Positions 1 to 34,148 of a DNA stretch of 34,148 bases are shown one piece after another. The notes beneath the pieces were generated by a model. That model had not been told where the DNA came from. It worked only from the letters and a program-made list of their open reading frames with translations, and made no database searches. Origin of the DNA: a virus. The position numbers were made by a program, and so were the translations under genes. Location of the stretch: IMG/VR virus record IMGVR_UViG_3300012204_000002, positions 1 through 34,148 of that record; one strand, written 5' to 3'. The stretch's first letter is position 1, and every line of letters starts with the position of its first letter.

Positions 1-123
1 ATCATCAGTCCCACCCGATCCACCGGAAGCGATCCACTTCAACGCGACGATAAGTACCCGTTCGGGCAGTGACTGCGCCTTTCTCAATATCGCGCTGGAA
101 CTCGGCAGCGCTACGGAAGTCAT
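1..123. repeat. Terminal direct repeat, left copy
   Basis: Bases 1-123 are identical to 34026-34148. An exact overlap of this size at the two ends of a contig most often means a circular molecule, or a circularly permuted or concatemeric phage genome, was assembled into a line. The copy carries the C-terminal half of the gene at 5-250. It could also be a true short terminal redundancy; sequence alone does not separate the two. Confidence 0.95.
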
Positions 124-250
124 ACTTCATGGGCCGAACCAAACCCATGATCTTGATCTCGTGGACATCATCACGCACCTGCATCGTTATGCCGCGCCTG
201 CGCTTCCGCCAGTAGAACGGACCGCCGCTAAAACGAACGTCATGCTCCAT
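5..250 (-). CDS. Small basic phage protein, 81 aa
   Basis: This 81-residue protein is unrecognised. It is rich in Arg, Lys and aromatic residues, with YWRKRRRG near the N-terminus and FRWIGWD at the C-terminus, and has no membrane segment. ATG at 250 was chosen because it overlaps the TAA of the upstream nuclease gene (TAATG) and follows a GGAGGC ribosome site. Its stop overlaps, across the circle join, the start of the HNH gene at 34030. Nucleic-acid binding is only a guess from the charge. Its C-terminal coding half is repeated at the other end of the contig. Confidence 0.75.
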   Translation of the reverse strand: MEHDVRFSGGPFYWRKRRRGITMQVRDDVHEIKIMGLVRPMKYDFRSAAEFQRDIEKGAVTARTGTYRRVEVDRFRWIGWD

Positions 251-585
251 TAGGCTGCCGCCTCCACGCCGAGTGCCTGCCGGACCCACGACAAGGCTCT
301 GCCGTCCTCTACCTGGGAGGAGGTGACCCGCAGGTAGCGGTAGCCGGCGATTACCGCTAGGGCCTGCTTTTCGCAGTCAGCCTCGAAGCCCTTGCCGCGG
401 GAGTGGCGACCTTCGATCCAAGTCCCGCCTTCGACTTCGATGAGGATGCCGTCATTGAAACGGTCCGGTCGGATGGCGAAGTCGGCACGGAATTTCCGCC
501 CAGGAATGAACAACATTTCCCTCAAAAACGGGATCCCCGCCTGCTCCAGCTGAACGGCGAGCAGCGTCTCGGCGTTGGAGGTCAT
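250..585 (-). CDS. PD-(D/E)XK-type endonuclease, Vsr/DUF559-like
   Basis: A 111-residue protein with the layout of small Vsr/DUF559-like nucleases. A Glu sits in the first helix (AETLLAVQLEQAG), followed by FRADFAI with the candidate catalytic Asp, ILIEVEGG with an E-x-E in place of E-x-K, then a basic segment GRHSRGKGFEAD and a C-terminal strand GYRYLRVTSSQV. Such proteins cut DNA with a divalent metal and often act in phage repair or junction processing. The start at 585 follows a GAGGAGGG ribosome site and overlaps the preceding small gene by ATGA. The family is inferred from motifs and the exact substrate is unknown. Confidence 0.75.
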   Translation of the reverse strand: MTSNAETLLAVQLEQAGIPFLREMLFIPGRKFRADFAIRPDRFNDGILIEVEGGTWIEGRHSRGKGFEADCEKQALAVIAGYRYLRVTSSQVEDGRALSWVRQALGVEAAA

Positions 586-746
586 CGCTTTCCCTCCTCG
601 GAACGGTCCGGGGACTGGAGGCGGGGAGGTGGAGTCGTCTCCTCCCATTCACCAGAAGGAAGCTTGACCCACGCTCTGTCATCTTCTGAAGACGGACCAC
701 GGTCAACGTAAATCGTCCCAATGGGCTCCACCCCTGCTCGGGTCAT
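582..746 (-). CDS. Small acidic/proline-rich protein, 54 aa
   Basis: A 54-codon gene found by reading the gap between its neighbours. It starts MTRAGVEPIGTIYVDRGPSS and has an acidic middle and a Pro-rich C-terminal part. ATG at 746 overlaps the stop of the membrane protein gene by ATGA, and its own TGA overlaps the ATG of the nuclease gene by ATGA. That double coupling is the main support. No family is recognised. It could be an adaptor or inhibitor, but nothing in the sequence says so. Confidence 0.65.
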   Translation of the reverse strand: MTRAGVEPIGTIYVDRGPSSEDDRAWVKLPSGEWEETTPPPRLQSPDRSEEGKR

Positions 747-1003
747 GGCTGCGACCGATATTCGGGCGGGAAGAATAAATCCAAGGGCTTCCAGAAGTGA
801 AGGAGCATGGCGTCATAAGTCACGCTTTCCAGAACGTCCCAGGTAAGACCCTGATTCGGGCGGTCATTGATAGAGGCGATGCGGTCGTCATAAATCCGCT
901 GACTCACGCCGAGCCTGTATCCGCAGACCAGCTCATTCCGATATAGCAGGACCATGCAACCGACGATGACTACAAGCATCATCACAACAAACACGGCGCT
1001 CAC
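743..1003 (-). CDS. Single-pass membrane protein, 86 aa
   Basis: An 86-residue protein with one strong membrane helix at about residues 4-22 (FVVMMLVVIVGCMVLLYR), then a soluble C-terminal domain of about 60 residues ending FFPPEYRSQP. GTG at 1003 was chosen because it overlaps the upstream TGA (GTGA) and follows GGAGGAGGG. It is probably anchored in the host inner membrane. It follows another membrane protein gene, so the two may work together. No family is recognised; superinfection exclusion or holin regulation are untested possibilities. Confidence 0.75.
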   Translation of the reverse strand: MSAVFVVMMLVVIVGCMVLLYRNELVCGYRLGVSQRIYDDRIASINDRPNQGLTWDVLESVTYDAMLLHFWKPLDLFFPPEYRSQP

Positions 1004-2010
1004 CCCTCCTCCTCCGCTGGCGTCGGCTGCACGGCAAGGGGCTCTTTCGCGGCATACAGGGACGCGTACTCGCCTTCGATGCAAGCAACGTGACCAAATA
1101 GACCTACGAGCGTCCCCTTCTCATTGCGCCATAGCCGTGTGTTCTCTGGTTTGGCATCTAGAACCTGCTCACCGCACACGTCACACGGCTTATCCTCGTA
1201 AGGCAGCGCCGCCTCCGCTGGCCGCGCTGCTCGATAGGCAGCGATCAACGGCAATACCGACTGCGCCATGTCGTGGACGAAGGGGTCAGTCAGGGCCTCT
1301 CGCATCTTCGCCTCGAACTCGTCCAGGTAGTCATCCACCGCTGCTGTCGGGTCCTCTGGCATGAACCATTCGTAGTGGTTCGCTGGCCGCGCTGGCTGGG
1401 CTGGGAGCGGCGGAAGCCCCGACACGACATCGCCAGTCTGGTAGAGGTGCGCGAGTGCCCATCCCACCTGTTCAGGATTGAAACGGTCCACCGTTGTGCC
1501 ATCATCCCGCAGCCAAGCGAGATCACGGCTCATGCGAGATTCGATGATGGCTGTCAACCGATCAGGGTCCAGGCCCGCTGCTGGCTGCTCGGCCTTCTCT
1601 GCGCGTTCCTGCCAACGCCTAGCAGTGCTCTCCCAACCGCCAATGGCAGCCGCATGGTTGTTCACTAGATGCCGATGCAGAATCTCCATCGGGTCACCTG
1701 CCATCCCCTCCAAGCCGTACTTGACGAGCAACGGATGTGGCTCCGCTGGCTGCTCGCCGGGCACTACAGGGCTGGCAGAAGGTGTGACGGCGCGCTGGGT
1801 TGGTCGCGCCGCGCGCCGCGCACGCCATGCCCTAACTGCTGGAGGCGATTGGACATGAACAGGCGGGAGTAACCACTGAACCACTGGAGGAACCACGGTG
1901 AGGATCACCACCGCCATGCAGCCGACCACAATCCATCGGGCTTGCATCTGATCGAACCATCCGGTCTGGGGTGCGACGGCGGCTCCCACCGCAAAGGCAG
2001 GCGCAATCAC
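1000..2010 (-). CDS. Membrane-anchored protein with C-terminal Cys/His motif, 336 aa
   Basis: The N-terminal 60 residues hold one or two membrane helices (RWIVVGCMAVVILTVVPPVV), followed by a basic Pro/Ala linker, a helical middle with Trp-rich segments, and a C-terminal CDVCGEQ...GLFGHVACIEG stretch that could bind zinc (C-x2-C...H-x2-C). It resembles no family I can name. The start is uncertain. GTG at 2010 is the only usual start codon near the frame's beginning. The frame stays open to 2064 and reads plausibly there, but without ATG, GTG or TTG. A 17-codon ORF (2007-2060) overlaps the GTG by GTGA and may couple its translation. Confidence 0.65.
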   Translation of the reverse strand: MIAPAFAVGAAVAPQTGWFDQMQARWIVVGCMAVVILTVVPPVVQWLLPPVHVQSPPAVRAWRARRAARPTQRAVTPSASPVVPGEQPAEPHPLLVKYGLEGMAGDPMEILHRHLVNNHAAAIGGWESTARRWQERAEKAEQPAAGLDPDRLTAIIESRMSRDLAWLRDDGTTVDRFNPEQVGWALAHLYQTGDVVSGLPPLPAQPARPANHYEWFMPEDPTAAVDDYLDEFEAKMREALTDPFVHDMAQSVLPLIAAYRAARPAEAALPYEDKPCDVCGEQVLDAKPENTRLWRNEKGTLVGLFGHVACIEGEYASLYAAKEPLAVQPTPAEEEG

Positions 2011-2064
2011 CGCTCGCCACCAGCGCGGTATCTTTGGCCTAGGCGCTGCGGCTCGGTCATCGGC

Positions 2065-2451
2065 TCAGTAGGACGAGATGATCTGGTAGTCACCAGCGTC
2101 CTCCCCAGGTCGGTTCAGATAGGCCCAGTTGGTCGGGATACGGTGCTCATCGCAGAGGAACTGATGTCCTCCCCAATGGCGCGCTTCAAGCCATTTCGTC
2201 GTCCAGTTCGGGCAACGCTGATTGTCAACCGTGCTAACCCACTCGCACCGATGCTGTGTGTCAGCGGCTATCTCATGCTCGGTCAGATGCTCAGCTTCGT
2301 AGGAGAAGAAGTGCAGCACCGCCTGCTCCGCTGTCTCGTGCCCGTCCTTGTGGCCGCTGCACGGTGGCATTGCCCAGACTTGATCATCGTTCTTGCAGGT
2401 CCAATCCCACCGCTTGTCCGATTCGCGCTGTCGCGCCTGGTAGTAGTTCAC
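2065..2451 (-). CDS. Cys/His-rich conserved phage protein, 128 aa
   Basis: A 128-residue protein starting MNYYQARQRESDKRWDWTC. It has Cys and His pairs (WAMPPCSGHKDGHET, HRCEWVS, QRCPNWTT, FLCDEHR) spaced as in zinc-binding phage proteins of unknown role. From memory, proteins with this 'NYYQARQR...W' opening occur in actinobacterial phages, but I recall no function. GTG at 2451 overlaps the upstream TGA (GTGA) after a strong AAGGAGGAG site. It is part of the coupled run of small genes. Confidence 0.75.
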   Translation of the reverse strand: MNYYQARQRESDKRWDWTCKNDDQVWAMPPCSGHKDGHETAEQAVLHFFSYEAEHLTEHEIAADTQHRCEWVSTVDNQRCPNWTTKWLEARHWGGHQFLCDEHRIPTNWAYLNRPGEDAGDYQIISSY

Positions 2452-2771
2452 GTCTCCTCCTTCTCATCGGAGTCGGACCCCGGAGCGGAGAGGCGGGCGT
2501 AGGCGGCAGCGATGAAGTCGGCCTGTAGGTCATGCCACTGAGCATCGTGCTGCTGGGGACGACCATTCGACTGCTCAGGGCAGCCAACTCCAGTCACATG
2601 GAGCGATTGCATCAGCCGCTCCACCGTCAGCGCGGAGCCAGCCTCGGCCTCGATAGCAGCGATGCGCTTGCCGAGCGATGTCGGGTAGCCCTCGGTCGGT
2701 TGGTAGCCGTTCATGAGGTCATGCAGCAGCGCCCGGCCCGCTGCCGTTCGCGGTTCGGGTGGAGTGGTCAC
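2448..2771 (-). CDS. Hypothetical protein, 107 aa
   Basis: A soluble, mostly helical protein that reads VTTPPEPRTAAGRALLHDLM at its N-terminus and ends in an acidic tail (SDSDEKEET). The central part (LGKRIAAIEAEAGSALTVERLMQSL) looks like two amphipathic helices. GTG at 2771 was preferred because it overlaps the TGA of the 35-codon gene by GTGA, as many neighbours do. GTG at 2801 is an alternative that adds 10 residues. No family is recognised. Confidence 0.65.
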   Translation of the reverse strand: MTTPPEPRTAAGRALLHDLMNGYQPTEGYPTSLGKRIAAIEAEAGSALTVERLMQSLHVTGVGCPEQSNGRPQQHDAQWHDLQADFIAAAYARLSAPGSDSDEKEET

Positions 2772-2875
2772 GACTGGCCTGATCTTTCGAGAGTCGGCCA
2801 CCCGTAATGACGGCCTGTGATGCGACCAACGAACCGGAGCGTCGGATAGACGAAGCGTCGGCGGAAATCAAACAT
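2768..2875 (-). CDS. Very small basic protein, 35 aa
   Basis: A 35-codon gene in the gap between two larger ones. It begins MFDFRRRFVYPTLRFVGRIT and ends ERSGQS. A strong GGAGGAGACC ribosome site precedes ATG 2875, and its stop overlaps the next GTG (GTGA). It is basic and aromatic and may lie along a membrane or bind nucleic acid. No family is recognised. The ribosome site and overlap support it better than its length would suggest. Confidence 0.55.
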   Translation of the reverse strand: MFDFRRRFVYPTLRFVGRITGRHYGWPTLERSGQS

Positions 2876-2912
2876 CGGTCTCCTCCATGTCAGGTCGGTC
2901 TACGGAGGAAGA

Positions 2913-3113
2913 TCATGACTGCGGCCACTTATTCCATGAATGTGTCAGGGCGGTGCCTGGACCTAGCGTTTGTTCCGTTATTCGCAAACATCGCCAGCAG
3001 ATACGAATCCACAGGTTCCCGCTCCGTCCATCAGTCATGGTCCACTGCTGATTAGCGACTTCTCGAAGTTCGTCTGGCTCATGTCCAAAGAGCCAACAGA
3101 TCAGGCGGCTCAC
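2913..3113 (-). CDS. Small zinc-ribbon-like protein, DUF1660-like, 66 aa
   Basis: A 66-residue protein opening MSRLICWLFGHEPDELRE, with IRICWRCLRI further on. A Cys followed by GH near the N-terminus and a later C-x2-C is the pattern of small prophage proteins grouped as DUF1660, which probably bind one zinc ion. GTG 3113 overlaps the upstream TGA by GTGA and follows AAGGAGGG. No activity is known for this kind of protein. The assignment is from motif memory. Confidence 0.65.
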   Translation of the reverse strand: MSRLICWLFGHEPDELREVANQQWTMTDGRSGNLWIRICWRCLRITEQTLGPGTALTHSWNKWPQS

Positions 3114-3388
3114 CGCTTCCCTCCTTGCAGGGGAGCGCCATAGAACTGACGCCAGCCTTCGTACAGCTCCACGCCACAACGAGCGCAGGTCGTGTACTCA
3201 TGCTCGCGGTCACCCTCCACCACGAAACGGGGATGCTCGGTGTCGTGCAGGTGACCGCTCTCCACGATGCCAGGCCAGCGCAACGGTGGACCTTGAGGGG
3301 TCAAGAGCAACCGGATCCGGACCATCCATGTCGAGGGCGAGAGCCAAGTCCAGTAGAAGCCGTCCCACCAGCAATGAAGTCGCTTCAT
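3110..3388 (-). CDS. Small zinc-ribbon-like protein, 92 aa
   Basis: A 92-residue protein beginning MKRLHCWWDGFYWTWLSP, with C-x2-C (TTCARCGVELYEG) near its C-terminus and an HLHDTEHPRF segment before it. It resembles a second zinc-binding small protein beside the DUF1660-like one. ATG 3388 was chosen for its ATGA overlap with the initiator gene and the upstream GAGGA. There is no membrane helix despite the Trp-rich N-terminus. Function unknown. Confidence 0.65.
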   Translation of the reverse strand: MKRLHCWWDGFYWTWLSPSTWMVRIRLLLTPQGPPLRWPGIVESGHLHDTEHPRFVVEGDREHEYTTCARCGVELYEGWRQFYGAPLQGGKR

Positions 3389-3864
3389 GCCTTCGTCCTC
3401 AGGGGAGCGCAGACCGCGCAGTTGGGATGGGAGCCATCGTGGAGCATTCGACCGTTCCAAATCCCGGGTTCATTGACGGTTGAATGACCGTTAGATGACG
3501 GTTCGGGTGACGCCCGCGTCACCCCTCCGGTGACATCCGCGTCACCCCGGGGGTGACGCCCGCGTCGTGGGGGGGTGACATCCGCGTCACCCCTCTCCAT
3601 CGGTACGCCGCCGGGGGTCAACCAATAGCGACTGGTGGTAATGCCACCCTCTCGCTCAGCTCTCAGTTCCCCAACATCGACCGCAGCCGTCAAAAGGCGC
3701 TGAACGTGGCGCTCAGATCGAGCCGTGCGCTTGCTCAATGTCGCGACCGAGGGCCAGGAATACCCCTCCTCGTCGGCGAAGTCGGCCAGCGCCAGCAGCA
3801 GCAGCCGCATAGATCCGCCCACCGTCGACCGATCCCAGACCGCCTGGATGGCGCGGATGCTCAC
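3385..3864 (-). CDS. Replication initiator-like winged-helix protein containing the origin
   Basis: A 159-residue protein. Residues 1-75 form a typical phage replication-protein winged helix: MSIRAIQAVWDRSTVGG, then LLLLALADFADEEGYSWPS, then the recognition helix TARSERHVQRLLTA and the wing GELRAEREGG. The middle (residues 90-115) encodes a repeated RGDADVT and lies over four DNA iterons. The tail has a C-x2-C (NCAVCAP). Lambda O and similar initiators carry the origin inside their own gene, and this layout matches. It probably binds the iterons and recruits host helicase, since no phage helicase is seen. GTG 3864 overlaps the upstream stop (GTGA) after GGGAGGG. Confidence 0.75.
   Translation of the reverse strand: MSIRAIQAVWDRSTVGGSMRLLLLALADFADEEGYSWPSVATLSKRTARSERHVQRLLTAAVDVGELRAEREGGITTSRYWLTPGGVPMERGDADVTPPRRGRHPRGDADVTGGVTRASPEPSSNGHSTVNEPGIWNGRMLHDGSHPNCAVCAPLRTKA
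3474..3591. other. Candidate replication origin: iteron array
   Basis: Four copies of an 18-bp hyphenated palindrome GGTGAC-N6-GTCACC lie at 3506-3523, 3529-3546, 3552-3569 (right arm degenerate, GTCGTG) and 3574-3591, with start-to-start spacing of 23, 23 and 22 bp. The central six bases alternate GCCCGC and ATCCGC. Just left lie three shorter TGAC(G/C)GT repeats at 3474, 3485 and 3496, exactly 11 bp apart, in less GC-rich DNA. The array lies inside the initiator-like gene, as lambda's ori lies inside O. The tandem palindromes are seen directly; their use as an origin is inferred. Confidence 0.7.
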
Positions 3865-4025
3865 GCCACCCTCCCTTTCTTGGCCACCGGGATCACCAGC
3901 GGACCGAATGGCTTACGGCGGCGGGCAGCCACGAAGGCGGCGCAGGGCCACGGCTCGCCATCGAAGGCGCAGCGCATCGCTTCGTTGGCGTGGTGGGGCT
4001 CGATGCGATCAGTTGGCGTCGTCAT
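3861..4025 (-). CDS. Small phage protein with C-x9-C motif, 54 aa
   Basis: A 54-residue protein beginning MTTPTDRIEPHHANEAMRCA, with two Cys framing DGEPWP and a basic C-terminal half (AARRRKPFGPLVIPVAKKG). ATG 4025 overlaps the preceding stop by ATGA, and the gene's own stop overlaps the initiator's GTG. No strong ribosome site is seen, so translation is probably coupled. No family is recognised. It may assist replication, because it directly precedes the initiator. Confidence 0.6.
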   Translation of the reverse strand: MTTPTDRIEPHHANEAMRCAFDGEPWPCAAFVAARRRKPFGPLVIPVAKKGRVA

Positions 4026-4366
4026 CGCGATACTCGAACCCGTGCACTCGGCCACTTGACACAGTGGTCCCGAATCCAGATGAGATATTCCAGTGCGCCT
4101 TCATAGCTACCCCACCCGTTTAGCGGGTTCATGGCGCGGAAATATTCAGGTGTTTCCATCATTGTGGCGATGGCCCGATTCAGCGGTTCAATAAGGGTGG
4201 ACGCAATTGGCTTAGGGTCTAGCAAATCCCCCAGTGTCTGACTATTACCCAAAGCTTCGAACCACATCCTCGAAACGTTGGAGGTGTAGTTACGCCAGCC
4301 ATTCTCAAGGTCTGGATTCTCATCGCCCAAGCCCATATCCGCCTCGAAGGTCACGTCGTAACTCAT
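4022..4366 (-). CDS. Conserved phage protein, 114 aa
   Basis: A 114-residue acidic protein opening MSYDVTFEADMGLGDENPDL, with GWRNYTSNVSRMWFEALG and NGWGSYEGALEYLIWIRDHC. From memory, phage proteins with this 'SYDV...NYT.NV..MW' pattern are common in phages of Gram-positive and other hosts, and no role has been assigned. ATG 4366 overlaps the stop at 4363-4365 of a neighbouring open frame, but the nearest coding upstream gene ends at 4380, leaving a 13-base gap. A CGGAGA site lies just upstream. Confidence 0.7.
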   Translation of the reverse strand: MSYDVTFEADMGLGDENPDLENGWRNYTSNVSRMWFEALGNSQTLGDLLDPKPIASTLIEPLNRAIATMMETPEYFRAMNPLNGWGSYEGALEYLIWIRDHCVKWPSARVRVSR

Positions 4367-4379
4367 TCTCCGAACCTCG

Positions 4380-4619
4380 TCACCACCGGCCAGAGCGTCT
4401 GGCAGACGCACGCGCCGGGGCCTTCGCAGCTGAGGTCATGGAGTAGCCCCGCCCAGCGCGCCGTGACAGCAGGTCGAGCTCCGATCGTTGCAGAAGCCGC
4501 GCCAGTCTCTCCTCCTGCTCCGGATCCAATGGACGCTGCGAGAGGGCGGTAAGCAATGACTCGACCGAATCGAGGTAGTGGTCGACTGCCCGCTCGGTCA
4601 TCGTCTTGGGCGCGGTCAC
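4380..4619 (-). CDS. Helical hypothetical protein, 79 aa
   Basis: A 79-residue protein: MTAPKTMTERAVDHYLDSVE, then a Leu/Glu-rich helical stretch (LTALSQRPLDPEQEERLARL), then a basic Ala-rich tail. GTG 4619 overlaps the methyltransferase stop by GTGA. A competing frame over the same DNA (4363-4626) has no usable start, although its last 25 codons contain a Cys-rich patch (SCEGPGACVC). That might hint at a frameshift near the C-terminus. No family is recognised. Confidence 0.6.
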   Translation of the reverse strand: MTAPKTMTERAVDHYLDSVESLLTALSQRPLDPEQEERLARLLQRSELDLLSRRAGRGYSMTSAAKAPARASARRSGRW

Positions 4620-5533
4620 ACGGCATTCACTCGGCCCTCATCGGAGGCAACGATGCGGCGGCCGATCCATTCAACGACCTGCGGCACGACCGCGTTTCCG
4701 AGTTGGCTGACCTGGCGCCGTCTGATGCCTCCGCCGTCGCTGACGATCCGGGGCGGCTCCCATTCGTACTGTGGCCCCGGAGGGGCGGGCCATCGGTGTC
4801 CGTCCAACCCGACGGAAAGCCCATCAGGAGCTCGCACCAGCGCGGGTTCAATCTGCGGCCACTCTCGTTGGCTGACGCTCGCGGCGTTGGCCATAGGCGA
4901 ACGGCGATTGCCAGAGGCACCCCGAAACCGTTGCCGTTGGCCTGCTTCCTCTTCTGCTGTGCGCGGCGCCGCATCCAGCCTGTCAGGCTCTCGCCCTCGT
5001 TGAAGTTCCCCGCCGCTGGGGTGGGCCACAAGCCAGAGGCGATCGCGACCCTGGGGGGAGCCGACGGTGTGCGCCGGTATACAGTCCCATTCCGACTCAT
5101 ACCCGAGCGAGACCAGGTCACCAACGACTTCTTCGATAGGTGCTGGGTGCCACAGTCCGCATCCGTCCTTGTCGAGCCAAGGCCAAAGGAGCCCTGGAAC
5201 GTTTTCCACGAAGACGTAGCGGGGTCGAAGCTCGCAAATGGCACGGGCGAACTCCGGCCAGAGCCACCGCTCATCGTTCTGCGCATGCCGAAGCCCGGCC
5301 GCACTGACGGGCTGGCAAGGGAATCCTCCGGCCACAACGTCAACGGGCTCGACTCCGCTCCAGTCGACGGCGGCGATATCGCCATAGATGGGGAGGCCGG
5401 GCCAGTGGCGGGCAAGGACGTTGCGGCAGTGGGGGTCGATCTCGCAGAACCAGCGAGTGACCATGCCGGCACGCTCCAGACCGAGGTCGATGCCGCCAAT
5501 GCCAGAGAAGAGGCTGCCGACGCTGAGGGCCAT
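4616..5533 (-). CDS. DNA (cytosine-5) methyltransferase
   Basis: A 305-residue C5 cytosine methyltransferase, which transfers a methyl group from S-adenosylmethionine to cytosine in a specific DNA site. All key motifs are present: SAM-binding GSLFSGIGGIDLGLERAG (residues 6-23), catalytic GGFPCQPVS with Cys73, ENVPGLL (110-116), QGRDRLWLVA (161-170), a short variable target region (about 175-270) and QLGNAVVPQV (277-286). Nothing is truncated. With no partner restriction enzyme nearby, it most likely protects phage DNA from host restriction or mimics host methylation. One base separates its ATG from the stop of the winged-helix gene, and no good ribosome site is seen. The same DNA is open in a second frame (see 4627-5607). 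Confidence 0.93.
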   Translation of the reverse strand: MALSVGSLFSGIGGIDLGLERAGMVTRWFCEIDPHCRNVLARHWPGLPIYGDIAAVDWSGVEPVDVVAGGFPCQPVSAAGLRHAQNDERWLWPEFARAICELRPRYVFVENVPGLLWPWLDKDGCGLWHPAPIEEVVGDLVSLGYESEWDCIPAHTVGSPQGRDRLWLVAHPSGGELQRGREPDRLDAAPRTAEEEAGQRQRFRGASGNRRSPMANAASVSQREWPQIEPALVRAPDGLSVGLDGHRWPAPPGPQYEWEPPRIVSDGGGIRRRQVSQLGNAVVPQVVEWIGRRIVASDEGRVNAV

Positions 5534-5607
5534 GTCACGCGACCAATCCCATGCCCATCTGCTCCCCCGCTCCCCGCAAGCGTCGGGCCGTATCTCGAAT
5601 AGCCCAC
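4627..5607 (-). other. Second open frame across the methyltransferase gene (possible overprinted product)
   Basis: The same strand stays open for 326 codons in another frame across the whole methyltransferase. It is not random in appearance: it reads FASFDPATSSWKTFQGS, LVTWSRSGMSRNGTVYR, two LWPTP blocks, and LNPRWCELLMGFPSGWTD. From memory, proteins with the 'SSWRTxQ...WPRSGM...WPTP...LNPxWVEWLMGFPxGWTD' signature are annotated in many phage and bacterial genomes, often as methyltransferase-related. The signature lines up codon for codon with methyltransferase motifs (WPTP over VAHP, LMGFP over PDGL). It may be a genuine dual-coding region, or the known family may itself come from alternate-frame reading. 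Confidence 0.35.
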
Positions 5608-5861
5608 GCCGTTACCGACTGCGAGCGGATGCGTCCCCGCAGCGAGCGGTAGGTGGCCTCCAGCTCACGATAATCGGCGGTCAGCCAGACGCCGTCCGGG
5701 CCGCTCGCGATCGCCTTGCCCTGGAGCCGGAGGTCCTGCACCGCCTGCTCCACGGCACGCCGCGGCCAGTCCAGGGCTTCTGCCAGGTCGCCGAGGCGGC
5801 AGGCGCGGTCACGACCCCACTCCAGACGCGACAGGACGGCTTGTGCGGGCCAGTCCGTCAT
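5535..5861 (-). CDS. Winged-helix DNA-binding protein, 108 aa
   Basis: A 108-residue protein with a winged helix at residues 1-65: AVLSRLEWGRDRACRLGDLA, then the recognition region LDWPRRAVEQAVQDLRLQGK, then a wing strand GVWLTADY. A basic helical tail follows. Such small proteins regulate transcription or load replication proteins. It directly precedes the methyltransferase, so it could control it, as C proteins of restriction-modification systems do, though it does not look like a classic C protein. ATG 5861 follows AGGCG. The 85 bp upstream hold no supported gene, only a weak GC hairpin at 5887-5905. Confidence 0.65.
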   Translation of the reverse strand: MTDWPAQAVLSRLEWGRDRACRLGDLAEALDWPRRAVEQAVQDLRLQGKAIASGPDGVWLTADYRELEATYRSLRGRIRSQSVTAWAIRDTARRLRGAGEQMGMGLVA

Positions 5862-5946
5862 CGGTCGCCTGTGAATGAATGGGAAGGCGGGGTCGTCTGC
5901 CCCGCGGCTTGAGTCGCAGGCACGTGGGCCACAGACTCATCCCGGC

Positions 5947-6180
5947 TCACGACAGCCCGAGCCCTTCTTGGACAGGCGACTGGACACGAGGATGCTGCGG
6001 ACAGCGCAACGGCAGCAACCGGAACTCCGACTCCGGCATGTGAGTCAGGCGCTTCTCCCAGTGCTTCGCCGCGAAGCCCCGCATCTCCGCCTTCTCAGCC
6101 AGGTGTTCAACGATTACGGCACTGATGCAGCCGCAATCCTTCTGAGCGACAAGGAACATCGGCTCGCTCACCGCCGTCAC
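5947..6180 (-). CDS. Conserved phage protein with CGC motif, 77 aa
   Basis: A 77-residue protein. MFLVAQKDCGCISAVIVEH near the start and LRCPQHP near the end make a possible C-x-C...C-x2-H metal site. From memory, small actinophage proteins with 'ARKxCGC...' openings are frequent and uncharacterised. GTG 6180 overlaps the upstream TGA (GTGA) with AAGG ahead of it. It ends 85 bases before the next gene, one of the few breaks in the coupled run. Confidence 0.65.
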   Translation of the reverse strand: MTAVSEPMFLVAQKDCGCISAVIVEHLAEKAEMRGFAAKHWEKRLTHMPESEFRLLPLRCPQHPRVQSPVQEGLGLS

Positions 6181-6407
6181 GTCTGCACCTTCTCCCAGCC
6201 GTCATCGAAGCGCCCCGACTGCTCAGAAGGATGGAAGCCGAGGGCTGCCCAGGCGGTGATCCCCCACCAGCCGAAGACGTCCTCCAGAGTCAGCACCTTA
6301 CGGCGGTAGCTGCCGTCATCGGTGAAGCCGGCGACACAGGCGTTGGGCCGATCGTCCTCTAGACGCTGCGGGTAGCGGGCGGCGAGGGACCAGATCTTCG
6401 GGCTCAC
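6177..6407 (-). CDS. Hypothetical protein, 76 aa
   Basis: A 76-residue soluble protein beginning MSPKIWSLAARYPQRLEDDR, with an aromatic middle (LEDVFGWWGITAWAALGFHP). GTG 6407 overlaps the upstream TGA by GTGA and follows AGGAGGCC. Its stop overlaps the next GTG in the same way. No motif or family is recognised. Confidence 0.6.
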   Translation of the reverse strand: MSPKIWSLAARYPQRLEDDRPNACVAGFTDDGSYRRKVLTLEDVFGWWGITAWAALGFHPSEQSGRFDDGWEKVQT

Positions 6408-6853
6408 TTCGCGGCCTCCTCATCGAGGAGAGCGATAACTTCCCGATAGCGCTTTGGACTGATGCCGGACTTCTGCTTCTGAAACCCCTTGCGAATTCGT
6501 TCTACGACCTCCCGCTTCAAGTCGATCTCGACCGCTTCGGCAGCCCGCTGGAGTGCCAATCGCAAATCCCGGCGACCACGCTCATACTCGGCAGCGAGGG
6601 CTTCGTCTAGCAGCGAGTCCAGCAGGGCTGGGGGGTCAGGAGCAACATCATCGGGAGCATCCTCAACAGGCGGCTCGTCAAAGGTGCGAGCGCCATTGCC
6701 GGGCTTCCAGGCTGGAACAGGAATGGCAGTGAAGATACGAGCGGCTCGGCCTTGCAAGGAGTCGCCATCGTTTTTGCGAAGCGGAAGACCGTAGTTAGTG
6801 GCTTTGAGTGCCGCAGCAAGCTCTGCAAGCGTCACCAGCTTCGAGGAGGTCAT
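6404..6853 (-). CDS. Helical/coiled-coil hypothetical protein, 149 aa
   Basis: A 149-residue protein in two parts. The N-terminal 65 residues (SSKLVTLAELAAALKATNYG ... WKPGNGARTF) are mixed. After an acidic Pro-rich linker, residues 75-149 form a long charged helix (EALAAEYERGRRDLRLALQR, VVERIRKGFQKQK), probably a coiled coil. ATG 6853 overlaps the upstream stop by ATGA. The helix suggests a dimer or a partner-binding role. No family is recognised. Confidence 0.65.
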   Translation of the reverse strand: MTSSKLVTLAELAAALKATNYGLPLRKNDGDSLQGRAARIFTAIPVPAWKPGNGARTFDEPPVEDAPDDVAPDPPALLDSLLDEALAAEYERGRRDLRLALQRAAEAVEIDLKREVVERIRKGFQKQKSGISPKRYREVIALLDEEAAK

Positions 6854-7074
6854 CGCGGTTCCCATTCCTGGCAGTAACAAAAGCCGCCCACTCGTTCTGA
6901 ATCAGAGGCAAGACACGATTGGCCCTTGGAATGCACGCAATAGCGGTGACCGCACCAGCATGTTGACCGTCGGTCCTGACGAGCCGGGACAACCTCAACC
7001 TGCGGATGACACCAGCAGTCATTGGACATGACGTGTAATCGTTCCGCAGCCTCGTTGCGTGCCTCAGTGCTCAT
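6850..7074 (-). CDS. Cys-rich zinc-binding small protein, 74 aa
   Basis: A 74-residue protein with many Cys and His residues: NDCWCHPQ, STCWCGHRYCVHSKGQSC and FCYCQEW. The spacing could hold two zinc ions. ATG 7074 overlaps the stop of the preceding gene by ATGA. It is one of several small metal-ribbon proteins in this block, which may bind host proteins or nucleic acid. No specific family is recognised. Confidence 0.65.
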   Translation of the reverse strand: MSTEARNEAAERLHVMSNDCWCHPQVEVVPARQDRRSTCWCGHRYCVHSKGQSCLASDSERVGGFCYCQEWEPR

Positions 7075-7505
7075 GCCGCAGCCCTGATCCGCAGGTACTC
7101 CGCGGCGTTAGAGGGGTTGATGCGGCAAAAACCGCGAGCATTTGACCAAGCGGGATCATCGGATTTGCGCGGGCAGAACTTGCCCTTGCCCTTGTCCATG
7201 TACAGGACCCGGTGCTTCGGGCACATCGTCAGCCCGCCCTCAGGCGCTGGACGGGACGTGACCTCCGTCCCGCCGGTCGCCGCCAGCACTGCCTCCATCG
7301 TCACTTCCTCCGGCGCCAGCTCCTCAAAGGAGGGAGCGGTGTCAGCCGAGGACGGAGTCTGGGCAGGTGCTCCCGTGATGGCAGGAGTTGACGCGACCGT
7401 CGCATGCTCCCGCTCGTCCGTCCCCGACTGTTGAATGGCCTCCGCCAGCTCCGCCAGCCCGAGCGCCAGCGTGCGAAGGGCCTCCTCGACTTTCTGCGGG
7501 TTCAC
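7071..7505 (-). CDS. Protein with C-terminal zinc-ribbon domain, 144 aa
   Basis: A 144-residue protein. A short N-terminal helix (VEEALRTLALGLAELAEAIQ) leads to a long Ser/Thr/Pro/Ala linker, then a compact C-terminal domain with MCPKHRVLYMDKGKGKFCP and ARGFC, a likely Cys/His zinc site. The basic ribbon could bind DNA beside the nuclease genes. GTG 7505 overlaps the upstream stop (GTGA). Its function is not recognised. Confidence 0.65.
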   Translation of the reverse strand: MNPQKVEEALRTLALGLAELAEAIQQSGTDEREHATVASTPAITGAPAQTPSSADTAPSFEELAPEEVTMEAVLAATGGTEVTSRPAPEGGLTMCPKHRVLYMDKGKGKFCPRKSDDPAWSNARGFCRINPSNAAEYLRIRAAA

Positions 7506-7888
7506 GGGACCAACTCTTCTACGTCCTCAACGTGGCCGTTGTCGCTGGACTCCAGGGACGGGACAATCCAATCCTTCTTGCGCTGGACCTTCTCCTCGCG
7601 CATGTAGCCCTGCTCGTCGTCCTTCCAGATGACGGCGCCTTCCTCGCGGGCGACCTCCTCGGAGTAGCCAAGGGACAGATCGCGGAAACCCTGTACTCCG
7701 GAGAACACGGCGATAATGTTCTCGGTGCTCTTGGTCCCCTCATAGATACGGAGGGTGCCGTTACGAGGCTGCGGCTCATACCGCGCTTTCTCGCTAGGCG
7801 GGCTCCACGGGCCGAAGGTAATACGCGCGCCGTCAGGGACCGTCACCTTGAATGTCTTGTCACCAAACACCAGGATCTGCTTGGGCAT
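7502..7888 (-). CDS. Hypothetical protein next to exonuclease, 128 aa
   Basis: A 128-residue protein. Its N-terminal 70 residues are rich in beta strand (QILVFGDKTFKVTVPDGARI, NGTLRIYEGTKSTENIIAVF), followed by a charged C-terminal part ending in an acidic tail (VEDVEELVP). Acidic tails are typical of single-strand DNA-binding proteins that recruit partners, and the gene follows a RecB-like nuclease. A recombination accessory role is possible but not shown. ATG 7888 follows AGGTGG. Confidence 0.6.
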   Translation of the reverse strand: MPKQILVFGDKTFKVTVPDGARITFGPWSPPSEKARYEPQPRNGTLRIYEGTKSTENIIAVFSGVQGFRDLSLGYSEEVAREEGAVIWKDDEQGYMREEKVQRKKDWIVPSLESSDNGHVEDVEELVP

Positions 7889-7889
7889 C

Positions 7890-8705
7890 TCAGGCCACCT
7901 TTTCCGCTACAGGGATGGGGATGGCTTCGCCGATCGGCTGCGCATTGACCCGCCAGTTGGTCAGGGTCAGGCAGGCCAGGAAGGCGGCGAAATCGGCGGG
8001 ACCGACGCGGTACTCGATCAGGCGATAGCCGCGGGCGTACTGGTCCGGCCGGATGTGGAGGACCGCGTACTTCTCAATCGGCGGGATCTTGTAGCGCTTC
8101 GGGTCGCCGGGCAGGCCGCAGAAGTCAGCGTTGGCCAGAGCGGCCAGTTGCAGGGCGGTTTCGGCATAGGACGCCCGCGAGGTCTTGGTGTCGATCAGAT
8201 AGGTGTGGCCGTCGATCTTGGCGATGCTGTCGAACGTCCCGCCGTACAGAAATCGCTCGCTGAACACCATCCGTTCCAGCGACTTGAACTCCGGCTGGTA
8301 GTCATCGAGGAAGCGACGGTAAGCCGTGACGAAGGGGAGTTCATCCGGTGTGATCCCCTCATCGCTGATACCGTGGAAACCCGCAGCCTTGGCCCGGCTC
8401 TCCTTCTCCGCCAGTCGGTGAACCGCGCTACCCATGTCAGCGGCGATGTCACGCTGGTAGTCGGGGATGCGGGCCAGCCAGTCAGCGGCGGCCTTCGGGC
8501 CTCCCCTGCTGATGAGGTCGGCCACGAAGTCGTAGTTGTCGACGGCGCAGCGGGCGGTCTCGCGCTTGGCCCACTCGATGATGGCGGGCTTGTCTAGCGC
8601 GCGGAGGACGGTCGTGACCCCTGGGTAGGGTCCTTTCCCATCCACGTAATAGCGGTGGCGATCGTCGCGGAACAGGCCCGTTGTCGGCACTCGTGTAGTA
8701 CTCAT
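7890..8705 (-). CDS. RecB/Cas4-like PD-(D/E)XK exonuclease
   Basis: A 271-residue nuclease of the RecB/Cas4-like PD-(D/E)XK group. Motifs in order: [13 protein letters not shown] (28-40), [10 protein letters not shown] with His96, [10 protein letters not shown] with Asp159, LIDTKTS with the Asp172-x-Lys174 active site, and [11 protein letters not shown] (180-190), where Gln186 is the QxxxY-like element. Such phage enzymes resect double-strand ends for recombination and replication. No partner annealing protein is certain. ATG 8705 overlaps the upstream stop by ATGA. There is no ribosome site ahead of it; the bases there are the reverse complement of one, so translation probably depends on coupling. 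Confidence 0.85.
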
Positions 8706-8848
8706 CGGAGGAGCGTATTGACCCGGATGGATACCGCATCGAGGTGACGCGGGTTGACGCAGAGACGGTTCGAGCACAGGTGATCGATCGTCAGTCCATC
8801 GGGAATCGGTCCATGGAGCCGATCGGGATCAAGAATCATGGTGCTCAT
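8702..8848 (-). CDS. Short HNH endonuclease core, 48 aa (truncated?)
   Basis: A 48-residue protein made up almost only of an HNH beta-beta-metal core: [20 protein letters not shown] followed by [16 protein letters not shown]. It has the expected His (IDHLC), Asn (VNPRH) and His. Typical phage HNH proteins of this type carry another 50-120 N-terminal residues, including the substrate-binding part, so this is probably a remnant. Even so, it has its own ribosome site (GGTGGAG) and ATGA overlaps on both sides, which suggests it is still translated. Confidence 0.65.
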
Positions 8849-9138
8849 GGCTCCACCGTGGCGATGACCGTCTCGCCCGGATACAGCGCCGCCTGCTCGG
8901 TAACGCACCCGCAGCGACATGTCCCGCTCAATGAGTCGTGGACGTCCATCGGATCCCCGCAGGACTCGCAGGTGAACGGCGTCGCGCGCAGGGGGGTGTA
9001 GCCGGGGTAGGCGTACTTCACCTGGCCGATGGCGTCATGGATGCCGATGGCGGCGGGGACCTTGACCCACCAGCGCGTGCCGGCGTCGTCTTCGAGCTGG
9101 ACGCGGAATGGTTTCGGTGACCAATGCTCGTAGGTCAT
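8845..9138 (-). CDS. Zinc-ribbon hypothetical protein, 97 aa
   Basis: A 97-residue protein. The first half ([20 protein letters not shown] ... [12 protein letters not shown]) is strand-rich, and the second half has [10 protein letters not shown] and GTCRCGCV, a four-Cys zinc ribbon. ATG 9138 overlaps the preceding stop by ATGA. Function unknown. It is one of at least four ribbon proteins in this transcription unit. Confidence 0.65.
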
Positions 9139-9971
9139 GCCGCTCGTCCCACCGCGCACATCCGCTCCAGCAGGTCCTCAGCCGATGCCTGTACCTCCTT
9201 GACCGTCTCAGCGAGCGCCGCATCCAGCAGTGGCCGCGCAGCCTTGTAGGCCGCGTCGTACTGGGCGCTGTAGCCGTTCTTCTTTGAGGCGGCGTCCTCG
9301 GCGGCGTCCCCAGCGGCGGCCCTGGCGGCGGTCCAGGCGGCGGCCCCAGCGGCGGCCCTGGCGGCGGTCCAGGCGGCGGCCCTGGCGGCGTCCCCAGCGG
9401 CGGTCCCGGCGGCGTCCCCGGCGGCGGCCCAGGCGGCGTCCCCGGCGGCGTCCCCAGCGGCGGCCCTGGCGGCGGTCCAGGCGGCGTCCCTGGCGGCGTA
9501 TGCAGCCTCCTTGGCATCCTCGATGATCGGCTGCACTTTGCGCGCCAGCGCGGTGCTGGTGAGCTCGTCCAATGCCCGCAGCTTGGACGCATGCTCGGTC
9601 AGCCCGGCCTTGTCCAGCCACAGCGGCGTGAAGGTACGCACTAGCCAGTCGGTCGCCAGCCAGGATCGGGTGCCATCATCGGCCTTGCTCGTAGCCGTAC
9701 CGACCATGATCGGGATGAAGCGCTTGAGCCGCTGCCGGCCGTCGTCGTCGAGCGAGTCGTTCCACGATCTGCCGAAGGCCCCGATCACCGGGCTCACGCA
9801 CTTGGGCGCATCGCTGAACGGCTGGCCCTGCATGTAGGCGACCGCCTCCAGCAGGCACATCCCCTTCTTCGGATCGGTATGAGCGCCCTTCTCCAACTTC
9901 AAGGAGCGCAGCCAGGAGCGCCAGTTCTTCATGCGGATCGCGGGCCTCCCAGCAGCCAGGCCACCGGTCAT
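9135..9971 (-). CDS. Conserved protein with Ala-rich tetrapeptide repeats, 278 aa
   Basis: The N-terminal 140 residues resemble a conserved phage/bacterial family: KKGMCLLEAVAYMQGQPFSD, KCVSPVIGAFGRSWNDSL, RLKRFIPIMVGTA and LATDWLVRTFTPLWLDKAGL. Then about 17 four-residue units of the form (T/D/A)AA(R/G/W/E) follow, encoded by 12-bp GC-rich repeats, before a short C-terminal helix. The repeat should form one long Ala-rich helix. I recall the family with similar repeats but no known function. ATG 9971 was chosen for GGAGGG and ATGA overlap; ATG 9932 is the alternative. Confidence 0.75.
   Translation of the reverse strand: MTGGLAAGRPAIRMKNWRSWLRSLKLEKGAHTDPKKGMCLLEAVAYMQGQPFSDAPKCVSPVIGAFGRSWNDSLDDDGRQRLKRFIPIMVGTATSKADDGTRSWLATDWLVRTFTPLWLDKAGLTEHASKLRALDELTSTALARKVQPIIEDAKEAAYAARDAAWTAARAAAGDAAGDAAWAAAGDAAGTAAGDAARAAAWTAARAAAGAAAWTAARAAAGDAAEDAASKKNGYSAQYDAAYKAARPLLDAALAETVKEVQASAEDLLERMCAVGRAA
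9290..9500. repeat. 12-bp GC-rich tandem repeat
   Basis: About 200 bp of imperfect 12-bp units built on ggcggcN repeats (for example gcggcggccctg) code for the AAxx units of the Ala-rich protein. Every unit keeps the reading frame. The array should be prone to slippage, so copy number may vary between relatives. Confidence 0.8.
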
Positions 9972-10093
9972 CGCAGTCCCTCCACGTACTCCCTCATGGA
10001 AAGCAGGACGGTCAGGCCCAGCCACAGGCCGGCCACCATGACGACAGCTGCAAGGGTCATCAACGAAAGGGCCAAGAGGCGGTCGGTGGTCAT
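9968..10093 (-). CDS. Small membrane protein, 41 aa
   Basis: A 41-codon gene in the gap. It starts MTTDRLLALSLMTLAAVVMV, continues AGLWLGLTVLLSM and ends REYVEGLR. One membrane helix covers nearly all of it, with a charged C-terminal tail. ATG 10093 overlaps the upstream TGA and its own TGA overlaps the next ATG (both ATGA). AAGG lies upstream. It is probably an inner-membrane peptide. Function unknown. Confidence 0.65.
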   Translation of the reverse strand: MTTDRLLALSLMTLAAVVMVAGLWLGLTVLLSMREYVEGLR

Positions 10094-10221
10094 GGCTGTG
10101 CGACCTTGATGGCGTGGAGCGGAAGGCTGATCTCGGCCCGACCCTTACCTGGCATGTATGGAATGGAAACCGCTACTGGGTCCGATCCCTCAGCAAAGCG
10201 GATGGTCAACGTCATACTCAT
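10090..10221 (-). CDS. Small hypothetical protein, 43 aa
   Basis: A 43-codon gene reading MSMTLTIRFAEGSDPVAVSI then a basic turn and SLPLHAIKVAQP. It looks like a compact beta protein. ATG 10221 and 10215 are both possible, and GGAAG suits 10215. A third ATG at 10228 with AAGGAG 11 bases ahead opens only a 12-codon frame and might act as a leader. The stop overlaps the next gene by ATGA. No family is recognised. Confidence 0.55.
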   Translation of the reverse strand: MSMTLTIRFAEGSDPVAVSIPYMPGKGRAEISLPLHAIKVAQP

Positions 10222-10299
10222 CTTCCATGTGTTAGGTTTCTCCTTAGTGGTGAGGGCCCCGTTCCCGACTCCCCGTCGGTGAGGCAGCCGGGGTCCTCG

Positions 10300-10503
10300 C
10301 TACGCTATTAGGTCGGGAATCTCGACGCCACGCGCGATCTTCACCATCTCCATGCTATTGCGGGCACCGAGCTTGTGGAAGATGGCCTGCTTGTGATTCT
10401 TGACGGTGCTTAGCGCGATGCGCAGGATGGCGGCAATCTCGCGCTCGGTGTGACCAAGGCTGGTCAGCTCCACGATCTGTCGCTGGCGCGCTGAGAGGGT
10501 CAC
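10300..10503 (-). CDS. LuxR-type helix-turn-helix regulator, 67 aa
   Basis: A 67-residue protein that is little more than a LuxR/GerE DNA-binding domain: LSARQRQIVELTSLGHTERE at the N-terminus, the recognition helix STVKNHKQAIFHKLGARN, then a short tail. It lacks any sensor or receiver domain. As the first gene after its own promoter, it is a good candidate for the regulator of the whole leftward unit, perhaps binding the palindrome in the promoter. GTG 10503 falls 6 bases after the -10 box, so the mRNA may be leaderless. Confidence 0.85.
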   Translation of the reverse strand: MTLSARQRQIVELTSLGHTEREIAAILRIALSTVKNHKQAIFHKLGARNSMEMVKIARGVEIPDLIA

Positions 10504-10509
10504 GGCCGT

Positions 10510-10538
10510 ACCTTAGACGGTGCTAGTACCACTGTCAA
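10510..10538 (-). promoter_or_regulatory. Promoter of the early leftward operon, leaderless type
   Basis: On the minus strand TTGACA (10538-10533), a 17-bp spacer and TAAGGT (10515-10510) match the sigma-70 consensus well. Only six bases separate the -10 from GTG 10503, so transcription should begin at or next to the start codon. It lies in the 38 bp between the tail-tip gene and the LuxR-type gene, exactly where late genes end and early genes begin. Confidence 0.75.
10519..10530. promoter_or_regulatory. Candidate operator in promoter spacer
   Basis: GGTGCTAGTACC is a 12-bp palindrome with one mismatch, lying wholly within the spacer between the -35 and -10 boxes. A dimer bound here would block or remodel polymerase binding. 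The adjacent LuxR-type protein is the natural candidate ligand. A host regulator is also possible. Confidence 0.45.
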
Positions 10539-10541
10539 GCC

Positions 10542-13500
10542 CTAAACGTCAGTTCGCAGGAAGTCGCTGCTGAAGCGGCCAGTAATCGCGCCACTGAAAG
10601 CGAAGCGGTAACCGATCTGGGCAACCGTGATCGCCAGCGTGTGTGTCCCCATGAAGTTCCAGACCCGACCATCGTCTGACCAGTAGAACGACCACACGTC
10701 GCTGCTGGCTGGGCGATCAATACGCAAATACGCCACACCAGAGCCGTTCCAAGTGGAGTTGCGCTGCGTCCACGTCGAGCCGGAGAGACTGGCCGCGATA
10801 ATCTGCACAACGCCCCGAGGCCGGTTCAGACCGACTGTGACTGCTGAAGTTGGCGTCGAGCCAGAGGCGGAGATCATCAGACCGGCGCTGATCGTACCGG
10901 CGTTGTCATTCAGGCCCACCGCGACATGAAGTCGTGCCGAGAAGGCCGCGGCACCAGGGGCAAACGCCCGTAAACCATAGATGGAACCAGCACCGCCGGA
11001 GGCATGCTCAGCGAACAGGTGGTCCGGTACGGTGGTATCCGAGTCAATGGTGACGCTCGGTGAGGTGTCCCAAGTCAGACCTGTGGTGGTGGTCCCGTAT
11101 TCCTCGGTGATCCCACCACCGCCAAGCCCAGCCTTGCCGGCATGAGCCTTCAAGCCAGGGATACGAATGCTGCCCTCGCCGGTGCCGAGCTGGACGAGGT
11201 CACCGGCCGGCACGTCGCCGATGGTCACCCACTTGAGACCAGTCGCCTCGGCCGAATCGGCCGAAAGGACCTTTCCGTCCGCACCGACGGTAAGCTTCGC
11301 GGGCGTGTCGGCGGCGGAGGCTGCTACCAGATCGCCCTTGGCATCGAAGATGGACTCCAGCAGATACTGCGTGTGGTCGTCGTCGCCGAGGCCGGTGAGC
11401 GCACCATGGTCGGTGACACCGCCGCCACTGGACGCATCTGCGAACACGAGCGCTGTCGTCCCGAGCGTAATCGGCGCATTGGTCGTGCAGATGAAGATCT
11501 TGTTGCCGTTGGCGGTGCCCTCACTGACGAAAGCCGCGGCACCCAGCACTTCGGTCGAGGCGTCCATATCGGTGGCCCGAGTCGGAGCGCCGGAGGCGTT
11601 GACGGTATAGATCCCGTTTTCGGAGCCCGTTGCCTGGTCCTTGATCAGGATGCGATCGCTGGTAGCCAGCACTACCCCGTCGACCGTGTCGCCGTTCTCA
11701 AACGAGCTAGCCAGCGTGCCGGCTGCCGTAGTGGCAACCCGCACGGGTGCCTTCCAGGCGAAGACCGTGAGCGGTGCCCAGATGGCCGTACCGACCGTCG
11801 CATCCACCAGCAGCCAGACCTGGTCCTTGCTGGTATCGATCCAGTGCGACCCGACGCTGTAGCCGTCGTCGGCATCGTCACCCGTGGTCGGAGCGGTGGT
11901 GGCGGCGTAGTTGTTCTTGACGCCAGTCGCCGCCAGGCCAGCCTTGCTGGCAGCGGACACGCCAGCCCCGGAGATGACGCCGCGGCCGGTGACCCGCATC
12001 GGCCGGTCGAGCTCGAGGTGAACGTCGTACATCCGCGTGGCAGCCGTGGCGCTGGGGGCTGCCGGCTCGAAGCGGTGGGCTGCCACCCGACGCGTCTGCC
12101 AGGTGCCAAGGTACTGCCCGCCCATGGCGGCCGCCGCCTTGATCTGAATCGACTGGCCGGTGGTGACCAGATCGAGCATGGTGGCCGGCAGCGTGATGGT
12201 GACCTGATGAGTGACGTGCTCGTAGTGCCAGTCGTTCAGGACCGCGGCAGCGCGTAGGGCAGCCTGAGCGGCCGTGACGCTGGCCTCGTCGAAGTACGGC
12301 CGCGCCCAGTAATCGTAGGCATCGACCTGAGTAGCACCCAGGTCCGAGGTGACAACCTGCCCATTGCCCCAGCGCGAGACGATCTTGCTGGCCAGGTGGT
12401 TGCCCTGCTCGTCGCTTGGCGTTCCCAGCCACTGCGGCGGCAGGGTCGGTCCGGTGAAAAGCTCGATCTCGCCGATGTCACAGTCGCTGTCGCCCGCAGC
12501 GGGACCATCGGTGGCGCGGAACATCCAGTAGCGATAGGAGACCGCTGCAAACCCGATCTTGCCGGTGTCCACCGGGTAAGCGATCGAGCTATAGCTGCTG
12601 ACCTGGGTCCAGCCGTTTGCCGTTGGGTCGGCGGCGATTTTGCCTGCTGGTAGCCATGTCCAGGCGGCACCGCTGTTCGAGCCATACAGGATGCCGGACG
12701 TGGGAGCATCGTTAGCTGTCCCGGTCTGCCGCAAGCGCCAGCCCAAGGCTTGCGTCGACGAGCCGAGATCACCAGCCCAGTAGGCATCGGGAATGCCGAC
12801 CCCGTTGGTCTCGGACCAGTGCGTGCTGACGTTACCGTCGACCGCGTTGGTCTTCGGAAAGGACCCGTCTTCGCTGGAGACCTTGATCGACGCCCCGGCC
12901 AGGCTGAGCAGAAGATTACCGGCGGTCAGGCTATGGTCGGCCGGTACGTCCGAGATACGCAGCGGTGAGCGGTAGGTGGTGTGATCGAGTTCGTCGATGT
13001 ACAGAAAACACAGATGAGAGCTGGTGCTGGAGTGGTGGGTTACGACGCCGGCGATCTTGCCTGCTGTGGTCAGGCAATCTTCGAAGATCTCCCCGAGCTC
13101 GGTACCAGCCTCGTAGGTCTTGGCTGGCATGGTGACGGTGCCCGCCGAGCTGATCAGATGCTGGCTGATGACCGTCGACACACGGGGTGAGCCGTTGCAG
13201 AACGCCGTCAGCGCAGCCTGGACACGCGCAACGTCCGTCTCCGAGCCACGCACCCAGTTGGAGCCCAGCGCCAGCCCGCGGATATCGGCCTGGGCATCCT
13301 CGACGTTGACGTGCCAGGTGCGCGAGTCGCCCCAGGGATGGTCACCCCGATCGGCCTGCTTCGACCCGATCCGGCCGCGCATCAGCCAGCAGTTGAAGCC
13401 CGGACCGTCGTCGTACCACTCCACCACGTTGTGGGCGGCGATGCTGTTGTCGGGCGGGTTGGCCGGGATCAGCGAGGCGTCGTCGATGATGATGAACTCG

Positions 13501-13640
13501 CCGAGCCCGCCCTCCAGGCTGTTGCCGCCTTGGATCAGGGGCGAGCTGTCCTCGACGTCGAAGCCGGCCACCATGCTGGTGTAATCGCGCCAGACGGCGA
13601 CGGTATCGCCACCCTGGCGGACGCGGACGGTGTAGCCCAT
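10542..13640 (-). CDS. Tail-tip / receptor-binding tail protein, 1032 aa
   Basis: A long modular tail protein. Residues 1-245 look like a virion-attachment region (strand-rich, VRVRQGGDTVAVWRDYTSMV, VNVEDAQADIRGLALG). Residues about 250-397 resemble an F5/8 type C carbohydrate-binding module (TNAVDGNVSTHWSE, DLGSSTQALGWRLRQTG, IGEIELF). Around residues 630-735 is a tail domain seen in phages (SDRILIKDQATGSENGIYTV). Near residue 745 is HGALTGLGDDDHTQYLLE, a recurring tail-fibre motif. The last about 170 residues resemble a concanavalin-like lectin fold. It probably contacts host surface sugars. It follows the tape measure gene, as tail-tip genes do. ATG 13640 lies 3 bases after the TMP stop. 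Confidence 0.85.
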   Translation of the reverse strand: MGYTVRVRQGGDTVAVWRDYTSMVAGFDVEDSSPLIQGGNSLEGGLGEFIIIDDASLIPANPPDNSIAAHNVVEWYDDGPGFNCWLMRGRIGSKQADRGDHPWGDSRTWHVNVEDAQADIRGLALGSNWVRGSETDVARVQAALTAFCNGSPRVSTVISQHLISSAGTVTMPAKTYEAGTELGEIFEDCLTTAGKIAGVVTHHSSTSSHLCFLYIDELDHTTYRSPLRISDVPADHSLTAGNLLLSLAGASIKVSSEDGSFPKTNAVDGNVSTHWSETNGVGIPDAYWAGDLGSSTQALGWRLRQTGTANDAPTSGILYGSNSGAAWTWLPAGKIAADPTANGWTQVSSYSSIAYPVDTGKIGFAAVSYRYWMFRATDGPAAGDSDCDIGEIELFTGPTLPPQWLGTPSDEQGNHLASKIVSRWGNGQVVTSDLGATQVDAYDYWARPYFDEASVTAAQAALRAAAVLNDWHYEHVTHQVTITLPATMLDLVTTGQSIQIKAAAAMGGQYLGTWQTRRVAAHRFEPAAPSATAATRMYDVHLELDRPMRVTGRGVISGAGVSAASKAGLAATGVKNNYAATTAPTTGDDADDGYSVGSHWIDTSKDQVWLLVDATVGTAIWAPLTVFAWKAPVRVATTAAGTLASSFENGDTVDGVVLATSDRILIKDQATGSENGIYTVNASGAPTRATDMDASTEVLGAAAFVSEGTANGNKIFICTTNAPITLGTTALVFADASSGGGVTDHGALTGLGDDDHTQYLLESIFDAKGDLVAASAADTPAKLTVGADGKVLSADSAEATGLKWVTIGDVPAGDLVQLGTGEGSIRIPGLKAHAGKAGLGGGGITEEYGTTTTGLTWDTSPSVTIDSDTTVPDHLFAEHASGGAGSIYGLRAFAPGAAAFSARLHVAVGLNDNAGTISAGLMISASGSTPTSAVTVGLNRPRGVVQIIAASLSGSTWTQRNSTWNGSGVAYLRIDRPASSDVWSFYWSDDGRVWNFMGTHTLAITVAQIGYRFAFSGAITGRFSSDFLRTDV

Positions 13641-13643
13641 AGC

Positions 13644-15497
13644 CTAGACGCCCATGGCTGAGATCTTGCCGCTGGCGACCCAGGCCTCGGTGATCTTGTT
13701 GCTGATGCCGCTGACCGAGAACTGAGCCGTGACCGGCACCGTGATTCGAAAGCTAGCGGTGAAGCTCTTAGCCGCAATCGTCGCCAGCTTGGCGTCGACG
13801 CCGCCCATCTTGCCGATGAAGCTCGCCGTCTGGCCGCTGAGCCGAGCGCTCCATGCAGCATTGGAGCGGGTGCCTGCCTGAGTCACGCTCTCCAACCGGT
13901 TCAACCGTTCGACCATGGCCTGACGCTGAGCGTTGACTGCAGCGGGGACTCGACCCGCCTCTGAGCGCTGCAGACGCAGCAGATCAGCGCTGGTAGCTCG
14001 CGAGCGCTCGAAGCCCGATGTCAGTTCTTTCTTGAGCGAACTGATACCTGGCGGCAGCGGACGCAGTTGCTCAGCCAAGGTATCGATCTCGTGCAGGGTG
14101 GCAACGGGGATACCTGCCCGGTTTTCAGCCTTCGAGGCGAACTGCCACAGGCCCTCAAGCGTTGTGCCGCTCCGGTTGATCGCCTCCTGTAGGTCGACGC
14201 CCTGGCTCAGCAATTGGCCGAACATGCCCGATTGAACTTCGGGAGCGACGTTGCTCCCTTCACTGAGAATCGTGCCCGCCGCGATGACCCCCGCTGCCCC
14301 ACCGGCAAGCGCCAGGCCCTTGAGACCGAAGCCGCCTTTACCGCCAACGCCGGGGACACCACCGCTATTGACCACGCCGGCGTTGATATTCACCACCCCG
14401 GCATTCATGTTGAGAATGCCCTTGATCAGCCCCGAGGCCAGCGAGCCGACGATATTGCCCAGCGCCCCGCCGGTCAGCTTGTTCAGCCCCCAGCCCGTGA
14501 TGACTGCCTGTTGCACCCAAGGCGGCAGGGACAGGAAGGTATCGAGGATGGTCTTGGCCACGTCGCGGGCGGTCTTGAGTCCATCGATCACCGTGTCCCA
14601 ATCGACCTCAGTGGTCAGGAAGTCGAGCGCGTCGTCCATCGCCTTGGCGATCGACGCCCCGAAGTCCTCGATGCCGGCCATCACTGCCGGGTCAGCCAGG
14701 AAGCTCTGGAGCTTGCCAGCCGCCTTCTCGATCAGCGGCAGGAAGGCCGTGGCCAGCACCATCTGGGCGTCCTCGATGCTGTCGCTGACGGCCGCCATGC
14801 GGCCCTCGAAGGTCTTGCCAGCCGCGGCGAAGGACCCACCGAACTCGGTACCCAGCTCGCGCAGGATGATCTGCTGGGCACCATACAGGTCGTTCTGGCG
14901 GATCAGCTCCTTGATCTGGTCCCGCTGCTGCATGGTCAGGTTGACACCCACCCGGCGCAGCGCGGTAAAGCCGCTAACCGGGTCCTGCAGCGCCTTGCCG
15001 ATCCTGATCATGGTCGTCTGCAGGCCTTCGGGGCCGCCGCCCATGGCCTCGTTCATGTCAAGCGCGGCCTTCAGCGCCGGCTCGAACGCCTTGTCATTGA
15101 CGTTGGTGAAGGTCAGCAGCATGTTCTCCGCCGACTGAATGACCTTGTCGTCGATGGTGGCGTTGAGGCCCTCGTACTTTTCAGCCAAGTTGCGGACCTG
15201 CTCGGCCTGAATGCCGGCCGCCCCGGCGGTCGACTTCAGGACGGCGGCAGTCTGGGCCTGGACGTTCTGAAGCTCCTGCAGTGACTCAATCCCGGCCCGC
15301 ACCTGAGTGATGATGCCGACCGCCGCACCGATCCCCGCCACCGTCACGCCACGGGCGATGTTGCGCCCAGCCGTAGCCAGACCACGCTGCGCCTCGCTAC
15401 CGATACCGCCCAAGTCGCGCTTGACGCTGGCGATGGCGCCGCTGGCCAGGTTCTTGGCCTTGATTAGGATGTTCAGCTCACGAGAGGCCATCGTCAT
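13644..15497 (-). CDS. Tail tape measure protein, 617 aa
   Basis: A tape measure protein that sets tail length. It opens MASRELNILIKAKNLASGAI, has hydrophobic Gly/Ala-rich helices (VTVAGIGAAVGIITQV near residue 52, LALAGGAAGVIAAGTIL near 400) and the typical helical block FTNVNDKAFEPALKAALDMN and IRIGKALQDPVSGFTALRRV. At about 0.15 nm per residue, the usual rule, 617 residues imply a tail of roughly 90 nm. Its start overlaps the end of the chaperone frameshift product by 20 bases. ATG 15491 is an alternative start. Confidence 0.92.
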   Translation of the reverse strand: MTMASRELNILIKAKNLASGAIASVKRDLGGIGSEAQRGLATAGRNIARGVTVAGIGAAVGIITQVRAGIESLQELQNVQAQTAAVLKSTAGAAGIQAEQVRNLAEKYEGLNATIDDKVIQSAENMLLTFTNVNDKAFEPALKAALDMNEAMGGGPEGLQTTMIRIGKALQDPVSGFTALRRVGVNLTMQQRDQIKELIRQNDLYGAQQIILRELGTEFGGSFAAAGKTFEGRMAAVSDSIEDAQMVLATAFLPLIEKAAGKLQSFLADPAVMAGIEDFGASIAKAMDDALDFLTTEVDWDTVIDGLKTARDVAKTILDTFLSLPPWVQQAVITGWGLNKLTGGALGNIVGSLASGLIKGILNMNAGVVNINAGVVNSGGVPGVGGKGGFGLKGLALAGGAAGVIAAGTILSEGSNVAPEVQSGMFGQLLSQGVDLQEAINRSGTTLEGLWQFASKAENRAGIPVATLHEIDTLAEQLRPLPPGISSLKKELTSGFERSRATSADLLRLQRSEAGRVPAAVNAQRQAMVERLNRLESVTQAGTRSNAAWSARLSGQTASFIGKMGGVDAKLATIAAKSFTASFRITVPVTAQFSVSGISNKITEAWVASGKISAMGV

Positions 15498-16211
15498 CCT
15501 CGTCTAGGAGCAGGAGTTCGCGTAGCTGGGCACGTTGCTTGCGGGCTTCGATCAAACGGAGGCGAGCGCGATTGATACGGGACTGGGCCAGCAGCTTGGA
15601 TTGAGCAGGGGTACGAGCAGAGAGATCCCGCGCCGCGTCATCAATCTCCTCGGCGACGTGGTCGAGGTCAGCCGTCGCGCCGTCCATCAGCAGCCGGACG
15701 TACTCGATCCACTGGCGGGCCTGGACGACCCAGGTATCGGCAGTCCGCAGGCGACCCTCGGTCCATGGCCCATCGGCCAGGATCAGGAGGTCATACGCCT
15801 CAGCGGCATCGGTGGGATGAGGAACGCGCTCGCCAGCCAGTAGTTGGCTCAGCGAGCGCTTTAGGCGTTTGGGAGGTCGGCTTCCGCACGACCGGCGTCG
15901 TCGAGCTCGTCGATCGCCTTCCAGATGGCCGAAGCGGTGTCCTCATCGAGGTCGGACAGGGTGGCCTGAGTGATCGGCAGCAACTTGCCCCGGGCGTCGA
16001 CCAGGTTCCATTCCTTGAGCCGCTTGAGGAATCGGTAGCGGGCCATCGTCTCCACGCCCTGCGAGGCGGCATCGGCCAGGCCCATCTTGTCCATGTACGA
16101 GTAGTGCTCGCGCAGCTTCACCCAGTGCACCGGATACGGGCAGTTGGGGACGTCGCACGGCACGTCGATATCGACCTGGCGGATCGCGTTGCGATCGACG
16201 AGATGGGGCAT
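15478..16211 (-). CDS. Tail assembly chaperone GT-type fusion, made by -1 frameshift, about 244 aa
   Basis: Ribosomes starting at 16211 read 115 codons, slip back one base on C_CCA_AAC (15873-15867) and continue for 129 codons to the TGA at 15478. The added part begins RLKRSLSQLLAGERVPHPTD, is helical (DAAEAYDLLILADGPWTEGR, TWVVQARQWIEYVRLL) and ends with acidic LLLLDEDDDGLS. Tail chaperone pairs of this kind (lambda G/GT) coat the tape measure protein during tail assembly, and the tape measure gene follows directly. Without the shift, the downstream frame would have to start at ATG 15687, which leaves 170 bases of conserved-looking coding unexplained. Confidence 0.88.
15826..15859 (-). promoter_or_regulatory. 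Frameshift-stimulating RNA hairpin
   Basis: GCGCTCGC pairs perfectly with GCGAGCGC (8 bp) and, after a small internal loop, AGCCA pairs with TGGCT (5 bp) around the loop ACTAC. The stem begins exactly 7 bases after the slippery heptamer, the classic spacing for stimulating a -1 shift. Confidence 0.88.
15861..16211 (-). CDS. Tail assembly chaperone, G-type, 116 aa
   Basis: The unshifted product. It starts MPHLVDRNAIRQVDIDVPCD, has VHWVKLREHYSYMDKMGLAD, RYRFLKRLKEWNLVDARGKL and a helical acidic end (SDLDEDTASAIWKAIDELDD). Gene size, position between tail tube and tape measure, and the frameshift make the role clear. ATG 16211 follows GGAGGACC. The stop TAA (15863-15861) lies between the slippery site and the hairpin, so the ratio of the two products is set here. 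Confidence 0.88.
   Translation of the reverse strand: MPHLVDRNAIRQVDIDVPCDVPNCPYPVHWVKLREHYSYMDKMGLADAASQGVETMARYRFLKRLKEWNLVDARGKLLPITQATLSDLDEDTASAIWKAIDELDDAGRAEADLPNA
15867..15873 (-). promoter_or_regulatory. Slippery heptamer CCCAAAC for -1 frameshift
   Basis: C_CCA_AAC in the chaperone frame fits the X_XXY_YYZ rule. After slippage both tRNAs re-pair with CCC and AAA. The downstream frame is open for 129 codons, and a stable hairpin follows after 7 bases. Confidence 0.9.
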
Positions 16212-16246
16212 GGGTCGGTCCTCCGATTCCTCCGAACACACAACCA

Positions 16247-16283
16247 GAGCCCGCCCCGGTCGGAGGAGATCCGGGGCGGGCTC
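16247..16283 (-). terminator. Strong hairpin after tail tube gene (attenuator / anti-SD)
   Basis: A perfect 13-bp stem (GAGCCCGCCCCGG with CCGGGGCGGGCTC) and an 11-base loop lie between the major tail protein gene and the chaperone genes. It is followed by TGGTTGTGTG rather than a clean T-run, so termination would be partial. It probably lowers expression of downstream genes or protects the 3' end of the tail tube mRNA. The loop contains UCCUCCGA, complementary to two UCGGAGGA copies just downstream, one of them the chaperone ribosome site. Confidence 0.75.
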
Positions 16284-16298
16284 ATCAAGTTGCCGGGA

Positions 16299-17312
16299 CT
16301 ACGGCAGCGTCGCGTTGGCTACGCCTGCAATCACGGCCTGCAGATCGCTGGCCAGCGTCGAGTCGTAGACGTAGTAGCCGGCCACCGCCAGTAGCCGCTC
16401 GCTGTCGCGGCCGTCGGGGTTGACGTTGACGCTGGTGAATCGCACCCGGCCATCGATGGTGAAGGTCTTGGCACCTGAGCCGGTGGCCCTGACCCGCCAG
16501 CGCCGATCGGTCGGCAGCCCACCCGCCACGTTGAAGATGTCGTACACGTTGGTGATCGAGGAGGCGCTGATCTTCAGCAGCGCCTCGAAGCCGGTCTCGC
16601 GCTTGGTCCGACCCCGGCCGGTGGCCTTGTCTCCGGTGGCCGCACCGTAGATCCGGAATGGCTTGCCGTCAGTGACGTTGAGCCGGAACTGGACCAGGTG
16701 CGCGGCCAGCTCCGCCAGAGAGCCGAAGGCGGTAGCGACCGATCCCTCGGACAGGGTGGTGAACTGGCCCTCGATCGTCTCCAGCACCGTCGGCGCGGAC
16801 AGGGCTGGCGTGGCGGTGCTCTTCTCCTTGTCGACCGCCATCCAATCGCTGGTCATGTTCCACGGCGCGTTGCCGGGGACGGTCAAAGCATCGAAGCCAA
16901 TCGAGAAGCCGGTGCACACCGCACTGACCACATCCCAGTCCTGGGTGTCCTCGTTGACCTCGATGGTCTGGCTCTTGGTGTCGTCGGTCACGGTATTGCC
17001 GGTGAAGGTCTGGGTGTATGGACCGGCCCCGGTGTAGGTCGGAGCGGAGATCGCCGACTTGAGAATCTGCCCTAGATCCTCGAAGCGGGCCATGCTGTTG
17101 ATCGAGCCGGTTGCCGCCCGAATTCCGTTCTGGCCACGGCCCGCCTGGTGGCGGACGCTCATGCCGTAATCCTCATCGGGCGACTCGATCGAGCGGTCCA
17201 GCTCAAACTCCCCCGAGCCAGGTTCACACGGATAGATGGAGGTGGCTGGGACCGACGTCCCAAACGTCGTCTCCTGGCCGATCTGCAGGACTCGATAGAC
17301 GGCCTCGGACAC
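16299..17312 (-). CDS. Major tail (tail tube) protein, 337 aa
   Basis: A 337-residue strand-rich protein of the phage tail tube type. MSEAVYRVLQIGQETTFGTS is a common opening for these subunits. Later come IEVNEDTQDWDVVSAVCTGF, FRLNVTDGKPFRIYGAA and TFTIDGRVRFTSVNVNP. Length and position, just before the chaperones and tape measure, fit. Many copies stack as hexameric rings around the tape measure. GTG 17312 has a strong AAGGAG site, as expected for an abundant protein, and a strong hairpin follows the gene. Confidence 0.85.
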   Translation of the reverse strand: MSEAVYRVLQIGQETTFGTSVPATSIYPCEPGSGEFELDRSIESPDEDYGMSVRHQAGRGQNGIRAATGSINSMARFEDLGQILKSAISAPTYTGAGPYTQTFTGNTVTDDTKSQTIEVNEDTQDWDVVSAVCTGFSIGFDALTVPGNAPWNMTSDWMAVDKEKSTATPALSAPTVLETIEGQFTTLSEGSVATAFGSLAELAAHLVQFRLNVTDGKPFRIYGAATGDKATGRGRTKRETGFEALLKISASSITNVYDIFNVAGGLPTDRRWRVRATGSGAKTFTIDGRVRFTSVNVNPDGRDSERLLAVAGYYVYDSTLASDLQAVIAGVANATLP

Positions 17313-17315
17313 GGG

Positions 17316-17543
17316 TTACTCCTTCTCGGACGCGGCCGGGGATACCGACGCTGGGGCGGCAGTGGGCTTCGGCTTCGCTGCCTTCTTCTTGGCTGGTGCC
17401 TTGACCTCGGCATACAGGCCGCTCTTGACGAGCACGGCCAGCATCACGCCCTTGGGCAGCGCCTTCAGATCCGCGGGCTCAAGATCCCGCGTGGGAATGC
17501 CGCGGACGAATGTACCGTCCCCGACGTAACGCAACTTGGCCAT
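17316..17543 (-). CDS. Small structural-region protein with Lys/Ala/Pro tail, 75 aa
   Basis: A 75-residue protein. The compact N-terminal part (MAKLRYVGDGTFVRGIPTRD, LEPADLKALPKG) is followed by a low-complexity Lys/Ala/Pro tail (APAKKKAAKPKPTAAPASVS). Proteins with the RYVG...GIPxRDL opening are common just before tail tube genes, as far as I recall. It may bind the tail tube or connector. ATG 17543 follows GAGGAG. Confidence 0.7.
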   Translation of the reverse strand: MAKLRYVGDGTFVRGIPTRDLEPADLKALPKGVMLAVLVKSGLYAEVKAPAKKKAAKPKPTAAPASVSPAASEKE

Positions 17544-17551
17544 GGGTCTCC

Positions 17552-18013
17552 TCACTCATCGAAGAACTGCCGGACCAAAAAGCGCTCGACGTAATCGAGC
17601 GCTTCATCGCCGTATCGGTCCGCGACGCGGCTGATGACCGGGTTGGCGCGCAGACCCCGGATCTGATGACCGCGGCTGAATGCCCGCGTACCGCCGGCAT
17701 CGAAGGCCATCACGCTCTTGCGCTTGGGCTTGACCGTGTGACCTTTGGTGCCGCCGATCAGGAAGTGCCGGAACCACGCCTTCTTGGCGTCGTACTTGAC
17801 GATGCCGCCCGGCCTGTCGCGCTTCACCTGGCCGGCCCGCACCGCGGAGCGCATCCGCGCCCATGGCGTGGCGGCCTTGACCCTCGGTGCCAGGACCTTC
17901 TTGGCCGCATCAGCGGTGGCCTTTGACAGGGTCCGCTTGGCGTCCCGCGGATCCATTCGATCCAGGACGGCCATCACTTCGGCCATGCCCTTGACCTCGA
18001 TGGAAATGGGCAT
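17552..18013 (-). CDS. Head-tail joining / minor tail protein, HK97 gp10-like, 153 aa
   Basis: A 153-residue basic protein that resembles HK97 gp10-type head-tail completion proteins: EVKGMAEVMAVLDRMDPRDA, KATADAAKKVLAPRVKAATP, HFLIGGTKGHTVKPKRK and a C-terminal helix ALDYVERFLVRQF. In the related order connector, stopper, gp10-like, tail terminator, tail tube, it fits between connector and tube genes. ATG 18013 follows GGAGG. Confidence 0.75.
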   Translation of the reverse strand: MPISIEVKGMAEVMAVLDRMDPRDAKRTLSKATADAAKKVLAPRVKAATPWARMRSAVRAGQVKRDRPGGIVKYDAKKAWFRHFLIGGTKGHTVKPKRKSVMAFDAGGTRAFSRGHQIRGLRANPVISRVADRYGDEALDYVERFLVRQFFDE

Positions 18014-18027
18014 GGGGCGACCTCCGA

Positions 18028-18510
18028 CTAGGGGATCAGGGGGATGGTGTCCTCGGTCTTGATCTGCACGGCCAGCTCGATCACGGCGTACTCGACGCCG
18101 CCGTACTCGTGGATGCCGATACCGCTGCTCAGCGGAATGGCCTTCATGACTGGAGGCCCGATGCCCAACTTGGAAGCGCCGGCCAGCTGATCAATCAGCA
18201 CGCTCCACCACAGGTAGAGCGCCACCATGTCACGCTCAAGGTCACCGGAGCTCTGGCCGTAGTAGAAACGGACCGTGAACTCGTGCTCACTGGTGCGTAT
18301 TCCCCCGCCAAAGATCATGGTCGAACCGCCAGGCGCCGGCGGATAGACCTCGACGCATGGGAAGGCGGTCAGGTTGTTCGGCAGCCGCGCCGTCGACTCG
18401 CGGATGTTCGTGTACGGCAGCGCCGTGGCCGGGTTGGTGGGCGGCGTCACCACCCCTGGGGCGAAGCGCGCCGCCAGACCATCGGCGATGGCCAGCATGG
18501 CGAGCGCCAT
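18028..18510 (-). CDS. Putative tail terminator / minor tail protein, 160 aa
   Basis: A 160-residue protein. An N-terminal helix (LAMLAIADGLAARFAPG) is followed by a mixed domain with strand pairs (HEFTVRFYYGQSSGDLERDM, YAVIELAVQIKTE). The size, fold pattern and place between connector and tail tube genes suit a tail terminator ring protein. ATG 18510 overlaps the connector stop (TGATG) without an obvious ribosome site, so translation is coupled. Confidence 0.6.
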   Translation of the reverse strand: MALAMLAIADGLAARFAPGVVTPPTNPATALPYTNIRESTARLPNNLTAFPCVEVYPPAPGGSTMIFGGGIRTSEHEFTVRFYYGQSSGDLERDMVALYLWWSVLIDQLAGASKLGIGPPVMKAIPLSSGIGIHEYGGVEYAVIELAVQIKTEDTIPLIP

Positions 18511-19415
18511 CAGAACGCCAACAGAGGCTGGTACCGCATCAGGGTCTGCTTATCCTCAGTCGCCACCCAACGCGAGACGACGGGATTGCCGGTGAGCTGA
18601 TCGTTGCCGACGATATCGGTATGACCTGATTGACGACCGTTCCAGGCCCGTACCGCGATGGCGATGGCTACCGCTCGCACGTCATTCGGAATCGTCGCCG
18701 GCCCGCCAACTCCGTTGAGCCTGATATTGGCGTAGCCGCCTGGGAAGGAGAAGTATGGCCCGGTCGGATGATCGCTCAGCACGATCTTGGTGGCCGGCCT
18801 GGCAGCGTCCAGATCAAGGGGTCGTAGGAATGCATCAGCGGTGATGCTGGTGAACGTCCCGCCGGTGGTGGTGGCCACCTCTAGGTTGGTGATCGAGCGG
18901 ATGCCACGCGGCACCATCAGCGCCCGTCCCCAATCGGTCACGTTGCCTCTCGGATACAGCCATCCGTCAAACAAGGCATTGCTATAGGTAAATGGGCGCA
19001 GCGACCGTCCCACAAACGTGTCGATCCAGTCATTGACCTCATCGCAGATCTGCTCAAGCAGGGTGTCATCGACGGTATCGGGGATGTTGGCCCGCAGCTT
19101 CAACAGTTCGCTGGTGACATAGCCGCCGACCCCAACTTGGAAGGCAGCCGACCAGTCACTGGTCCGGGTGGCACCGGAGTTCTCGAAGCGGGTGCGGTAC
19201 CAGGTTGTGCTCGTACCGTTGGGGTCGTACCCCGGATACGAGCCCGTACCTGTTACCAGCGGGATCGTCGGCGTCGAGCCGGTGCCGATCAGGTCGGCGA
19301 AGGCACCCGCTTCGGTAGCCGATGACTGGACCCGGATTACCGCACCCGCCCCGTAGGCTCCAGCGTTTAGCAGCTCGTCGGGATTGTCGGCGATGATCTG
19401 CAGGATGTTGGCCAT
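18510..19415 (-). CDS. Head-tail connector with N-terminal fibronectin/Ig-like domain, 301 aa
   Basis: Residues 1-95 look like an Ig/fibronectin III-like domain (AVIRVQSSATEAGAFADLIG, TTWYRTRFENSGATRTSDWS). From residue about 100 comes a helical connector part (TSELLKLRANIPDTVDDTLL, EQICDEVNDWIDTFVGRSL) similar to gp6-type head-tail adaptors, then a strand-rich part and a C-terminal helix. The fusion is unusual for an adaptor. The Ig-like domain could decorate the neck and bind cell-surface sugars weakly. ATG 19415 follows GGAG. Confidence 0.7.
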   Translation of the reverse strand: MANILQIIADNPDELLNAGAYGAGAVIRVQSSATEAGAFADLIGTGSTPTIPLVTGTGSYPGYDPNGTSTTWYRTRFENSGATRTSDWSAAFQVGVGGYVTSELLKLRANIPDTVDDTLLEQICDEVNDWIDTFVGRSLRPFTYSNALFDGWLYPRGNVTDWGRALMVPRGIRSITNLEVATTTGGTFTSITADAFLRPLDLDAARPATKIVLSDHPTGPYFSFPGGYANIRLNGVGGPATIPNDVRAVAIAIAVRAWNGRQSGHTDIVGNDQLTGNPVVSRWVATEDKQTLMRYQPLLAF

Positions 19416-19418
19416 CGG

Positions 19419-20810
19419 TTACTCCGGCAATGGATGAATGGTCCGGGCACCCGGGCTCAGTGCGATAGCCCCACTATCGGGTATCGCCTGGATCGCTGAG
19501 CCAATCGGTGGAAGACCGCCGCTGACGATTGAGAAGGTCGTCACCGTGGGCGCATATCCCATCAGACTCAGTGCCGCAGTCCCCGGCGTAACGGTGACCG
19601 GCGTCAGGACCGTCGCCGCGAAGGTGCTCAGCACCAGGCTGGCGGTCGCCGGTGTGACGAGCTGGTTATCGGTCAGGACGACGGTCGGCGCGAAGCCGGT
19701 CAAGCTGAGTGCCGCTACCCCAGGCGTGACACTCACCCCAGCCGCCACGCTAGGAGCGAAGGTTGTCAGTGTCAGGCTGGCCGTGCCTGGCGTAACCAGT
19801 TGATGGTCAGTCGCTGTCACCGTCGGCGCGAAAGTGGACAGCGTCAGCGTCGCTAGACCGGGACTGACACTGACTGGCGTACTGACTGTCGGCGCGAACG
19901 CGGTTAGTGTCAGGCTTGCCACGCCCGGCGTCAGCACGAGGCCGCTACTGACGCTGACATCCGGCGCGAAGGTGGCCAGCGTCAGCACTGCCACGCCAGG
20001 AGTGACGCTGACTGGCGTGGAGACCGTTGGCGCGAAGCCTGTCAACGCCAGCGACGCGACGTCGGGTGTGACGAGGACGTTGTTGGTGACCGTGACTGTC
20101 GGGGCGAAGAGGATCGTCGTCAGGCTGGCGACACCCGGCGTAACGGCGGTATCGACGATCGGGTGGACCATGATCGTCTGCGATCGCCACGCCGCAGAGA
20201 CATCCACCCCGAAGGTGCCGGGGTTTTCCGCCGCTCCCGTATTCAGCTGGCGTTCAGCGCTGAGGATCAAGCCACCGAGGTTGGTCCCTGCCGTTCCGCA
20301 CGACTTCTGGCGCGGCGGCGAGGGCGTGTAGTTGGTGGGAGGGGTGTTACCCCAGGTATCGTCGTCCGCTTCCTCGCCGGCCATGCCGGCGAAGGCGATG
20401 AACAAGTAGTCCTTGGTGCTGCTCGGAGCGGCTGAGGCCGGCGGATCGGGGGTGGCCGAGGTGCCGGTTGCGGTGGTGCCGATCTGCGGAGCCTGCGCCG
20501 CAGGGTTGATGGCACCGGAGATGCGATACGCAATCGTCGCGTCGCGGGTGCTGGCCGATGAGGTGAGCGTGTACGACGCTGGCTCGCTGCCGTCCATCCA
20601 GCGATAGGCGATGTACAGCCCGTTGGCTACACCCTCATCGAGGAGTTCGGTGAGCGAGGCGTGAGCATTGATGGTCGCCGCCGTCGAGCCAAGATCCGAG
20701 ATGATGAGCAGCAGCTGATTGGCCGTCGCCGTCGGCAGCGTGATGACGTGGCTGGTGCCAGCGGTATTAGTCGAACTCTCGATCGCCTCTTGAACGACGG
20801 GGAAGGCCAT
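19419..20810 (-). CDS. Repeat-containing structural/decoration protein, 463 aa
   Basis: Residues 1-215 form a strand-rich domain (IESSTNTAGTSHVITLPTAT, QLLLIISDLGST, AYRWMDGSEPASYTLTSS). After that, nine repeats of the VTPGVASLTLTTFAPTV type fill residues about 215-435. The repeats alternate strictly between 24 and 22 residues, which makes a 46-residue double unit. A Pro/Gly-rich end follows (SGGLPPIGSAIQAI). Beta repeats like these often form fibres or head/neck decorations. Position among connector genes suggests a virion protein. Start at ATG 20810, just after the upstream stop. Confidence 0.7.
   Translation of the reverse strand: MAFPVVQEAIESSTNTAGTSHVITLPTATANQLLLIISDLGSTAATINAHASLTELLDEGVANGLYIAYRWMDGSEPASYTLTSSASTRDATIAYRISGAINPAAQAPQIGTTATGTSATPDPPASAAPSSTKDYLFIAFAGMAGEEADDDTWGNTPPTNYTPSPPRQKSCGTAGTNLGGLILSAERQLNTGAAENPGTFGVDVSAAWRSQTIMVHPIVDTAVTPGVASLTTILFAPTVTVTNNVLVTPDVASLALTGFAPTVSTPVSVTPGVAVLTLATFAPDVSVSSGLVLTPGVASLTLTAFAPTVSTPVSVSPGLATLTLSTFAPTVTATDHQLVTPGTASLTLTTFAPSVAAGVSVTPGVAALSLTGFAPTVVLTDNQLVTPATASLVLSTFAATVLTPVTVTPGTAALSLMGYAPTVTTFSIVSGGLPPIGSAIQAIPDSGAIALSPGARTIHPLPE
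19540..20150. repeat. In-frame ~138-bp double repeats
   Basis: Nine degenerate units of about 66 and 72 bp in alternation encode the 22- and 24-residue beta repeats of the gene at 19419-20810. The shared core reads as GTGACNCCNGGCGTGGC in the coding direction. They are diverged at the DNA level, so they are old rather than fresh duplications. Confidence 0.75.
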
Positions 20811-20812
20811 GG

Positions 20813-21241
20813 CTAGGCCAGCGTGAAGATGCCGCTCGCATGTAGCGCAATGGTCAGGGTATTGCCATTGGTGGCGGTCACATCAGCGGGGGTGCTATCC
20901 AAGAGGCAGTAGCACACCACGTCCCCGCCTGACTCGTACAGGACGGCGAAGCGGGCCGTGATGCTCCCTCCCGAAGCGGTCCACACCATGTCCGCCGGAT
21001 CGTCGACCGTGACCGTCGTTGTTCCCGACAGGGTCAGCGCGCCCAGCGAGATGCCGCCAGTGGTGTAGCCGTTGGCGTTGGCGTGCTCGTTGGTCACGCC
21101 GGCATAGGTCGTACTCGCGGCGCCGATGTTCGAGGTTGACAGGAACAGCGCCACCTTGAAGGTGTCGGTATCGAAGTCGAAGGTGCCGTTGAGCATTCGC
21201 GTGCGGGCACCGTCGGTAAAAGTCCAGGCTCCAGCAGCCAT
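20813..21241 (-). CDS. Conserved phage structural protein, 142 aa
   Basis: A 142-residue strand-rich protein: GAWTFTDGARTRMLNGTFDF, TFKVALFLSTSNIGAAST, YAGVTNEHANANGYTTGG, TTVTVDDPADMVWTASGGSI. From memory this family is widespread in phages of uncultured bacteria, near capsid genes, and its role is not settled. A head decoration or head-tail interface role fits. ATG 21241 follows GGAG. Confidence 0.75.
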   Translation of the reverse strand: MAAGAWTFTDGARTRMLNGTFDFDTDTFKVALFLSTSNIGAASTTYAGVTNEHANANGYTTGGISLGALTLSGTTTVTVDDPADMVWTASGGSITARFAVLYESGGDVVCYCLLDSTPADVTATNGNTLTIALHASGIFTLA

Positions 21242-21253
21242 TAGGGGGATCTC

Positions 21254-21823
21254 CTACGCGGCATAGATGAGCGTCACGTCCGAGGCGGCAGCCAGGGTGG
21301 CCTTCAGGAAGCCGCCCGTATCGATCTGGTAGTAGTAGGTGCCCTCGGCGATGCTCGACTTGAGCGTAGCGAAGGCTCCACCCCCATCCGCCAGGATGAC
21401 GGTCCCCGCCGCAGTGGTATTGACCACCACGGCATACAGCTGACCACCGGCATCGAGCACTGCGGAGCCGGCTTCGCAGCCCACCACCAGCGTGTCGTTG
21501 GATCCGGCGATGACCCAGCCCGCACCGACCACTCCGGTGACGGTCACGAAGAACTTGGTGCCGGTGGCAAGGCTGTCGGCGACCGGGGTGATGACGTCGG
21601 AGATGGTCGCCCCATGCAGGTCGGTGCCGGTGATGGTGACGGTGCCCAGCGTGTCGGTGGTGACGACCGTGGTATGGGTGATGGTGATGCGCCGTGCGCC
21701 AGGCGTGGTGGGCATGGTGGCATTAGCGACGCTGTAGGCGCCCACGATCATGTTGGTGCTGGTCACGAAGCGGTTGGTGACCGCCGGATTGGCGGCCGAC
21801 AGGCGCATCTTGCTGAAGGCCAT
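21254..21823 (-). CDS. Conserved structural protein, likely capsid-associated, 189 aa
   Basis: A 189-residue protein, almost entirely short strands: ITITHTTVVTTDTLGTVTIT, GTKFFVTVTGVVGAGWVIAG, LYAVVVNTTAAGTVILADGG and SIAEGTYYYQIDTGGFLK. There are few charged residues and no membrane helix, as in virion surface proteins. It lies three genes after the capsid in the head block. No named family is recognised. Start ATG 21823, next to the upstream TAG. Confidence 0.65.
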   Translation of the reverse strand: MAFSKMRLSAANPAVTNRFVTSTNMIVGAYSVANATMPTTPGARRITITHTTVVTTDTLGTVTITGTDLHGATISDVITPVADSLATGTKFFVTVTGVVGAGWVIAGSNDTLVVGCEAGSAVLDAGGQLYAVVVNTTAAGTVILADGGGAFATLKSSIAEGTYYYQIDTGGFLKATLAAASDVTLIYAA

Positions 21824-22156
21824 CTACTCGCCCCTCAGGCTGGCGTGCGAGATCGGCTTGCCGGCTGGCTGCTCGGGTGCAACCTCGGGCTCTGGGGCAG
21901 CTTTGGCTGGCGCAGCCTTGGCCTTGGCTGCCGGCTTGCGACGCAGGCGCCGCTTTTCACCAGGCGCAGCGGTGGCCTGCTCGACCTCACCGCGGACCTC
22001 TCCACCCCGAACCAGAAGCGGCTCGAAGTGCAGCGGCATCTTCTTGACGGCGGGATCGTCGGCAGGCACGACCTCGCCCTTGTGGTACTCGACCTCCACG
22101 TCCTTGAGCGAGCCGATGAACGACTCACGGACAGTAAAGAACTCAGGCTTAGCCAT
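21824..22156 (-). CDS. Head-region protein with Lys/Ala/Pro-rich tail, 110 aa
   Basis: The first 50 residues form a small conserved domain (MAKPEFFTVRESFIGSLKDV, VEYHKGEVVPADDPAVKK, LHFEPL). After it comes a low-complexity Lys/Ala/Pro/Glu tail (PAAKAKAAPAKAAPEPEVAP). Similar short domains sit just downstream of capsid genes in other phages, in my recollection. ATG 22156 has a strong AAAGGAG site after the capsid hairpin. Confidence 0.7.
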   Translation of the reverse strand: MAKPEFFTVRESFIGSLKDVEVEYHKGEVVPADDPAVKKMPLHFEPLLVRGGEVRGEVEQATAAPGEKRRLRRKPAAKAKAAPAKAAPEPEVAPEQPAGKPISHASLRGE

Positions 22157-22174
22157 GTGGTCTCCTTTAGAAGC

Positions 22175-22204
22175 GGGGCGGCGGGAGAGGGCGCCCGCCG
22201 CCCC
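22175..22204 (-). terminator. Strong hairpin after capsid gene
   Basis: A perfect 11-bp stem (GGGGCGGCGGG with CCCGCCGCCCC) and an 8-base loop sit 15 bases after the capsid stop. There is no T-run, so it is more likely an mRNA-stabilising or partial attenuating hairpin than a full terminator. A similar element follows the tail tube gene, so both abundant virion proteins have one. Confidence 0.7.
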
Positions 22205-22218
22205 AGAGGGCTACCGAC

Positions 22219-24981
22219 TTAGGTCAGGTAGCGCAGCGTGCGACCAGCGTCGACATTGATCGGCGCCGCGTGGTTGCGCCACATGGCGTAGATGGCCTGC
22301 TGCCCGGTGACGAGGTTGCCCTGAGCACCGCCGAAGATGAACGGGATGAGCTGGATGCTCATGCCGACCCGGTCGACAATGACGTAGGAGTCCACGTTGA
22401 GCAGCGTGCCAATCACGATGTTGGCCGTCTGTGCCGTCGGCAGCGAGGGCGACTCGTTGACGGGGTACATCAGCAGCCGCAGGCCGGTATTGCCCGTCGC
22501 ATCGAGCATCGGGTTGCCGACGGCTGGGTACTGGCTACCACCGAACAGCTTGCCGCCGGTCGTCTCCAGCGACTGCGCCCGGCGGATCGAGACACGGTTG
22601 AAGAACCACTGCGCGTTGAAGCGATGCCGCACCGGCAGCGCCGCCTCAGTGGCGTCGAAGTCGGCCGCCGCCAGCGTGACGCTGGTGGCGGTGGTGATCG
22701 AGGTGTAGGCACCTGACGTGCCGTTGACCGGACCGACCCCGATGGAGGCTGTGCCGGCGCCGGCGCCAGTGGCGAACGAGGTCTCCTCCTCGTTGTCCTT
22801 GGCCTCCTGGATCAGGACCGCCATCTCGGACGACAGGTCCGGACGATCCTGCCCCATCTCCAGCGAGTAGGTGATCTGGGCCTGCACCCGCTTGACGATG
22901 TACTGAGGCTGGGCGAAGGTCGGTCCCTGCTCAATGGCCGCTGCCGCCTCAGTCGTGCGGGTGGCCACCACCGCCGTGGCGGTCAGCGCGTTCCAAGTAT
23001 CGGTGCCCACGATCGGCACCACCCGGCAGGCGCGCCGATAGGGGTTGACCGCACCGTTGTTGACGCCGATGGCGATGACGGTCGGGTCAAACGCGAACGG
23101 CACGGCGAAGCCGCCGGTCGCATCCACGCCCACCGCCAGTGCCGTGCCTCGCTGCTCTTCGGGCGTCAGGTAGTCCTTCTGCCCGCGCAGGATCTTCTCG
23201 AAGGCCCGCTTGTAGACCGGCGAACCGGTGGCCTTGATGCGACGCGCCAGCTCCTTGTCCTTGGAGTCGTGGTAGTCGAGCAGCCAGGCGATTTTATCGC
23301 GTGAGGCTTCGACGTCGGTATCAGGATGGGGGAAGGTGACAGTCTTCTCGGTGATACGCAGGGCGTCATCGCGATAGAGCTGGTTTCGCTCCTCCATGTT
23401 GCGAGCACCGGGCGTGTCGAAGCTAAAGGGATCGCGGTTGTCGCGGTTGATCTGGTTGATTTGAGGCGGCTCGAACACGCGCTCGAGCTGCTTTGGATCC
23501 TTGGCTCGGGTCTCCAGCAGCGCCTGCCGGCTATCCCAGGCGGCGACGTCAGCGCGCAGCGCGTCACGCTCCGCGACATCCGCATCCCAGCTGGTCTGCT
23601 CGTCTTCGGGCAGAACACCGGGGTACGCGATCGCCTGACGCTCCAACGCCTCGTCGAGCTCGGTCACCCGAGCCCGCTTGTCTTCGATGGTGGTGAGTTC
23701 CACGGGTTTACTCCTGTCATCAGAAGACCCCTCGTCTGAGGGGCCTTCGGGGGCTGGTGCCGGCTGCGCCGGCTCTAGGTCAGTCCGTGGAGTGTCCGAA
23801 CTCGGCGGCTCCTCTTCAGGAGTGTCCGGCTGCGGCGGCTCACTGAGTGTCGCTGCTGCTCCGGCATCCACCGGAGTGCGGGCGTTGGCGGCAGAACGAA
23901 GCAGTGTCTCGAACGACTCGGGATCACGGCTGCGCTGATAAAAGAGGTCGGTCGTGGAACGAGCCCCGACCGTGGCATTGGGATTGGCCGGGAAGGTGAC
24001 CGGCCCGAATTCGTAGACGCGGGCCTCGGTGATCGTCCGCTCGGGAATGGCCTCGGGGTTATGGTCCGAACGCTCTGGGCTGTGATCCCAGAGGTCCTTC
24101 TCGACGGTGAAGCGGAAGGAACTGCCGTACACGCCCGCTATCAGACCGGGCGCCAGATCTCGGTTGTAGGACGTGTCGAACAACGGCACCCGAAAGGCAG
24201 GACCGATTTTGTCCGTCCGCAGATCCTCGATCGGCCCGAGGATCTTGTTGCCGATCTGCGGATCCTGACCATGGTCATACAGGACCTTCATGGCCCCGCG
24301 ATCATCGTTGCTTTTACGGATGGTCTTATCGAAGGCGTCTGGTCTGATGCTCTCTAGGAAATGCCCCTCGATCCAAGAATCCACCTCGTACCAGTCACCG
24401 AAGGTCGAGAAGTGGCCGGTCATGGTTGGCATCGCGCCATCGTCATAGCGAGCTTCAACCTTGGCACCCACCGCTCGCGTGACGGGGAACGGAAGGCGGG
24501 CAGGAGGTAGGGTCTTGAGCGTCATACGGGCTTCGCCTCCAGGCTGAGCGCTGGCCTCATCAGATGGCAGGCTATGGTCGTTGAACAGATGGTTGTAGCC
24601 GCAGGAGGTGGTGCCCTTCTGCTTGACCCGAGCCCGTGCATTAGCCAGATGGACCGGATCCACCTTGCCCTTAGCATCATGGTGCGGGTAGTGACGCAAG
24701 CTACGGGGAGTGGTCTTGCCGTCCTCGTCCTTCTTGCCGCCGGCGTCGATGCACGCGAATGATGAATCTGGAAGATCCGAGATCGGCGTCCCGCCGATCT
24801 CTCCTTCAGCGCGCACGGCCATACTTGAAGCCTCCGGTTCGTTGGCGTACAACGCGGCCAGCTGCTTCTCGGCAGCCGCCTTGGTGGCGTGGCATCCGGC
24901 CACGGAGTCGTCGCTGTCCTTGATGACCGCGAAGAGCTTGGAGTCAGGGCATTCAACCGAGGTGCCGATATGCCAGGGCAT
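22219..24981 (-). CDS. Prohead protease-scaffold-major capsid fusion, 920 aa
   Basis: One polypeptide joins three usual genes. Residues 1-150 are an N-terminal extension with two small modules (GCHATKAAAEKQLAALYANE; LPDSSFACIDAGG ... HLANARARVKQ). Residues about 160-345 are a U35/S78 prohead protease with LYDHGQDP (His237), YGSSFRF (Ser287/288) and ITEARVYEFGPV. Residues 370-500 are an acidic Pro-rich, then coiled-coil, scaffold-like delta region. Residues about 540-920 are the HK97-fold capsid (ATGGFAVPFAFDPTVIAIGV ... RNHAAPINVDAGRTLRYL). The protease would have to free the capsid domain during maturation. Internal ATGs at 24822 and 24525 have GGAGG sites and may give shorter products. Confidence 0.9.
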   Translation of the reverse strand: MPWHIGTSVECPDSKLFAVIKDSDDSVAGCHATKAAAEKQLAALYANEPEASSMAVRAEGEIGGTPISDLPDSSFACIDAGGKKDEDGKTTPRSLRHYPHHDAKGKVDPVHLANARARVKQKGTTSCGYNHLFNDHSLPSDEASAQPGGEARMTLKTLPPARLPFPVTRAVGAKVEARYDDGAMPTMTGHFSTFGDWYEVDSWIEGHFLESIRPDAFDKTIRKSNDDRGAMKVLYDHGQDPQIGNKILGPIEDLRTDKIGPAFRVPLFDTSYNRDLAPGLIAGVYGSSFRFTVEKDLWDHSPERSDHNPEAIPERTITEARVYEFGPVTFPANPNATVGARSTTDLFYQRSRDPESFETLLRSAANARTPVDAGAAATLSEPPQPDTPEEEPPSSDTPRTDLEPAQPAPAPEGPSDEGSSDDRSKPVELTTIEDKRARVTELDEALERQAIAYPGVLPEDEQTSWDADVAERDALRADVAAWDSRQALLETRAKDPKQLERVFEPPQINQINRDNRDPFSFDTPGARNMEERNQLYRDDALRITEKTVTFPHPDTDVEASRDKIAWLLDYHDSKDKELARRIKATGSPVYKRAFEKILRGQKDYLTPEEQRGTALAVGVDATGGFAVPFAFDPTVIAIGVNNGAVNPYRRACRVVPIVGTDTWNALTATAVVATRTTEAAAAIEQGPTFAQPQYIVKRVQAQITYSLEMGQDRPDLSSEMAVLIQEAKDNEEETSFATGAGAGTASIGVGPVNGTSGAYTSITTATSVTLAAADFDATEAALPVRHRFNAQWFFNRVSIRRAQSLETTGGKLFGGSQYPAVGNPMLDATGNTGLRLLMYPVNESPSLPTAQTANIVIGTLLNVDSYVIVDRVGMSIQLIPFIFGGAQGNLVTGQQAIYAMWRNHAAPINVDAGRTLRYLT

Positions 24982-26346
24982 TCACGTCTCCACCGGAACG
25001 GTCGGCTTGCCGTTGGAAGATGTAGGTGCGGGAGCATCCGATGGTTGAAGCTGAACGGATGGCAGCCCGGTATGCACCAAAAGCGTTTCGTCCTCTCCGT
25101 TGACCGCAGCGATGGCGGACTTAGCCTCAAAGCCATCACGGACGTATTGACCGATGGTGGCACCCTTGATCTGCTGAATCTCGGCAGCGTCCTTGCGATC
25201 CTCGCGCAGGAAGGGAATATCGCTGGCGTCAACCCACAGCTGGGCGCCGGCCGGCGGCTTGATGATGGTTTCCATCGAACCGCAGAAGTTGCTCCACAAC
25301 CACCACAGCACCTTGTCCGCCATCAGCCGCCGCGCTGCGTTGAAGTTGCCCTGGTTCAATGACGAACCAGCCAGGCCCTCGGAGAAGCCAGCGATCACCG
25401 GATGCACACCGGAGGCGGCCGCGATACGCGACTCACCAGCGCCCTGTGTCGCCCGGAACTCCAACTGCCGCAGGTCCTTGCCGACCACTTCGGCATCGGC
25501 ACCGGCGGTCAGGTACAGCGTCTTGTAGGCATTGGCCAGGCCCTGATGTCCCGACTCAATGATGTCGCGCCATTCCTTGAACTGCTCCCGGGTCGGAGCA
25601 TCCTGGCGCTTGACGATCATCTGCGGAGTGGCGCCGTTCTCGAAGAACTTGAGCTTGTGAGCGGTGGCCGCTGAGTCTCCCTGAATCTCGCGCACGATCG
25701 GCGTGATCCAGCTCATGCCGCGGACATGCGCCTCGGGATCGGGGATGGGGGCGAAGTGGGCGATCTGGCTGCGCTGCAGGTAAGTCGGTCGCCCACCCGC
25801 CCACTCGCCACCGGGATGGAAGATGATGCCCAGGAACTCGGCGTCCAGGTCATCAGCCGACACGTTCGGGTCATTGGTGCCGAACACCATCGTCACCCAG
25901 CCCGGATGCAGACGCTTGATGTAGCCGTTGCGCAGGGTGGCGTAGAAGTTGCCGGAAATGTCCGCGTCGCTGATGACGCGAGTCAGCAGATCCCCGGTGG
26001 TGGCATTCGGCCAGGGGTGCTCGAGGATGCTGAGGCTGTCGTTACCGAACAGTCGACCATCGCGGAAGTTGCGGAACTGGAAGCGCGCCTGCGAGAAGAG
26101 CGCCATCCGGTCGCGCATGGCGGCAAAGACGATGGGGTTGCCCTTGAACGCACGCTGCGTATAGGAGCTGAAGTTGGACTCGATCTCCTCCTCGCGCGAG
26201 CCGGGCATGGTCAGGCTGAGGGGGTAGACGCTGCCATCCAGATTGGCGAACGGCCACAGGTTGTCCACCCCCGGCAGCCAGGCTGGAATGATTGCCGAGC
26301 GCTTCGCGCCATTCAGCCAGCCAGTGAAACGATCGATCAGCCCCAT
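24982..26346 (-). CDS. Portal protein, HK97 type, 454 aa
   Basis: A 454-residue HK97-type portal. Characteristic parts are AFKGNPIVFAAMRDRMALFS, ILEHPWPNATTGDLLTRVIS, DADISGNFYATLRNG, HFAPIPDPEAHVRGMSWITP and AAASGVHPVIAGFSEGLAGS, with SLNQGNFNAARRLMADKVLW. Twelve copies form the channel through which DNA enters the head and to which terminase docks. It overlaps the terminase gene by 10 bases and abuts the protease-capsid gene. The Pro/Ser C-terminal tail is typical. Complete. Confidence 0.94.
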   Translation of the reverse strand: MGLIDRFTGWLNGAKRSAIIPAWLPGVDNLWPFANLDGSVYPLSLTMPGSREEEIESNFSSYTQRAFKGNPIVFAAMRDRMALFSQARFQFRNFRDGRLFGNDSLSILEHPWPNATTGDLLTRVISDADISGNFYATLRNGYIKRLHPGWVTMVFGTNDPNVSADDLDAEFLGIIFHPGGEWAGGRPTYLQRSQIAHFAPIPDPEAHVRGMSWITPIVREIQGDSAATAHKLKFFENGATPQMIVKRQDAPTREQFKEWRDIIESGHQGLANAYKTLYLTAGADAEVVGKDLRQLEFRATQGAGESRIAAASGVHPVIAGFSEGLAGSSLNQGNFNAARRLMADKVLWWLWSNFCGSMETIIKPPAGAQLWVDASDIPFLREDRKDAAEIQQIKGATIGQYVRDGFEAKSAIAAVNGEDETLLVHTGLPSVQLQPSDAPAPTSSNGKPTVPVET

Positions 26347-27818
26347 GCGACTAGCGGCTCCTGCTGCGTCTCGGGATGGAGCGCTCGGTCAACCGCCAGC
26401 GCCAGGGCAATCACGCCGTCGATCCGCCCGCGGGACTTCGACTTCTGGAGGGTGAAGCCGCGCTCATTGAGACGAGGCACGGCATTCAGGACGTGGGTGG
26501 TCAAGGCTTCGTCCCCGGAGTGGCGCAGCTCTGAGCGCTTGATGAGCTCCAGTAGTGAGCCACAGATGCGGGTCATGCCCTCGACGCTCTGCGGCACCTC
26601 GATCAGCGGCAGCCCTTCGTCGGACAGCATCTTGGCCGGCACGTCGAAGAAGCGCGGATCGAAGCTGATGGCCTGCACGCGATACTGCTTGGCGAGGTCA
26701 CGCAGGTGGCCCATCACGTCGGTCACGTCGACCGGCTCATCACGGGTCGGGATCCACAGCCGGCACCAGGCGTGCAGCCTGCCATCGGGGCGACGCTGCA
26801 CGAACACCACCGCAGTCGAGTCGCGCTTGATGCCGACGTCCACGCCGACCCAGGTGGGTGCTTCGGCCAATGGATCCTGCGGATCGTACAGGGCATCCCA
26901 TAGCGCCCGTCCTGAGGAGCCGAGCCAGGAGTCGACGCCCTCCCACCATTGCCCCAGCCGGAAGATGCGGAAGTGACCCTCGGGCGTGGCCGGCGGCAGC
27001 TCGGCCTCTAACGTCGATCGTAGGAAGCCAGCTTTGAGGGCGGGATTGGCGATCTGCCAGCCCTCATGGTCATTGATGGCGTAGCCAGCGGGAGCCACGT
27101 ATTCCTGAAACACCAACCCCGGCAGGCCGCCGGACTCGTGGACCGCGTTGCGCAGGTTGAACAGCGCATTGCCGCGGTCCAGGCCTGGAGTCCCGACCCC
27201 GATGATCAGCGAGCGCTCGCGCTTGCCGGATGCCAGCCTGAGCGAGTCCCAGGCGTCGATCGGCTGGAACCCGATCTCGTCGACGATGGCCAGCGAAGGA
27301 TCCAGGCCCTGCAGGCCATCCACGTCATTGGCGATCGGGAACAGCTCACCTGAGTTGAAGTGGACCATGATCCGATTGGTGGCGGTGCCGGTGTACAGCA
27401 GCGCCCGATTGAGCAGTTCCTTTTCGGCTTTGACCATGGTGGCCGCCACGCCGTAGCAGGAGCGAATGGCCTGCCCCACCGTGGTGGCGATGATCGGCAC
27501 CTGCGGGGAGCCGGTCTCGTCATCATCGAATACGGCCCAGGCAGCGAGCGCGCCGCCCAGCGTGCTCTTGCCGTTGCCGCGCGGCGTCTGCAGGATGGCC
27601 GCCTCGGTACCGTCCGCCAGCGCTGCCTCGAGGAACTCCTTCTGGAAGGGAGCCAGCTTCAGCGGCTGGCCATGGCCCTTGCCCTTGCCCGGCCGGCAGT
27701 ATTCGCCGATGAAGCGGCATGCCCGTGCGTAGCGAGACATGCTCTTCGGCCACGACTTCCACGGACCCGGCGAGGTGTCGATGACGCGCTTGGCGGCGTT
27801 GCCTGCTCGGTCGCCCAT
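26337..27818 (-). CDS. terL: Large terminase subunit
   Basis: A 493-residue DNA-packaging motor. The ATPase part has Walker A TPRGNGKST (78-86), Walker B LAIVDE (176-181) and the coupling motif GVGTPG (207-212). The nuclease part has Asp327 (WVGVDVGIKRDST), Asp387 (ISFDPRFFD) and Asp467 (GRIDGVIALALAV). It packages DNA into the prohead through the portal and cuts concatemers. No small terminase is recognisable next to it. Only 18 bases separate its ATG from that of the divergent plus-strand gene at 27837, so its promoter is unclear and it may rely on read-through from the lysis region. Confidence 0.95.
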   Translation of the reverse strand: MGDRAGNAAKRVIDTSPGPWKSWPKSMSRYARACRFIGEYCRPGKGKGHGQPLKLAPFQKEFLEAALADGTEAAILQTPRGNGKSTLGGALAAWAVFDDDETGSPQVPIIATTVGQAIRSCYGVAATMVKAEKELLNRALLYTGTATNRIMVHFNSGELFPIANDVDGLQGLDPSLAIVDEIGFQPIDAWDSLRLASGKRERSLIIGVGTPGLDRGNALFNLRNAVHESGGLPGLVFQEYVAPAGYAINDHEGWQIANPALKAGFLRSTLEAELPPATPEGHFRIFRLGQWWEGVDSWLGSSGRALWDALYDPQDPLAEAPTWVGVDVGIKRDSTAVVFVQRRPDGRLHAWCRLWIPTRDEPVDVTDVMGHLRDLAKQYRVQAISFDPRFFDVPAKMLSDEGLPLIEVPQSVEGMTRICGSLLELIKRSELRHSGDEALTTHVLNAVPRLNERGFTLQKSKSRGRIDGVIALALAVDRALHPETQQEPLVAWG

Positions 27819-27823
27819 GCTGG

Positions 27824-27836
27824 TACCATCTCGTAC
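27824..27836 (+). promoter_or_regulatory. Candidate leaderless promoter of plus-strand cassette
   Basis: TACCAT at 27824-27829 lies seven bases before ATG 27837, the spacing seen for leaderless genes in high-GC bacteria. A weak -35-like TTGCCT lies 19 bases upstream at 27799. GTAC occurs on both sides (27823-27826 and 27833-27836), possibly a repressor site between the two divergent starts. Confidence 0.45.
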
Positions 27837-28091
27837 ATGAATGAACTACCGAGTACGGAGTTCCGTAAGCAATTCGCACGGTTGACGGAAGCAACGCTAG
27901 TCACGGTGAACGGTCACCCCATCGGGACCTGGACGCCGCACCGGATATCCGAGGAGTTCGTGGCCGCCATCCTTGCCGAACCGCCCGCTGGCCATATACG
28001 GGTGCCAGCCCATCTCGATCCGACGCTCCCGAAGTTCACGCAGGCTCAGCGTGACGAGCTTCTGCGCAAGATCAATCGCGGAGGAAAGTGA
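27837..28091 (+). CDS. Phd/YefM-antitoxin-like small protein, 84 aa
   Basis: This 84-residue protein starts MNELPSTEFRKQFARLTEAT and goes on LVTVNGHPIGTWTPHRISEE. A helix with conserved FRKQF, then a beta hairpin 'VTVNGHPIGTW', is how Phd/YefM-family antitoxins begin (F..L.....V.V..HG.P...). The C-terminal half (LPKFTQAQRDELLRKINRGG) could be the toxin- or partner-binding tail. It is one of only two plus-strand genes, inserted between lysis and head genes. It could be an antitoxin, a host-toxin blocker or an autoregulator. The similarity is modest and judged by eye. Confidence 0.6.
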   Translation: MNELPSTEFRKQFARLTEATLVTVNGHPIGTWTPHRISEEFVAAILAEPPAGHIRVPAHLDPTLPKFTQAQRDELLRKINRGGK

Positions 28092-28318
28092 TGATCCGAG
28101 AATGGCTGCGGCTCTGGCGTATGCACCGACGCATGGACCACGATTGGGACTACTTTCTACGAGTGAACCGCTGGCAGAACCTCGCCAACTACAACGGAGA
28201 GCGGATGCGAGGAATCGTCCATACGCCTGAGTACGACGCTCTGATGACCGAGGATCAGCGAGCGTTCGACGCTGAGACGGAGCAGGAACGTGATCGGCGA
28301 CTGGACTCGGCGTTTTAG
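28091..28318 (+). CDS. Unknown partner of the plus-strand cassette, 75 aa
   Basis: A 75-residue charged helical protein: MIREWLRLWRMHRRMDHDWD, NRWQNLANYNGERMRGIVHT, PEYDALMTEDQRAFDAETEQ. ATG 28091 overlaps the stop of the antitoxin-like gene (TGATG), with GAGGAAA before it, so the two are made together. It has no RelE, Doc or PIN motif that I can see. From memory, 'ARGIVHTPEW...M..LQ..FD' proteins occur in phages without known role. If the first gene is an antitoxin, this could be a new type of toxin, but the evidence is only gene order. Confidence 0.6.
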   Translation: MIREWLRLWRMHRRMDHDWDYFLRVNRWQNLANYNGERMRGIVHTPEYDALMTEDQRAFDAETEQERDRRLDSAF

Positions 28319-28375
28319 CGTCTCGTGTTATAGGCAGAATCGTCGGTAGGCGCGGGTACAGCGGCAGCGACAGCT

Positions 28376-28681
28376 TTACGGGCCGTGGCCACCCCCCTTC
28401 GCCTGCTCGTTGCAGGCTGCGCAACTCACCAGCCAGCCAGCCTCAGGGTTCCCATCCTCAACGTGCGCCGCTACCCATCTGCTCTCCGCAGTCAGCCAGG
28501 TTCCGCAGCCGTAGCCGCAGTAGGTGGGCAGCGTGGCTCTCAGGGCCTGCCGTGCCCGCTGATGGGCGGTTCCGTAGCCCCTCGCTGAAGGAGTGCCGCG
28601 GCGCTGGTCTCGCTCGTGCTCACACTGCTTGCAGCGTTGACCCTTGTACAGGCCATGGCCTCTGGCACATAGCCGCAACAT
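28376..28681 (-). CDS. HNH endonuclease, variant, 101 aa
   Basis: A 101-residue HNH-type protein with an N-terminal C-x2-C zinc knuckle (QRCKQCEHERDQRRG), the RGYGTAHQRARQALRA segment usual in phage HNH enzymes, TYCGYGCGTWLTAES, then WVAAHVEDGNPEAGW and LVSCAACNEQAKG. The first His is in AAH instead of the usual DH, and the last HH..K is CNEQAKG, a known variation. HNH proteins next to terminase genes support cos cutting in HK97-like phages, and terminase follows after the cassette. ATG 28681 overlaps the nuclease stop (TGATG). Confidence 0.7.
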   Translation of the reverse strand: MLRLCARGHGLYKGQRCKQCEHERDQRRGTPSARGYGTAHQRARQALRATLPTYCGYGCGTWLTAESRWVAAHVEDGNPEAGWLVSCAACNEQAKGGGHGP

Positions 28682-28995
28682 CAGTACACCCGGTAGATGG
28701 CGTAGCCCTGACTGACCAGCCAATCGCTGACGTTGGCCCCATTCGCGTAGACCTCGGCCAGGAAGCGACCGAACGAGTCAGCCTTCTGGGTCTGCACCAG
28801 CAGGCTCTTGCCAGCCAGGTACGCCTCGAGCGCAGCCTTGGCCGCCTTGCCCTCATCGGTATTGAGCTCCGGCGCGTTGATCCGCAGCAGCCGGTACGAC
28901 TGGTCCTCACGCCTTAGGTAGAAGCCAAGATCCAATGTCAGCCGTAGGGTGTCACCGTCCACCACGCGAACCAGGGTGGCGAGATAGGAATACAC
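28681..28995 (-). CDS. Staphylococcal nuclease-like (SNase/TNase) protein, 104 aa
   Basis: A small thermonuclease-fold protein: LATLVRVVDGDTLRLTLDLG (Asp of VDGDT), YRLLRINAPELNTDEGKAAK (Arg and Glu of the active site), LVQTQKADSFGRFLAEVYAN (second Arg) and VSDWLVSQGYAIYRVY. The known catalytic Arg-Glu-Arg set is present. At 104 residues it is shorter than the classic enzyme but typical for phage versions. It may degrade host nucleic acid or process DNA ends. GTG 28995 follows immediately on the stop of the small membrane gene. Confidence 0.85.
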   Translation of the reverse strand: MYSYLATLVRVVDGDTLRLTLDLGFYLRREDQSYRLLRINAPELNTDEGKAAKAALEAYLAGKSLLVQTQKADSFGRFLAEVYANGANVSDWLVSQGYAIYRVY

Positions 28996-29127
28996 CTAGA
29001 TCAGTTGGGTGAGTGTTAGGAGCAGCAGGCCCAGCGCCACGAGGTTCAGCGTCTCCGCTTTGACGTTGAACGTGGCCAGCCCGAAGCAGACGGCAGCGGC
29101 AACCAGCAAGATCCAATCAATGCTCAT
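28996..29127 (-). CDS. Small membrane protein, lysis region, 43 aa
   Basis: A 43-codon gene in a gap: MSIDWILLVAAAVCFGLATF, a short polar turn NVKAETLN, then LVALGLLLLTLTQLI. Two hydrophobic segments with a short loop between them. From memory, tiny phage membrane proteins with this 'FNVK..LNLVALGL' pattern are common near lysis genes in high-GC phages. ATG 29127 follows the end of the secreted protein gene. It might assist the holin. The function is unproven. Confidence 0.7.
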   Translation of the reverse strand: MSIDWILLVAAAVCFGLATFNVKAETLNLVALGLLLLTLTQLI

Positions 29128-29141
29128 TGGTCACTCGCAAT

Positions 29142-29591
29142 CTAGGGTGATCCAGAAGATGGGAGAGCCGTATCCGGTAGTCGTGTAGCTGGCTCCACTT
29201 GGATAGGAAAAAGTCCACGAGCGCGAAGGTCCCAGAGGCCCAATGCTTCGAGCGCTGCGGGGTCCAGATCCACCAGCCGCTGGTTCGGGGTCCCGGTGAA
29301 GCAGTCGCAGAACATCGTCGGGGTCACCGTGATCGACCGACCCGTTTCCGCTGACGTAATGGTTATGGTCTGGCAACTCGTCCACGACCACAGGCAATCG
29401 TTGCGGGCCACGCCGGGCCCTTGCCACCACGACGCCAACCCGGTCCCATACACCTCGCAGCCAGCGATACCAGACGGACTCCATTCCGACACCTCAATGG
29501 GGTGGCAGGCGGCATGAGCCTTGGCGGCCACACACAGGCCGAGAGCGATGCCGCAGATGAGAAGGACGACGGTGAGAGGCAGACGCCTCAA
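29142..29591 (-). CDS. Secreted RlpA-like double-psi beta-barrel protein, 149 aa
   Basis: A 149-residue protein with a signal peptide (MRRLPLTVVLLICGIALGLC, then VAAKAHA before the likely cut at about residue 27). The mature part matches RlpA/expansin-type barrels: YGTGLASWWQGPGVARNDC, TITITSAETGRSITVTPT, CDCFTGTPNQRLVDLDPAAL and EALGL, with paired Cys. Such domains bind or cut peptidoglycan glycan strands or similar polymers. Between holin and lysis genes, it probably helps breach the cell wall. TTG 29591 overlaps the holin-like stop (TTGA); no ribosome site is clear. Confidence 0.78.
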   Translation of the reverse strand: MRRLPLTVVLLICGIALGLCVAAKAHAACHPIEVSEWSPSGIAGCEVYGTGLASWWQGPGVARNDCLWSWTSCQTITITSAETGRSITVTPTMFCDCFTGTPNQRLVDLDPAALEALGLWDLRARGLFPIQVEPATRLPDTALPSSGSP

Positions 29592-29875
29592 CCGGGCGGG
29601 GCCGTCGCGTCGACCGCAGCCGGTGCCAGGGCAGCCGCCGTCGCCGTCGCAGCATCAGCGGCCGCGGTCTTGACCTGCTCAGCCGCCACCACGTTGGGCG
29701 TGACCGAGGCGTAGGCGAACAGGCCAAGCACCGCCTCTGCCGCCAGCGCGATGCCGGCCAACTGCTCAGCGTCGATCTGGATGATCTGCATCAGGACCAA
29801 GACGTAGAGGATCGAGCGCAGCGAGGCGGCGATGGCTACCGGCTGCTTCTGCAGGACGGCTCTGATCGAGTACAT
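29588..29875 (-). CDS. Holin-like membrane protein, 95 aa
   Basis: A 95-residue protein with two membrane helices, about residues 18-33 (SLRSILYVLVLMQIIQI) and 38-58 (QLAGIALAAEAVLGLFAYAS), then VTPNVVAAEQV and an Ala-rich tail. The 'AVLGLFAxxxVTP' ending is common in phage holins of this size. ATG 29875 overlaps the amidase stop (TGATG) after GGAGGCG. Holin and endolysin genes next to each other are the usual lysis pair. A second candidate holin is at 32219. Confidence 0.7.
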   Translation of the reverse strand: MYSIRAVLQKQPVAIAASLRSILYVLVLMQIIQIDAEQLAGIALAAEAVLGLFAYASVTPNVVAAEQVKTAAADAATATAAALAPAAVDATAPPG

Positions 29876-30831
29876 CAGATCGCCTCCACGGCAGCGATGG
29901 CCTTGGCCTTGGTATCGGCTTTGGCCGCAGCCACTTCGGTGGTGCAGTCGGGTCCAGCAGGAGCCTCTCTCGACAGCAAGAGGCCTTTGACGGCGCTGTT
30001 GAAGGCCGCGTCACCGCCGGGCACCAACGGGTCGAGCTCGACACGGCTGATGTAGACCTCGTAGTCGACGTCGGCCTTGGTGACGATGACCGAGCGGTGC
30101 AGGCCGTCCAGCGTTTCGCCGACCGAGGTCAGCTCCACGCCATCGGCGAAGCTGATGAACGCCTTGCCGCCCGGCGTCTCACGCCCCACCGCCGAACCCT
30201 TGACCTTCCAGCCTTCGGCCTTGTATCTCAGCATCGGTTCTCCTATCGGCACGGCGGTGTCGGGCAGAGCGGCGAAGGTCAGGCCACCCAGCTTGGGGGT
30301 CAGCAGCTTGCCCCAGTCGCTGCGGGTGCTCGGGTTGAAGCGGAAGTGCTCCGCCAGGCCGACGAAGGTGCCGAACTCGGTCCGCAGCTCTCCGATGCGA
30401 CGTAGGGCATGGCCGATGAACTTGGGATTGGCGCTGTAGCGGTCGACGTCAGCCACGCGGCCGGCGATGCTCACCGCGTAGACGCCCTGGTTCGGATCCT
30501 TCCAGCCATCGCCCAGGCTGGTGACCACCCATGGATCGGGCTGATAGGAGCCGTTGGGGGGAGGCTGCGGATTCAGCGAATGGGAGCAATGCGTCTTGGG
30601 CACGATGCGAATGACGCCAAATTCGTCAGTCGGCTCCGCGTACCACCACAGCTCGTGGTAGCTCGCGTTGCGGGTGGCGGCGTTGGTGACGAGGAAGCTG
30701 ATCGTCCCCAGCGCCCCGAGCCGGCCCGTACCGCCCTCGGTGTCGTGGCAGGCAATCAGCTTCCACGGCAGCCCGTTCTTCGGCGTCTTGGGCATCCCGC
30801 TGCGATAGTCGGTGGTGACCGAGTAGCTCAT
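29875..30831 (-). CDS. N-acetylmuramoyl-L-alanine amidase endolysin, 318 aa
   Basis: A 318-residue endolysin. Residues 20-180 form an Amidase_2-type zinc amidase: KLIACHDTEGGTGRLG with His29, NASYHELWWYAEP with His59, HCSHSLNPQPPPNGSYQPDP, and LAEHFRFNPSTRSDWGKLLT with His162. It cuts the bond between muramic acid and L-alanine in peptidoglycan. The rest (about 190-318) is strand-rich and ends in an Ala/Lys helix, perhaps a wall-binding or stability domain. No signal peptide, so export would need a holin. ATG 30831 overlaps the preceding stop (TGATG) after GAGGG. Confidence 0.88.
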   Translation of the reverse strand: MSYSVTTDYRSGMPKTPKNGLPWKLIACHDTEGGTGRLGALGTISFLVTNAATRNASYHELWWYAEPTDEFGVIRIVPKTHCSHSLNPQPPPNGSYQPDPWVVTSLGDGWKDPNQGVYAVSIAGRVADVDRYSANPKFIGHALRRIGELRTEFGTFVGLAEHFRFNPSTRSDWGKLLTPKLGGLTFAALPDTAVPIGEPMLRYKAEGWKVKGSAVGRETPGGKAFISFADGVELTSVGETLDGLHRSVIVTKADVDYEVYISRVELDPLVPGGDAAFNSAVKGLLLSREAPAGPDCTTEVAAAKADTKAKAIAAVEAI

Positions 30832-31034
30832 CAGGCGCCCTCGACCGCAGCGATGGTCGCGAAGCAGTACTCGCAGAACACCGCCTGGCCCTTGTCGACC
30901 AGATGGGCTCCGGTGCTCACGTCCACCCCCATCTTGGCGCTTGCCTCCTCGAGACGGCATTCCTTGAAGCCGGGCGCCTTGTGCAGGGTCGAGACGCCGG
31001 AGTGAATGGCCAAGAGGTACTCGGGTTCGCTCAC
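30831..31034 (-). CDS. Small Cys-containing protein, 67 aa
   Basis: A 67-residue protein reading MSEPEYLLAIHSGVSTLHKA at the start and AVFCEYCFATIAAVEGA at the end. The FC-x2-C plus an earlier Cys (KECRLEE) may bind a metal. GTG 31034 overlaps the upstream stop (GTGA). It sits directly before the endolysin. No family is recognised. Confidence 0.6.
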   Translation of the reverse strand: MSEPEYLLAIHSGVSTLHKAPGFKECRLEEASAKMGVDVSTGAHLVDKGQAVFCEYCFATIAAVEGA

Positions 31035-31450
31035 GAGTCCGTGTCCGCGAACTGATAGAGCCGTCCTACTCGGGAATCGAAGTCGTCTGCGAACGAGTAA
31101 GGAACGTCTAGTACGCGCTCGTATTGGAGAAAGTGGGCATCCGGATGCTGGTTGTACCAGTCACGCTCCAAGTCATTGGCGTCGTTGCGCACATGTAAGC
31201 AGTCGTCCCGTTCCAGATGATGCTCGTCGTGGTGGCAAGTCCCGTATTCCGCTTCCACATCACACGGATCAGGGTGGACCCACGCCATCGGCTGCAACAG
31301 ACGACCCGGTGTATGAAGTGCCACCCATTGACGAACCACTGCCACATAGCCCTTCCCCATACACCACGGTCTGAGCGTCACTAGCAGGAGTGCCTTCCGC
31401 CACGCTGGCTCACTCCACCAAGCACCGGTCTTCACAAACTCAACGCTCAC
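31031..31450 (-). CDS. His/Cys-rich hypothetical protein, 139 aa
   Basis: A 139-residue protein. The N-terminal third is hydrophobic and aromatic (WWSEPAWRKALLLVTLRPWC, YVAVVRQWVALHT). A patch of metal ligands follows (HPDPCDVEAEYGTCHHDEHH, DDCLHVRN), then an acidic, aromatic C-terminal part. It may bind zinc. GTG 31450 overlaps the preceding 14-codon frame (GTGA). Function unknown. Confidence 0.6.
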   Translation of the reverse strand: MSVEFVKTGAWWSEPAWRKALLLVTLRPWCMGKGYVAVVRQWVALHTPGRLLQPMAWVHPDPCDVEAEYGTCHHDEHHLERDDCLHVRNDANDLERDWYNQHPDAHFLQYERVLDVPYSFADDFDSRVGRLYQFADTDS

Positions 31451-31491
31451 GCCGCCACCGTCCAGTTCGGCCGACCGTCGCCCTCGCTCAC
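31447..31491 (-). CDS. Possible 14-codon peptide gene
   Basis: GTG 31491 opens a 14-codon frame (MSEGDGRPNWTVAA). It has a strong GGAGGACTC site, a GTGA overlap with the preceding stop and another GTGA with the next start. It could encode a real peptide, or merely keep ribosomes moving between neighbours. The regular overlaps are the only support. Confidence 0.3.
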   Translation of the reverse strand: MSEGDGRPNWTVAA

Positions 31492-31706
31492 GAGTCCTCC
31501 AGCTGGGTCCGGTGTTTCGAGTGCTTGGCGATCAGATGCAGATTGCAGACGAAGTAGTCATCGTCGAAGCACCAGGCTGCCGCCGGGAGGTCGCACCAGC
31601 CCCATTTCCGGCCGGTGTCACCCAACTTCTCGTGACAAACATGCAATTGCGCACGGTGCGCAGACGCACCACCCTGCTTGTCGTCATGCCCCCCAGGAGG
31701 CGTCAT
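31488..31706 (-). CDS. Cys/His-rich small protein, 72 aa
   Basis: A 72-residue protein: HVCHEKLGDTGRKWGWCDLP, then WCFDDDYFVCNLHLIAKHSK. Cys and His spacing suggests one or two zinc sites. ATG 31706 was chosen because AGGAGGTGAAC directly precedes it, the best ribosome site in the region; GTG 31712 would sit on that site. It comes after the 129-bp gap that holds a long inverted repeat. No family is recognised. Confidence 0.65.
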   Translation of the reverse strand: MTPPGGHDDKQGGASAHRAQLHVCHEKLGDTGRKWGWCDLPAAAWCFDDDYFVCNLHLIAKHSKHRTQLEDS

Positions 31707-31725
31707 GTTCACCTCCTGAGGCTGC

Positions 31726-31828
31726 GGTCACCCGTCGCCGTGCATCGGGTCAGCGATCGTGCCAATCCCGCCGCTCGCACCCTTACGAGGACGGGTAATG
31801 GGGCTATGCGCTTCGGCGACGGGTGACC
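31726..31828. repeat. 15-bp perfect inverted repeat, arms 73 bp apart
   Basis: GGTCACCCGTCGCCG at 31726-31740 and its exact reverse complement at 31814-31828 lie in the 129-bp non-coding gap between two leftward genes. They could pair in mRNA to make a long-range stem, or be two binding sites in opposite orientation. The 73 bp between hold no supported gene and no clear promoter. Confidence 0.8.
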
Positions 31829-31835
31829 TGTTGAA

Positions 31836-32222
31836 TCACGCCAGCCATGACATGGAGAATGGCTTGCCGGGGCAGCTCCGCGGTTGCTTGCTCCAGCCGG
31901 CATGCTTGCCCGGTTTTGGGTCGCAGGTCACCGGAGCCAGTGTCGGTAGCGGGGCGATGGTCGGTAGCGGCAGCGTGGGAGTCGGCAGCAGGCTCGGCGT
32001 CGGCAGCGGTGGAAGGATTCCGGGCGTCGGCGTGGGCTGCGGACTCGGTGATGGCTGCGCAGATTGGCTAGGAACTGCCGTGGATGGAGACGGGGTGATG
32101 GTGACGTACACGATCTGCGGCGTCGGCGATGGCTGCGCTACCTCCGGCGTCTCCGGCAGGGCCATGGCGCCCACGCGCGTGACGACCACCAGGGCTGCCA
32201 GAATGGCGAGGAGCCGGATCAT
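31836..32222 (-). CDS. Secreted or membrane-anchored Pro/Thr/Ser-rich protein, 128 aa
   Basis: A 128-residue protein with an N-terminal hydrophobic segment (MIRLLAILAALVVVTRVGAM, signal peptide or anchor), then about 70 residues of Pro-Thr-Ser repeats (PSPTPQIVYVTITPSPS, PSPSPQPTPTPGILPPLPT) and a C-terminal Cys/Lys patch (CDPKPGKHAGWSK). The stalk would stand off the membrane, like a spanin or a cell-wall-crossing tether. It lies right after a holin-like gene. A spanin role is only a possibility. ATG 32222 overlaps the holin-like stop (ATGA). Confidence 0.7.
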   Translation of the reverse strand: MIRLLAILAALVVVTRVGAMALPETPEVAQPSPTPQIVYVTITPSPSTAVPSQSAQPSPSPQPTPTPGILPPLPTPSLLPTPTLPLPTIAPLPTLAPVTCDPKPGKHAGWSKQPRSCPGKPFSMSWLA

Positions 32223-32458
32223 GGCAGATGGTATCCATCGCGCCGCTCGCGGCGTAGATCAGCGACCAGCTCCAGCGCACCCTTGGCCAGGCCCAGGGCG
32301 ACTTCCTTCTGACCGCGCTCGTAGGCGATGTCCTCCTCTTTGCCGTCGAGCTCGTCTTTGGTGTGCAGCCAGCCCATCAGAAAGCCGACGATGATCAGGC
32401 CCGCGATGCCCAGCGCGCCGCCGGTGGAGATGACATCGAGGATTGCTTTGGCATCCAA
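32219..32458 (-). CDS. Holin-like / single-pass membrane protein, 79 aa
   Basis: A 79-residue protein: MDAKAILDVISTGGALGIAG, then LIIVGFLMGWLHTK completing one membrane helix (about residues 13-31), and a long charged C-terminal helix (EEDIAYERGQKEVALGLAKG). Short amphipathic single-helix proteins with charged tails are common phage holins. As the first gene after the leader terminator, it should be made as soon as late transcription reads through. TTG 32458 follows GGGGGAG. Confidence 0.65.
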   Translation of the reverse strand: MDAKAILDVISTGGALGIAGLIIVGFLMGWLHTKDELDGKEEDIAYERGQKEVALGLAKGALELVADLRRERRDGYHLP

Positions 32459-32475
32459 GAATGGTCTCCCCCAGG

Positions 32476-32503
32476 CAAAACGAAACCGCCGGGATGCGGC
32501 GGT
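32476..32503 (-). terminator. Intrinsic terminator before lysis genes
   Basis: ACCGCCG (32503-32497) pairs perfectly with CGGCGGT (32491-32485) around the loop CATCC, and TTCGTTTTG follows. A 7-bp GC stem plus T-rich tail is a standard rho-independent terminator. It lies about 75-100 bases after a strong promoter and 20 bases before the first lysis gene. Confidence 0.8.
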
Positions 32504-32578
32504 ACCAGATTCAAGAGATGGGGCAGCGTCTCATGGGACCATGCGCCGCCAAACGCGGCTGCGGGAGACGCCCTGATT
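32476..32578 (-). ncRNA. Structured leader RNA, about 100 nt
   Basis: Between a strong promoter and an intrinsic terminator lie about 100 bases with no usable ORF. They fold well by eye. An outer stem GCGTCTC/GAGACGC (32571-32565 with 32532-32526) encloses hairpin GCCGC-GTTTG-GCGGC (32559-32545, extended by GC/GC past a bulged A) and a small ATG/CAT hairpin, a three-way junction. GGCGG of the inner hairpin could instead pair with CCGCC of the terminator. It looks like a short constitutive RNA comparable in position to lambda 6S RNA. Confidence 0.6.
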
Positions 32579-32584
32579 GCGGCG

Positions 32585-32611
32585 ATTCTAGCACCCGCTA
32601 CGGAATGTCAA
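32585..32611 (-). promoter_or_regulatory. Promoter for leader RNA and late genes
   Basis: TTGACA (32611-32606) and TAGAAT (32590-32585), the latter preceded by TGC (extended -10), on the minus strand just after the stop of the gene at 32619. The 15-bp spacer is shorter than the best 17, but the extended -10 would compensate. Transcription should start near 32578. Confidence 0.7.
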
Positions 32612-32618
32612 GCGGGAT

Positions 32619-33023
32619 TCAGCGAACGACTGCATAGACAGGCTGTGTGAACTCCGCCCCTTCTGGCCCTTTGACGTAGGGAGCGATCCACGTAAGCCGA
32701 TGGCCTTGCTGACTCGGAAGCCATTGCGCTCGGAAGTGACCGCGAACCCACCAACGATGCTTCCATTGAACGACATGACCATCCTTATCCTGACGCTCAC
32801 GATCTGTGACAGGCTGTCGCAGCGTGATGAAGTGAACGAGCGGCTCATCTTCGACGAGCCCTTGTCTCAGCACTTCCCGACGAGCGGCACGATCAGGGCG
32901 TTGAGGGCGTGACACAACGAATGGAGAGTTCAGGAATGCGAAAAACTTCAGCATTGCCTCTTGTACCGTTCCAGGCTGAATGTCACCGGGGTATGACTGA
33001 CCCCACTTCAGAAGGAAACCCAT
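32619..33023 (-). CDS. Conserved hypothetical protein, 134 aa
   Basis: A 134-residue protein whose end carries a recognisable pattern: HRWWVRGHFRAQWLPSQQGH followed by WIAPYVKGPEGAE. From memory, this ending is frequent in actinobacterial and phage proteins of unknown role. The N-terminal part (KFFAFLNSPFVVSR) is helical. ATG 33023 has no ribosome site. The frame stays open about 20 codons upstream (CYLFCGGGDPQRHV) without a standard start, so the true N-terminus may lie there. It is the last gene before the late promoter. Confidence 0.65.
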   Translation of the reverse strand: MGFLLKWGQSYPGDIQPGTVQEAMLKFFAFLNSPFVVSRPQRPDRAARREVLRQGLVEDEPLVHFITLRQPVTDRERQDKDGHVVQWKHRWWVRGHFRAQWLPSQQGHRLTWIAPYVKGPEGAEFTQPVYAVVR

Positions 33024-33080
33024 GACGTGTCGTTGTGGATCGCCTCCCCCGCAGAATAGATAGCAGACAATGCCCCATCA

Positions 33081-33704
33081 TCAAGCCGCATCGTGAAACG
33101 ACGGCGAGCGCCGCGTGCGACACATCTCGCAGTCGGGGTCCAGCGCTATCTCTGCGCGCTCATGCTCCCAGTGAACGAGGCGGGCCATCACGAAGCGCTC
33201 CCCTGCCGACACTAAGCGATCCGCTCTGGGGTAGCTGATGCCCGCCTGCTCGGCTGCCCACTTCAGCGAGGTTCCGCCTTCAACCATTGAGCGCAGCATG
33301 GTGGCGCACACCGGACCCAGCGCGTGGTCGGTCCAAGAGGGGAGACGATGTCTGCGGCGACAGGTCCGCTCCCATTCTGCGAGGGCACGGCGCACGGGGT
33401 AGCGGGGTGCATAAAACGACAGTTCCCCCAGCGACCCGATCAGCGTCACCATCGCCGCCGACAGGTTGCGGCCGTTGGCGTCGGCCGGCTCCGCCTCTTC
33501 GATCACCTCGTAGTGGCCGCGGACCTCCTGGACGGTACGGACAACTGGCGGAGCGGCGGAGGTCAGGCGCTGCACCGTCAGCGTTTCCTCCATGAAGTCG
33601 AGGCGGAGCTGCGAGATCATAGCCGAGCACTTCCGCACCAGGGAGCCGGTCAACCACCAGGCGGACACGGCATCGAGCTCCTTGTCGGTCAGCAGCGGCT
33701 TCAT
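33081..33704 (-). CDS. Helix-turn-helix protein, candidate late-gene regulator, 207 aa
   Basis: A 207-residue protein. It starts MKPLLTDKELDAVSAWWLTG, has a mixed middle, and ends with a helix-turn-helix at about residues 143-170 (EGGTSLKWAAEQAGISYPRA) and a C-x2-C (CEMCRTRRS). ATG 33704 overlaps the HNH stop (ATGA) after GGGGAG. It lies just upstream of the promoter-leader-terminator module that guards the lysis genes. Lambda Q, also about 207 residues, has that place, and phages of other hosts put late regulators there. The role is inferred from order plus the HTH. Confidence 0.6.
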   Translation of the reverse strand: MKPLLTDKELDAVSAWWLTGSLVRKCSAMISQLRLDFMEETLTVQRLTSAAPPVVRTVQEVRGHYEVIEEAEPADANGRNLSAAMVTLIGSLGELSFYAPRYPVRRALAEWERTCRRRHRLPSWTDHALGPVCATMLRSMVEGGTSLKWAAEQAGISYPRADRLVSAGERFVMARLVHWEHERAEIALDPDCEMCRTRRSPSFHDAA

Positions 33705-34030
33705 GTCTCCCCTACCTCCACCCTCGCTAGATAATCGAGAAGCAAAGGGCGCCAGATGCGGCCGTATTCTGTCTTCAGCCGATGATGATGTCGGCAAAGG
33801 GTCACGAGGTTGCCGGCGACTGACGGTGAGCGGAGGCCGAGCCCACCCGATACGCGAACGTGGTCGATCTCCACCGATCCCTGGCAGGCGCTGATCGTCC
33901 TACCGACACACCCGCCATCCCGCTCTAGGACGTGAGCGCGCAGGATAGGACTGACCGGATCCTTGTGACTGCGAATCTTCACCTTCCTGGGAGGCGGCGG
34001 GGCGAAGGGAGAGGCGAGACGGGTCATCAT
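33701..34030 (-). CDS. HNH endonuclease, 109 aa
   Basis: A 109-residue HNH nuclease: RAHVLERDGGCVGRTISACQ (Cys ligands), SVEIDHVRVSGGLGLRSPSV (Asp-His pair) and GNLVTLCRHHHRLKTEYGR (Asn and final His). All core residues are present. A Pro-rich basic N-terminus precedes (FAPPPPRKVKIRSHKDP). It may be a homing-type or DNA-processing enzyme. ATG 34030 was chosen because it overlaps the stop of the preceding gene across the circle join (TGATG), after GGGTGGGA; ATG 34027 is in frame too. Confidence 0.85.
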   Translation of the reverse strand: MMTRLASPFAPPPPRKVKIRSHKDPVSPILRAHVLERDGGCVGRTISACQGSVEIDHVRVSGGLGLRSPSVAGNLVTLCRHHHRLKTEYGRIWRPLLLDYLARVEVGET

Positions 34031-34148
34031 CAGTCCCACCCGATCCACCGGAAGCGATCCACTTCAACGCGACGATAAGTACCCGTTCGGGCAGTGACTG
34101 CGCCTTTCTCAATATCGCGCTGGAACTCGGCAGCGCTACGGAAGTCAT
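34026..34148. repeat. Terminal direct repeat, right copy
   Basis: Identical to bases 1-123. It carries the start of the HNH gene and a second, incomplete copy of the gene at 5-250. On the circular map these bases count once, and the HNH gene is the next gene after 5-250. Confidence 0.95.

Follow-up and report, generated by a model that had tools for sequence, protein, structure and literature searches.

A candidate late-gene gate with a short-spacer promoter and a terminator upstream of the lysis genes of an uncultivated phage

Does a 160-bp gap in a phage genome hold back the late genes as the Q/pR'/tR' switch does in lambda? The window (the whole stretch of DNA analysed, 34,148 nucleotides of IMG/VR record IMGVR_UViG_3300012204_000002) is a phage genome, circular and complete: the 123 bases at its start recur at its end. 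Its gene-like ORFs are on the minus strand. Its terminase large subunit was less than 60% identical to those of isolates, and IMG/VR contained 80 relatives of it with identities of up to 82%. The gap (32618-32459, minus strand) lies between a 134-aa gene, which ends at 32619, and a gene for a transmembrane (TM) protein, which starts with TTG at 32458; no DNA-level similarity to this region was found in the annotated phage collection. We suggest that the gap is a late-gene gate, a switch resembling Q/pR'/tR' with an unrelated regulator that would act by antitermination, and we give this reading a probability of about 0.5. The features concerned are the following.

33081-33704, minus strand: p207, 207 aa, candidate late regulator (from homologues and predicted structure)
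32619-33023, minus strand: 134-aa protein, encoded between p207 and the promoter, with phrog_15934 as its C-terminal domain
32585-32611, minus strand: putative late promoter, TTGACA (32611-32606), 15-nt spacer, TGC-TAGAAT (-10 hexamer 32590-32585), from the sequence, with a 15-nt-spacer promoter in the corresponding position of L007, L204 and L205
32591-32605, minus strand: spacer, candidate binding site of p207 (from base conservation read by eye)
32504-32578, minus strand: interior of the leader RNA, predicted to start 7 nt after the -10 hexamer (from folding)
32485-32503, minus strand: intrinsic terminator hairpin ACCGCCG-CATCC-CGGCGGT, 7 bp (6 G-C), tail TTCGTTTTG, from the sequence, with counterparts in the related loci L007, L204 and L205
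32219-32458, minus strand: 79-aa single-TM protein with a charged tail, holin-like (from position and a Kyte-Doolittle peak of 2.14 near the N-terminus)
31836-32222, minus strand: 128-aa protein with an N-terminal hydrophobic helix and a Pro/Thr-rich body, lysis-cassette member by position (4-bp overlap with the TM gene)
10510-10538, minus strand: comparison promoter TTGACA-N17-TAAGGT, likely early; the GTG (10503) of a 67-aa LuxR-type HTH gene follows 6 nt later

On the minus strand the gap held, in order, TTGACA, the 15-nt spacer, TAGAAT, about 80 nt, the terminator hairpin and then the single-TM gene, whose TTG start was 26 nt beyond the terminator. An initial annotation had noticed a TTGACA/TGC-TAGAAT promoter and a 7-bp GC hairpin with a T-rich tail in a 160-bp gap upstream of a holin-like gene. 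Both were recovered, the promoter on the minus strand and with a 15-nt spacer that had gone unremarked; a stock promoter scanner limits spacers to 16-18 nt and so misses it. The roughly 100 bases described as ORF-free were indeed free of credible genes, although mechanical ORFs overlap them. The pattern TTGACR-N15-TANNNT occurred a single time in the whole window, in the gap. The terminator by itself was at chance level (1 found against 1.8 expected), as would suit an ordinary gene boundary, with a terminator of upstream early genes next to a chance promoter-like sequence. The combination of promoter and terminator, and its place, is well above chance.

Homologues of p207 were found in three relatives, L007 and, added by profile search, L204 (contig G022) and L205 (contig G023); clear matches to the p207 profile were confined to these and the window. 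In all three, the promoter TTGAC(A/G)-N15-TANNNT came after p207 and was itself followed by a leader, then a terminator and finally a gene for a small TM protein. The conservation by which the initial annotation was to be judged extended to promoter and terminator (3/3), but the leader was clearly conserved between two of the four phages only, differing in the window and L205. A scan of 21 records for promoter plus terminator returned only the four p207 sites. The unit was present in 4/4 phages with p207 and in 0/17 related records without it (Fisher p = 2e-4, which is indicative only since related records are treated as independent; G017 and L023, among the 17, overlap). The gene at 33081-33704, already named in the initial annotation, is p207 and was linked to the unit in 4/4 phages. 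Different genes intervene between p207 and the promoter in L204 and the window, and in L205 the promoter starts at most 4 nt from the p207 stop codon. As the intervening genes vary, the constant pair is p207 and the promoter-terminator; the 134-aa gene is not a constant part, another gene taking its place in L204 and none in L205. The homologues in L007, L204 and L205 were more than 90% identical to each other (92-93% in DNA, even where the leader or TM gene is swapped) and 47-50% identical to that of the window, so that the four phages represent two independent p207 lineages. A promoter kept upstream of a terminator at an equivalent position in four phages, across two lineages this divergent, makes an ordinary gene boundary extremely improbable.

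No syntenic relatives were recovered when the 134-aa protein, the TM protein and the gap DNA served as queries. A domain of the 134-aa protein also forms the end of larger proteins from unrelated phages, among them one of 330 aa in L002, and was present in a short ORF in L004; L002-L004 were dismissed as syntenic relatives, having only this domain in common and a different neighbourhood. No relatives of p207 or of the terminase were found in bacterial genomes. A weak second match to the p207 profile (G022:36302-36783, end of L215, E = 0.004), near the contig end, is possibly a partial duplicate. L007 also carried two predicted tRNA-Ser genes (gct, cga; 5919-6134) within a tyrosine-integrase-like ORF (5273-6577) and a weak tRNA-like match near 6900.

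Downstream of the gap, the window encoded the TM protein, the Pro/Thr-rich protein, a weak DPBB_1 match (lytic transglycolase, below the curated cut-off), terminase and then portal, capsid and tail-like genes, all genes from 32458 to about 10542 being on the same strand. The 79-aa protein had no family match and appears holin-like by position and hydropathy only; the relatives carry a TM protein of the same design. Downstream of the unit, L204 carried an amidase (PF01510) and G023 an HNH gene together with homologues of portal and capsid proteins. The terminase gene of L007, by contrast, was located upstream of p207. p207 is unlikely to be a small terminase subunit, being missing from most phages with a similar TerL and lying apart from TerL.

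Several other elements were recorded in these genomes. A terminator-like hairpin in the window (CCCCTCAGACGAGGGG, tail TCTTCTGAT, 23743-23728, minus strand) lies inside ORF 22219-24981, where it falls between a prohead-protease-like part and a capsid-like part of a single 920-aa frame; G004 and G020 had hairpins resembling it, with an identical tail, preceding genes of the same type. In G017 (L231+L232, about 33446, minus strand) and L023 (about 333), a gene resembling that at 20813-21241 of the window is preceded by a multi-hairpin leader that ends in a terminator; this may be a further gated structural gene, in records without p207. A 12-bp tandem repeat array at 9241-9540 of the window codes for an Ala/Asp/Arg-rich stretch of a 296-aa protein.

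The spacer of the gap promoter was unusual for these phages. TTGACR-N15-TANNNT occurred once per p207 genome (4/4), always in the gap, and 14 relatives, amounting to about 980,000 strand-bases, had 1 occurrence. Among the other promoter-like sites of the 14 relatives, 17 and 18 nt were the commonest spacers (10 sites), and several sites of these lengths had an ATG start codon 6-9 nt after the -10 hexamer, which suggests that ordinary promoters of these phages are often leaderless. The window's promoter at 10538 probably opens the early genes and is likely leaderless as well. The late promoter departs from the norm of its own genome in both spacer and leader. Sigma-70 promoters with a spacer two bases below the optimum are expected to be weak unaided. 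Spacer positions 7, 12 and 13 (A, G, T) were invariant in 4/4 phages, and ACGYTGT was present in the spacer of the three phages with near-identical p207 (both read by eye); a search with a promoter pattern containing ACGNTGT returned these three known cases and one other. The promoter segment was 70-81% identical among L007, L204 and L205, including where the leader differs.

p207 is probably the factor acting at this gate. Pfam scans returned no match up to E = 0.1 for the window protein and none up to E = 1 for the L204 and L007 homologues, and by these scans p207 is not a member of the Q families PF03589, PF06530 and PF06323; in PHROG there was no match above chance and no Q family. Two AlphaFold models, from four sequences, had mean pLDDT values of 58 and 63; residues of the C-terminal half mostly exceeded 70, the HTH-domain part was at about 74-85 and the N-terminus was flexible. 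Foldseek gave no significant match to the models. Sigma region 4 domains predominated among the matches listed by a structural aligner for the C-terminal domain (65-69 residues aligned, Z at most 7.3, where values below 8 can arise from chance arrangements), and we take the resemblance of the modelled HTH domain to sigma region 4 as a lead. It is of interest because 21Q folds likewise, its helices 3-6 being similar to sigma region 4 (PMC6606751), and because the proteins Q, AlpA and GafZ, which have no shared sequence, all work between -35 and -10 (PMC6606751, PMC9371919, PMC11150451). 21Q and AlpA were absent among the matches listed in the structure searches, which is no evidence against kinship.

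The nested complementary stems of the initial annotation reappeared in the predicted fold of the window leader, with a hairpin GCCGC-GUUUG-GCGGC inside a GCGUCUC/GAGACGC stem, but the folding was no better than that of shuffled sequences (z = -0.95 and -1.42). Across the phages z ranged from -0.8 to -1.5, with +0.47 in L205. There was no Rfam match at the gathering threshold in the window, and those over the element were at chance level (E up to 5). The leaders of L007 and L204 differed at 6/82 positions, against 18/90 (20%) at the fourfold silent sites of p207 (p = 0.026), and the genes flanking the promoter-leader block differ between these two phages on both sides. L205, compared with L007, had 92% DNA identity in p207, the same terminator and a TM gene 98% identical, together with a leader of near-random identity that retained a weak local similarity (p = 0.016). 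Phages seem to exchange the leader as one unit. Since it is swapped while p207 stays, it is unlikely to be what p207 recognises. The window leader showed no likeness to the relatives' leaders beyond chance, only two leaders (L007 and L204) were alignable for covariation, and a search with the core of these two gave nine matches, in which they were the only true cases. The word ATCTGGTA, common to the window and L007, was discarded as a motif, the two leaders being not alike beyond chance (p = 0.26); its pattern was found in more than 100 stretches, with a terminator behind that of L007 only, among those examined.

As a self-contained module, conserved between L007 and L204 beyond silent sites and swapped in L205, the leader could be a free-standing small-RNA gene, whose product, a phage RNA of about 90-100 nt, would act in trans, with the late genes transcribed by read-through or from upstream. 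We regard this as quite unlikely: no sequence or structure is shared by all four leaders, folding is at the level of shuffles, no Rfam family matches, and no other consensus promoter was found near the lysis genes. The initial annotation had also proposed that the inner GGCGG might pair either with its own hairpin or with the terminator arm. The inner GGCGG can in principle pair with the arm over 5 bp, but 65% of shuffled sequences did equally well and forcing the alternative fold costs about 7 kcal/mol, and we reject the RNA switch built on it, this pairing being no better than chance. For a cis-acting switch or attenuator of any kind, in which a ligand, translation or a protein would flip the leader between terminator and antiterminator folds, an indication came from L007 and L204, where GUGCC-CGAA-GGCAC competes with GGUGCCCGA/UYRGGCAYC and the differences are mostly pair-preserving (by eye). 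However, complementarity to the terminator arms was at shuffle level in 4/4 phages (p 0.27-1.0) and the window leader resembles no other beyond chance, and we consider such a switch very improbable.

The preferred reading, a gate relieved by antitermination, can be compared with known late switches. As in lambda (Q, pR', 6S RNA, tR'), a regulator gene lies just upstream, followed by a promoter, a short leader and an intrinsic terminator, with lysis and head genes in one direction. By sequence, the locus also has the general layout of phage Q systems, with a terminator before the first lysis gene, the regulator upstream and the genes for lysis and structural proteins following downstream on the same strand. 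Unlike in lambda, the regulator has no PF03589 match, the spacer is 15 nt, there is no clear -10-like pause element and the leader matches nothing in Rfam. Such an element (xAnnnT), which Q and AlpA require, was not found within roughly the first 12 transcribed bases in the window or L205, although possible ones were seen in L007 (GAGCGT/CAACCT) and L204 (GAGCGT); that the window and L205 lack it speaks against a Q mechanism in the strict sense. With the Q Pfam families unmatched and the pause element missing, the system is Q-like in layout and not a member of the Q family. 21Q (PF06530) has a C-terminal domain like sigma region 4 in a crystal structure (PMC6606751), which the modelled domain of p207 may resemble, and a site between -35 and -10, as would be expected for p207; p207 has no sequence match to 21Q, and there is no direct-repeat TGAGCA site here. 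AlpA of Pseudomonas aeruginosa (alpBCDE lysis genes) likewise combines a promoter and terminator before lysis genes with an HTH regulator unrelated to Q by sequence, but no relation to p207 was found, and the window has no counterpart of the AlpA pause element (CACGAT at -1 to +5). GafY/GafZ of the Caulobacter gene transfer agent are a case of promoter-bound antitermination, plus activation, by non-Q proteins outside enterobacterial phages (PMC11150451); unlike here, two proteins and IHF are involved and the terminator follows the first gene.

The chief alternative is activation at a short-spacer promoter, either by itself or combined with antitermination in the manner of GafYZ. The 15-nt spacer would fit a promoter that needs activation at initiation: it would leave the promoter near-silent until p207 acted, and the terminator would trim leak or be partly read through. 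The constancy of this spacer in 4/4 phages, against 17-18 nt elsewhere, points in this direction, as do the modelled sigma-region-4-like fold of p207, the lack of a pause element in the window and the GafY/GafZ precedent for activation combined with antitermination. However, the terminator between promoter and first gene was kept in 4/4 phages, which initiation control only would hardly explain, and a purely activator-dependent late promoter is in our judgement possible but unlikely.

We therefore return to the gate relieved by antitermination. That the promoter-terminator gates the late genes is very probable, given its parts, their order and conservation, the link to p207 and the unusual spacer. 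If p207 is the factor, we somewhat favour antitermination as its mechanism. RNA polymerase would start at the 15-nt-spacer promoter, at the predicted start site, and produce a leader of about 90-100 nt that would end at the hairpin, so that the lysis and structural genes downstream would be kept off. p207 would then act at the promoter, most likely by binding the spacer through its sigma-region-4-like HTH domain, and the RNA polymerase so modified would read through the terminator, as Q enables at pR'/tR', rather than being merely activated. The lambda-like late control first proposed for this phage is thus supported in its layout, by conservation in four phages, the p207 link and the modelled domain; we infer the read-through.

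It is doubtful, though conceivable, that the locus combines a regulator family unrelated in sequence to known antiterminators, a short spacer under selection and an exchangeable leader RNA with a function of its own. The leader might then, for example, tune read-through or act in trans on competing phages, and be swapped independently of the regulator and the lysis genes. The succession of regulator gene, 15-nt-spacer promoter, terminator and TM gene offers a signature for late switches in uncultivated phages. The promoter-bound antiterminators so far (lambda, 21 and 82 Q, AlpA, GafZ) have little or no common sequence. If p207 is a further kind, in phages seen only in metagenomes, promoter-terminator gating of lysis genes would be a solution that recurs widely.
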